From: Utricularia gibba
Taxonomy: Eukaryota; Streptophyta; Magnoliopsida; Lamiales; Lentibulariaceae
Length of the DNA: 64,000 nt
NCBI GenBank assembly: GCA_002189035.1
Contig: CM007992.1
Location: 2,294,001-2,358,000, forward strand
Direction: 5' to 3'
Below, one piece after another: positions 1-64,000 of this stretch. The notes below the pieces were generated by a model. That model was not told the DNA's origin. It ran no database searches and saw only the letters and a program-made list of their open reading frames with translations. Position 1 is the stretch's first letter. Every line of letters begins with the position of its first letter. Position numbers and translations under genes: made by a program.

Positions 1-1241
1 GAGTGGTTGTGAAGGGGGAGGGGATGGATCCTTTGAATTTATGCCAACGGATTCAGAAGAGAAGCGGCCGGAAAGCCGAAGTTATATCTCCAGTACCCAA
101 ACCGCCGCCTCAGAGCAAGCCGGATGAGACTAAAGCCTCCTCGAAACAAGAAAACACAAAGCAGGTACCTCATGAAATTTCAAATCTTGGCAATGTGAAA
201 TGGAAAACAGGGGACTTGTACAACATCAATGATCCTTAGTCTACTTCTTAGGGAAAAAATGAGTAGAGATTTTGACTGATTTGGTGGATAACTAGATTGT
301 GTTTTATTGTTCTTATGCTTCTCATGAGATTTATGCCCTGAAAACCCCCACTTTGTCAAGGTTAGTATGTTTCTATATGAATGCATGATAGTCTCGGGTT
401 CCATGAAAGTAACACTGGAGCAGAATTAAGGAAGGAGCCGTATGGGGACACTGACGGATGAGTTTCAGCATTTAGCAAAGAAATGGTAGTTCGATTCTGC
501 TGCATTCAATTATGAATGTCCCAACTATTGGCCCTCACTTTTCTATCAGTATACATTGCCCGTTGAAACAATTTGTAGAAGCTGAAGGTGATGTGGTCTA
601 TAGGATTGCAAGGATGACTCGTCTTCCATGTTGGGTCATATTCGCTGCCTCCTGTGGACCATAAGCATTATCTGCTTTTACTCGCCTAGTGACATGCTTT
701 TGGCTGATGCATCCTAGTGTAATGCGTTCATTGTTTGAATCTTGGTTTCATCATAGGAGACTCCATCCGCTGCAACCGCAGTGTTGAAAGTCAGAATGCA
801 TTGTGAAGCGTGTGCTCAAGCATTGCAGAAGAGGATTGGAAAAATCAAAGGTAGCTCTGTTTTATCTTTAACCACTATAAACTTTTCGAACTGAACCGCG
901 GGTGCATTCGATTTGCAGGGGTGGAGTCCGTGGCGACCGATACCAGTAAGGATCAAGTGACTGTGAAAAGTGTCCTGGAGAATGAGAAGCTGCTGACTGA
1001 AGTGTATAAGCGAACAGGGAAGCAGGCGACGATCGAGAAGGCGGAGGACAAGGACAAGAAGAAAGAAGAAGAGAAAAGGGGTGACGAGAAGCAAGAAGAG
1101 GAGAAGAAAACTGATGCAAAGAAAGCTGAAACGATCTCTCCATCAAAATGCTACTCGGAGGCTGATGGCACTGCAGCTGCTTACACCTATGCACCTCAGT
1201 ACTTCAGTGATGAGAATCCGAATGCTTGTGCGGTAATGTGA
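1..1241 (+). CDS. Heavy-metal-associated isoprenylated plant protein (HIPP), 5' partial
   Basis: Three exons are visible: 1-164 (cut by the window edge; frame starts at base 3), 757-850 and 919-1241, joined in phase 0 and then phase 1. The 192 visible residues hold the end of a first HMA domain, a complete second HMA domain with the metal-binding motif MHCEAC (Cys70 and Cys73 of the visible protein), a Lys/Glu-rich charged linker (about residues 113-142) and the C-terminal tetrapeptide CAVM, a CaaX prenylation box. Two HMA domains plus a CaaX end define the HIPP family, which in other plants binds metals such as Cd, Cu or Zn and is membrane-anchored by farnesylation. CaaX ending in Met favours farnesyl over geranylgeranyl. 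The metal-binding end of HMA1 lies outside the window. Which HIPP member this is cannot be told from sequence alone. Confidence 0.93.
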
Positions 1242-4200
1242 TGAAGTTTCTCGGTATGAGATGCAATGCATATATATGATATGTATGCCCAGTAGTGTAT
1301 TTGTAAGAACTGAATAATAGCTTTTGTTTCTTTGATGTCAATCCATTACTTTTGAAGTTGTTAAATGTCTGATAATAATTTATATATATATATATATGTT
1401 AGGACGAGACTCACAACCACTTTTACATAATAAATTCATATAATTTAAATTTTTAAATAAAATACTAAAACATAAAAAGGATAAGAAGCTAACAATAAAA
1501 ATTAACATAGAGTTTTTATATTTGTATAATTTAACGAAAAACATTTTTTAAGAAGTGATCTTGAAAAAATACAAGTTAGGTTTTCTTTTGCAGATAGTTT
1601 ATTATTTTCTAAAATCGTTTCTAAATGTTTAAGCTTTTTAAAATATAATTTAATTATATTTAATAATAAAAAAAATTTTAATATTTTTTTATAAACAATA
1701 TGTTTCAAAAAATAATATAAGGATTGGACGAAACACGCCGCTTCCGTAACAGCAAAGCAATTTGGATCCCGTTTTTGTGTTGCCAACGTCCACCGTCCAC
1801 GGCCACCGCCCACGCCGGCACCTTTTCCTTCAACGGCGACCAAAGAGCAGAATGGCAGTAAGATTGTGTTTCGTGTGTTCTGGATTTCAGGGATTTCTTG
1901 AAGGAGGGGAGATGGTTAGGGATTTGGATTGTATGTTGTCTCATCAAGCATTTGCGTAGAATTATGCGAATCAATGGATATCATACTTTTAACATATAGA
2001 TTCAGGCTCCATCGTCCTATGAGTTTGTGCCTAGATTTTCATATATACTTTCTACCTATAAAAAAATGTGACTTTCTATAAATCATGAAACCTTTGATTT
2101 TTATATATTATTATAATAAAAATTATAATAATAATAATAAAATTTTAGAAAATAAATATCATATTTGTGGTCTTACTCTGAATTTTTAGAACGATATTGA
2201 AATTGAAATTATGATTTTTTTCTGATTCTCGGATTGATTTAACTTTGGCAAATGAATCAATACCTATTGTGATATGTAATGGGTTGAACCCAGAGAATAT
2301 ATTGGCATTAGATCCAAATCCCATTAGTCTTACAGTTTGAAGTGTAATTATAATATTACACATATATTATTATTTCATGTCAATTGATCTATAACCATAT
2401 AATGATGATAGTTGATTCTTCAATTCATCAAATAATATGACTTTCAAAGATTATAATAATGATTGGAGGTTAATGATATGTGTGATATACGTTATGATAT
2501 TTTTAAATATTTCAATCGAAGAAAATTTTTGGGATAGATGGAAAATTAATCTTCATCAAAGGAAACTTTATATGAAATGATTTGTGTTTCTAATCTTCTT
2601 AACTAGATGAAAAAAAAAGAATGATTGAAGGTAAAAAAATGTAAAAATTAAGAAAACCATACTTCAAAATGTAAAATATAAAAATACAGAAAACAAATGC
2701 TTGAAGATAAAGAATGAAAGCAAAAAGAATTTTTAAAATAACAGACAATGTTATTTTCATAAATTGAGAAAGATAGTAATTAACATGAAATTATTTTAAT
2801 AATATTATGTTGTTAATCTAAATTTTATATATTTAGAGAAATCATCTATTTATTTCCAAAATGTAATGATAAAATAGAAAAAAACATTTTATTATATTTA
2901 TTTATGCTTATATTTTAAATAATGTATAAAAGAATGCTATGATATATAAGTGCAGTTAAATGGATTCATTGATTCACAGATGGTGTGTGTTAAGGTTATT
3001 TTAATTTATAATATTTAAAGTATATAAATTATTTTTATAAAATTAAAATAAAATAAGTTTTAATCAAAAATTGTATATTCACAAAAAAAAATTAAAATGA
3101 TAACTACAGTGGATGAACGATCATCGAATATTTGAGATAAAGATGAACAAAAATATAAGAAAATGAAGTGAATGTATTATGATTTTGATTAGTTAATTAA
3201 ATGAGTAAATATTTATTATTAAAATTTATGATTAAAAATATTAAAATAAAAAAAAAACAAATAAAACAAACAGCGTACGGGGGATTCACACTCGATTCAT
3301 CGCACCTACGCACTAGGTGCACGAGAATCATCAATTGCAACAAATCAATGATACCCAGAAAGAATGTTTATTAGAAAAATATTTATGTATATTTAGAAAT
3401 AAAATAGAATAACAAAATCACATAAAAATATTTTTTTATTATTTTTTTAATTTAGATAATGATCATGTTTATAACAATATTCACACAATGGTCACTTTTG
3501 TCATATACAAGTGACACTGCGATCATTTATCTAAAAGATCTCATGCATTATCTGATATTTTTCTTGAAAATGAGGAGGAGAGCGATGAAAACATGCAATC
3601 TATCTCTTCATTCGACTTTTTACAGCTACAAATGCCAGAAGAAGGGGAGAAAGAAAGTGATTTTCTTGGTCATTCAAATGCATGAATGGAAGGTAGAGAA
3701 ACACCTCCAATGTTCTTGGGTTTTTGAGTTCATTTTATCTTGACAACCTTTCCCGTTCAAATTTCTATATTGGATGTGTAAGCACTCCTAATTTAAATGT
3801 TGTGTGAGGCCCTAATTTTTGAGTTCTTGATCACCTTCCTCAAAATGCCTCAAAAGTCATATGATGGTACAGAAATCATAATAAAAATAGTCATATGATG
3901 GTAATTGATAGATTTAATACAAATTTCAGTATTTGATCTTTAATGATGGCATGTATATATATAAAAAAAGATATTTGTGAGAAATGTTTATTGTTATGAT
4001 ATATTTATTTTCAATATGGATTAGAGTTGTGTTAACTTGTGGGAGTTGTAAGCTTTTACTCATGTTCTTTCATTTTTCTTGCTTGGTGTTATCAATTTAT
4101 TTATTATAAAATTCTTTAAGGTCTTTTTTTTGTAAACAATACAAGGCTTTTATATGAAATTACTAAATTTTGAAAAATTGATAAATGAAATTGTGAGCTC

Positions 4201-4671
4201 AGTTAAATTGAAAAATTTTATAATGGATATTAATCTTGCATTACTTTAAAAAAAATACGTCTGTTTTGTTTGTGATTAAATTTTTATGTGATTTTGATAT
4301 AAAACTTAGGTAAATTTATCTAAAACTCTCATTCGAAGGTATTTTTTACATATTCACAGTAGTTTTGAAAGTTTATGCTTAGTACTTAAGCCATATTTTC
4401 CTTTGAAGAATGGCATTTGCAGGGTGGATTGATTTTAATATCTCAGTTTTCAATACCTCCAGAATTTTCCCTAGCAGCATTTGGATGAATTCTTTTGATC
4501 AGCATGCATATTTTGTACTTAAGAGGGGAAATATTTTGACAACCACACATATTAGAAAGAATATATTGATAAATAAGTATAGAAAATATTTAACATTCAT
4601 ACAATTTAAACATTATATTAAATGGATATTATTGTAAAACCCAAATCCAAACACTTCCTTATGTTTGTGTG
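1242..4671. other. AT-rich intergenic region without a recognisable gene
   Basis: After the HIPP 3' UTR (a TA dinucleotide run lies at about 1380-1397) the sequence is strongly AT-rich with only short random reading frames. I see no conserved domain. The one compositional break is the GC-richer patch at 1722-1960, listed separately. Reading frames at 3459-3743 and 4410-4637 have low complexity and match nothing I know. Confidence 0.5.
1722..1960. other. GC-richer island in AT-rich DNA, possible gene remnant
   Basis: About 240 bases with near-normal GC sit abruptly inside very AT-rich DNA. The plus strand reads like a 5' UTR and first exon (CCACCG/GGCCAC-rich stretch followed by an ATG at about 1853), but the frame closes after about 35 codons and no domain is visible. 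It may be a fragment of a gene carried here by duplication or a transposon. No function can be assigned. Confidence 0.25.
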
Positions 4672-4935
4672 TTAAAGAATAAGCCACGGACCCAAAACCC
4701 AAGTGACGAAGATAAGCCACCGTGCCGACGCAATGACGCCGTTGTTGCAGTTACTCGTGACGACACCGTGGGCAACCCCACCGGGAATTATCCTGCCTCT
4801 GCTAACGCTTCCACTTCGACTTCCACTTCCAACGCCACCACCGCCACGGCCGCCCCTCGCTCCGGCGGAGTAGGAGGCGGCGAGAAGTAGGAATAGAAGG
4901 AATACGCATTTGAGACTCGTCGACATCGTCATCAT
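4672..4935 (-). CDS. Small secreted Gly/Ser-rich protein (unrecognised)
   Basis: An 87-residue frame starts with MMTMSTSLKC and a strong hydrophobic core (VFLLFLLLAASYS), a typical signal peptide with likely cleavage after about residue 24-26. A Gly/Arg/Ser-rich stretch follows (RGGRGGGGVGSGSRSGSVSR), then a Cys-poor middle and a hydrophobic C-terminus (ARWLIFVTWVLGPWLIL). A hydrophobic tail after a signal peptide could mean GPI anchoring or a membrane segment. The frame is GC-rich against AT-rich flanks, and a TATA-like element lies 61-72 bases upstream on the same strand, which supports a real gene. I do not recognise the family; glycine-rich cell-wall or peptide-precursor proteins are possibilities. 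Without transcripts the reading frame stays a prediction. Confidence 0.55.
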   Translation of the reverse strand: MMTMSTSLKCVFLLFLLLAASYSAGARGGRGGGGVGSGSRSGSVSRGRIIPGGVAHGVVTSNCNNGVIASARWLIFVTWVLGPWLIL

Positions 4936-4995
4936 CTTTCCAAAGGGTGGCTGAGCCTGGAAGGAAGAAAGCTTTTATTCTTGAGTTCTACGCGT

Positions 4996-5007
4996 TATAT
5001 AATATAA
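4996..5007 (-). promoter_or_regulatory. TATA-like box of the small secreted protein gene
   Basis: Read on the minus strand the site is TTATATTATATAA, 61-72 bases before the ATG at 4935. That is a plausible distance for a plant core promoter with a short leader. The surroundings are AT-rich, so chance occurrence is possible. Confidence 0.35.
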
Positions 5008-5449
5008 GATCACGGCTTTCTTTTTCTTTTTTTATTTCATTTTTTCCATTTTGTAGTTCTTTTCTTGCGAGGATTTGCCGTGTGGGCATCTCCTTTGTTG
5101 AATAATATTAGCTAACACGTTCAGGAAGATTCGCGAGTGATTAGACCTTCTCCGTTTCCCAGAAACTACAAATTTAAAATGTACTTGTGTGACTTCATAT
5201 CTCAATTTACCCTCAAGAAAACACAAAAAAACACCTGCAATCCATATGATTCTTTTTGTTTATCTGTGATCTTTCTTATTGGAATATTTTATTAATTATA
5301 TCAATAGGTATAGAGGTTAGTGTTTTTATCAATTAAAATATTGCTTGATATTTTATAAGTGTAGTTGTACATAGCATGATGAATGAAAAAGTCTCCAGGA
5401 CCTATTTGTAAAAGTAATGAATTGGTAGGTTTTGATTTCATTTCAGGAT

Positions 5450-5790
5450 ATGACTCCCCTGCTTTTTTTTAATTGTCTTGTGATGGGTAAAGAAGAAGAG
5501 GGAATTTGAGTTTCGCATGATAAGGCTTCTTTGTTGACTCGGAGTCAATGACTCCCATGGAGGTTCCCAGCGCCCCACTTTTGAAAAGACTTTGCAGTCT
5601 TTTTGATGACCTGGGCGAGAGAGTACAATTCCCTGGTGCAAAGGATTGAATTTCTCTGAAATCCATCCATCAAAATAGAAATTGAGGGGCGAGTATGCCC
5701 TATCCATATCAGCTTACAGGAGAAGCAAGGTGTCGCGGGATGAAGATGACTCTGCCAGATCAAGGCATATCCGATAAGTTTATATTGTTG
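5450..5790 (-). pseudogene. Unrecognised gene-like remnant
   Basis: This stretch has balanced composition between AT-rich flanks. On the minus strand overlapping short frames occur in two phases (5438-5707 and 5545-5826), as expected of a frameshifted exon, but none matches a family I know. Its upstream end contains a segment that recurs at 6902-6974. I treat it as a decayed gene or TE fragment of unknown identity. Confidence 0.25.
5721..5786. repeat. Direct repeat, copy 1
   Basis: The segment starting AGAAGCAAGGTGTCGCGGGA is found again, diverged, at 6902-6974. Shared landmarks are GAAGCAAGGTGT, GGGATGAAGATGAC and CATATCCGATA, in the same order and orientation. The two copies are separated by about 1.1 kb of AT-rich DNA. 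Confidence 0.6.
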
Positions 5791-6897
5791 GAATAAAGAT
5801 ATTAGAGAAAGGAATGACAATTTCATATTGATAGTTGAAAGTCATTTTAATTAATTTATATGAAAAATCAATATATTAACTTTGATGTATTTGAGAGTGA
5901 GTTAAGACTCGTATGCATGTAGAATTTTAATTTGTTTAATCGAATTGAGGTTCTGGAATGCCTCAAAACCCAAAAAGACTACGCAAACGAGGGGTGTAAA
6001 CCAACTCCAGCCAGGTCGCTTGCTACAAAGTATCTTCACCAACTCAGTATTGTCCGACTAAGACAAACGAAGAAAAGACCCATGGCATCGCATAGTTGAC
6101 TCCTATGTAGCTTCCTCTGTGATTTTGTAAACCTCCCTTGTCATAATTCATTTGTTATTTACCTTTTTTAACAATTTTTATTGATAATTTATATTAATTA
6201 TCAATAAAAAATTTTTGTTAAAAAAGTAATTAGTTGAATAATACATGTTTTAAATCATTAATCAAAGTATTTTTATGAATTCTTTTAATTAATATTATTC
6301 ATGATTTATATTTATATATGCAAATATAATGAGTAGTTTGATCAATATATTAAGATATAATTGGAATGTAAAACGCAAAATGATATTATTTGAATACAAA
6401 TTTATATTTTTTGTTTTAAAATAATATTTAAATAGAATACATGATATCTAAAGTAATTTGAATAAAAATTAATTTTAAAAAATTATAAATATCATTAGAT
6501 ATCAATTCATTAAATAAGTTATAAATAAAATAAAATTAATTATAAAATTGTTATTAATGTTATAAAATATAAATAATTAATATTGATAATTTTAATTAGT
6601 ATAATATACATATTTTCATATAAAACACTAAAATATAATTTATTGAATGTTATTTGTATTTGTTTATTTTTTTTTTAAAAAAATGAAAATACAATACATA
6701 CTTTGTATTTGTACATTTTAAAATAAAAAAAATTATAATACATATATAAATATAAGTCATGAATAAAAATAATTAAAAGAATTTATAAAAATCGTATTTG
6801 ATAAATGATTTTCAAATATGTGTTATTCAAGTAATTAATTTTTGGTAGAGTGTTATTTAACTAATAAACTCCAAGTAGGCCCTCTCCAAATGATCTT
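5791..6897. other. AT-rich spacer between two direct repeats
   Basis: No coding potential is visible. A short balanced-composition patch at about 5940-6140 could be another gene scrap but has no readable frame; the rest is extremely AT-rich. The spacer may be DNA inserted into, or duplicated together with, the flanking repeat. Confidence 0.4.
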
Positions 6898-6901
6898 ACA
6901 C

Positions 6902-6974
6902 GGAAAGCAAGGTGTTGCGGGATGAAGATGACATTGATTTTAATAGGTCAATACATATCCGATACGGTTATATA
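6902..6974. repeat. Direct repeat, copy 2
   Basis: Second copy of the segment at 5721-5786, recognisable by GGAAAGCAAGGTGTTGCGGG followed by ATGAAGATGAC and CATATCCGATA. It has point differences and a small insertion in the middle. Confidence 0.6.
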
Positions 6975-7094
6975 TCTAATGAATGCCCTCGACAGGGCGG
7001 CCCCATGAACATGGTTTTGTCTCCATCTTAAGCAATGCTTCCAAATGCAGAGAAATTGAAAGGAAAAAGAAAAGCCGTAGTAGGAAATGCCCTG

Positions 7095-7697
7095 TTTAGA
7101 TGTACTTTCAGTTTTTGTTTGACAAAATAGATGATGTTTAAAAATGGTTTCCAAAATAGATAATGTTTGAGTTTTGGTTTACAAAATAAATGAGTTTCGA
7201 AATTTTATAAAAACGATTTATCTAATTATTGTTAAAAATTATTAAATAAATAACTATATATTATTTTCATAATATTTCAAAATAATGTATGCTATTTAAT
7301 ATATATTTAAAAAAATTGCTAATACAAATAAGTTAATATTACTATAAATTCCTTATAAATAATTACATATATTTAATTTAGAAAATAAAAAAAATAATCA
7401 AGTTATTATATATAAACCATTTGTTTAAATTTAAATAAATGTAAAAAATTATTTATTTATTTTTAATGATTTGTAATTTAAATTAATTAAATATTAAAGC
7501 ATTATTTAGATATAATCAATTCATAAGATTATTTATTGTCATTTAAATTCATAGAAAATAAATAATTAAATAATTACAATTTAATGTTTTAGTAACATCA
7601 TTTATTTATCAAACCAAAAAACAAACATCATTTATTTCATTAATTATTTCTAAACCTCATCTATTTTGGAAACCAAAACAGAAAAGTGCATCTACAG
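7095..7697. mobile_element. MITE with long imperfect terminal inverted repeats
   Basis: The left end (AGATGTACTTTCAG..., then AAAATAGATGATGTTT) is matched in inverted orientation at the right end (...CATCTATTTTGGAAACC, then AGAAAAGTGCATCTAC). The inverted match extends imperfectly for roughly 100 bases on each side and includes short internal repeats of the type TTTGGTTTACAAAATAAATGA. The interior is AT-rich and non-coding. Size of about 600 bp and long TIRs suggest a MITE, perhaps Mutator-derived. I could not find a convincing target site duplication, so the exact ends are uncertain by several bases. Confidence 0.6.
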
Positions 7698-7929
7698 AAG
7701 CGACTGAGCCGTTCAATTTGGGCAGTTATATAAATAAATTATAATATTTTGAATTAAGTAAAGGAGATAATTTTGTACTTTAGATAAAAAAAACTGCAAA
7801 ACTCATCCTATTTACATTCACATATCATATATCTTATAACCTTAAATCCAAATAAGTTGTACTTGTATACCAAATATGAACTTCCTTTTATATAGTCAAA
7901 ACACATTTATGAAAAATCAAATAAAATAA

Positions 7930-10607
7930 GGGTCATGTTTGGTTTTGGAGCATCATATTTCATTTTTTATGATAATAGTTCATCACGATACAAAATTGTT
8001 ATATTATAACATTGCATTTTAAATATTATTGTATCAGAACATTACGTTTAAAAAATTATTTTATTGAAATATCAAGTTTTAAAAATTCCTCTATTAGAAC
8101 ATTATATTTTAAAAATTACAAAAATAGTGCATCATATTTCAAAAAAATTATAAAATAGTGCATCACCTTTTAATAGTTATAATTTTGGTTTTTTTTAAAA
8201 AAAATTCATTTGATACTAGAAAATAAGAAATCTATCTTGTTTACAAACTATGTGATAGAGCTATATAATAAAAATTATGTAACATATTTCAAAATAAAAT
8301 AAAATTTTATTCAATTTAAAAATATCGTGAGAACTATTTTAATAAAAAAAACTCAAATATGTAGGTCCATTAGTGTTCATCACTAGTTTTGGGACTTAGG
8401 GCAGCCCTTGTACCATTTACAATTAACAAGCTTTACTCAATAGCACCCATCTATCATCGTTAGACCTTAACTTTTGATTACTTTGGTTAGATTTCTAGAA
8501 CCCTTTATCATTATCAAACCTTATATTTCATTGACATTGGTTATATTATTATATCTCTCTATTATCACCCATAATGGAGATACTGGCATGATCTTTTCAA
8601 CATATACCCTTTCATAAACACAAATTTCAAACTTTTGGATAAAAAAAGGCAAAACCATTGGAGGGTATCCACTATCACCATGTTATTTCAGCTCTCAACC
8701 TTTTCTATAAATCATTAAATTGTATAAGATCCATTTTAAAATTATTTTTTAAATAATAAATATATTTTATTTAACTAATATCAAAGCAAAATATGAAATT
8801 TCTATCATTAGATCGAGACTACTTTTTTTCAAGAATATCTATAAAGTGAAGTGATAAGTAATTTTGTGTCATTTATATTTATGACTTTTAGGATTTACTT
8901 ATATAGGTTTTACATACTTTTTATCTTAATTTTCTTATATTTTTAGAAGAATTTTATATTTTTTATTTTACTATGATCTTTTTAGATGAAAAATGTGTTT
9001 TGCGATTTTTCAGAATTATTTTAGCATAATTTGAAGAATTTTCGAGTTGACTTTGATGGAGTCAAAGATTTGATCTATTCGGATGAAGACTCGATCAAAG
9101 ATTATCGGATAAGATAAGATTCGCATCTTATTTTGAAAAATTTATATAAAATCTTAGAAGATCTTGACTGAAGATTTAATATGATTCCATTAATAAAGCC
9201 CGACAAGTCCTTACCATTATATGAAGACCATAACCTGAAGATCAAATGAGAGAGTCATTCAAAGTCAATTTAGGGTTTAGAATCGAATCCAACATGTTTT
9301 AGATTCTTTTCCTTTCTTTTTTCATCAACTTTTGTTGTTTAGAGTCAAGCATGCACGTGTGAGTGCTTGCGATTGAGGATTTGCGGTGAAGTCTTGCTTG
9401 AGCAAGTCTTACGAGTGTGACTGTCTTATTATATTTTTTTAGCATTTAATTTGAGGTTTGATTCTGTTTTTCGCAATGTTTTCTTTTTCAACGTGATCTT
9501 TAGTATCATATAACCCTAAAGAAGTATGAGAAAATCAAAGATTGATGTCAAGCACCTAATGAGAAGAGCTCAATCGGATATCGTTGGTAAGACACATTCT
9601 TTCTAATATGTATGCGAATTGAGAGATGTAGGGATTAGATTTGAATGTGGAGGAAAACATGAGTTATCACAAGAGATGAAATGGCTCTGGTGGCACCCAT
9701 AATTTTATAAAACAAGGGACACCCATAACGATCATTGAGTAGCATTATTTTAGAATAACACCTCTAAAGCTTGCACAAGTAGTTAAGTCTTCAAGGTTTG
9801 TACATACACAAGAACGAGTTTTAAGCAAGTTGGATCTCTGATTCAATACCACTTTTCTTATTGTATTTAAAATCAAATCTTTATTTTGTTTTTAGTCTTT
9901 TTAATCTTTATTTTAAAAAAAATTCCAATAACAATTCTTTATGGATACAATATTATTTTATTACTTCGACGGCTTCTGTACACTTACATTATTATCATCA
10001 TGTAGCTTTCAAGAAAAGTGATATTGTAATTGTCCGATGTCAATTGAATCTTTAGCTAAATTTATTGTTTATTTAATGTAAAAAATTATTTAAAATTCAA
10101 ATCATTGTGAAAATAATGTATTAATTTTATAAAAATGTATATTCAAAATATGTATCATACAAACTTCGTAATTTTTTGAAATGTACTGATTTTTTTAAAA
10201 TTAAAAAACTAAAACTTGCATTTATAAAACGTGATGTATTATTAGCGTAACTTTTTAAAATGTGATACACTAGTAATATAATTTTTGAAACTGTGATGCG
10301 TAATTAGAACATTTTTCAAAACATAGTGTCTAAACAGTAAAATATTTTAAATATGATGTTCTATTTAATTCATTTTTCAAACGTGGTGCACTCTTATATT
10401 AATTTTTAAAACGTGATGAACTATTTTGATATTTTTTGCAATGTGCTGCATTCTTTCATAATTTTTTAAACATGATATATCATTATGGTTAAATTTAAAC
10501 GTGATGCATTACAGGAGCAATTTTTTGTAAGCATGATATATCAAAAATATGATTTTACCATAAAATAAACTTAGGTTAGAATCCAACACACTAACCAAAC
10601 GATCTCC
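7930..10607. mobile_element. Non-autonomous DNA transposon with subterminal repeat arrays (PIF/Harbinger-like ends)
   Basis: The left end GGGTCATGTTTGGTT and the reverse complement of the right end GGAGATCGTTTGGTT form a short TIR sharing GTTTGGTT, and each end is flanked by TAA (7927-7929 and 10608-10610), the usual 3-bp target of PIF/Harbinger elements. Just inside both ends are arrays of degenerate 35-40-bp units built around a GTGATGCACTATT-like word: roughly 7 on the left (about 7945-8175) and about 10, inverted, on the right (about 10150-10545). The middle has no intact frame. A segment at about 8850-9800 looks LTR-like (TATA-like TTATATAAAATC at about 9140) and may be a nested insertion, but I could not fix its ends. 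Confidence 0.55.
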
Positions 10608-10610
10608 TAA

Positions 10611-12538
10611 TGAACCCAGGTAACCAACGAACTAAAAATGATCATAGAACCAAACAATTAAAGGCGTTGACCTTTTTGAATTCAAAATGAGGTTCTCCAA
10701 TTCCTTTTGTGATGCTTTTATTTGATCCCCAAGTGCCTTTCGCACGAACATTTCGAAGTTATTTTACAACATAAGACGTTGTTTTTCATAAATCTAAATA
10801 GCAATTGAGCAAAATGGAAGAAGCATAATTTTGAGACACACTACAACTTCTTCATTTGAACTATTCTGTCTGACATAAAAGATCGTTAACCTTTTAGGCA
10901 CATTCCAATAGTCAGCTCTCTTAAATAAAACAAACAGACCAAAAGAGCTTTTTAATACTTTAGGAGAGCTAAAGACCTTTTATGCATTCTGATTTTCATA
11001 ATTGATTTTAAGTCTTGAAAAAAACTAGTGGGACGTAAAAAAAAAAAATAAAGATAGACTTAAAAAGATTAGATAGGTTAAATAATAACTCAAAGGCAAT
11101 TTCTCAGGCTTTTAGAGGTAATATGCTCACACTAGTTCCTATCTTCATCTTCTAAAAAAATTAACTAATACAATAAGACTCACGTGTAACTGAGCTTTTT
11201 CTCTGAATTTTTTATTTTAGATTTACTAATTGTCTTAGATCACCTTACGTGTAGATTTATATCAATTTGCAAGTTACATAATACTAAATCTATCTATTTC
11301 TATTGATCTCTATAAAAAAAAACCTTACATATTAAATTATTCCTAATTCTTTGCTTTACCTGTAAGTTAAGTTTATTTAGTTAGGTGTAATAATTTTTTT
11401 CTTCTCCTAGATACATTTGGTTTCATAAAGAAAAGAATATACAACCTCAATCAAATTACACTCGAAATAAATGAGCACACTCTCTTTTTCCCCTAAGGCA
11501 TAACCCTTACTCAACTATTTATACTAAAAATATGTAAAATATTTTCATAAATGAAAATAAGAGCATATTCATAGTCATAATCCTGAAAAAATATGATAAA
11601 AACAAAAAAAATAAAGTTAAATCTTGAAAATACTAAGCAGTCGATTCTGTTTCCACATTGAACTAATGATTTGGAGCAAAAATTTTGAAACTGAGTTGAT
11701 TTCTTCAATCGGGCAGAGATTTTTTCATTTTCTTCATCTAGTTGTCATTTTCCCCTCTTTAGGAGTATCTGATTTAGTAAAACCCTGCTTCAAACTCCTC
11801 TCCCTAGGGGTTGTAAAGAAAATGTTTCCATTTCTTTTCTTTTTCTTATTCGTCCGCTATCCTTTTTAATGTCTCTCAAATCACCATATTTTCATGTGCT
11901 ACTTGGTATTTCTTTTTTCCAAAATTCTTCCTAACATCTTCTTTCCGTAGCTTCATCCTAGTAGCGATGTATCTTTTACCTCCCTCTATTGTTTATTGCT
12001 GAAATTTCTATCATGCTCTCACATTGTGTTACTCTCCACAAGTGTGAACTGATGTTGGAATTGATTGACCCTTTAATCTTGATGGTAAGAATCAAAAAAT
12101 AAACATTAGATCATGGCATGGACTGAGTCAATGATTTATTTCAATTTTGTGAATAAGAATCTATATTAAGACTACTAAACCCATGAAATTCTTATTAAAA
12201 ATATTAAATTTTAATAGCTAACATATTCATTTCCTTCGTGAAGAAAATTATGTGTCATAGCTCTAGCAAGGAATGACATTTGCAACTCAATTTTACGCAT
12301 ATCTTCATCACTTCATTCACGGTGGATGACGAATTACTCATTGTGATTGCACTCTTCAAATGTGAAGTGAAATGAGGATTGAAAAGGGCACAAGTGAAGT
12401 CACAAGTGTCCTTAATTTCATGAAAAAGTGCAAGAAAGTCATATATGTGTACTTTATTTTCAAGATAAATAAAAGAAATATGAGAAAATATTAAACAAAA
12501 AATATAATTTGTAAAGTAAAACAGAATCACACTGATGC
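10611..12538. other. AT-rich region, no gene seen
   Basis: Short frames only, none conserved. A near-palindromic pair (AGCTCTCTTAAA at about 10916 and TTTAGGAGAGCT at about 10960) and A-rich stretches suggest fragments of small DNA elements. Nothing here can be assigned. Confidence 0.4.
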
Positions 12539-12560
12539 TGATAAGGGCATACGACCCGTG

Positions 12561-12680
12561 GCAATAAGAGCATGGGTTAGTGTGCTAATAAGGGTACGGG
12601 CTATGTAACCCATACCTATGCCAATAAGGGTGTGGGTTATTGTGCTAATAAGAGCATCGGTTACATAACCCATGTAACCC
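12561..12680. repeat. Two tandem copies of a 60-bp unit
   Basis: The units begin GCAATAAGAGCATGGGTTAG and CCAATAAGGGTGTGGGTTAT at 12561 and 12621. They share the words GTGCTAATAAG and ACATAACCCATG/ATGTAACCCATA. Each unit is itself partly repetitive (AATAAGRGYRYGGGTTA occurs twice per unit). Partial copies extend to about 12700. Confidence 0.7.
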
Positions 12681-12839
12681 ATGCCCTTATTAAAATAAAA
12701 ACCCATGCTACATATCTTTTTTTCTTGGAAATAAAAATCAAATTTACAAAGGTCAATACGAAACACATACACTCAATAAATCAACTGTTAAAAGGAATAC
12801 ACGAAAATGAGGTCCAAATCATCCACCTTCATTGAATTG

Positions 12840-14560
12840 CGTAAATGATCCTCATTATTTGATCAAACCCATTCAAATCTGTTTATTTTTTTGGCAAAAT
12901 AAGTCTCCAATAAATTTTTATATATGGGATCCATTTCACATAGTGATTATGTTGGTGATATCGATGATAGAAAAAGTAGATTTGGATATGTGTATTCTTA
13001 TCAATTCTTATGATGTATCTTGGAGATTCAAGAAGCAACCTATTGTAACACTGTCCACAATTGAAGAAGAATTCATTGTATGTCTATCAAGGAATATGGC
13101 TTAAATGAATTATGCAGGAGTTTGGATGTCTACTTGATAACACATGTTTTTTTAATGTCTTACAACTACAAAATAAATAACATTATGTTATTAAATTGGT
13201 ATTTTATCAAGCATTTCTGTATTTATGTGATTAAGAACGATGTTTACATTTTTTTATTCCAAGTTGGGACTACAATATTTAATCACTTTCTTTGAGCAAT
13301 ACAATACATTTTAGTAATGCAAATCCTAAAGAGCTGGCAAGGCATAATGAAAATGGTAGGAATGATGACAAAAATTGAGAATAGAAGACACCAAATGTTA
13401 AAGTTGCAAAAAATAAGATTTTAAGACATGATGAGAAGTGAGAAAATATCTCCACAAGTTTAAACAACACGTAACATTTTCTGGGGGAAGTTTCAAGAAC
13501 AACAAAATAGAAGAACCCTATAGAAGAAGGGAGACGAAACCAAGAGGACTTTTGAAGATTTTCTTTGTTCATGAGGAATATTATTCCCAATTGAGAGTAG
13601 TTTTAACATTATATATGAACTATTTACGATTTTGCTACTGTTTATGTTTCTTTTCGATTGTTAGACTCTAAAACATGGATGATGTTTATGCTATGTTATG
13701 CGTTGGTTTTATTTTCTTTTATCATGAATAGCTAAATGCCTAGTGGTGGCTTGGGACAAAGAGATATATGCATATTTGTTGTTCACTAAACCACATTTAT
13801 CATATAGTCACATGATGTTCCTATAAATTGGAATAGATCTAGGAGAGGAGGATAGTGATGTTCACTATAAACAACCCTAATTAGAAGTAGATAAAAAATT
13901 AGAGAAAAAGAAAGATTTGGATAGACTTGAAACATTATTTTTTATGTGAATGACTTTAGATTTAAATGGGATAGTTATAATTAGCATGCTAATCCTAGGA
14001 GTCCTAAGTCATCATCTTATTTCTTACTAAGTACCAATTGAGTTCACCATTTTACTGCTTAGTTGTATTGTATTTTATCGTAGAACTGAATTAATTTTAG
14101 CTTAAACTTAATCTTTTAACCGTGATATTCACGGAATGCTTTGACTTTAACATAACAAGCATCAGTTCCTTGTGTTCAACTCTAATCACTATACTCGTAA
14201 TTATTTCATTATTAAGTATGCATTAGGTTTATAAATTTTATTTAATATTAGAATTTGCATTTTTATAACAACGTGCGAATTTTTATTTATCACCACTTGG
14301 AGTGACAAATATTTATTGTGACAAAAAATCCACTATCCAATTGACAAATAATCTTGTTCTGCATGGTTGCACCAAACACATAGATGTGAGGTATCACATT
14401 CTTAGAAATTTATCTCAAGAAGGCCTAGTGAAACTAATGTATTCTAAAATGCAAGATCAGCTTACTGATTTGATGATGAAACCTATCAAAATGGAAACTT
14501 TCCAAAGGTTGATGAGCAAATTGGGAATGATCCTTATAGGGAAGGATTGAAGCTTGAAAA
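12840..14560 (+). pseudogene. Copia retrotransposon RNase H remnant, interrupted
   Basis: The plus strand encodes two pieces of a Ty1/Copia RNase H. 12950-13140 includes a W-R-F-K-K-Q-P-I-V-T-L-S-T-I-E-E-E-F block (family: SWRSKKQPTVALSTxEAE) and, after a frame change, a QGIW motif. 14285-14560 includes VTNIYCDKKSTIQL, HGCTKHIDVRYHILRN and an LMMKPI motif, the classic C-terminal end (CDN-SA, KHIDxRYHFxR, TKP). Between them lie about 1.1 kb of unrelated AT-rich DNA without a recognised ORF, probably a later insertion. Stops and frameshifts make it non-functional. Confidence 0.85.
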
Positions 14561-14749
14561 ACATTTATAAGTTTAAGTTTATTAGTTTTTGACTTCTTCA
14601 AGTATGTTAGATCTCATCTGCATTTTTACTAGGAGGTACGTTATTATGAATGTGTCCACTTTCTATTTTTTTGTTTTTTTTAAACCCACAAGTTTCTCCA
14701 TAAAGTTATGCATTGAGTATGAATAAAAGAATCCGCACTTTTCATTCTC

Positions 14750-16265
14750 ATTTGTGCTGGACATCCAGGTGGATCTAATAAAAATTGAAGTTAGTGAAAA
14801 TCTACCAACACCAACTTACATAGAGGAAATTAGAAATTTTTTAGGACATATAGGATTTTATAGTAGATTTATTGTGAATTTCTCGGATATTTATAAAGTA
14901 CTAACATCATTTCTTGTGCAAGATGTATAATTCTATGTTGATGTGCATGCCTTCAGTATAGTAAAGTAAGCTCTTGTCAATACAACCATTCAACCACTAG
15001 ATTGGATATTACCATTCAAGCGAATATACAATGTGGGTGATTATGTAGTAGGTGCTATTTCTTGGTAAAATAAGAACAAGATGATTTATGTGATTTGTTA
15101 TGCCAACAAAATCCTTAATAAAGTCCAATATAATTACACTATCACATAAAAGGAATGATTGGATATTGTTTTTCATATTGAATAATTAAGATCTTGTTTT
15201 GTGGGAATCAAGATAATTATTCATATGGATTGTGTAGCTTTAAAATATCTATTGGACAAAAAAGAATCAAAACTCAGGTTGATTAGATGGATTTTATACT
15301 TTGATTTAAAATTTCATGACAAAAAAAGGAACAGAAAATGTGGTAGCAAATCATTTATCGTATGATAAAAGAATTCGTTTCCTCATGGAAACTTCAGCTC
15401 AAAGAAAGTGCAGGAGAGCAACTAGTTGATGATTGTTTCCCCATGGAAAGAATTCGTGCAGTTCAAAATGGAATTTTGCTCTGATTTGCTAATATTGCTA
15501 ACTATTTAGTCAATCGCCCTAGAACTTAACTTCAACCAATGGTAAAAGTTTCGTGTAGAAATGAAGTGTCATTTTTTAAAAGAACTAATATTTTTAATAT
15601 GATGTGCTGATAAAATTATCAAAAGATGCTTATCATCAAAAGAGCTAAGGGACAACATTTGGCACTACCGTTCATTGTCATATAGAAGACATGAAGCAAC
15701 ATCCAAAACTAGGTTCAAGATTCTTCAATTACAATTTTATATATTCACCGTGAGTCAAGATGTGAGAGTTTTTATTCAAATATATGAACCATGTTAACAT
15801 GCAAGACCTATTTCCCAAAAATATAAAGAACCCATAACATATATTATGGAATCGGAAATTTTTATATTTGATGTCTGGATTTTATGAGACATTTTTCTTT
15901 TTCTTATGACAATACCTAAATTTTTGTGATGATAGATTATATTCAAAATGGTTATAATCTATTGAGGTTCCAGTAGTGGATGAAAAAACTATCATTAAGC
16001 TATTTAAAGAGATCATTCTACCCAAATTTTGCATGCCTGAATATGCCATAAGTGATTATGAAAAATAGTTCATAGAAATGGAATTCAAAAAGCCAATGTG
16101 GAGATATGAAATTGGATAAAGGGTATCAATTCTATACCATCCGCTAACCTACAATCAAGTGTAGATTACTAACAAAGAATTGAAGAGGATACTAAAGCAT
16201 ACACTAGCTAAAATCCACAAGAATTAAGTATCTAAATTGAAAAATGCTACATGAACTTATAGTAT
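14750..16265 (+). pseudogene. Degenerate Ty3/Gypsy (Athila/Tat-like) pol
   Basis: Successive fragments in shifting plus-strand frames follow the order of a Ty3 pol gene. The RT thumb comes first (EIRNFLGHIGFYSRFI at about 14825). RNase H follows (PLDWILPFKRIYNVGDYVVGA at about 14995, then ALKYLLDKKESKLRLIRWIL at about 15240). Next is an integrase zinc-binding region, and then the integrase core (FDVW at about 15870, YTIR/HP-T near 16140). FDVW plus an integrase core directly after RNase H fits the Athila/Tat branch. Many stops; dead. No LTRs could be placed for this copy. Confidence 0.85.
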
Positions 16266-17489
16266 ATAAGACAGTATTAAATAAATATTATTAAAATAGT
16301 AAAAAACGTATTTAAAAATCTAATGCTTCCAAATTAGATTTTTATAAATTTAATCCAACCACTTGGGTGTATTTTTTGAATATTTTCAATGTTTGGTGCA
16401 ACTTCAAAATAAACATAAAAAAGTGGGATACGCTAACAGCCACATTGAAGGTGTGCAGGTAGGATGTGTCTTTATTGATTGTTAACATGGGTAGGGGCTG
16501 CTTTTTAATTTCTTTTTCAACAACTTATTGTGGTATTGGGACACAATTAATGTTTATTTTCATTTTGGTCCCAGCCATTTGAGATGATTGCGTCAAAGAG
16601 ATAAATGATTATTAAAGAAACGAACGCGGTCAGTCAGAGCGCGTCATTAAAATGTATATCATCTCATTAAAAATATTTAATAAAAACATATAAAATATTT
16701 CATTCGAATTTTACGCATATTAATTAATAAATGTTTTGAATAAGACGTAGGTAAGAAAATGAATGCACGGGGTTGATCCCGGCGTCAACGGATGACGAGC
16801 TCGAGAGGGAATTGACTGACACAATTTGTTGGATGTCAGGGTGAATTCTTGTCGAAAGGTGTAACCTTTATGTTCCCCTTTCTCTCTACTTCACTTCACT
16901 TCCTTCCCCAATGAAATATGGACAACAAGCGTCGTTTATCAGTTTCTTTGGGGCAAGGGGGATCTCCCGGTTTCACTCCCCGCACCCACCTCTTCATTCT
17001 TGTCCGGCACGGTTTGGCTGAACACTAAGTTCCATCGAACTTCCTTTGTGGCTTTGGGTCTAGTTGGTCTTTCTGTGCAGTTCTTGTGGAGAGTGAATCT
17101 GGGTTCTTCTTCTTCTTCTTCTTTTTTTTTTCCAACTGGGTTTAAATCGGTTTTTCATTTACCATTTCTTCACTTCTGTTCAGGTTTCGTTTTCTTTTGG
17201 TTCAGCAACTGTTGGGATTATTCTAATCGGGTGCTAAGTAGCGAGATCTCTTCGCGTTTGGAAATTGGGGTTTTTTTGGGTAGTTGCTATTTGAGCTCGA
17301 GATTCACCATCCTTCTTTGAATTGTGACTTCAGCAGCAGTTTTTTTAACTGTTTTTCTTTTGAGGTTTTCGGCGTTCTCACTCTCTTTTTCCCCTTTCTA
17401 ACACGGGCGGAGTTGATAGTATCCCTGGCCTTTTAGCCATTGGTGAAACTGGATTCCAGAGTGCTGCTTGAGTTATATTAGAACTGAAT
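16266..17489 (+). promoter_or_regulatory. Upstream region and 5' UTR of the hydrolase gene
   Basis: Composition changes from AT-rich to balanced near 16750. A pyrimidine-rich stretch (CCCTTTCTCTCTACTTCAC at about 16875) and a TTC microsatellite followed by a T run (about 17107-17130) are typical of plant promoters and leaders. The open frame 17000-17320 has no domain and probably lies in the 5' UTR. No clear TATA box was found. The transcription start is therefore only inferred to lie between about 16.8 and 17.2 kb. Confidence 0.4.
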
Positions 17490-20370
17490 ATGATTGATCA
17501 ATTTATCAATTTCGTAATCAGGCCACCGAGGTGAGCTTATCTTGCTGGTTTGTCTCATTTTATGTTGTTCCGTATTAATTCGATGCATCTGTGAGCCAAA
17601 CTCTTGTTCTTCCTGAGTTGGATACAGATTTGTGTTCATGACTAAACTTACTATTGCCGTAATCTTTTCAAACAGGGCTGAGTACAATCCCGACCATTAT
17701 TTGTGGGACAAGGACTTTACACTTGCTGGGAGAAGATACAAAAGGGAAGACTTGGAGGCAAGTACGGGCATCTCATAAGAAGGCGCTTTTCTTTCCCTTC
17801 GTGTTCAATTTTAACCAGCTGTGCATTTCATGTTCAAGCTAAAACAAAAAATAAGAAAACACAGCAATATGATAATCCTGCATCTTATTCGAACTTTTTC
17901 TTTGTTGAAAAAAGATTGTTATTTAATTCTTGGCCTCAAGCGTCACAAGGTCCCGCATGCTTGATTTGTGCAGCTTAAAAATGAAAGGGGGCATACCTTG
18001 AAGTGTAGCCATTATGTTCCTGCTGAGTTCCCTGATGATTCTCCCCTTCCATGCGTTGTGTATTGTCATGGAAACAGGTTTGTTATTGTCTTGTCTTAAA
18101 GCTAGCTATTGAAACTACAGATTCTGAATTGGGAAGTCATTTTTTTCTTGGAAATGAGTGTAGCGTGTGAGTATAATGATTGTCATAATATTTTGGAGTG
18201 TACCGTAACACCTTCATTAAGATATATAGGAATGAGAGGTACCACATTGCTGGTTTTAGTTTTTCGTATGTAAATCCAGCACTGTATCTATTATTATAAA
18301 TCAATGAAGACATTCCGATGCAGTGGGTGCCGAGCTGATGCAAATGAGGCAGCAGTTGTTCTTTTGCCTTCCAACATCACCGTATTCACGCTTGATTTTT
18401 CTGGTTCCGGCTTATCTGATGGCAACTTTGTCAGCCTTGGCTGGCATGAGGTACTTCCTTCATGACTTTACTTTTACCTAACTTTATTTGTGTTCCCCCG
18501 TCCTGGAGTTCTGCAATCCAAATTTCAGAAAGATGACCTCAAGGTAGTAGTATCATATTTGAGAGGCAACGAGAAAGTATCTTGTATTGGTCTTTGGGGA
18601 AGATCCATGGGTGCCGTGACATGGTTGGTGCCCAAATTCCTCAGTTTCTTGCTATATTTAACAACACACTGGTGATGACTTTTGTGATCTAGAATTCTTT
18701 CAATTGCTTCTCCTGAAACACAGTCTTCTTTACGGGGCAGAAGATCCTTCTATTGCTGGAATGGTGTTGGACAGTGCCTTCTCCAATTTGTTCAATCTGA
18801 TGTTGGAACTTGCAGATGTTTACAAAATCCGGCTTCCGAAATTCACAGTATGCTCAATCTCTTGTGATTCTCATATAAAATCCATGATGCATGTCTCTGC
18901 TGATTTTCCATTCATGTATCCATGCTGGGAGTATGTAATTACTATCAAATGCTTCGACAGGTTAAGATGGCTGTGCAGTACATGAGAAGAGTGATAGTAA
19001 AGAAGGCCAAGTTTGATATTATGCGATTAGATTGCATAGAGGTTTATAGTCATATCTATCTCTAACCCTTCATATACATGAACATTCTTGGAAAGTTTGT
19101 ATGAGTTAGTTTTCGAAAATCAGGTTGCATCCAAGACTTTCATCCCTGCTCTATTTGGGCATGCAAAAGATGATAAATTTATTCATCCTCGGCATTCAGA
19201 TGCTATATATGAGTCCTATTCGGTATGAGCATGCTCAACAAATCTCTGTCTCGATCATTTTCTTCTGCTATACTCTGTGATGTCTTCGTATTTGCAGGGT
19301 GATAAAAATGTTATCAAGTTTGAGGGTGATCATAACTCTTCACGGCCTCCCTTTTACTACGATTCTGTTTGTATTTTCTTGTACAACGTGCTTCACCCGC
19401 CTCAACCTCCATCCTTATTTTCTTCCAAGATGGAGAAATACTGTGATCTCAGAGACTTGGAGGTGGGCACTCGTGTTGATGAGGTGACTTTCACATATAT
19501 TTTCGTATGGAGATATGTGCTTCTCTGTTTAACGATCTTATCACTGTGGTGTTGTAGGACATGCTGTATGAAATAATTGCAGGACTTCGCAGCAATGTGG
19601 CAGTGGATACCCCGAGTTCTTCCTCCGGTCCGCGCACTCTTTCAGCCACCAAGTCCATGGGGGAGATGCTTCTAGACATGACGCCTGATTTTAATGTAAC
19701 AAGTTACTACTCCCTGAATGATCGATCCCTAAACTTGTTTGAGGCTACTCCCTTAGCATTTCTTGAAAGTCAATTTGGCAGGATATCTTGGCAATTGAGG
19801 AGGCAGAGCTCCATGGCGATGGTGGCTTACAGATGCTGGTACAGTAGATGTAGCTTAGCTGAATTTGATGTACTAGAGAGGGTGCTGAATCACTTGTGAT
19901 GCTTTCAGCATGATGGCTGCTCGTTCACAAGCTCGAATCGGGAGAGCTGGGGAAGATGCTCATCACTAGGCACAGATGATGAACCTTCCATCAACCGTAC
20001 AAGTGGCAACAAACAAGACGAGGTCGCCATCTCTTTGTGACATAACACTTGCTGTAGCTGAGCATTCATCCATTGCATCCAACAACCACTTCTGAACTCG
20101 TCTTCTTTACAGAGCACGATAAGGGTGCTGGCAACCCCTCTTCGGAGTTCTCAGAAGATCCGGTTGAAGGAGGATGAGAAGAAGAAGAAGAGCAAGAGCA
20201 AGAGCAAGAGCAAGAGCAAGAGCAAGAAGAAGAAGGAAGTGGAGGAGTCATCCGGGTGGAAGAAATCGAGGCATGAGACACTGGAGAAGCTGGAGGCTCT
20301 GAGCCAGCGCCTTCGTCATTGCATCCTCAAGGGAGTAAATCACAGGAGACATCACTGTTCCTCCCCATAA
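17490..20370 (+). CDS. Alpha/beta hydrolase (serine aminopeptidase S33-like)
   Basis: Twelve coding exons join in frame to 482 residues: 17490-17530, 17676-17757, 17974-18077, 18324-18450, 18529-18623, 18724-18847, 18961-19041, 19124-19222, 19298-19483, 19558-19695, 19909-20022, 20113-20370. The protein opens MIDQFINFVIRPPRAEY, as in a conserved plant alpha/beta hydrolase family. It carries the oxyanion motif CHGNSGCRADA, the nucleophile elbow GRSMGA (Ser144), an acid in GHAKDDKF (Asp235) and His263 in GDHNSS. A Ser/Lys-rich tail (SKSKSKSKSK) and the helix LEKLEALSQRLRHCILK follow; the fold ends near residue 285. The triad implies hydrolase activity; the substrate is unknown. Intron 2 has a GC donor (17758), and the junction E-LKNERGHTLKCSHY matches the family. 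Homologues have the same long tail, so exons 10-12 are kept although a read-through frame exists after exon 10. Confidence 0.93.
20186..20231 (+). repeat. AAGAGC/AGCAAG hexanucleotide repeat inside an exon
   Basis: About five copies of AGCAAG in the last hydrolase exon encode the Ser-Lys repeats of the C-terminal tail. The array is in frame with hexamer units, so length changes would keep the reading frame and only alter the number of SK pairs. Confidence 0.8.
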
Positions 20371-21016
20371 GCAAAAGGCAATTAAGAATGCAATGCCTCG
20401 CTGTGCAATGTTCCACCCACTGAGAGCTGCTAATCTAACGTTGTATGTGCGCATGTGCGTGTGTTGTACTCTCGCCCTGTTTTTTCTAACAAATAATTGA
20501 CGGAAACCCAGAGTAATGGATTTGTATTCCCAAAAAATAGGTATATGTATAACTATATATTAAAAGGGTGCTTGGTAGATTATCTATATTATTTAAACAT
20601 TTGTGCCTTGTTAATAATGTAGGAATATTAAAAAAGAAAAAAAGAAATGGATTAGATTTGGTGTTAGGAGGGAGGAAGCGTGAATGCGAGTAAGTAAATG
20701 TCCCAGGCTGGGGTGGCCTGCCCTGGCCCTCGGCTAAATGGTGACATCAATGAATTTTATTACGATGGGGATGGGGACACACTCCATTTTCTTCTTTTAA
20801 AGGGATTTAGGGTAATTTAATAAACCAATAATTCCCAAAATTCCTTGACCATAAATAATTATTCCAAGATTGGTCCATGCCCAGCATCATCATCTATGTG
20901 CCGTGCCGGGGTCATGGAAGCATATGCATCCAGTGCAAATGGAGTGAGAGCAAAAGTGAGTAACTAGTCCATGAAATAGTAGTCTCAAGAAGAATACAAC
21001 AACGGTTAGAAGCTTT

Positions 21017-21053
<37 letters not shown>

Positions 21054-21145
21054 GATTTACATCGTCAAACAAGTTAGCGGTGGTGAGTTATCGGCCAGCC
21101 ATTTTCACCTGAAGCTTGCAATTACAGCCCAGAGTGGGGTGCCGG
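20371..21145. other. Convergent intergenic region between hydrolase and MYB-CC genes
   Basis: The two genes end toward each other here. The first part is the hydrolase 3' UTR; the part from about 20890 to 21145 is probably the MYB-CC 3' UTR (minus strand) and holds an AGC microsatellite. No additional gene is visible. Confidence 0.6.
21018..21050. repeat. (AGC)11 microsatellite
   Basis: Eleven uninterrupted AGC units (CTG on the minus strand) about 100 bases downstream of the MYB-CC stop codon. They lie in its likely 3' UTR, so they are not a polyglutamine tract. Confidence 0.9.
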
Positions 21146-22976
21146 CTAAAGTGTCTTCACCACCCCGTTTCCCATCATCCCATGTGAAGGAGGTTGCATC
21201 AAAGGTAAATCTGCGGTGATGACATCAGATTCACCCCATAGAAACAAGGCGCTTGTGGAGTCGAAGTTTAGCAGAGGCCTCTTAACGTCGTTCAAAGGCA
21301 GCTCTTGAGGCAGTCCCGCAGGTGAAGTCAGGCTGCGTTTTGTTGAGTAATCAGCATGCCCCCGCTGAAGATCTGGAGGTATTTCTGGGACCCCCAGGTC
21401 CTCTGAAGGGTGAGATGGATAGCATGGAACCGGGATCACGGACCCGCCATGGACTGGATTCTTGGATCCCTTGTCTGAAAAGGCTGCCACATCGTCGCTG
21501 GCTGCAGCGTCTCCGATTATCTGATCGGCTAGCATCTTGCATGCTTGCTCCAGCATAGCCAAGTATCTTCTCTCCGCATCCTGACGAATTTGCAAGTGTT
21601 TTTCCGCCTGGACGAGAAAACATTTAAGTGACACGGACCACGTATTGGTTGGGAGGGAACCTCAGAAATGCACTAGCCAGATCACCTCTACTTGAAGATG
21701 CAGTTTACTTTGAACTTCCATTTGTGCTCTTAAAGCTTCCTTGACCTCGTATCCACTGCACAAATGAACCGAGTGCTCCTATTTTCGCATGTAGAGAAAT
21801 AAACAATGTCACAACGATTATCCAAATGCTTACTCATTCATGTCAGACGCCGGTAGATTTTGAGGCGAACTACTTGAATGGGGGCTGTCTAGATGGAATC
21901 CACCTGAAAACATGTAAAAAAACTCCTCTAAGACGCCCTTCTTAGTTTCACTCACAACTCCACGGGTTCCTTTCCGCCCTAAGGTTCAACTTTTTGCCTA
22001 CTAACCAAGATGCATCTTCAAGAATCCGTATTGAGTCTTATAAGTGGGTCAACTGGCCGCTTACGAGAAGTTGCAAACTACTAAGAGGGAGGAAAAACAT
22101 CAAAAGGAAGTTGGTACCATCTTTTGAAGCTTCACCAAGCTCTTTCCCCGATTGTTTCCCTAATCTGTACTTCTGTAAGATAAGAGAACAGGATTAGCCA
22201 CAAAAAGAGGCTGAAAATGGAAAAAAGTGCATGTCAACAAAAGGAAAAACCTGGAGATGGCTCTTCAAATGAAACAGGGTCAACCCCTTGACACCCATTG
22301 CCCGCATTATTGCCTTCGGGGTAGCTTCTGAAGAGAATGAAATTCAAAGTGTTAAACCCCCAAGCAGATCTACACTCCGAGCAAGAAGTTCGCAGATGAC
22401 AAGATTATTCATTAGCCTATGTTTTGATGGAATTTTTCTGAGAGTAAAATACCAAAATTTTGACTGGGGATCCATATAAACCAATTCATCTCAAGACACC
22501 TAAGAATGTAGCTCAAAAAGCAGTCTTGTAAGACACAGTCTTCATTACTGCAGTTTTACTACAAACAATTTTAGGAATGCACAATTTCAAGGAAAACAGG
22601 GCCGACACATGAACCTAGCTATCATTCTGCACAATTTTAGGAATGCTGAAAAAAAGCTAAGAGATCCAGGAATGCATTAGAACAATACAGAATCCCCAAA
22701 CCCACTTATGCAACGCGCCAGCTCAAAACGAAAAATAAAAAACGCAAGCAGAAAGAAATAATGCTAACTGCTAGCTCCCCCGAGCTGAGTAACCGCGTCG
22801 ACGAAGCGCTCATGGAGGTCCGCCGTCCACCGGAGGCGCGGCTTGGGGTCAGAAGTCAACTGAACCATACAAGGATCGCCGGGGAGCCGTTGACCGTACC
22901 CAGAACCAGTTGAAACCTGAATAGCAGAGTCTTGACTCAAAATGGCTTCACGGGACTGAATCATTCTGGGGAACAT
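21146..22976 (-). CDS. MYB-CC (PHR1-like) transcription factor
   Basis: Six coding exons on the minus strand (22976-22769, 22327-22251, 22172-22118, 21903-21834, 21755-21686, 21607-21146) join to 313 residues. Residues about 43-100 form the single GARP/MYB domain: KPRLRWTADLHERFVDAV, the exon-spanning GGASKATPKAIMRAMG, LTLFHLKSHLQ and KYRLGK. Residues about 139-185 form the MYB-CC coiled coil (ALRAQMEVQSKL ... LQIRQDAERRYLAML). Family members bind P1BS-like elements as dimers; several control phosphate starvation or vascular development. The usual LHEQLE word reads LHLQVE here (155-160). The C-terminal third is low in conserved motifs. The start is the first ATG of the MYB exon; a splice donor at about 23154 suggests an upstream non-coding exon. 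The subgroup is not certain, so no symbol is given. Confidence 0.93.
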
Positions 22977-23260
22977 TGGAGCGGGGCGCCCAGAAACAAG
23001 ATCTCTGAAGCTTGAGCAGGAGAGGGGGGTTGGGGTTGGTAAAAATAGGGGATGGGGTATCCGTCGCGTCGGTTAAAATTGAAAAAAATTGATTTGTGGG
23101 TAATGAGGAGATGGGGGGGGAGGAGAAGAGTAGCATAGAGTAGAGACTACCTGTCTATCCCCTTCGTCGCTAGCGTTGTTTCTTCTCTGTCATCGCTGCT
23201 AAAGAGAAAATGATCGGGAAATTGGGGAAAATGTTTGACTCCGGTGGGCAAGATTTCGAC
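22977..23260 (-). promoter_or_regulatory. 5' UTR and core promoter region of the MYB-CC gene
   Basis: On the minus strand a candidate non-coding exon ends GATAGACAG just before GTAGTC at about 23154, and a possible acceptor (GCTTCAG) lies at about 23008, so the leader may contain an intron. A C/G homopolymer and CT-rich DNA occur at about 23110-23125. No sure TATA box. Confidence 0.4.
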
Positions 23261-23859
23261 AGCCTCATTTTGAGGAGGAGTCGGCATTATTCCGATTACT
23301 CGCATCCTCCATCAACCTTACATCAAACATTTTCCTAAGCTTATCCATAGCACATACAAGCACAAGTTTCAGCCATTTTTTTATGAAGCAGACAAAAAGT
23401 GAGCGCCGAACTTCAGATTAGGGGGCGCCAACTCTTTTTTATTATTATTAATAAATGTAATTAAATATCAAATAATTTCAGTATTTCAAATTTGGTACCG
23501 AAATACCGAAATAAAATCATAGTTATAAAAAAAAATCAAATAAGAACAAAAAATTACGGAAACATTATTCCAATACAACTGTTGTTAAAGAAACAACATC
23601 ATTATACCTTAAATCCGTCTAAAAATAAAACATAAATGTTATACCCAAACATGAAGAATAAAAACGCAATTGTCTCTTTCTCCCATGAATTGAGTGATTC
23701 AAAACTATAAAATAGCATGTATTCTTGGATTGTACTACTCCAACACAAGTGCTCATAATTTTAAATATTCCAAAATTTAACATGAAGTGAATAATTAACA
23801 AAAAAATATCAGACATAATATTTTTTCATATATAAATTTGTTATCATTTTCAAACTTAT

Positions 23860-24335
23860 TTACATATATCTTCTTCAACATTATTAATGCCTCTTCTACA
23901 AAACCAATCTTGAGTAGATATGAATATCCCCACAATTTTAGAATCCTAAGAACTCCTAAAATGATCAAGCATTCGTCCACCTATCAATCTTTTTTTAAAA
24001 ATACTTCATAAAAACATTGAATATAAATATTCAAAACATATACCAATACTAGATGCCAACGCAAAAGGAAACTGCACAAAATATAATGTCACCACCCATT
24101 TGAGCATGAATAGAAAACCTCATTGTATTATCATAATATGTCAAAAGATCAAACTTTGAATATGTTTTTCCTTCTACATCTCTCAATTATTTATCCAATT
24201 CAGATTTTTCTGTCTTAGTTAATCCATTTTTCTTATTCTTTTCCATCATTTGCAACAGTCTAATCTTAATGTACAATATATTAGAATTCATGTAAGTTAT
24301 TTGTTCTCTAAGACTCATTTTCGTTTGTACATATA
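23860..24335 (-). pseudogene. hAT transposase C-terminal remnant
   Basis: Minus-strand fragments in shifting frames resemble the hAT dimerisation region: KTEKSELDK, then KFDLLTYYD (family: FDxLxWWK), a broken ASESAFS-like segment, GGRMLDHFRSS and IFISTQDWF (family: GGRxLDxxRSSLxPxxVEALIxTxDWL). Several stops; no N-terminal part remains. It ends near 23860. Confidence 0.65.
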
Positions 24336-25979
24336 CAAATATATTATGGAATCATGGATGTGCCATTATCATCTTCAATATCGTTTTTGAAACTAGTATT
24401 TTCATCATCCTATCTTTCAAAAGTTTCCACAAACTAAAGTGCACTTTTAGAAGTTAAATAAATTGAATCCTATCTTGTTGTCACATCCAATGATAAAGAG
24501 AGTTTACTAAGTATTTTTTCAGCCAATACTTTTTTAAACGTCAACAATCTTGAAAAAGATCCTTTGAAATAGATTACAATTTTATTAACTTAGCCAGCTT
24601 AATTCCATCTCATAGGAAGTAGTTCACATTTCACGATTTTTCCCTTTGCATGACAATACTCATCTCTCAAGATGTATGCAACCCAACTCAATCCATGACA
24701 ACCCCAACTCTTAGAGATATATTTTGTTCACTTTGCTTTTTTACTTTTTGTATTTTTGCATGGTTTATATTGTAGAATTTAGTATATGCGCTTGAACAAT
24801 TATTGGTTAAGGATATGTATTTTTTAATCTAAGATTTTGATTTCATTTTATGCATTGTTTTTTAGTTAGCGTGCTCTTACCTTAGAACATGTGGGAAAAT
24901 CCAAGATCGATCTCAAATACATAAAAAATGACTCAATGATTTATTGTCGTTGAGTGATATTTGGCTTAATCTGTCTGTGAAAATGTAAACTATAAGGGTG
25001 AGAATCAAATATTAGAAAACCATAGGGTTATGGCTTTTGTGGTATAATTAATTCTATAATTTCACTAAATGAAGAATGTTACTGTAAATATTAATAAATA
25101 ACATTAATTTCAAATAGTGCGCAAAAGAACTAAAGTAAACGAGTCAATTATTAAAGTTTACATGCATAACTCACGTAACTCACAATCTTGAAGTTATTCT
25201 ATTTACTAGCATAAACACTAAATGACGGGTTCTATTTTTTTTTTTCCAGAATAGAAGTCGATCATGTTTAATAACAAACTTGCTTTTTAAATATTTTTCT
25301 AGATACAGAAGCTATTCTAAATAGTAACTCACAATCTTGAAAATTCAAAGGGAAAGACCAATAAAGCTATGGAAATCATACAATCCTCGGATTTAAGATA
25401 AATTCTACCTCGAATTACATGTTAATATTAGTATTTTAAAAGTTTTTTATATTAGATTTATACAGTTTAATTTTGATATTTCATATGCTTTTTTATTTAG
25501 TTTGAAATAAAACAAAACATCAAATGCACACCCTTACTAAAAAAAAGTCAAATTAATGAAAATATATATTAAATAAAGATTTAAATGAACTCTATATCTA
25601 TATTAACAAATGAAAATGAAAAAAAAAGATTTTTTATAACTAAATAAAAATTTCACTTAGTTTGTTGTGTATGAATTAAAAATAAAAATAAAAAACAAAC
25701 AAAATGAAGATATTGGGGGCGAATAAACATACATAATCCCACAAAGTTCTCATAGTATGTCATGTGAGTTTGAATAGTAATTTACTAGATATACCAAGAG
25801 TGACAAAGCATGTCATTTTTGCTTTGAAAATTAGAAATCTATATCTTTTTTTTCATAATATTCAATAATTAAATTTGATCAGAAGTGAAATTTTTTAAAA
25901 TCATATCATTGCATTCATTAATAATGTGATGATAAACCACACCGCAGCATTTTTTGAATCTCAAAGATGAGTATAGGTT
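24336..25979. other. AT-rich region, no gene seen
   Basis: No frame over 60 codons with a recognisable motif. Scattered T- and A-runs. It probably contains further decayed hAT or LTR sequence that I cannot assign. Confidence 0.4.
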
Positions 25980-26080
25980 TTAAAACATTTGAATTAGAAG
26001 TATTAAATATGAAATTGTGAAAATACTGCTATGCCCATTTCCAAAACACTGGTTCACCAGAGCTATGGGTATCTCAGTCT

Positions 26081-26302
26081 GCCCACTTCCACTTCCACTT
26101 CCACTTCCAGTTCCCCATGATTTGGTGTTTCCTCGGTATCTCCGCGGTTTCGCATAATGCGGGTGATGTTTTCCAGTTGAAGCGGTGTAGGCGCCATAGG
26201 CATCACGAGTGGAGCTGGAATAGGGAATAGGGAATAGGGAGGGGAGGGGAGGAGCCACCGACCGACAAGGATCATTAAGCGCTTGGCTTGGCTTGGCTTG
26301 GC
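26081..26302. repeat. Cluster of three short tandem repeats
   Basis: Within 220 bases there are (CCACTT)n at 26081-26106, (GGGAAT/A)n at about 26220-26240 and (CTTGG)4 at 26283-26302. They lie in a balanced-composition patch (about 26040-26560) that has overlapping open frames on both strands but no domain I recognise. The (CCACTT)n resembles a short TTCCACTTC stretch in the small secreted gene at about 4809-4828. This is microsatellite similarity, not proof of homology. Confidence 0.7.
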
Positions 26303-26800
26303 CTGGTATTCCTTCCCTTCCATCCACACTCCACAGAGAAATGAAATTGTTGTGTTGCTATTTTCCATTATTTTGATGGGGGAGATCTACTTGGGGCCCC
26401 CCTTTGGATTAATTGTCCCAAAGTCCACTTCTTGTGAGACAGCACCTTTCATGACAGAGCATTATTTATGGGGCCACTTGTCCATCTTGCCCTCACTCAC
26501 TACACTACATACATGGAACGGCACGGTACTTTCCCATCCTGCTGCTTCTCCTGCCTAGATTTCAGTATGGGTATTGCATTATATTAAACTGATCCAACAG
26601 CTTGGTGTTTCTCAAAATGATGATATTGCCGCCCTTTTGCATGCAGCTGTTCTCAACAAAAATCACACCCATTGGACATGTGAGGTGATGCCACCAACAA
26701 CATTCAGGAGAAATGGATGCTGAAGGTCTGCCATACATGAGTAAGATCGCAACGAGAGAGGAATATAATATGCACCGTTGATCGTCGGCTGGGCGAGGGC
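26303..26800. other. Region downstream of the NRPD4/NRPE4 gene
   Basis: Balanced composition without a conserved frame. The portion next to 26801 (about 26560-26800) is probably the 3' UTR of the minus-strand NRPD4/NRPE4 gene. Confidence 0.4.
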
Positions 26801-28605
26801 CTAAGAGGTGTCCTTCAGGTTGGCCAGTGACTCTTTCAGCTGGGCCAGTTCATCCAAAGCATATCTGAGAGGTCCCTTGAGCTTCATCTTCTTGGGCTGC
26901 AACATGCAAAATGTAAGCCAAGAGAGGAAACTAAGTGTCATCACTTTCGGTTACAGCACTTCTTGCTATGCTATGACTTCAGCCAGACAATGTTATCCCA
27001 ATTTAGGCAGCGTCTCAATGCGCTTTCTGCCAAAGTTTAATGTCTAACTCGTAGACCTAACAATAGGAAAGTGAGAAACTAAATATTATTTTTTTGCAAT
27101 CCTCTCAAACTCCGTTTTTTTATCTCCTAACCCATTTTAGCTTCGAAAAATTCTGTCTCCTTCACAAATACAATAACCTTCGATGACAATTCTCAAACAT
27201 TCCCCATGTCCTACTAAAACGAAGTTAGTTTTGTGGATAAAAAAAAAAATACCATCACGTAGGGACATAAAACAATGTTCACTTGCTCGTCTGTCAACCA
27301 ACTACACTATGTCAAAAAAATAAAGGCAAAAGAAAACATATAATGAGGAATATACCATCAGTGAAGGAACGAGCGCAAATACTTCATCAACAGACTCGGG
27401 GCAAATGTTGGAAATAAGGCAAATCTGAAGCAAAGGTGGATTGGTTGGATTATAGAAAAGTATTGAAAATGAGATAGAACGAAAAGCAGCTCAGTGGGTA
27501 ATAGTACCTCGCAGTCAGTAACTCCATGCTTCTTTAGAGGTCTGTTGAAGTTAACGACAACAATCAGCTCTTTTCATGAGAGCACAATGGATAAAAATGT
27601 CTGTTACGCAAAAGTAAAGTAACTATGACGAGCAAGGATACTCAAATATTTTCTTCACTGTCTGCGCTTTTGCGTAGTTCTCACCTCTCTTTGCAAATGT
27701 CAAACCCACATCAAACGACCTACAAGCCAAATCACCAAATGCTCCGATTCTTACTATGCGAAAAAGCAGTGGACTTCCCTCAAATCACAAAAGAAGATGA
27801 TGCTAGAAGCTTTAAGCATAACCCACACAGGCAGCTTGATGTCTGGATCTTGGGACAAGAAAACCATCTGATCCTGAATGCCTTGCAAGATTTCTGCAGC
27901 TTCTACGTCCATCAAACACACAGAATTTGGAGGAAGCTCTGCACATGAAATGCCACATCACTCTAGGCAAACAAAGGGACAACAAGCTGCGTTAGGGGAA
28001 TATCAACTAAAGGAACTAGCCTCGCTCAAGCTTCCGCTCGGTCAGGGTCGGCGCTTTTGCTGTGTCCTTGTTTGTGCCATTTGACACACTGCCTCCTTTT
28101 CCAGCTAAATATGAAGCAACATCAAGAAAATGCATAGTTACCTCACAACTATGACACAGATACATATCCAAACACACCACGCCCACAAACCAATCAAGTG
28201 AAGATAACAGGAAACAGACATACCTTTAGCAGGTTGTTTCTCAGCACCCCTATCAGATTGAGAAACATTATTCTCAAGAGAACCTAGAATTCCAAATAGA
28301 AGGCTAAAGCACATGCACACGACTTAGGCAAAGCACCTATCATTCAAAGTGAGCTGAGCGACAGAAAAAAATAAACAGAAAACAATTTAGGGCAACTAAC
28401 CTTCGGAATCAAATTGCACCCTTTTCCCCTTCTTCGACATTCCTGCACTCTCACCATTCCCATCTACATGAAATAGGCCCATAAGCAAAGTCATTTACCG
28501 AGAAGAGTATAAACATTGTTATGGGAATGTTAATTTAAAAAAAGGGTAAAAATGCAGCAGATTACCTGGTGACTTCAGCGCCGATTTCCCACCTTTGTCG
28601 GACAT
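26801..28605 (-). CDS. NRPD4: RPB4-like subunit of RNA polymerases IV and V (NRPD4/NRPE4)
   Basis: Nine minus-strand coding exons (28605-28566, 28463-28401, 28283-28224, 28104-28021, 27938-27827, 27719-27642, 27541-27508, 27424-27356, 26896-26801) join in frame to 211 residues, close to the length I recall for Arabidopsis NRPD4 (about 205). The N-terminus MSDKGGKSALKSP and SKKGKRVQFDSE are typical of NRPD4 and absent from the Pol II subunit. The RPB4 domain runs from about residue 84: LPPNSVCLMDVEAAEIL, LSQDPDIKLP, AKAQTVKKIFEPL, ICPESVDEVFALVPSL and a C-terminal helix (ALDELAQLKESLANL). The subunit forms the stalk of the plant-specific polymerases that make siRNA precursors and scaffold transcripts for RNA-directed DNA methylation. 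Intron 4 appears to use a GC donor (28020). I chose NRPD4 over NRPB4 because of the long charged N-terminus. Confidence 0.92.
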
Positions 28606-29635
28606 CTTCCTAAGCCAGAGCACTCAAGAACTAACTATATTCTACTATTGTCGTTACAGAACCACATAGAGGAGAGAAAATGCTGCAAGTATTTAGCCAA
28701 TAAAACTTTTGGGTCAGAGCGTTAATTGGGGCAAAAGTCGAAATTCAGATTCTTAACACGCGTGAAAGGCATTTTCTGTTATTTTGAGTAATTATATTTT
28801 GAAACCAGCATTTAAAATCGGACAAGCCGACCCGTTTGAGCACACAACCCGCCCGATCCGGAATACTGGCGGGCTTCTACAGCCGATCCAACCACACCAT
28901 ATAAAAAAAAATATGATGAAAAATAGTAGTCATTATTTGGTAGACTACGAGGAAGAAATTAAAAAATGCTGGTGGAATCGCAAAAATTGACATTAGGATT
29001 TCACTTTATGGTAGTGTTTTAAATTGAGAAAAAAAATTCAATCATGGTTTAAATTAGAATTGAAATATTTTTATTATTAATCATAATTTGATCAGAATTC
29101 AATTGTAATCGACTTGTGATTAAATTATGATTAAGTTGTGATTGATTTTTTTTTATATCTTAAAACCATTTGAATGTAACTTAATTTTTATTTTACCATT
29201 GTTTTTTTTTAAAACTTAAGAACACATAAAATGCCCTCAATGCGAATGAGGCGAGTGCCAGTAAAGATAGTGTGATGGCACTTCGTAGTTAAATGGGAAT
29301 TATCGGAAAGCACTGTCGCTTGACAAGAGGAGGAACAACTTCGCTTTGTCGTGCATCATTCCATGGAGTGAAGTGATTGATTGCAGATTGTTGCAAAATC
29401 AAGCTCAGACGTTAGTGAAAAAAAAAAAAAAAGGTAGCTGAGGAACAGCAGTAAAAAAAAAAGAATTATACAACTTGACCGACACACTAGACATCAAAAT
29501 ATTTCGATTGACTCAACGACGACACAAACTACACGATAGGAAACAAAAGCTAAGCCTAAAGACTAAATCTAATGGACAATAAAGGATATTTTAAGCATAA
29601 GGGATAATTCATCATTAGCCCAATAAACTTGATCC
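28606..29635. other. Intergenic region upstream of NRPD4/NRPE4
   Basis: The first ~150 bases should hold the NRPD4 promoter. Further on the DNA is AT-rich, with an A-run at about 29420-29433. There is no recognisable gene. The stretch 29480-29635 may be the flank or LTR of the Copia remnant that follows. Confidence 0.4.
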
Positions 29636-29639
29636 AAAT

Positions 29640-30165
29640 ACGACTCATTGAAGGAGATTAAACCAAAACGTCTCCAAAGGTGTTGAAACCTTTGGCTTTA
29701 GTCATGAAATTAGCTAATTGTTCACCAGTAAAATAATATACTAATTTGATATACTCCTTGTTTTCTACATTACAGAGGGAGTGATACTTCACTTAGAAAT
29801 GCTTGGACCTGTCATGAAAAACAAGGTTCTTTGCAATGGGAATAGTAGATTTACAGTCACACAAGATGTTACTGAGCATTAAGACTAAACCCAAAATCAG
29901 ATAGCAACTTTCTTAGCCACAAAGCCTGATTTTCCGCGTTAGAAGCAGCATAGTACTTTGCTTTTGTTGTGGATTGAGTCACAAAGGATTGTTTCTTTGA
30001 GTACCAACAAATCATTGAAGTTCCTAGATTGAAGCACTGTGAAGAGGTACTCTTAAGATCATCAGCAAATCCAGCAAAATCAGAATCAGAAAATCCTATC
30101 AGATTCATATATGTCCAACCTCATAGATAACCTGAATTCAAAAGTCTCTCATAAATACCTTAAGG
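29640..30165 (-). pseudogene. Copia retrotransposon RNase H remnant
   Basis: On the minus strand 30108-29869 reads GFSDSDFAGFADDLKSTS, ICWYSKKQSFVTQSTTKA and ALWLRKLLSDFG, the Copia RNase H signature (SDSDxAG, KSTSG, SKKQ, STxEAEY). A shifted frame continues with CDCKSTI, a KHF-VKYHS block and TKAKGFNTF down to about 29650. The catalytic Glu of TEAEY is changed (TTKAKYY). No other pol domain remains. Confidence 0.85.
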
Positions 30166-30578
30166 CCACTTTTGTTAGGTGAGTATAACCCCATAATTCC
30201 TTATGTAAAAGTAGTAGTATGTATTTGTTATAGTGGTTTAGCTAAACATATGGGATTATATTATCCCATTACAAATATATCGAACTTGGTTTAACAAAAT
30301 CAATTTGTAAGGGCATCTACATTGATGTATGAACAATATATAGTCCACCTCATAATTTTTATATTCCATCTCATAATATCTCATTTTTATATTATCACAT
30401 CAACCTTCTATCATTATTCACATTTCTATCCGGACAATATCTTTTATAATATTTATATTTATTAATTTTATATTAATTTACACAATTAATCAAATACAAC
30501 AATAAATTTGATTCAAAATAGAGAAATTATTATTTAGAAAATATATAATACAAAAAATATAAAATTAAATAAACTTAT

Positions 30579-31590
30579 TCAAATATGCTCAAACAAATCT
30601 GCTTTCAAATATATATGTAATTTTGTTTCCTTTGATTTCATAACTCGAGCAAAATATGCTTTAAAAGTATGAATATTTTGTCCTAATAAATTAGGTGATT
30701 GTTGTGTTATCTGATCATAGTCTTCATGATCTGATTGAATATCATTTTCTTTACCTTCAACAATCATATTGTGTAAAATTATAATAGCATACATGATATT
30801 AACTAGAATTTGGTGATCTCATATTCGAACAAGTGAATAAATAATTGCAAACCTTACTTTTAATAGTCCAAAAGCTCGTTTTACATCTTTTCTTGCATTT
30901 TCTTATTGAGTGACAAAGAGCTTTGCTTTTGGATTCTGTGGAAAAGTAATAATTTTCATAAAAACATGACATTTAGGATAAATACCATCAACTAATTAAT
31001 ATTCCATATCATATTTTTTTTCATTGACCAAGAATTCAACTAGGGAGGCGAACCTCAATGCAAATCATCAAATAATATTGAATGAGATAGTACATTGAGA
31101 TCATTATTTGAACTTGAAAAGTACCAAAAAACAAATGTCATATCCCAATATTATTTGAAGCAACTACCTCTAATATGACAATAGAAGATTCATGCTCGCG
31201 AGTATATTGCTCTTTCTAAACTATAGGATAATTTTTCTTCTTCTAATGCATATAATTTATAGTTCCCAATATATCAGAGAATCCTCTCTCTTCACCCCAT
31301 GACATAAGTTTTTGAATGCCACTTGGATTGGGATATCTCATATATTTTATCTCAAACACTGTACAAATTCTGGTTATAAAATATCTTAAGTACTTGAGGA
31401 TAATAAACTCACCAATTCAAAGATATTATCATAAGCATCTGCATCATATCCGTATGTCATCATTCGCATTGTAGCATTAATTTTTGCATTGTTGTTAAGG
31501 AGGCATGACCGGTTGCTTCTGATTTCTCTTGTAGATATGGAGCTATTTTCACAAGATTAGACAAAATATACTCGAACAAACTATGTCGCA
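30579..31590 (-). pseudogene. PIF/Harbinger transposase (DDE nuclease) remnant
   Basis: Minus-strand fragments include YDMEY-LVDGIYPKCHVFM (family: YDxGYYLaDGIYPxW), PQNPKAKLFVTQ-ENARKDVKRAFGLLKVRFAII (family: ARKDVERAFGVLQxRF) and the C-terminal MYAIIILHNMIVEGKEN (family: ACIILHNMIVEDE). The order and spacing are those of the HARBI1-type DDE domain. In-frame stops and a frameshift separate the pieces. Confidence 0.85.
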
Positions 31591-32224
31591 TTTTGAAATG
31601 TCAGCAAAATATAAGTTCATTGTAGGTGACATTGATTGATAAATAGTTGTCACTAGTCGAGTGTTTCCAAACTCATAGCCATGATCAATGTATTCATAAT
31701 TATTGTAAGGTTGGTAGTTGTAAGGTATGGTTAGTGTAGTGGATTGATAGTTGTAAAGTGTGATTGGTGTGATATATTGGAAGTTGTAATATATGGTCGT
31801 TGAGATATGTTTAATAAATTATATAATTTGTTCAATACAATAAAGTAAGCTAAATTCAAGTTACATAATTCATAAAAGTTTAAGCATTTCAAAATAAACA
31901 ACATGAAGGAATAACAATCATCTTTCAAACCATTATATGGTTTTTGAAAATTGGGCTGAGGAGGAAGCAAACTAGGATGAGTAGGAAGTGAACTCTATTG
32001 AGTATTCATATTAGATAATGCACGATTGCATGTTTCACTATATACTATTCTTTAACAATCATCCATATTCAATACATCCATCTCGATAAACAACCTTAAC
32101 TTGTGTATAGAGTTCACTTCTTTTTCTTCTTACCTCCATTATCTATATCTTGTTTTCATACAAAACAATGAGTTAATAAAAATAAAATAAGATGTAAATA
32201 GTAATAGATTTTACCATCATTCAT

Positions 32225-32605
32225 TTTGGTTGATCTTATAGTATTTTCCTAGCTTCCAAGTATATAAAAGGTTTACGAAGTTCTTCATTATATAACTTCA
32301 AGTTCATATTAATCAAGTCGTAGTTGTTGTGAAATCTTATTATATATTCCAAAAAAATTTGGACATCTATACTTAAGCTTTTCCACTTCTTCCTCAAAGC
32401 TTCGGATTCAGTGACTTTTCCATTTATTCCATTGTCTTGATTGCATCACAATAGAAAAAACCAATGGCTTTCCAAAATGATTCTATTTTTTGGGAATTAT
32501 CAGTAATGAGATCAATTGAAGTATTTAACCAAGCCAACACTAATATATAACTTCTTCATCTATCCATCTTGTCATTGAAGCCGTATTAACCTTAAAAAAT
32601 CATTA
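32225..32605 (-). pseudogene. PIF/Harbinger ORF1 (Myb/SANT-like) remnant
   Basis: The minus strand reads a degraded trihelix-like Myb/SANT domain: MTRWIDEEVIY, ESHWFF, GKVTESEALRKKWKSLSIDV (family: R-xxSLxxRWxxIxxxV), FHNNYDLINMNLKLYNEELRKPFIYLEARKIL (family: EDIxxxAxxLYxxxxGKPFxFxHCWxIL). This is the accessory DNA-binding protein that partners the transposase. Stops interrupt it. Confidence 0.7.
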
Positions 32606-33330
32606 AAAAAATGATCAAATGAATATTGAAATAAATACACTTAACATAAATACTATAAAGCCAAATGTAATATATCAAAATAGTTCTAAAAAATAAGAAA
32701 ATTATTTTGAAAACACATACAAGTAAATTATATGTATATATAATAGAATCAACAACTATTTAACATTAATTAAGTTTAATCAAATTTATGAAATGTTACA
32801 AAAAATATAACTTTATACCATGGTATATAACATAGTTATTTTATAAAAATTATAATTGAAATTATCAAACATCATCATATACTAGTTATTCCAAAATATT
32901 AAGCAAAAAAAAAACTACAATGTTTAGAAATTTTCTAAATTCTTCAATTAGTACAATTAATGTAGAAAATGGAATAGAAACTTTGAAAACTTGGAAAAAA
33001 ACAAAAATCCTACATTACCTAGTGGTTGCAAACAAAAATTTGAAAGATGAATCTTTACCTTTTTTCAAAATAGATTTACTGAACAGAAGAAAATGAAGAG
33101 ATGAAATTAAGTATGAATAAATATGGTTTATATATTAAATATTTTAAAATAAAAAAAGAATTAAAAAAATATAAGAAATACTTAGTTATCCATGGAGAGA
33201 GAATGTTCGTGGACTTGAAATTTTCGAACAAAGTTACACCACACATTGTTATTTGGATGTTTTAATCATTTCCATGTATCTATGAATCTGCCACATTAGC
33301 ATTGTTCGTACATCAATGATGATGCCCTAA

Positions 33331-33689
33331 GATGGGTTTTGTTAAACTGAGAACTAATGTGTAATTAACGATAATAACTGACATAAAACGACTAATTGTG
33401 CGCATGTATTTGTGTATTTTTTCAATTCTTCATTGCAAATCCATTGGGTTTCTGCAAATTGACGATGAGTAAGTCTGAATTGACATTCTGATGAAAATCC
33501 ATGCTTCAATTTACGTTGTGCATTGTTATTTTTGGTTTCATTTCTCATTTAGGTTGCTGCAATCATTCCCAGTGAGATTAGATTGGGTGCACTTGTTACA
33601 ACATATTGTGTTGGTCAACATCTATATATTATGCGACTTATGATTGTTATCATGTTGCATGCCTAGTCTAACCAAAAAATAACAGAATT
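33331..33689. other. Unassigned DNA before the transposase remnant
   Basis: Balanced to AT-rich sequence directly after the TAA duplication of the PIF element. It may be the N-terminal part or flank of the next PIF-like transposase, but no motif is readable. Confidence 0.3.
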
Positions 33690-35109
33690 TGGTTCTCTTA
33701 TCGAGAAAAAATATCCCCGCAAATAGAGCATTTGACTACATTTGCATATGATTCAAGAAGTGCTTGTCTTGAAAAATTATTCTTAAGTGCAGATATTTTC
33801 AAGAAGTTGTGTTATGTTCTTTGAAGTATTAGTAGACTAACTGTGATGTCCCGCCCCGCGGAAGGGTTAGAAGGAAGGGCCTTAGGTGAATCCCACATCG
33901 ATCACGGATAGGAGAGAGGATGAGATTAAGAGGAATGACCACACAAATCTAACACGAGGTCTTTACCCCAACATGGCAGAGGATACTTCATAGGAACTCC
34001 AAAGTTAAGTGTGCTTGCCTAGGGGTAATGTGAGGATGGGTGACCCCCTTGAGAAGTCAGATGGAATGTGGGGAAAACATAAACCGTGAGGGTTGGGTGC
34101 CCGAAGTGGACAATATCGTACTAGGTGTGCACGGGTCGTTACACTAACTATTTTAAGTTATGTTGATGTTCTAGAGTAGGTTACATTGTTGTTGAGTATT
34201 TTAGATCATCATAGGAAAACAAGAGAGCAAAAATTAGATACATGCAAAGCAGTTGGATAGTATCCAAATATTTCAATATGGTACTGTCATCCATACTGTT
34301 TGATAAGTTTGTGCCAACTTATGTTTCTAATCCAAAATCCAGCTTTAGATTTTTTGAGATATAGAACTATGTTTGATTATAGTTTTAGATATGGGATGTG
34401 TATTCTACATGATGTAATGTTTTTGTTTCTTTTTCAGAATTGCTTAGGTGGTTCATATTTTCAGGTGAAAGTAAAAAATCAAGATAAACTTAAGTAGAGA
34501 AATTGGAAAGGATTTGTGTCCACTAATGTGCTAGGAGTGAATGATAACAAGCACATGTTCATCTATTTTTTGTCTGGTTGGGAAGGATTTGCTGCTGAAA
34601 GCAGGGTATTGTAAGATGCAGTTTGTCGACACAAGACAATCATTGTACACAAAGGTAACTGTTTATCGTAATTGAAGGTTTGTTATTCTAAGTGACTTTC
34701 ATGTATTCCATTTTTTCAAGACAATATTATTTATATGATAATGGCAACACAAATGCAGAGGGTTTTCTAGCACCCTACAATGTGTTTGGTACCATCTCAA
34801 AGAGTAGGGTGTAAGGTTTAATGCTTAATAGAATGCAAAAGAATATTTCAACATGCGGCATGCATCTGTGAGGAATGTTATGGAGAGAGCTTGAGCTCTA
34901 ATGAAAATAAAAACTCGTATAATACTCGCATGTGCCTTTCTTCAGAATTTATCCAGCTAGAAATGCGAATCGATCCATTGGAAGAAGTGATCTCGAAAGA
35001 GTATGAAGATGATCAAGATATTTCCTCCATGGAATGGTCACAACGGTGGGATGCAATAGTGGACACAATGTATGCTCAATGGAGAAATGACACAAAAAGA
35101 AGGATATAA
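33690..35109 (+). pseudogene. PIF/Harbinger-like transposase remnant, split by an LTR
   Basis: The plus strand carries a transposase unlike the minus-strand copies. The helix-turn-helix part is CLEKLFLSADIFKKLCYVL (33755-33825), interrupted by the solo LTR at 33842-34143. The core follows with NCLGGSYFQVKV (34440), [31 protein letters not shown] (about 34515-34610) and a C-terminal MEWSQRWDAIVDTMYAQWRND ending at 35109. The family reads NCLGALDGTYI at the first catalytic Asp; here those residues are missing (NCLG-GSY), so the catalytic Asp is lost. Other stops are present. Confidence 0.75.
33842..34143 (+). mobile_element. Cassandra TRIM solo LTR with 5S rRNA-like core
   Basis: A 302-bp element starts TGTGATGTCC and ends GGTCGTTACA, flanked by perfect 5-bp duplications CTAAC (33837-33841 and 34144-34148). 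Its middle (about 33970-34065) resembles plant 5S rRNA: GAACTCC, AAGTTAAG, GTGCTTG, GGATGGGTGACC and GAAGTC occur in the right order and spacing, covering the internal Pol III promoter region. A 5S-containing LTR is the hallmark of Cassandra terminal-repeat retrotransposons. Only one LTR is present, so it is a solo LTR. It sits inside a PIF/Harbinger transposase remnant and is therefore younger than it. Confidence 0.93.
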
Positions 35110-35299
35110 AGTGCTACAACGGAGGCTGATTTTTCATTGGCATGTTGTAGAGACCATTTGTTATTTCATTGTCCAATAATTGTTAAACTTGGGCTATCTT
35201 ACGTTGATATCATGCAAAGACAGCTTATACAGAGAGCATTTGTTCTTATTTTGGCTTATTATGAATACTAGATGGCCTTATTATTCTAAATTAACCTCA

Positions 35300-36350
35300 C
35301 ATGAATGTGTTCTAGGCACTGTGAACCAGAATTTGCAGTACTTGGAACACATATACATATGAAGGATGCTTCTATCGCACATAGACCCTTTTCTCCCATG
35401 TCTAGATGAAAATATTGACTATTCTACACTGGCTCCATGTAGATTAGATTCATGTGTTCTAGGCACTGCACACTAGAATGTGAGGTACCTGGAACACATA
35501 TACTTACGAAGGATGTGTCTGCCGCACACACCCTTTTCTCCCATGTTGTTGTGGATAAAAATCGGTGTGAGGGTTTTAGCCAATTTTTGGGAAAGTAAAA
35601 ACGGTATTCCGGTTTTGACTATGTTGCTTGTGGGTTCGAATCATTGTTGTGATGGCAGTAGTAGTGACAAGACCGAGATATTTTACGTGGAAACTGCCAT
35701 CGGATGGAAAAACCACAGAGCTAATGGAGCTCATCGGAGAAATAGACTTCACTCATAAGAATAAGCCGAGGTTCACAAGTATGACCCAGAATGAAGAATC
35801 TCTTCTTCTTTTCTCGTTTTCATTATTTACAGGGGAAACTCAGCCTACCACTTTCTGAGAAAACCAGCTACTTACTACGCCTGGCAGTTATGTTAGCTGC
35901 ACAGGTGATCTTGCTAAAAAATAACCACCACCCATCTTCAGTTACCTGCAAATCGGCTGCTTTTTAGATTTTGTTTGAGATGACCGAATCTGCTCAGTTC
36001 TTGTCCTTGTCGCCTCAGGTACTTTCTTGCTAGTGATTATCCTCTCTTTGGACCAGTTTCGTCGGATATATGCCGATTTGATGCTAAATATTTTTGGCCA
36101 ATTTATGTATTTTGTGGGTAATCCCTTCATGTGGGATGAGCCGATTTCTTTCCAATATCACATGTTTAGATGAAAATATTGACCACTCTACACTAGCTCC
36201 ATGTAAACTGGACCCATGTGTTTTAGGCATTGCAAACCAAAATGTGCGGTACTTGGAACACATAGACTTATGAAAAATGTGCTTGCTGCACACACACTTT
36301 TCTCCCACGCCTAGATGAAAATATTGACTGCCCTAAACTAGCTCATTTAC
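35300..36350. repeat. ~150-bp tandem repeat, about three units, split by a solo LTR
   Basis: Units share TGTTYTAGGCAYTG, ACTTGGAACACATA, TTTTCTCCCA and TAGATGAAAATATTGAC. Unit starts are near 35300, 35451 and 36210, and TAGATGAAAATATTGAC occurs at 35403, 36171 and 36314. The second unit is interrupted by the element at 35547-36160; without it the period is about 145-150 bp. The array lies in the position expected of the rest of a minus-strand PIF transposase and has no coding sense. Confidence 0.8.
35547..36160 (+). mobile_element. Solo LTR, family X, copy 1
   Basis: A 614-bp insertion with TG...CA ends (TGTTGTGGATAAAAATCGG ... CCAATATCA) and perfect 5-bp duplications CATGT (35542-35546, 36161-36165) within the tandem repeat. 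It is related to the inverted element at 61620-62153 (shared AAAATCGGTGT near the start, a GAGATATTTTACRTGGAAAC-like block and AAAACCAYAGAGCTA). The open frames inside are short and not conserved. The retrotransposon family of origin is unknown to me. Confidence 0.85.
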
Positions 36351-36414
36351 TAGTTTCTCGATCTTACATTGGTTGCTTCACAAGGAAGTGCTCGTCATAA
36401 TTTCTATAAAGCTT

Positions 36415-36525
36415 TTATTGAGCCATTTGAATGTTGATGAAGTCTACACATTGTCGATTTTCCTTGCTCTCCTCATCATTGTCAGAAGAGTCATGAAACG
36501 ATGCATTGTTAAAGAAAGATGCCAT
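36415..36525 (-). pseudogene. N-terminal remnant of a PIF/Harbinger transposase (element B)
   Basis: A 36-codon start fragment MASFFNNASFHDSSDNDEES resembles the acidic, Ser-rich N-terminus of the transposase at 57190 (MASTSNPPYDDFSDDEEG). The rest of the gene is lost; the ~150-bp repeats occupy its place. Confidence 0.55.
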
Positions 36526-36584
36526 TGTAAGCAAAGAGATGCAAGTATTCTGAATCTCCACGTTTGATTATAAAGAAAAAAAAA

Positions 36585-36870
36585 TTGTGTTTTCTCAAAT
36601 CTCTGTGTGCTAATTCAAATCCTAATGTTTTTCATCAATCCTGAGACATAAACTGTTGAAATTTCATTGGAGGAGCACATTAACAATGACTTTGTGTTTT
36701 CTCAAATCTCTATGTGTGCTAGTTCGAATCTCAATATTTTTCATCAATCCCAAGACATAAATTGTTGAAATTTCATTGGAAGAGCACATTAACAATGACT
36801 TTGTGTTTTCTCAAATATCTATGTGTGCTAGTTCAAATGACAATATTTTTCATAAATCGCAAGAAATAAG
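36585..36870. repeat. ~108-bp tandem repeat between two PIF genes (element B)
   Basis: About 2.6 units start at 36585, 36692 and 36801, each with TTGTGTTTTCTCAAAT, CATCAATCC, GACATAAA and GAGCACATTAACAATGACT. The array separates the transposase start from the ORF1-type frame, just as a different array does in element A at 57251. Confidence 0.8.
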
Positions 36871-37079
36871 TTCCAATTTAGAAGAAATACTCAAAGATCA
36901 ATCTTAATAGAAACATAAATTAAAACACAATTAAAAATAACATCTAATATTGATGTTGATGATGTTGGATGATTCTCTAAACATAAATTAAAACACAATT
37001 AAAAATTAAAACACAATTAAAACACAATCTTAATACAAACCGTTAATAATATAAAAAATATATTATAATTAATGATTTA

Positions 37080-37690
37080 AATACCTTTGTGTTTTGATGG
37101 TGATATAGCATCGGATCTCGAAGCAAATAAACTGGTATTCCCACTATTACATATATACAGTAAATCCAAAATCTCGCCCTCAATGTAATCTTTTCGAATA
37201 TATGGATCCTACATGAAGATCTCTCGATTTTGGTGATTCTTGAACAGCTTCAAAGTATGCAAATAAGTTTGACCTCCTTTGACAATAATATCTGTGGTAT
37301 CTAACATCTCAATGCATTTTCCAATATAGTATTTTAAAGACTCTAAACTCTCCAACCCTACTTTTGCCGAAGTTGTAGCCATCATCTTAGATGATTCAAT
37401 AATTCAATTACTATTGCTCACTTTAGCAATCTTTTTGCGTTTTGTTTGAAGAGCTTGCTTGCTACTTTGAGTATGTGTATTCTCATCGGAGTACAAAGTT
37501 GATATCTTAGGTGGAGTATATTGTGTGCCCAAGGAATATCAAAATCTTCTACCTCTAGCGATGTATCTTTAGTAGATAATACAGAATCAACATCATCATC
37601 ACAATCATCATTAGAAACCTCAATACCAAGAGTAGGAATGTATTTTCTTTGTCCATAACCAATTAGTAAATCAAAAACTTGAACCAATAA
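37080..37690 (-). pseudogene. C-terminal part of a PIF ORF1 protein (element B)
   Basis: The minus strand encodes acidic and then basic segments in two frames: the open frame 37687-37418, followed by a continuing frame with SNSN-, IIESSKMMATTSAKVGLESL and KYYIGKCIEML down to about 37090. The middle matches, motif for motif, the element A frame at 58130-57912 (PPEIRALYS/PPKISTLYS, then SSRRVMNPKRKRASK/SSKQALQTKRKKIAK). The Myb domain itself is missing. Confidence 0.6.
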
Positions 37691-37754
37691 ATCAAAGAAC
37701 GTGGGTGTTCTAGTCTCAAACTTGCTATATTGGCTATTCTCCTATATAAACCAT

Positions 37755-37905
37755 CCGTGTTCCCCTTCCCCCAAATCCACCTTGTTGCACCACTCAAGCC
37801 CCAAATACACCCTGCTTCACCCATCGTCTTCCCCAAGCCCCAAATGCACCCTGCTGCACCCACCTTCTTTCCCAAGCCCTAAATGCACCATGTTGCACCG
37901 TCTTC
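37755..37905. repeat. Minisatellite of ~35-50 bp units
   Basis: Three to four copies of a C-rich unit with CCCCAAATGCACC and TGCTGCACCCA-like words, e.g. at 37800, 37840 and 37880, ending in an A-run at 37908-37920. No coding function is likely. Confidence 0.7.
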
Positions 37906-37920
37906 CCAAAAAAAAAAAAA

Positions 37921-38270
37921 ATTTTTTTTAATTCCCCACCACTCCCTTCACCAAATGCACAAAATAAATGGGCTCCACTGAAGCACCAAATGCTCCAATG
38001 GGGCTACTGAATGTGTGGTAGGCGAGGGTGGTGCTGCCAGGTATAGCCACATTTCAAGCTGCTTGTGCCAACACTTCAATTCTGGATCCTTTTTGACCTG
38101 TTTAGATCCGAGATTTGGTCAGGGATTTAGGTGAAAATGCATACCTTCAACCTAGCTCGAAAATCAGAAGCATGAGCAAATGGAAGAAAGGCCACCAAGA
38201 AGTTAAAGGGTTGGAGGGCAAAAAAGGAATAGATTTATTTTCAGCATCTTATTGTGTGAATAAGTTACAT
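37921..38270. other. Unassigned spacer
   Basis: No gene seen. A GC-richer segment at 37960-38060 (AAATGCTCCAATGGGGC) could be part of a PIF end, but the partner end was not found. Confidence 0.3.
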
Positions 38271-38430
38271 TTTATCAACTTGTGTAATAAGTAGATGAAG
38301 TAATGAAAATTGAAAAAAGTAGAAAATAAGTAGAAGTAGAAGTAGAAGTTAAGTTTTAGAACAAGTAGAAGTAGTTTGTACAACACTTACTTTTACTTTT
38401 ACTTTAGATCAGAAGTCACAAAATAAGTTA
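38271..38430. repeat. AAGTAGAAG-rich subterminal region (element B)
   Basis: Multiple AGTAGAAGTAG and ACTTTTACTTTTACTTT words occur here. Similar words occur upstream of ORF1 in element A (59370-59450) and beyond its transposase (55745-55860). This position suggests subterminal repeats of this PIF subfamily. Confidence 0.5.
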
Positions 38431-38478
38431 CACAGGCTACTGCCTTAAATTACCTCGGTTACTCCCAAATGCTACATT

Positions 38479-39062
38479 GTGGTTAATTGTAATGGCAATC
38501 GTCTGATGATGTCTGTCGCTGTGTTTCTTCATTCCCGAAGATCCTTAGTTTCATCAATGAGAATTTCTCCAAGTTGTGCGATGGTGTTATTTGTTTGCTT
38601 CCTCATTTTATTCAACTCTTTCATCAACGTATCGAGCTCTAGACCTTGCCTCTTTCTTTTCTTCACTATCTCATCACCACTTGTTGGTGTAGACCGATTA
38701 CTTGTGCGATTTCACAAAGTCCCCCCTAAAGAGGGATACTCCTCATATGTGGAAAATGTATCATGTGATGGTTGGAAGCCATTTTTGTTCAAGTCAACCT
38801 CAACTTCATGGTACTCCACAAAATGCGTTGGTTGTTTGAACCTTGCCACAAATTCCTCACCGCACTGCACTATACATCTAGCATTGGAGACACTCTCAGA
38901 AAAATCTTCAATTGCTCTATCTTTATCAAAGATAATGCACCAATTTGCATAGTAGGGCCAGCTATTAAATTGCAACAAATTATATACCTTCTCATTGTGC
39001 TGCACATATATTGATAATTGAGCAATTGGACAATCTTGAAGAAACGAACGCATCATAAACAT
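38479..39062 (-). pseudogene. Myb/SANT-like (PIF ORF1) C-terminal fragment
   Basis: The minus-strand frame 39062-38712 contains FNSWPYYANWCIIFDKDRAIED, which matches the region after the Myb/SANT-like domain in PIF ORF1 proteins (family: SWPFYxxWxEIFGKDRAxGE). The frame then shifts and continues TSNRSTPTSGDEIVKKRKRQGLE ... MKELNKMRKQTN to about 38490. A related, better preserved protein is encoded at 42395-43225. Confidence 0.7.
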
Positions 39063-39725
39063 TACAATAGCAATTCCTTTTTTGAACTCTACTCACACTA
39101 CACTAGCATCCACCATATTTTTGGAGTTATCAAAGCCAGTACATGACTTGTTAAGAAAATTAGTTAGGGTATTGTAATCTTTTTTCCAATTATCCATCTT
39201 CTCAAGAAGATCATGAAAATTTTTGAACAAGTCAAAAACATTAGATTTTTTATTCGAAAAATAGATTCAAGAGTAATAACTGAAATCATCAATAAAGATG
39301 AGAATGTGTCTGCTTCCATTAAGAGAAAAAATAGGAAACGAACCACAAACATCAGTATAGATTGATTTTAACCTATCTATAGCTCTAAACAAAGAAGGAA
39401 AAAATGGATTTTTGTTCAACCAAATCTTTATATTATCAATATTCAAATGGACAAGTCTTCTATGTCATATAGTAGAATTGTCATAGGTATTTTCAAAGAA
39501 AGCCTCTAAAGAGAGAATAATTCTACAATCAGCTTTATGAACGATGAAAAGCTTGATGTCATTTTTGTCATAAAGATCACAAAAAAATCATTGTTCAAAT
39601 TTACACTCAACCCAGGTACAAACAACACATCACTTCTCAATCTTGAGAACAATTATGCCAATCCCCTTTGCAACTAGAATCTCACAACCTTGAGTGAGAA
39701 GGACCAATGAACAATGAGCTAGGAC
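39063..39725 (-). pseudogene. Copia GAG-pre-integrase and integrase remnant
   Basis: Read on the minus strand from 39725 down, the pieces are VLFVPGLSVNLNN (family: VLHVPxLxxNLLS), SIYTDVCGSFPIFSLNGSRHILIFIDDFS at about 39360-39275 (integrase core: TDxxGPxxxxSxxGxRYFLTFIDDxS) and FKNFHDLLEKMDN. The first integrase Asp is present. It is cut at about 39725, where plus-strand Copia RT sequence begins. Confidence 0.75.
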
Positions 39726-39779
39726 ATAGAGAAAAAATGAGATATGGATCTTATTTCCTTTACCAAAAGGGAAAAAGCT

Positions 39780-41140
39780 ATAGGATCTTGATGGTTATAC
39801 AACCATAACTTTGGGAATGATGGAGCAAATGGATATGCACAATTTAAAGGCATAGATTATAAAGAATGTTATGCCCTAGTTGCAAAGATGGTAACTATCC
39901 ATATTGTATCAACATTGATAGTTAAATTAAATCTTCTTGTTTATCAAGTCAATCTGGACAACCCATTTCTTCATGATCATTTAGATGATGAAGCTTAAAT
40001 GGAGCCCCTAGAGGCATATACAAAAGCAAAGAAGAGCAAAGTATGCTTGCTTCCTAAATCCATATACGGTCTTAAACAAGTATCAAGTGTTGGAATTTGG
40101 AATTGACAAAGATCCTCATTTCTTTTGGTTATATACAATCGAGTGCTGAGTCACACTTGTTTTTGAAGATAAGTGATGATTATTTGAGTTTGATTATTGT
40201 GTATGTGGATGATATGCTTATTGTCGGTAATGCATTGTCTAAGATCCAAGCGACTAAGGACTTTTTACATGATAAATTTACTATAAATAACTTGGGAGTC
40301 ATTAGATGCTTTCTTGGTGTTGAAATTTCTAGATCATCTACTAGAATTCTTTTATCTCAAAAGAAGTATATCGAAACTTTATTGTCCGACTTTGGAAGAA
40401 ATCTATCCACAGAGATAGCTACACCAATGACTAAGGGACTACAATTTCTATTGGACAATGGGAATCCATTGCATGAATTGGATTGGTATTGTAAAGTGAT
40501 TGGACAACCATATTGGATATCACCTTCTATGTGCAACAATTGACTTGATTTATTCAATGACCAACTATTAATCATTGAGCTGCAGTAAACAGAGTATTGA
40601 GATATTTGAAGCACACTGAAGATCATGGACTATTTTACACATGCTCAGGAACTACGTAGCTACAGGCATTCTATGACGCATATTGGGAAATTGCCTTGAA
40701 ACTTATCGTTCAATTACAAGATTTTACATATTTTTGAGATATAATTTGATCAATTAGAGAGAAAAAAAAGAGGAAATTGTATCTACTTCTTTAATTGAGG
40801 CGGAGTAAAGGGCAATGAGATTAACCACAATGGAGTTGTTGTGAATTACATATCTCATGAAATATATATGATACTCATTTCTCTACCCATTATCTTCTAG
40901 ATTGACAGTCAGTAGGCATTGCACATTACTCAAAATGCCGCCTTTCTTGAATGTACAAAACATCTTGATATAGACTGTCATATGGTGAGGAATCACTATC
41001 TTGCCGAATTTATATCTCTTATGCATGTAGCTACTAGTTCATAGGTTACAAATATCTTTACAAAGGCTTTGGGGACACAAGCATTCCTCTTCTTTTGAAA
41101 CAAACATGGACTTGTTAGATTCACAATCATCTTGTTTAAG
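39780..41140 (+). pseudogene. Copia reverse transcriptase / RNase H remnant
   Basis: The plus strand reads YKECYALVAKMVTIHIV (RT start), KSIYGLKQVSS at about 40055, then a 148-codon open frame (40097-40543) with the catalytic box IVYVDDMLIVGN, NLGVIRCFLGVEISRSS and SQKKYIETLLSDFG. RNase H fragments follow: SQ-ALHITQNAAF, CTKHLDIDCHMVRNHYLAEFI and VTNIFTKALGTQAF (to about 41090). YVDD is intact, but flanking frameshifts and stops make it non-coding. It faces away from the minus-strand integrase fragment at 39063-39725. Confidence 0.9.
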
Positions 41141-41735
41141 GAGATTCTGAAGAAATAGGAGAATCATAAAATAGACCATATAAGACCAATACTAGAAGAA
41201 CGTAATAACTGACTAAGCGTATTTGATCCATGGAAACTACAATTTGTATAAAATAGAGAAAAATAGAAAAAGTAAAAAAAGAAAAAATTAGATGCATAGA
41301 GATACGTAACCTTCGTTGTCTTCAACCCTCTTCTTCACTTAGTTCTTCTTTCATTTCTTTACAATAAGCTCTTTTGGTTGGCAATTTTTTTGAGATGATT
41401 TTTGGACAAAAACATTTGTGGATAACCAAATCAGAGTTTAACTTGCTAGTCCTCAATCATTTGCAGATTCATTGTCGAGAATCTCCAAGTGGGTATTGGG
41501 CCTTATTGGGCTTTTCCCACATACTTATTCCTCTGCTCTAAAAATTCCTACGTGACTCAATGAATAAGAATAGACTTAAAATGAGGATTCGTGACTCAAG
41601 GGCTGAATGATACGGTGAGAGATTCATCTCTCTCAAGTGAAGTGATAATAGGAAAGTCCATGGTATCAGAGGAGTTGCCACACCCACGCAATAATTATAA
41701 ATAAGAAATATAAGGTGGGTGAATAACATGAAGAA
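41141..41735. other. Probable Copia LTR/flank, no gene
   Basis: After RNase H comes a purine-rich GGAGATTC (possible polypurine tract, about 41140) and then TATA-like GTATAAAATAGAG (about 41248), as in a Copia 3' LTR. The LTR end could not be fixed. The remainder up to 41735 has no recognisable content. Confidence 0.4.
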
Positions 41736-42394
41736 TTACAGTGTGTTTGGTTAGAGATATGGCTAGATATGAGATTTTGTGATTATTAGGTATTTGGGAG
41801 TAATTGGTATGGGATGGGATATGGAAGTGATGTGTTTGGTTAGAATAAAAAGGGATAGGATTTGTTTTTAATTTTTTTACTACTTTATATCAATTACAAT
41901 TAATACCCCTGAGTAAAAAATATAAAATTCAATTCAGTAATGAGTCTTCTATATTTTATGTCACTAGGTTTCATCTCCCGCTTTAGAGAATGACATGAAG
42001 TTCTTCAAGCAATCATCCAATTATAGCTATAGTGGTTAATGAAGGTCGGTTTTGAGAGTTTCATAATTGTTCTATGATTAGTATGGTAGATAGCCCATAT
42101 TTTTAGTTGCTAGAAACGAAACAAGTGATTGTTTATGGAAAAAGGCCAATGCTTTTGCTTTAACATTTGATTATTTTCATTGCTGTTGTGAAACGAAACA
42201 AGTGATTGTTTGTGAAACAAATGAATGTTTGTGAAGAGAAACAAATAATTATTTTCAAATGTTGTAAGGTTGTTGATGCTCTTTTATTCATTTTAAAAAT
42301 ATTCAAGTTTGCGTGAATGGCCAGCACCTTTATTTTAATCCTATTTACCAATGCATGTCTATATTAATTTGCCATGTAGGTGAGGACCATGGAA

Positions 42395-43225
42395 AAAGAG
42401 TTTGAGTCGAGGAAGAAGAAAAAACCTTGATCCTTGCTTTCAAACAGATAATTGCAAATAAGTGGAAGTGCGATAATTCATTTAAGGCCGGATATCTTAG
42501 TGTATTGGAGGATATGTTGAAGAAAATGTTACGAAGGGCTAACATCAAGGGTAACCCCCACATTTCTTCTAAGTACAAGGTTTGGAAAAGGAACTTTGGA
42601 AAGGTACACTACTTTGTTTCAAGATCTGGAAATAGCTTTGATTCAATCACACATAAGATTGATGCAACTAAGGAGGATTGGGATGAGTTGTTAAAGGTAC
42701 AATTTAATTAACCTTTGCTTTAACATAATGTATAATAACTCGTATAATTTTATTGCTTTCTTTTCTTTTGTATAGCATAATAGTAAGACCTATATTGTTT
42801 TGAAAAATAAAACTTTTTCCTATTATAACGATTGCCTTGAGATCTTTGGTATAGATCATGCAAATGAAAATGGTAGAATGGGAATTGATGATGGTCTTGA
42901 AGAGTCTACTTCAACTTATGATGAAAGTAGTAGGCCAAAGAAAATGAAAAATAAAAAGGTTGATGATATTGGTTCATTGTGGGATAGAATGGATGCTTTC
43001 GCGAAGAGAAACAATGACTCGTTCATGAATGCGATGCAGACACTAATGGTCATAGAAACTGAAAGACAAAAGACTCATGACATAATATGTGGCATGAACC
43101 TTACTAAGGTTAAAGAGATCACAGCTTACACCAGCCTTCTTAATGATCCGACTCATGTGCAGTGCTTCATAGACTTCAATGAAGAAGATTGTGAAGATTA
43201 CCTGAAAGACATTGCTTTCTATTAG
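42395..43225 (+). pseudogene. Myb/SANT-like PIF ORF1 gene, nearly intact
   Basis: Two exons (about 42395-42696 and 42776-43225) join at a clean intron (GTACAATTTA ... TTTTGTATAG) in phase 0. The Myb/SANT-like (Myb_DNA-bind_3 type) domain reads EEEKTLILAFKQIIA, WKCDNSFKAGYLSVLEDML, NPHISSKYKVWKRNFGKV and DWDELLK, then exon 2 KTFSYYNDCLEIFGIDHANE and an acidic tail to the stop at 43225. The only clear lesion is a TGA where the family has Trp just before the first helix (RV-stop-VEEEEKT, about 42403). Start codons upstream are uncertain. It could be recently inactivated, or start downstream of the stop. Confidence 0.75.
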
Positions 43226-43689
43226 TTATGTTGTGACTGCTTTGTGTAGTAGATTGATTTTTTGTTTGGGGTTAGTATTCCCCTTGGTCTAGTTAATTGC
43301 AGAATACTAAACTACGCAACTATTATGTTTCATAAAATTTCTGTTATGATCCATTGTGATTCAGAAATCATGTTCAACATGAACATTGTAGCCATCTAAG
43401 TGCAGTTTCTATAGAATTTTTAAACACATAAGTTAGATGACTACATCAAAAGTTATGATTAATTTCCTGCAAGTTGCCCTTTGAGAACATGACTAAATCA
43501 TAGATGACTACAACATTTCTTGGTTTTACAATTGTAATGTGCGGCATTCCCTGATCTAGTAATTGAAACTTTCAAGATAATAATGTATAAAAAAGTCTAC
43601 AAATGTAAAGTTACAAAATTCTACATAAGACAACAAGTTCATGGCTTCAAATAATACTAGGTGTTCAAAAATTGAAACTAAGCATTCAA

Positions 43690-44020
43690 CCATTCTTCAT
43701 ACATTGTATTAGCAAGATCATCACGTAAAGTATTCCAAGCAAGGGTAGATTCAACCATATCAATATAATCTTCAGCTTCTTCGTTCACCTCTTGATAATT
43801 TTCCAGGACTTCGGCCTTTATTGGATTGTGCTCCATTTCCCAACGTATGAATTAAAGCACATGTGATGATTCTCATTTGTGTCCAAATAGCATAGAAGGA
43901 TGGACTCCATAGGATACCCCATCGCTTTTTCATTATTCCCCATGGTCTCTCAATTATGTTTATTGCCTTCGTATGTCACATGCTGTTATATTCCTTTTCG
44001 TTTTGTGATACATCCGTTCC
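43690..44020 (-). pseudogene. PIF/Harbinger transposase C-terminal remnant
   Basis: On the minus strand the pieces are NIIERPWGIMKKRWGILWSPSFY (family: NVIERCFGLLKxRWxILRSxSFY), QMRIITCALIHTLGNGA (family: IIxACCLLHNLIR) and YNV-RMVECL (family: MYNEWLANR). Intact DDE residues are not recoverable. Confidence 0.75.
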
Positions 44021-44111
44021 ACGTCCCCATTCCTTTAGATACAATAAACTAAAATAAACTAAAATAATCTAAACCCTTTTAATTAAAACCCACCTAACAA
44101 ACGAGGCTTTA

Positions 44112-46568
44112 ATACTATCCTGACAATAATAATGGGAGAGTATCTCCTTGTACGGACCCACTAATAATAGGAATCCAATTCATGAAAATGCCTACTATTA
44201 CTAGAGACAACTAGTTTCTACCTGCCCTGGTCATTAATTGCTACTAAAATAACTAATGATGTCCGAGATGGAAAAATATCTATTTTCATATGCTCAAGTC
44301 CATATCCAAGTTGGGGATTTCTTTGGACTTGCCTTTACTAGACTTCGAACACATTGACAGACAGATGCTTAGTCTACTTGCAACAAGGCTTGCTTTATGA
44401 CATCTAGAGTTGGTTCAAAGTAGCGCCTTTGGCCCCACGAGTGTAGAGCGTCATGGGAGAAAAAGGGAATGAGTGTTTTGCATGTATCAGTGTTTTTATT
44501 GGCATTTTACTGGAACTTTTGTTTTACTTTGCAAATTATCGTACTTTTTTACTTTTGTTTGTAAAGTACATCATGTTTATAAATTTGTTTGCAAAATAAA
44601 GGTATTTCAATTTTAAAATCATATATAACATATTCAAAATTTTATAAAATACTTGTTATGATAAACTGAATTACAAAAAAAATTAAATATTTTCAATTAA
44701 TTTAAAATGATAATGAACATTTATGAAAAATAATTAATAAGTAAAAATTACAAAAAAATTGGATAATTGTAATAGTTGATATAAAATAAAAAATGTTATT
44801 AATTTCAATATGATACTTGATTTTAATTATTTTGAAAATCATTTTAAAATTCAAGAAAACTATTTTTTATTACAATTTCGAGTGTGACATTTATAATTAA
44901 GATAAATGAATAATAATATGTAAATTAATTATTAATTTTTTATTTCGTAAATAACTTATATCATTTATTATATTACATTTTTGTAAAATTTTTTAATTAG
45001 TTTACTAGTATATTTTTCTTAATATCATTATTAATAATAAATTTTATTATTTAATATAATTTTTAAAAACATTATACTTCATATTCTTTTATTTTTATGT
45101 AAAAATCATTTTCTTCAACGTTCACCTATGCCAAAAAATAAGAATATACCTATCATGAGTTTTTTTTTATTTAAAAAATAAGAAGTTCAGTATTTTGCAA
45201 ATGAAAACTCAGATTATATGTAATTTTACAATAAAAAAAACTTTCAGTATTTTGCAAATAAATGTAGTCTCACACAGGCATTTACCATATTTTGCCATGG
45301 GAGAAACCATTCTTTGATTAGAAACCAGATCCAAATTAGATAATTCGGTATTTCCATTGGATATTCAGAAAACAATAAAGAATATAGGGTTCATAGTCGG
45401 CAAAGCAAAAAACATCGATTCTGGTCAATGTATAAATACCTTTAAGAAACGAAAACTGGAAACTAAGGGCCTGCACCGCTCTTGCCACGCCCCAAGGCCC
45501 ATAATTTGCAATGGCACCACACGTCCAATCCTCGAACCAATTTTTTTCCTTCTCTGTACCTTGGGATGCATACTAATTCTGGTATACACTTTGGAATTGT
45601 TTGGTTGAAGAGATTATGAGTTTAAAATTAAGATTATAAAGTATAAGATATTTAATTTAAAGAAATTTTTAAAAAATTGAAATTACATGAATTTTTTAAT
45701 TATATATAGATATATATATTTATTTATTTAAAACTACATTTTCCCTTATTTTAATTAAAATCACTTAATTTCATTTCTAATCCCAGTAACAACATATTAC
45801 TTAAAAAATTAATCCCTCTAAATAGAACCGAACCTTACTCTATTTCATAGAATTTTAGAATTCAGTATTTGATGCAGAACATTATGAGTTTCGTTATCAA
45901 ATTAATACTAATTTTTAAATTCTACGGGGAATGACTTGGTTCACGTCAGTGTTCAATATCCAGAGGACGAGAACGTTGTCCTCCGCATAAAAAGTTGCAG
46001 GCGTACCTGCCTTCAATCGATCAATGCATGTGTCAACTCATAGGAAAGGTGTCACCTTGTTTTTCCCATTCTGTTTTCTTTATCCTTTTGTTGTGCCCAC
46101 CTTGCCCAAAACTAAAAGGGTGACTTTCATATTTAATTATCCTGTAATATGTCTATGAAAAGTGGGATGGATAAATTTATAAATGAACCCAAACTATAAA
46201 TGCCTGCTTATTTTCTTCATTTGTTACTCGAAATGCATGTCAAAGGGTTGTGTTGTGATGACCTACTTTTTGACTTTCACGATATTGTTGAGTTTGAATA
46301 CTTAATCTTTATAATATATTTTACGTTATTTACATTTGAGGAACAAGAGTTATACGAGATTAGAAATACACCTTTATTTAATCGTGTTGTCACTCCATCC
46401 ATAACTAGAATAGTATTACGAGGCTGTTGGGTGGTTGCATGCCTTGACCTAATATCACACTCAATGAAGCTGCTCATGAATTATAAATGCAAGAAGAACA
46501 ACAATATCAAGGCAAAGGGGTCGTAGCTTTATTCCAATACGTGGATATTGATGTTCATGGGTGCCATG
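44112..46568. other. Intergenic region with a possible MITE
   Basis: No convincing gene. The plus frames at 45357-45608 and 46200-46526 lack recognisable domains and upstream signals. 44480-45290 may be a second copy of the MITE type seen at 7095-7697 (listed separately). 45930-46090 is a balanced-composition patch of unknown origin. Confidence 0.4.
44480..45290. mobile_element. Possible MITE related to the one at 7095
   Basis: Both edges carry inverted, spaced TTTGCAAAATA words (for example GTTTGCAAAATAAAGGTATT at about 44587 and, inverted, CAGTATTTTGCAAAT at about 45190 and 45246) around an AT-rich core. GTTTACAAAATAAATGAGTT in the 7095 element is similar. The ends and a target duplication could not be defined. 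Confidence 0.35.
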
Positions 46569-48074
46569 TTAATCTCCCGTCACTGGGGATATTTTCACCT
46601 TCATTCCATTCTTCATCACGAGAACGACGGAGGAGCTCGGCTGAACACGCCACTCATCTCTAAGCACGCGTATCTTGAAACGGCTGATGACGGAGGCGGC
46701 TACGATCTTCGTCTGAATGAAAGAAATGTCTCTACCAATGCAAGTTCTGGGGCCAGCGTTGAAAGCTGGAAACTTGAAAGAGGGAACGCTCAGGATCGTT
46801 CCGGTATCGGAAATCCATCTCTCCGGCTTGAATTCCTGGAAGTCTTCCCCCAGATGGATTGCATTCTTCCCATAGAGAAGAATGAAATCAGTATCTTAGT
46901 GTTCGCCTTCACGTGGTGCCCCGACGGAAGTGTGTCGGAGTTAACCGGCGCTTTGTGGTTTAGCGCTATCGGAGGAAACAGGCGAAGTGTCTCGCAGAGA
47001 GCTGCGTGGAGATAAACTAGATTTCTTATGCTTTCTATGCCGGAGAATCTCCATTTTCCGCTGGGGGAATCCTTAGCTATTTCCCGCCGGATTTTCTCTT
47101 CCTTTTCTGGGTTCTGGTCGATGAGCCAGAAGAGCCACGAGAGAGCAGTGCTGATCGTATCCTTTCCGGCGAACAGAAAACTTAGAGTGGCGTCTCTCCA
47201 AACCTGAGAAGATATTTTGACCGCTTCGTGATTCTGAGCAACGGCTCTTACGTAGCACGCGAACATATCGTGGTCTTCTTCGTCTTCATCAGTCCTGTGT
47301 ATGGTCTTTTCTTCCTTCAGGAGGATGCACTTCTCTATAAACCTGTGAATAAGTTCAATCCCTTCCGTCAGCTTCCTTTCAGTGCCGATATGCAGACGCT
47401 TCTGGAGGGTCCACACTACCTCCGGGACCACGTGTCTCCTCAGAGCTGCCTCCTCCGCGTCTTTGAACGCGCTCAGCTCCGGGAAGTCGCGCAGATCGCT
47501 GCACAGTGACTTGGGGTCGTGGCCTAAAACCATGAGGACCGTACAGTCGAACGCCAGCCTTTGGAATACCTCCTGTAAGTCGAGGCTCCGGCGGTTGGAT
47601 TCTAGGACCTTAATCAGGCCGGACTCCACCTTCCGCCACGTGGTCGTGGCTACAAAGTGCTGGAAACTGAGGTTCGCCATGAAGAACTTGGCCGCTTTCC
47701 TCTGACTCTCCCATGACTCGCCCTCCGCAGCGAATATCCCTTCCCCAGCTCTTGGAAAATCTTCTTGAACTGGGGCCTTTCCCGAAGTTGGTGAAGTTCT
47801 TGGTGAGGATGTAGTTGACGTTGTCGGGATCCGCCGTCACGATCATATGCATGTTGGGGAACCAGCCGCCTTTGAAGTAGGCGGTGCCTCCAGATTCCTC
47901 GACTAGCTCCGTCAGGAAGTTATGGATGCGGTGGGCGTTAAACAGGATTCCTGGCAACATACCGAACACCGGCCAATCGGACGCCACCCGGCTGCTGCCG
48001 AGGAATCCTTTAAAGGGTTTGAATGCGAGGAGGAGGAAGAGGAGCAGGAAAGCAATGACTTCTTGGTACGGCAT
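46569..48074 (-). pseudogene. CYP96A-like cytochrome P450 with three single-base deletions
   Basis: An intronless minus-strand gene starts MPYQEVIAFLLLFLLLAF (membrane anchor), then DWPVFGMLPG and RIHNFLTEL, typical of CYP96 fatty-chain/alkane hydroxylases. The I-helix is FLFAGKDTISTALSW (family A-[AG]-x-D-T-[TS]), the K-helix CETLRLFPP, then FKPERW and the haem loop FNAGPRTCIGRD; the end is VKISPVTGD. Three frameshifts interrupt it, near 47775 (before FKKIFQEL), 47745 (before IFAAEGESW) and 46870 (before EDFQEFKPERW). Each fits loss of one base from a C or G run. The span is 1506 bases; three more would give exactly 503 codons with no other stop. It is thus either a very young pseudogene or a functional gene with assembly errors. 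CYP96A15 makes cuticular secondary alcohols; the role here is inferred. A TATA-like ATTAAATA lies about 45 bases upstream. Confidence 0.9.
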
Positions 48075-49115
48075 TTTTGTGAAGCTCGAAGAATGAAACT
48101 TGTGCTTCCACTAGGGCTATTTAATAACAAGAGACATCATAATTTTACTTCATGATCATCCACCCCTTGCTATCAAAAGCCGCTATCGGTCACGGATCCT
48201 CTGCCTGTGCGATTATCGCACTTCCCAATAAAATAAATCCTAATCCCTCCTTAAACATATATAGATAGGTTATGTGATCCCAATTATGCAAGTGCAGATA
48301 TACTAAACAAAGGACTGCCTAAAACTAACGATAACCAAGAAAAAAGTTGTTAGTTTAGATAGTGTATATCTCTTATAAAAACACAAAATTAAGGGAAGAA
48401 AAATTCACATGTTTGACTGAAAAAAGGATTTTTGAAAATATTAAAAACATTACTAAACAAAAACTCCATAAAATACAAGGGTTTGTTTAAAATCACTGAA
48501 AGCAATGGTCTATGATCCAAACTCCACTATTGTTTTGAGTATATCAAGTTTGACTTTTACTTGCATGAATTTTGAAAGTATAATATTAAAATAGTACTAT
48601 TCGTATTAACAATATAATCAACCACTAATCGAAATTCATTCCACTCTAATAATAACTCATGTTAACTCACACCCAATGCTAACCTATATAACTCATGGTA
48701 GCAGAAATTAGGTTGGAGTATACTTTTCAACAAGCATTGGCACATTGAATGTTAAATCCTCTGACCCAACCTACTATTCTCATCACTTACCCTTTCAGTA
48801 TTCATAATTATAAAACAAATTTAAAAAGGAAAATAATATGGAAGCAAAATTCAATACTAAACACAATGGCATGTGTGGGTAACTTGTGTAAGTCCAATTT
48901 CATCTAAGATGCTTTGTGTTCATACGCAAATAACCCGACTCAAACAAACTAACATCAAACATAGTATATGCAAAAAAATGAATAATTAAAAATCAATATT
49001 CATCTTTGTCTCGTTATTCTCATAAAAAACTCAATCACGGGAGATCTACGTGGGTGACAAGGTCTTTTTGCATCAAACTCGATTTGATGAGAGTCAAGGT
49101 TTGGTCTCCAACCAT
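48075..49115. other. P450 upstream region and AT-rich DNA
   Basis: Promoter of the minus-strand P450 near 48075-48250; otherwise AT-rich, no gene seen. Confidence 0.4.
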
Positions 49116-49295
49116 TAAAGTTGATTTTAAAGGTGGCCACGAGTCTGACTCGTACGTGTTTGAGTCGAGTCAGACGAGTCTGACTTCGACGAGTTTGAGT
49201 CAAGTCAGACGAGTCAAAGTCGAGCCAATTGACTTGATGAGTCCAACCCATCACGAGTTGAATCACCTTGACTCAACTCGTGTACGAGTCAGCAA
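49116..49295. repeat. Cluster of GAGTC/GACTC motifs, possible hAT subterminal region
   Basis: Within about 180 bases the pentamer GAGTC or its complement GACTC occurs more than fifteen times, in both orientations and often as ACGAGTC or GAGTCAGACGAGTC. Dense short motifs in both orientations are typical of transposase-binding subterminal regions of hAT elements. The cluster lies beyond the 3' end of the minus-strand hAT transposase remnant, at a fitting distance. Confidence 0.55.
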
Positions 49296-49789
49296 GCAAT
49301 AATTCCACAAGTATGCAATGAAAAATTATTTATTACCATAGATCATGAAATTCATGATATCATAATTAGAATAGACATCAATAAAAATGTATATTTAACT
49401 AAACATAACTATACTAGTGGTATAATACGCAAGAAGATAGAAGAAAAATGTGTTACCTACGCTTTCCTCAATAGTTTCACAAACATGCAATTCAAAAATA
49501 ATGAACCTTACTACAAAAGATAAAAAATAATGTTAAAAAAAACATCTACTCTATAGAAACATAATCGACATCAAATGGAAAACAAAGGATTTTGAGTAGT
49601 TGCGAGTTAACTAATTTCACCAATCAATTCAAAAAAATATGAACACAAAAAATCAAAACTTTCAAATTTTCCCTCTTCCTTTATCCAAGTTTGGGACTAG
49701 AAGAAATTATCACCGATAGAGTTAAACAATTTTGTTAAGGAAAACAAAGAAAGAAAAACACCACAATATATATTAATTAATAACTTCTA

Positions 49790-52450
49790 CCTATTTATCC
49801 ACTTCTTCATTATCCTCATCATTTGTTGTCAAGTTTTGTAACTTTTGTTCAATTTGCAACCAATCCTTTAAGGATACACAAGCCTCCAAAGTTTTTGGTA
49901 CAAAACACGATCTTTTTACTGTAAGAACTCATCCACTAGCATTGAAAGCACTCTCAGAAGCAACCGTTGAAGTTGGAGGTGTGAGAATATCCTTGGAAAC
50001 CTATGACAAAATCGGATAATGAAAGGACTGATTTTTCTACCAATCAAGTACATCAAAATTTATCCCCCTTGTTGTCATGTAGTTGATGCATTTCATTATA
50101 CAATGCAATCCGACTGGCTCTTGTTCTCATGCTAGAAGAAGCATAAACTTGCACCATAGACTAGTAATCATTTGTGGTTGAAACCACAACATTGTCATTC
50201 TTAACCTTTGATTGACCAAATTTCACAACATCTCCATTAAGATCATAAAACTCATATAAGTGATATAAAGTTGAAAGAGCAGTTTCATGCATATTTTTAG
50301 CACTCAAATTCACACCAACCATGTTAAGAGAATTATAAAAGGGGAAAAATACATTTTGATGCTAACGTTTCAAAGATTGCTTATAATTAGATGCACACGT
50401 TTTCGAAAATAGTTTTGTGATACAAATGTTTCTGTTTTTATTCAAATTCAGTACAAACGTTTCAAAATATATCATTTTGGTACAAACGTTAAATATTATA
50501 TTATTTTTCAAATATCAACATTTTTTAAAACATTGTTTAAATACATACGTTATTTAAAAAAGTTAAAAAACAATACAAACGTTTTTTCACACATACTTTT
50601 TGATACCAAAGTTAAATCAATACGATTCTACATCTGTACAATAAATTTATGATTCAAATAAGAATGATATAAGAAGATGAATCTAAAATTACTATCAATA
50701 AAACTCAGAATCTGAGAACACCGACTCAGAGTCAAGAGGGTGATGAGCTACTAAACAAGGAAGATCGTGATGGGTCAAGAGGGCGACGGGTCAACAATAA
50801 GGGTGGCTTGTGGTAGATCGTGATGGCTAACAAAAATCAGAGGATTTCATCATGGTGGCTAACAATAATTGTAACCCTAATTACATTGCATTTCTCAATT
50901 TGGGAATGAGCCATCTAAATATATGTACTGAAATAAAAGCCTATTAATAAATGTTTGTTCTCATAATGCAGGTGTTAAAAGGTATGTTTTTATTTAAAAG
51001 ATTAAATTATAAACGTACGTACCAAAATTTTTTTTCAAAAAATGTTGGTATTGAAGATATATTATTTTTCAAAACATTAGTTTCAAAATAAAAATTTTGA
51101 AAACATTCGTATGTAAAATCTATAAAATTAGATAATGTATGTATCAAAAATCACATTATACAAACGTTAGTATAGAATTATATGTTTTTTGTAAAACATT
51201 TGTATTGAAACAAAACGTAGCCCAATTATAAAATGCACAATAAACATTCGAACCAGCAAGTAAACCTAATCCTTTAACTCGAGGATCAATCATGTTCTCT
51301 ACTAGCAACAATGAAGGAATAGGATCATAATATTTCAAAAATTTTGGAATCATTTTTTGAATAATACAATCAAAAAAATCATCATTATAATATTCTTCAA
51401 ATAACAAAGTAATACTAATCAAAGCTGGGAGTACCAAGTGAATAGTAGGATAATGCACACCACTAAATAACAATGTATAATGATTGAAAATAGAAAGGAA
51501 ATCAACAAAAACCTCAAATTTATCAAAATCAGCATCAACTTTCAGTCTAAGTCATCATGCATAGCTATAAATGTTTCAATAACTTGTCTATATGGAAAAA
51601 AAATATCGAAGCATATCAAAAGTAGAATTCCATCTAATGGGTAAATCATGTTTTAAAGTTTTAAATGGAATATTATTAACTTCACACAAACGTTTAAAAG
51701 CTGTTTTTTTAACACTAGAAATTTTTAACACATTAACTAACTTGTGCACAGAACTAAGTAAAGTATTAATTTCAGGAATTTGCAAAGCATCTTGAACACA
51801 AATTTAGAATGTGACATGCACATGTAAAATGAAATAAAGCACCAACCAACATAGGATTTGTGGAAGTTTTCGGACATTTGATAGCACTCCAACTATTAGA
51901 TGCATTATCAAGAGTAATAGAGAAAATACGATCAAGTATAGCATATTCATGACATATATCAGTAATTAAAACAACAATACGTGCACCAATATGAGGATGA
52001 TCGCAAGGTCAAAACCCAAGGATTCTCTTCTCAATGACCCAATCAGAATTAATCCCAACTATCAATTGTCAAACAAAACTTGCATTTAATTGATTGAGAT
52101 AGAGAAATCAAAAGTGCTTTTCGCTCATGGAATTATTCTAAACAAATTCTAACAACCTTTCTTCTAGAAAAAGGAACAAATTGAGGCTGCATTCTATTTG
52201 TAAAAAAATTCATAATAAATGGATTATCAACTTCTGAAAAAGGTTTTTCACAAGCAATTAAAGCAAGTACATAATCAACTTGAGCCATATTTAAGTCAAA
52301 TGTAAATTTGGAACTAATACAACCATCAACAACATGCAATTTTAATTGTCTATGATTTGAAGTATCTCGATCAGAATGTTTGTTCTTAATATGACGTAAA
52401 AAATTGAAAGCAACACCACTTTTACCATGCTAATACGAAATTGAACAATA
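49790..52450 (-). pseudogene. hAT transposase remnant, copy 1
   Basis: Minus-strand order: the end of a BED-type zinc finger (GKSGVAFNFLRHIKNKH at about 52430-52380), LHVVDGCISSKFTFDLNMAQ and CKFCLTIDSWD-F. Then VKKTAFKRLCEVNNIPFKTL and LPIRWNSTFDMLRYF at about 51600, the VLPALISITLLFEEYY and MIDPRVKGLGLLAG blocks at 51430-51260, and the dimerisation region with ASESAFSA-like and LEACVSLKDWLQIEQK at 49980-49840. Stops and frameshifts occur throughout, and an 883-bp element (50341-51223) is nested in it. The related copy at 62737-64000 is better preserved. Confidence 0.85.
50341..51223. mobile_element. MULE-type MITE nested in the hAT remnant
   Basis: An 883-bp non-coding insertion starts GGGGAAAAATACATTTTGAT and ends ...CAAAACGTAGCCC, with a perfect 10-bp direct repeat AATTATAAAA on both sides (50331-50340, 51224-51233). 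9-10-bp duplications are characteristic of Mutator-like elements. Both ends carry inverted arrays of ACAAACGTTT-type words spaced 30-45 bases. Removing the insert and one duplication restores a continuous hAT reading (CAFYN followed by SLNMVGVNLSAKNM), confirming the boundaries. Confidence 0.85.
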
Positions 52451-52457
52451 CTTATAG

Positions 52458-53634
52458 TGATAAACGAAAAATTTTGCAATGTCATTAAATGCAAATCTTC
52501 TTATCAAATAAATTTATAACCTAATATACCTTCAAGCATAAAACAATTATGAGCATAGTGATTAGGGTCGAACACGAAGAGCAGGTGCTTGTGAAGTGAT
52601 GAGTTAAAGCATGAAACTAGTGTCACGTTGGTAAAATTTGGCCTTAGTTAGGAATAAGACAGAACTACGATGGAATGCAGTAAAGAAAACTAACAAGTTT
52701 TGGGATTCGGTAGAGTCTGGAATGGAATGGGTGATGCCTTGGAACTCTTAGGGAATGTATGCCAATCACTAAGCAAGCTCACCTAAATCATAAATCATAC
52801 AACTAACTCACAAGATGTAGGTCTACCCGGATTCTTGTTTTTCCCCCTAATCTTTGGTCTACCTCTAGTTAGGGTTGTTAAGCTGGATTTTACTACTTCC
52901 CCCTCCTGGATCTATCTTGGTTTGTTAGGGAAGTGGTGTGATTTATGGTTGATTAGGTCTAAGGATGGATTAGCATGATTCTCCCATTTTTACCATAAGG
53001 CACTTCCATAAATGCTTAGCCACTCATGATAAGGTAAAGGAAAACGTTTTCATAGCATATCCTAAGCAACATCCTTGCTTTAAAGCTAAACAAGAACAGG
53101 CAATATATAGTAGAAGTGGAAAAGACAATTTGTTCGCTCAGGAAATCCAAATCTAGTCTTAGCTAGGAATAGTAAACATGAAGAACGAAAATAAATTCTC
53201 AAAGAGAAGTTGTGTTCTTCTAGTTCGTCGTTCCTCTCCTTCTTCTTCCTCCAGAAAAATCTCCAGAAACTTATCGTGAGTCTCCAATGAGAGATCCACC
53301 TCCTCTCTCCAACTTTTCCTCTTTTTGTCTGAAATCTCCTTTTTTTTCCTCCTCGTATTTTGTGTGTACCACTTTTCAGGCTTGTGGACTCATCTTCTGT
53401 CACTACACTGTGCATATTCGACTTATTGGGATTTGTGTTGCGACCTGTACTGCATTGCTAAAAGAAGATTATGAGTTGTTTGGGACTAAATCGTAATTTA
53501 ATCCCAACTAAGACTAAAATAACATAAATACGGTAGTTTGTGCAAAAATATAGAACTTGACAGTAAAATCTGATTTTTGTAGCACAATATGAGTAATTTT
53601 CATACATTCAATCACTCAAAAATATGTGTTATCA
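52458..53634. mobile_element. Solo LTR, family Y, copy 1
   Basis: A 1177-bp unit begins TGATAAACGAAAAATTTT and ends ATATGTGTTATCA, nearly identical in layout to 59801-60969. Shared blocks include CCCCCTCCTGGATCTATC, GGGTCTACCCG-like and TGGGATTTGTGTTGC. TG...CA termini with inner TGATA/TATCA symmetry fit an LTR. Flanks are TATAG and TATTA, so any target duplication is imperfect. It lies at the N-terminal side of the hAT remnant. Open frames inside (for example 53287-53496) recur in degraded form in copy 2 and are not a known protein. Confidence 0.75.
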
Positions 53635-54109
53635 TATTATGCTACAACGACATTAGACTTGTCCTCAAGTCCTAACTAAGACTAAAAGGAGCTAGCAATT
53701 GAGGTATATAGGACAAAATATTTAGATTTCTAAGGAATCGAATCGGGAATATCCTAAGTTGAATATTAACACAAAATTTGAGTCTTGTATAGATATGAAT
53801 TTAATTTATTGATTTTAATATAGTTTGGAAAAAAAATCACTCTCTCCATATATTGATTACTAATTTAGGTTTAGATTTTCAATTCCCAACAAATGGTATT
53901 ACTTAAATTGCTGCCAAATAAATCTAATATTTAGTTCAATTCCTAAAAAATAATCCTACCTGTTTACTGTCTTTAAAATCAGTTGGTTATAAGAAAGTTC
54001 ATAATGTTTTTATATATTTAAAAACATTTCAGACAAATTAATTCAAAGATAAACTTGAGAATGATGGGATTGATGAAAGTGATTGAATCGAAATAACCTC
54101 ATAAAAAAA
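53635..54109. other. AT-rich spacer, no gene seen
   Basis: Contains CCTAACTAAGACTAAAAGG, close to a word inside the neighbouring LTR (AACTAAGACTAAAAT), so it may include further LTR-derived sequence. Otherwise unassigned. Confidence 0.35.
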
Positions 54110-54925
54110 GATTTATAGTGAATGAAACAATGCAAATCAAATGGAGAGTTTGGAAAAATTTATGGCAATTGAAACATGAAAAGACTCTTGACCTGATATG
54201 CACAATTGCAACTTGGCAGTATTGCCTCTTCATGATACATCATAATTGTTACATGTCTCTCGAACAACCACCCACCTATTTTTTCAAGAACACTCTTTTC
54301 CCAACTATAAAGCTTTTCTTTTACTTCTTTAAATTTTCACGCTTCAAGATTAATATCTTTGTGTATTTTGTTATTGCAGATGAATGGTGAAAAATATTCG
54401 GACAAAGTGCTCCAAAATTGCAAAGGTTGCTATTCGAATTTTTGGCCACAGAAACTCTACTACAGGTTGTGAAAGAAATTGGAGCTATTTTGATCAAGTG
54501 CATGCTAAAAGAAGGAATATGTTGGAGTACACAAGATTAAATGATTTAGTTTTCATTCATTACAATCTTAAACTTAAAGAAACATGTGTCTCTGCATTAT
54601 ACTATAAGATAACTTATGAAAAAAAAGATTGTGATCGCATTAATATTGACATGTTTGATGAAACAAGTTGTTGGATTACCGATGAAAAAATGATTTATGA
54701 CGATTTGGATATGAAATTCAAGCTCAACGATATTCAAGTGTTAAATCATATTTAAAAGGTATCGTGATATATGATAGTGTGCTTAAAATGTAAGTGTGTT
54801 ATAGAATTAAATGTTGTTTGTTATTCGCAAGATTTAGAGGATGATGATGGTGCGTCTCTTTCAACATTTGATGCCCATGATGATATGAATGACAACGATA
54901 ATGATGCTTTTATATTATGATTCTT
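54110..54925 (+). pseudogene. hAT transposase C-terminal remnant (different family)
   Basis: The plus-strand frame 54384-54755 contains the hAT dimerisation block IAKVAIRIFGHRNSTTGCERNWSYFDQVHAKRRNMLEYTRLNDLVFIHYN (family: ILSQTxSSSGCERNWSxFxxIHxKxRNRLxxxRLxDLVYVxYN), seen here in one frame. DLEDDDGASL and an acidic tail follow to about 54920. Upstream, ADEW and a FLATET-like frame show frameshifts. The hAT family differs from the two minus-strand copies in this window. Confidence 0.85.
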
Positions 54926-55689
54926 TCTTGAAGTTTGAACTCAAAGGAGCATTTTCATAAATCCTCCAAATCAACATTCACTAGAATTTGTTTTATCATT
55001 AGCCACAAGCTAAGCCCTTTTTTGCCATTGAAAAAAAAGCTGTCATTTTATTTTTGAAAACTATAATTTATGTTATAATTTTTCACATGATTTTAATTGA
55101 ACCGCTTCAAGCAGATCCAATCACTTGATGTGTAAACCATGGTCCCTTCAATGCAGATAACTCTGCCCTTGACCATTTGGGTAGTACCCAACTGACCACC
55201 GATCACATGCTCCGTGAGATTAATGTTGATGCGTCGCTTCACAATAAATACTCAAGAACAGTCATTTAAACACGGTTTGCCCTAAAGAAGAAAGACATGT
55301 GTCACAAACTCCACATGCTTTTCCAATTTTAGTATTTATGAAAATGACGTGAAGTGTGAAACGCGCTTCATTAATTCAAAAAAGTATAAAACTATACTAT
55401 ACAATTTTAGATTATTCGCTACCTTCGTTCATAATAATAAGTTTTCGTTTTCAACGTGAAAGAATTATTCTTATCATAAAGCTTGAGCAAGTAACGGGAA
55501 ATACTTTAAATGTTGTAGTAACAACAAAAAAAAAAACAAAAAAAAACCACATGATTTTAAAACCTAAAAGTATTTTAAAACTTCCCAGGACTAGATAAAT
55601 GTGTTACCTAGTTATAGATACACACTTAGGTATTGAAAAAAAATGGGCAATCATGATTGCTAATCATGTTAAACCAAGCAAATTTATGA
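54926..55689. other. No gene seen
   Basis: A balanced patch at 55100-55330 has no readable domain. The rest is AT-rich. Confidence 0.35.
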
Positions 55690-55959
55690 ATGGCTAAACT
55701 TGACAAGACTTTGATGGTATAGTCTGTGTGACTTTTTCGTAACTTCTACTTAAATCATAAGTAGGAGTTATTAGATAATTAAATGACAAATAAGTAGTAG
55801 TAGTTTGTAGTGTACTGTTTAAACAATAAATAGTTGAAAGTAGACTATAAATAAGTATAATTAGATAACAAATTATGTTTATACACTTATTTGTTCATAT
55901 CAAATACCATATGTTTTTTATATTAAAGATAATGTATTGAAATGAGAAACATAACTTGC

Positions 55960-57190
55960 AAGAGTTCGTTACATTACGTTCTTCTTCTGTTATAAGCTGC
56001 CCATAACTCATCCACAATAGATTCTCATAGAATATCAATGAGTTGGTCCATACTCTCATCATCATTTTCTTCTTCAAGATCAACATCCTCTTCACCACAC
56101 TCTTCGTCTTGGAAGTTCGACAATTGAGAGCCATCATCATTTGTGTTAACATGATACAACCAATTATGAATGACCATTATGGCTCCAACCATTCTGCTTA
56201 AATTTCATATTTGTTGCTACATCATTTACCATATGAAACATTTTCTTCCAAACACCAAAACACCTTTCAATAACACATTGAAGACTAGAATGTCGATGGT
56301 TAAATCATTCGTGCTTATTCTTGTAACCTCATTGAGTACGTTAACGAAAGTCTAGTAGATGATACCTCTCACGTCAATATGGTGTCATAAAGCTTGTTGT
56401 AATCTCAAAAACTGCACCGACAACATAATACTAACTTGTAGGAATAGTTGGAAAGTTGAGGCTTGGCTTGCTCAGGCAGTTTCGTAGAATTCTACTACCA
56501 TAGCTTATACCTTTATAATCAGCCATAATATACGTGAATCGCATATCAAAGTCACAAATAGCCAAAATATTTTGAGTAGGGCATCCTTTTACATCTAATG
56601 AAACACACCATCTCATTTTGGGGAACATAAGCCTTAATATGGCTACCATTTATAGTGCCGATGCAGTTCCTAAAATATGAATATTTAGAGCTATTCATGA
56701 AACATGATGAACTTGGTGTTGTCATACTTTGGGGTAATCAAATCCTTTGCCATCCTATTGCACGCCTTAAGCACATTGTGAAATGCAGTATGAATGATGT
56801 CTCTTCCCAGAACAAAGCACTCTTGTAAACTAGAATAACCTTCTCTTTTGCCCATTGTATGTAAAAAGATATTGACTTCATGATAGGGACATATGTGTGC
56901 CTCTAAGACATACTCATTGACGAGCAACTCACAAAATCTTAGGAAGATTTTGTGAGTATACACAACTCAAAGTATGCTTCTATTATGTCCATGAAGCATT
57001 GATAATAGCAAAACCTATCCACATGTGGCTCAATCGTAAATTGGTTGCTTAACCAAATATTGTTCATAATAATCTTGAAGAAGTTTCATTTGACACATTT
57101 GTTTTGCAATGAATTTAGCCCTTTGACATCTGCTGCTCCCTCTTCATCGTCTGAAAAATCATCATATGGAGGATTGGAGGTAGATGCCAT
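55960..57190 (-). pseudogene. PIF/Harbinger (HARBI1/ALP1-like) transposase remnant
   Basis: The start is at 57190 (MASTSNPPYDDFSDDEEGAA). Following the minus strand: VLKACNRMAKDLITPKYDN, NCIGTINGSHIKA (family: CIGAIDGTHI; the catalytic Asp reads Asn), MRWCVSLDVKGCPTQNILAICDFDMRFTYIMADYKGISYGSRIL and NPSLNFP-like. Then comes RHSSLQCVIERCFGVWKKMF (family: RHSSLRNVIERxFGVLKxRF) and an acidic C-terminus with DQLIDIL and VDELWAAYNRRRT. Several stops. The full domain order can be followed, so this is the best preserved transposase in the window. Confidence 0.88.
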
Positions 57191-57250
57191 ACCATGAAGA
57201 TTTAGGTTTAGGTAGAATTTTGAACCACAACCTTAGTATTTATAAATTCA

Positions 57251-57475
57251 CAATTTGTATTTTCTCGAATCTCGAGGTTCAATCTGAAAAATCTTGAGGT
57301 GAAAAAACAAGCTCTCAATGTTTGTGTTTTCTCAAATTTTGAGGTTCAATCTGACAAATCCTGAGGCGAAAAAACAATCTCCCAATGTTTGTGTTTTCTC
57401 GAATCTTAAAATTCAATCTGAAAAATCTGAAGGTTAAAATACAAGCTCTCAATGTTCATATAGATTTTTCAAAAT
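57251..57475. repeat. ~75-bp tandem repeat between the two genes of element A
   Basis: Three units carry TTTGTRTTTTCTCRAATYT, GGTTCAATCTGA and AAAAAACAAGCTCTCAATG, at about 57256, 57331 and 57405. The word TTTGTGTTTTCTCAAAT is also in the ~108-bp repeat of element B (36585-36870), which lies in the same place between transposase and ORF1. Confidence 0.8.
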
Positions 57476-57899
57476 GCATGAAGATTAATGCAAAACAAAC
57501 CACACGAAAATAAAACACTAAGTATTATAGTTCAATATCCTAATGAAAAACAAGAAAGACAATGTTCAATTCAAAATACAATACATATCTAGAGAAACTT
57601 TGATGGAGAAATAGTGTCAGACCTTGTTCTGGAGACACCATTAAATTTCGAGCTAAAACCAACATGTTCTTCGGCCTCTTGTTTGATGAACTTGCACTAA
57701 TTTTCGGGTTTGGTCAAGGACATAAAAACCTCTTGGATGTGTCTATATTTGAATAATTTTAGGGCATTCATGTAGGTTTATTACCATTTTGAATGGTAGT
57801 GGTGTGGTTAAGGAGCTAAACACACTTGTCAATCGAAAATCTCAAAGCTTCTATTCTCTCTATTCCAATGTTCAGAGAAGCAGCAGTCATTACCTCTGA

Positions 57900-58655
57900 T
57901 GACTCTGCAATTCAATAACTATTGCTCCCTTTTGAAGCTCTTTTCCTTTTTGGATTCATCACCCGACGACTACTCTGAACCGGAGTTGTCTCCTTAGAAT
58001 ATAGAGCTCTTATCTCAGGTGGTGTGTGCATTGTTTCAAATAGCTGAGAAAATTCATCTGCATCAAATGTATCTTCAGGTGAAAGTAGATGATTCATTGT
58101 CAAATAGATGAATATCTGTAGTTGATGCAAATTGCTTTACAGCATAATGTATAATTGGATCAAGTATTTGAGCTAATAACACTTGATGTGGAGGTTTTTT
58201 ATCTTCAAACTTTTTGAAAGTTCGATTTTTTTGAAAGGAAACACAAAGACCAGTTTCATATTGATAGAATAAAAATAACATATGTTCATAAAAGTTCATT
58301 TCAAGTAAAGAAAACTTATATAAGTACGATCAACCCACCATTGTTGATCCATATTTATAGTCCTATTTAGATGAAATCTCATACCACACTTATCAGCCAA
58401 TTTTTTTCAAAGTGTCTATTTGGTGCGAAGCTCATTGTGGTAATTCTTGACGCACTCTATGTCATAGTCGGTTTGACATTTTTGGTTGATAGCGTTCTTT
58501 ATGTTCTCCCAATCAATAGGTCTAAAAGTTGTTAGTCGGTTACGTTTCTCAATCTCATTAATCATTCCTTCCAACATAACATAAGTTCTATTAATATCCC
58601 ACTTGGCTCCTATATGCTTTCTCTTAATTGGAACTTTGCCCTTGTTATTTTTCAT
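57900..58655 (-). pseudogene. Myb/SANT-like ORF1 of element A
   Basis: Minus-strand frames 58655-58416 (KHIGAKWDINRTYVMLEGM, RLTTFRPIDWENIKNAINQKCQTDYDIECVKNYHNEL) show a Myb/SANT-like helix set (family: W-xx-xxRxLLExxxxxxxxGxRxxxxFxxxxWxxIxxxF). 58299-58075 (FKKFEDKKPP, ILDPIIHYA) and 58130-57912 (MHTPPEIRALYSKETTPVQS, RRVMNPKRKRASKGSNSY) supply the C-terminal part with a basic cluster. Frameshifts separate the parts. The role in intact elements is to assist the transposase in DNA binding and nuclear import. Confidence 0.7.
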
Positions 58656-58799
58656 ATGTGAAAGAAAGCATCATCAAAATTGAATAGAATTAATCTAGTT
58701 TTGCAAAATAACACGAATGCAACTTAAATTGGTATGAATCTAAGGATGTAGTCTTCAGCTTAAAATGCTAATTAATTACCTTACTTGAACACATTCGCA

Positions 58800-59280
58800 T
58801 CAGAAAATCATAGCATGTGATACAAAAAAGTGTGACAACATATATAACTCAATAACATAGATGCAAAAAATGGATATTGCATTGTGAACAATCAAGACAA
58901 ATTCAATGACGATCCAAAGGGTCAACAACATCGAAAAGCTAGATTTCCTGCAAAAGTCAATCAGAACAAGACTGATAATATAACAAAGTATATTGAGACT
59001 TGAAAGCAAACAATAACATAAATGAAAACACATAATTTCCACATGACAGTTTGGTACTCCCATATCATCCTTGGAATAGAGGAAGGTTGAGTAGCACTAT
59101 TATGCCAATTGCCAAAAACAAAAGGTGACTTCCCTTCCTTCCATACTGCCTTCTCAATCTTTAGCCCTAGTCGGCTGTGCTGGAAAGGAGGTTCCGTCCT
59201 TCATGAGACAATGCAAGAGGGTCACATTTACTATGAATTACAATGTTGTGCTATCCTCTTAAAAGGGAAGGGATGAGAAA
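58800..59280. other. Spacer within element A, no gene seen
   Basis: The minus frame 59063-58800 is hydrophobic and low complexity, without a known domain. A patch near 59130-59230 has balanced composition and is unassigned. Confidence 0.3.
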
Positions 59281-59800
59281 ATTTTTCATAAGTCACTGCT
59301 TGTGAAAATAAGTAGTATTTTGATGATTTATGAAATAAATCAACACATAAATAGATTTTTGTTTAAAATATATTAAGTAGTTAACAAGTAAAAGTTAAAG
59401 TAGAAATTGAAGTAGTCTGTAAAACAAATTTTTTAACTTTCAGTTTATGTTATAATTAAAGAAATAGGTAATGCATACTACACTATGAATGAACTTTATG
59501 CTGCTAATCATATGTAAAACAAATTTTTTAACTTAAATTGCTTATGTATTTGATTTCTAGATAATGCATCAAATGAACTAAAGTTGATCATGATCAATTT
59601 TTTATTGTAATTTTATAAATATATCAGAGAAAATTTGCACGAGCACTTGGCCAATATTAAATAAGTTTGCACATTATTAAAACTATTAATATAATAGAAG
59701 ATGCTTTTATGTAAGAGCATTTCAATTTATTTTGAAAAGGGTGGTAAAAACATCGTTTAATTTCTTGAAGTCAAGAACATCACTGCTTGGGCTTGTAAGC

Positions 59801-60969
59801 TGATAAACGAAAAATTTGTGCAAGTCATTAATTTTCAAATTTCTCCTATCAAATAAAATTTATAAACCTAATTCACATCAAATCATATGAAAAATATGAG
59901 CATAGTGGATTAGGATCGAACACAAGGAGCTAGGTGCTTGCTATGTGAAGGTCAATACAAGGAATCAGTATCATGTTGGTAGAATTGGTCTTAACTAGGA
60001 CTAAGGATGGAATGCAGTAAAGAAAAGTAACAAGCTTGGGACTCGATGGTTTCTAATATGAAATGGGTGATGCCTTGGCACTCCTAGGGGATGTATGCTT
60101 GTTACTAAGTATGCTCACATAACCCATAAATCAATCACTTAACACACAAAGTCTGGGTCTACCCGCACTTATGTTTCCCCCTTAATCTTTGGTCTAACTC
60201 TAATAAGGGTTGTTAAGATGGGTTTCACTACTTCCCCCTCCTGGATCTATCCTGGATTGTTAAGGAAGTGGCGTGACTTATGCTTGATTAGGTCTAAAGA
60301 TTGACTTGCACAAGGCTCCCCTTTTCACCCCAAGGCACCCTCTAAGCACTTAGCCACTCATAACAAGAGAAAGGAGAACATTTTCATAATATATCCTAAG
60401 CAACATTCTGATCTCAAAGTTAAACAACAACAAGTAATGCATAACAGAAATAGAAAAGACAAATTGTTCACACAGTAAATCTAAAATTAGTCTTAGCTAG
60501 GAACAATATGCATCAACAATGAAAATAAATCCTCAAAGGGAAGCTGTGTTCTTCTGTTTCATCCCCCTTCCTTCTTCTACCCCCAGAAAATTTCTCCAAA
60601 AAACATGTCGTGAGTCTCCAATGGGGAGATCTTCCTTCTTTCTCCATCTTTTCCCTCTTTTTGTCCAAAATCTCCCTTTTTCTTCCTTGGATTTTGTGTG
60701 TACTTTTTTTCAAACTTTTGGACTCATCTTCTGTCACTACATTGTGCATATTTGGCTCCTTGGGATTTGTGTTGCAACCTGTACTGCATTGTTCAAAGAA
60801 AACTATTAGAAGGTTGGGATTAAATCGCAGATTTAGTTTCAACTAAGACTAAAATAACATAACTACGGTACTTTGCGCAAAAATATAGAACTGAGCAGTA
60901 AAATCTGATTTTTGTAGCACAATATGAGTAATTTTCATGCACTCCATCACTCAAAAATATGTGTTATCA
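59801..60969. mobile_element. Solo LTR, family Y, copy 2
   Basis: A 1169-bp element, TGATAAACGAAAAATTTG ... ATATGTGTTATCA, flanked by TAAGC (59796-59800) and TAAGT (60970-60974), a 5-bp duplication with one mutation. Excising it joins the gag codons for AWACK and YKVLLSKYFPASK in frame, which proves the insertion point. It is roughly 80-85% alike to 52458-53634 by eye, in the same orientation. Confidence 0.88.
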
Positions 60970-61619
60970 TAAGTATAAAGTACTCTTGAGTAAATATTTT
61001 CCAGCATCCAAAGTTGAAGTAAATAGGAAAGAGATTGGTTATATTAAACAATTTTACATGAAAGACCGCTTCATGAGTATTAGGAGCATTTCAATCAATT
61101 GGTGGGATCATGTCCTAATTATGGTTTTCAAATCAATGATCTTGTAAAGTATTCTTATGATGATTTGTTGTGCATTGATTGAGCTATGATAGACTCAGCA
61201 ACTGAAGGATTGTTGAGGAAGAAGGCACCCAATCAGGCTCTATCTTTACTTGACGAATTTACTGAATATTGTAGGTACATCATTATGAATCAAGATTCTA
61301 AAAAGAGAGGATACAAGGCTTTAGAGAATGAGTTGACAAAAAATTCTATTACAATGTCAGAAAAGCAGGAGATTTTCTAGTTCCAAGATAAGACCATACA
61401 ATGCAGGAACTATTGCAAAATTGACATGTTGCTAGAATTATTTGAAGAGGAGTATGTCAAGGATATGTTTGGAATCTCTACAGATAAAGAAATATGATCT
61501 TTATTTGAACATTTATAATTTAGGTTGGAGAGATAATCCAAATTTTTGTTAAAGCAACAATGATAATCCCTACAAGGAAGGGACTTCAAGCATGAGACAC
61601 CAAAATTTTCGATAGTATC

Positions 61620-62153
61620 TGATGGGGTACAAATCAGTTGAAGGTAATCGGTTTCTGAAAAGGCTGCCGAAAGGAGCTCTGAGGGATGGCGCCAGCCAAC
61701 AGACCGATATGTGTCAGAGATCTAACAGTGGCGGCGGTATGGCGCAGTCTGCAAAGCATCTGAATCATAGCAAAACATGCGGCGATCATCTGAAAAGTAA
61801 GGTCACAGTACAAGTGCAAAAAGCAACCGATACCTACAGAATTGAGGATTCGGCCAAATCGACCTCTTCTATAAATAGGAGAAGTTCCGAAGGAAAAAGG
61901 GTTCGGCCCTAAACCTCCCAACCTGTACCTTCCTTCATCATCTCCGTCTAGTTAGGATTTTCTCTAGTGAGCTTTGATAGCTCTATGGTTTTTCAGTCCT
62001 TCGATGGTTTCCATGTAAAAATCTCTGCCTACCCTCATTTCTGTTGATCAAATCGAGCAAATCGCGTAAAACATAACAAGGTGCGATATTTTTGGCTGCA
62101 CCTATCACCCAAAAAATCCGCCCCATCTTGGACACCGATTTTCACCCTTAATA
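61620..62153 (-). mobile_element. Solo LTR, family X, copy 2 (inverted)
   Basis: A 534-bp insertion in the gag remnant, flanked by GTATC duplications (61615-61619, 62154-62158). Read on the minus strand it begins TATTAAGGGTGAAAATCGG, aligning base for base in length with TGTTGTGGATAAAAATCGG of copy 1 (35547), and ends CCCCATCA. The terminal TG is mutated to TA. A TATA-like CTATTTATAG lies at 61867-61877. The plus-strand open frame 61622-61912 inside it has no known domain. Confidence 0.82.
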
Positions 62154-62736
62154 GTATCAAAGATCTTATAAAAAACTCAATAATTTCAAAAACAAAACTA
62201 GTCGAATTTCGAACAACAATTTTTGCATTCAAACAAGAATAATGCTGGAGTACATTCAGAAAATTTCTTTTAGGAAATCCTGAAGACTTTTATGGCACAA
62301 TCAATCAAGATCAAGAAAAAAATCAACTAGTGATCGAAAATTTGTAGAGTTGAAGTAGAAAAGAATTTACCATCTCAAATGAAGTTGAATACAAATTCTG
62401 GTGGAGTCTAAATATTAGCATCATGACATTGAAAGCATGAAAAACAAAAACTTGGTAGAGAATTAGTTCAAACTAAAAGTAAGACTAATAAAAGAGACGG
62501 ATATGAAGTTATGAAAAATGAGAATGAAATTGAGGTTCCTCCAGAACCAATTAATGTGAATGTGGCTCAACCTTCTTTTTTAGGAAGATTGAACTCGAGA
62601 GAGGAACAACATAAGAAAAAGAAAATGTAAGATATTGGGGAATACTCAATTGAAGCTTATGCTTTCGAAATATGCTGATTTGGTGCCAAAGAGTGTAAAA
62701 CACTTGAAGTTTCATATAAAAACTAAATTAAGAAAA

Positions 62737-64000
62737 TTAATCAATTTCAGAACTCCTTGAGGTGTCGTCATTATCATCCCATTTATCTATCATGATATTT
62801 TGTAATCTCAAATCAACAGCTACCCAATCCTTAAAGTAGACGCACACTTCCAATGTGCTATCTGCCAAGCTCTCATGGTGAGGAGTTAGGATGCAGCCAC
62901 CTAAACCGAATGCACTCTTACTATCAACAGTGGAAGCTAGTGGTATAAAAACAGCTTTTGCTACTATAGCCAATGTAGGATAAGTAGACATTTGACTCTT
63001 CCACCATACCAATATATACAATTCATCTTTTTTAGACTTTTCCTGGTGGATTGCATTATATAATGCAACTTCACTACCTTTTGAAAGAGTACTTTGAGAA
63101 GCAGACACCATGACATAGAAGTCCTTTGACCCACTAGGCAAATCATTAGCCTCAATATTTGGAAGTCTAAGAGAAATAACATAATCCCAATACATTTTTA
63201 AACCTGCTTGCAAACTAGAAGCCTTCACCCTCGGATCAAGAATGCTAGACACAAGATATAAAATAGGAATATTTCTAAAATATTTTGCAAATTTTTCAAC
63301 TATAGTACAAACAACTTTTGTAAGAAATCTTGTATCAAAACATTTTTTAAAAGCTCTAGAGATACACTAAAGTATGAAACACTAAATGAGTAGTAGTATA
63401 GTATGATCCACTAAGCAAATACGTAAATTTTTCAAAGGTAGATAACAAATCACATAAACATTCACGTTTAGTAAAAATAATAGAATCTAGCTCAATCATA
63501 GGATCAATATGCATCAATATGAAAGATGGAATAATATGGTTGTCAAGTAACATAGAATTAATCATGCAAAGTATAGAATTCCACCTAGTTGAGCAATCAC
63601 CTTTAAAAGTTCTATATGGAATATCTAGAGCTTCACAAACTTGCTTAAACATAGCTCTCTTAGGACTACATTTTTTCATCAACTTAACTAACTTTCTAAA
63701 GGTCCAATAAACATGACTAAAATCATCTAACATAAAAGCATCTTGGACACATAAATTCAATATATGGCAAGCACAAGGAGAATGAAGAAAAGAACCTTGT
63801 TGAATGGGATTCATTGCTGTTTTCAATGCTGAAATTGCAGAAGAATTGTTAGAAGTATTACCAGGAGTTGAAAAAATATGATCAGCAATACGATATTCCA
63901 TACAAATTTTTGCAATTAACTCAGCAATCCTAGCACCTGAATGAGGAGTATCAAAGTGTCTAAAATCCAAAATTCTTTTTTGCATAAGCCACTTATCATC
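62737..64000 (-). pseudogene. hAT transposase, copy 2, truncated by the window end
   Basis: Two long minus-strand frames hold most of the C-terminal half. 63985-63356 has RILDFRHFDTPHSGARIAEL, the SNNSSAI segment, FLHSPCACHILNLCVQDAF, a STRWNSILCMI block (family: PTRWNSTYxML), YRTFKGD and a C-terminal helix. 63252-62737 has ILDPRVKASSLQAGL (family: LDPRYK), LVWWKSQMSTYPTLAIVAK (family: LxWWKxNxxxYPxLSxxAR), ASTVDSKSAFGLGGCIL (family: ASESAFSxGGRVL), VCVYFKDWVAVDL and an acidic end. The frames are separated by one frameshift/stop zone at 63253-63355, so it is only slightly decayed. The N-terminal zinc finger would lie beyond 64000. Confidence 0.88.

Follow-up and report, generated by a model that had tools for sequence, protein, structure and literature searches.

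The P450 gene of the window

The main feature at the locus under study, in a window of 64,000 nucleotides (the whole stretch of DNA that was analyzed), is a cytochrome P450 gene whose reading frame is shifted three times (Table 1). The gene spans 1506 bases, which the addition of three bases turns into 503 codons, including the stop. The first frame leads from the ATG up to shift 1, the long middle frame corresponds to an ORF of 348 amino acids (46790-47836), and the third frame is the ORF at 46569-46895, which terminates at the natural stop. The middle ORF matches the Pfam p450 family with E 1.9e-29 and the last ORF with E 2.8e-12, and the two pieces reach 103 and 46.6 bits, above the curated cut-off of 22.8 for PF00067. 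In a frame-shift-aware alignment with the intact paralog L003 as the reference, the window gene shows exactly three -1 steps, and no in-frame stop is found in the composite frame (46569-48074). The I-helix, ExxR, PERW, and haem-Cys motifs are all there; thus neither of the pseudogene hallmarks looked for in the window P450, in-frame stops and motif loss, was observed. The original prediction, that the frame shifts three times in an otherwise complete gene and that three added bases give 503 codons with all P450 motifs and no other stop, is borne out by the sequence with its ORFs, by the Pfam matches, and by the alignment to L003.

Table 1. Coordinates of the P450 gene, its frame shifts, and its motifs in the window.
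Feature	Position	Strand	Remark
Intronless cytochrome P450 gene, putative CYP86-clan, CYP96-like by resemblance	46569..48074	minus	ATG to TAA; three one-base shortfalls
Shift 1, KGPxFKKIF motif, C4 run	47772..47775	minus	One base short in the run or at the adjoining base
Shift 2, G4 run	47743..47746	minus	One base short relative to the LGEGIF motif of relatives
Shift 3, W-G-x-D motif, G5 run	46847..46851	minus	One base short
I-helix motif AGKDT	47156..47170	minus	Intact, from sequence
ExxR motif (ETLR)	46982..46993	minus	Intact, from sequence
PERW motif	46815..46826	minus	Intact, from sequence
Haem-binding motif FNAGPRTCIG	46734..46763	minus	Intact, from sequence

Elsewhere in the window, the ORF at 40076-40543 resembles, by eye, a fragment of a Copia-type reverse transcriptase, and the ORFs at 51156-51803 and 62737-63366 resemble, also by eye, fragments of hAT transposases.

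The three frame shifts

Two of the shifts lie where they had been expected (near 47775 and 47745), but the third, expected near 46870, belongs to a G run about 20 bases away. The proposal that each shift is repaired by one base added to a C or G run fits shifts 2 and 3, in agreement with the motifs of the relatives, and in part shift 1, for which a neighboring G is possible. At the latter site most relatives have Glu, whereas reading the missing base as part of the C run gives Gln, and therefore the missing base may be either a C of the run or the neighboring G; the placement score is slightly better for the plain G (91) than for the C run (88). Shift 2 was placed in the GGGG run, and not in the GGG after it, because the relatives read L-G-E-G-I-F. 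Judging from these comparisons, the exact missing base at the shift sites is not fixed by homologs alone. Automatic homolog-based placement of the missing base was tried and abandoned, as it often results in ties among neighboring placements, and the placement method based on a homolog panel gives no answer for two shifts close together. G/C runs of at least five account for 1.4% of the bases of the window P450.

Paralogs and the W-G-x-D motif

The closest relatives of the window P450 are found on contig C413 (L002, L003, and L004, with 71, 64, and 58% identity, respectively), and in the P450 tree the window gene groups with these three, apart from the other P450s. They form a cluster of paralogs at C413:1807697-1830189, two of the three being frame-broken in the assembly. 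L003 is intact; in L002, L004, L005, and L008 the frame is broken by the lack of single bases at G/C runs. Three shifts are present also in L008, and a further shift in L005, located in a run of two, is less certain.

The W-G-x-D motif is written with five Gs in the window gene (L001), L002, and L008, in which the frame needs one letter more, and probably the same shortfall, in a shorter run, affects L005. All 15 paralogs with four Gs or fewer at the motif are intact there, and L014 retains six Gs. For run length against breakage at this motif, Fisher's test gives p 0.004 without L005 and 0.001 with it. A pattern search with one spelling of the six-G form of the motif returned no match. On a tree of 13 P450s, the well-supported branches imply at least three independent origins of the break.

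Shifts of several paralogs at one conserved motif would be expected from programmed frameshifting or transcriptional slippage at G/C runs, by which the protein would be restored from a truly shifted gene. However, the paralogs with the shorter-run spelling of W-G-x-D need no shift, breaks affect unrelated motifs and families as well, and a single mRNA would have to go through three such steps, which makes this the least probable of the explanations considered here. It is also highly improbable that the shorter runs are real and that several P450 paralogs carry true W-G-x-D losses, tolerated through slippage in expression or silenced in parallel.

Pairwise dN/dS between the window gene and L002, L003, and L004 is 0.20, 0.17, and 0.18, respectively, and among L002-L004 it ranges within 0.13-0.19; hence relaxed selection, with dN/dS moving towards 1, was not seen for the window P450 in the comparisons with these paralogs. 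The values rule out an old decay of the gene, though not a very recent loss. If the break were shared by the window gene and L002, a dS of about 1.2 would have accumulated since, with no stop and with dN/dS of about 0.2, unlike a dead gene. In a real, very recent pseudogene, three single bases would truly have been lost, too short a time ago for stops or relaxed substitution to appear, and the tandem paralog cluster on C413 could provide the redundancy for it; the dN/dS, which is that of a constrained gene, argues against such a loss.

Frame breaks across the assembly

The surveyed genome, to which the window belongs, is plant-like and comprises 100 Mb in 516 contigs, from which 50 loci (20 P450 and 30 GRAS, 85 kb) were analyzed by frame-shift-aware alignment. 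The frame is broken in 12 of the 50 loci (24%), namely in 6/20 P450 and 6/30 GRAS loci, and none of the 50 has an in-frame stop. A base is missing in every one of the 19 scored shifts, and the surveyed coding sequence yielded no scored base gain; the scoring left out plus-one calls and the shifts scattered over N-terminal or intron regions that align weakly (including L041). By an assignment made partly by hand, for which homologs often allow several placements, 15 of these shifts fall in G/C runs of 5-7, and runs of 4 and of 2 account for two each. The estimated loss rises with the true length of the G/C run, as expected for an artefact, from 0.5% for runs of 4 to 10% for runs of 5, 33% for runs of 6, and 2/2 for runs of 7. 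In the case of A/T runs of 5-7, none of the 176 in the survey was scored as lost.

When one-base deletions were simulated at random, 8/392 (2.0%) were compatible with a G/C run of at least five in the comparison with a single homolog and 1/200 (0.5%) in that with the homolog panel, while for the real shifts the proportions are 9/15 and 6/9.

Among the GRAS genes, the three with a DELLA-like N-terminal motif (L047 on C375, L048 on C142, and L049 on C2) break at a conserved P-G-G-P-P run, and the PAT1-like gene L046 breaks at the same run. Similar breaks were judged by eye for L058 (GRAS) and L057 (KCS). The DELLA losses (L047, L048, and L049) that would appear in gene lists drawn from this assembly are probably false.

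A genome-wide cliff in the length of G runs was considered as well and set aside. In a 302 kb sample there are 38 G/C runs of 6 and one of 7, and in the whole genome 14854 of 6, 2706 of 7, and 214 of 8; the cliff is suggestive at most, because the whole-genome counts fall more smoothly than those in the sample. One of the 214 exact eight-G runs of the genome (both strands) is the G8 run at 23112-23121 of the window.

Loci assembled twice

Several loci are present twice in the assembly. The GRAS pair L032 (C316) and L033 (C412) differs over 4.1 kb by one substitution and 10 deletions, all ten in L032; one of them (G4 to G3) breaks the frame, which is unbroken in L033. The P450 pair L006/L007, from the wider clade of the window gene, shows two substitutions along with two changes of run length, of which one is a G5 to G4 within the coding sequence. 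Contig C376 (29.6 kb; L051-L053) near-copies a part of C413 (5379104-5408943; L054-L056) and is probably its haplotig, inflating the gene counts. Over about 25 kb the two show 6 substitutions and 24 gap bases, and of the 16 one-base indels in the first 14 kb, 11 are losses on the side of the small contig and 5 on that of the large one. As losses are found on the large contig as well, primary contigs are affected too. Substitutions normally outnumber indels between real haplotypes, and between these twice-assembled loci run length disagrees more than substitutions do.

A mutator lineage with real slippage, meaning that G/C runs lose bases in the plant itself, would account for the genome-wide G/C bias. 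Against it, long A/T runs are untouched and base gains were not scored in the surveyed coding sequence, and the ten indels against one substitution in L032/L033, with the losses all in the short C316, fit better with an uneven quality of the consensus. We consider such a lineage scarcely credible, if slightly more probable than programmed frameshifting.

Discussion

The collapse of G/C runs is a property of this assembly, and the homologs, the run lengths, and the rates suggest that the three sites in the window are cases of it. At each of three G/C runs the sequencing consensus would have called one base too few, breaking the frame in the assembly only. In all likelihood, then, the window holds an ordinary and complete P450 gene whose frame is broken by assembly error alone. 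The reading of the shifts as homopolymer errors, which the original prediction had offered next to very recent inactivation, is strongly supported by the occurrence of the same fault across the genome, as seen in the broken loci of the survey, the run-length rates, and the twice-assembled loci.

If the window gene is left out when the rates are fitted, its expected number of losses is 0.58, the probability being 48% for at least one loss and about 1% for at least three. The window P450 is thus an extreme case, and three losses suit a gene chosen for looking striking; a genome of thousands of genes will contain many triple-loss cases. The three shifts exceed the fitted expectation, which would also be consistent with recent inactivation. 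Nevertheless, all three are missing-base shifts in or beside G/C runs, and the fault is common to unrelated genes and to one of two near-identical copies; very recent inactivation is therefore disfavored, and we regard a real pseudogene as very unlikely.

Under the preferred reading of an assembly error, the window gene itself is ordinary, and a false break at G/C runs probably affects about a quarter of the P450 and GRAS genes that were tested in this assembly. Until accurate reads have been used to polish the assembly, claims of gene loss, pseudogenes, or gene counts based on it are unsafe.

In respect to function, the window gene is like the plant P450s of the CYP86 clan and CYP96 in its P450 family, its motifs, and its lack of introns, the name CYP96 being given by resemblance. 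Among solved structures, the nearest are carotenoid hydroxylase P450s of plants, which are only distantly related. From the family alone, the enzyme presumably oxidizes a lipid-like or specialized substrate in the endoplasmic reticulum. CYP96A15 is a midchain alkane hydroxylase, with wax alcohols and ketones as its products. CYP96T1 of Narcissus is noroxomaritidine synthase, a phenol-coupling enzyme of the Amaryllidaceae alkaloids (PMC4766306). Because one of these enzymes makes wax products and the other alkaloids, a cuticle-lipid role for the window P450 would be a guess, one option of several.

False pseudogenes caused by long-read homopolymer errors have been described before (PMC7500977; PMC8011154; PMC12007338, Kastor), with one-base indels concentrated in homopolymers, as here. 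Systematic nanopore errors lead to such false pseudogenes (PMC8011154, Homopolish), and in an ONT-only fungal assembly (Drechmeria) about one fifth of the single-exon genes were wrong after long-read polishing, mostly at homopolymers (PMC7500977). That proportion can be set beside the 24% of loci broken here. The fungal errors after polishing were mostly over-long runs, whereas the coding errors scored in the present assembly are losses only, almost all of them in G/C runs.
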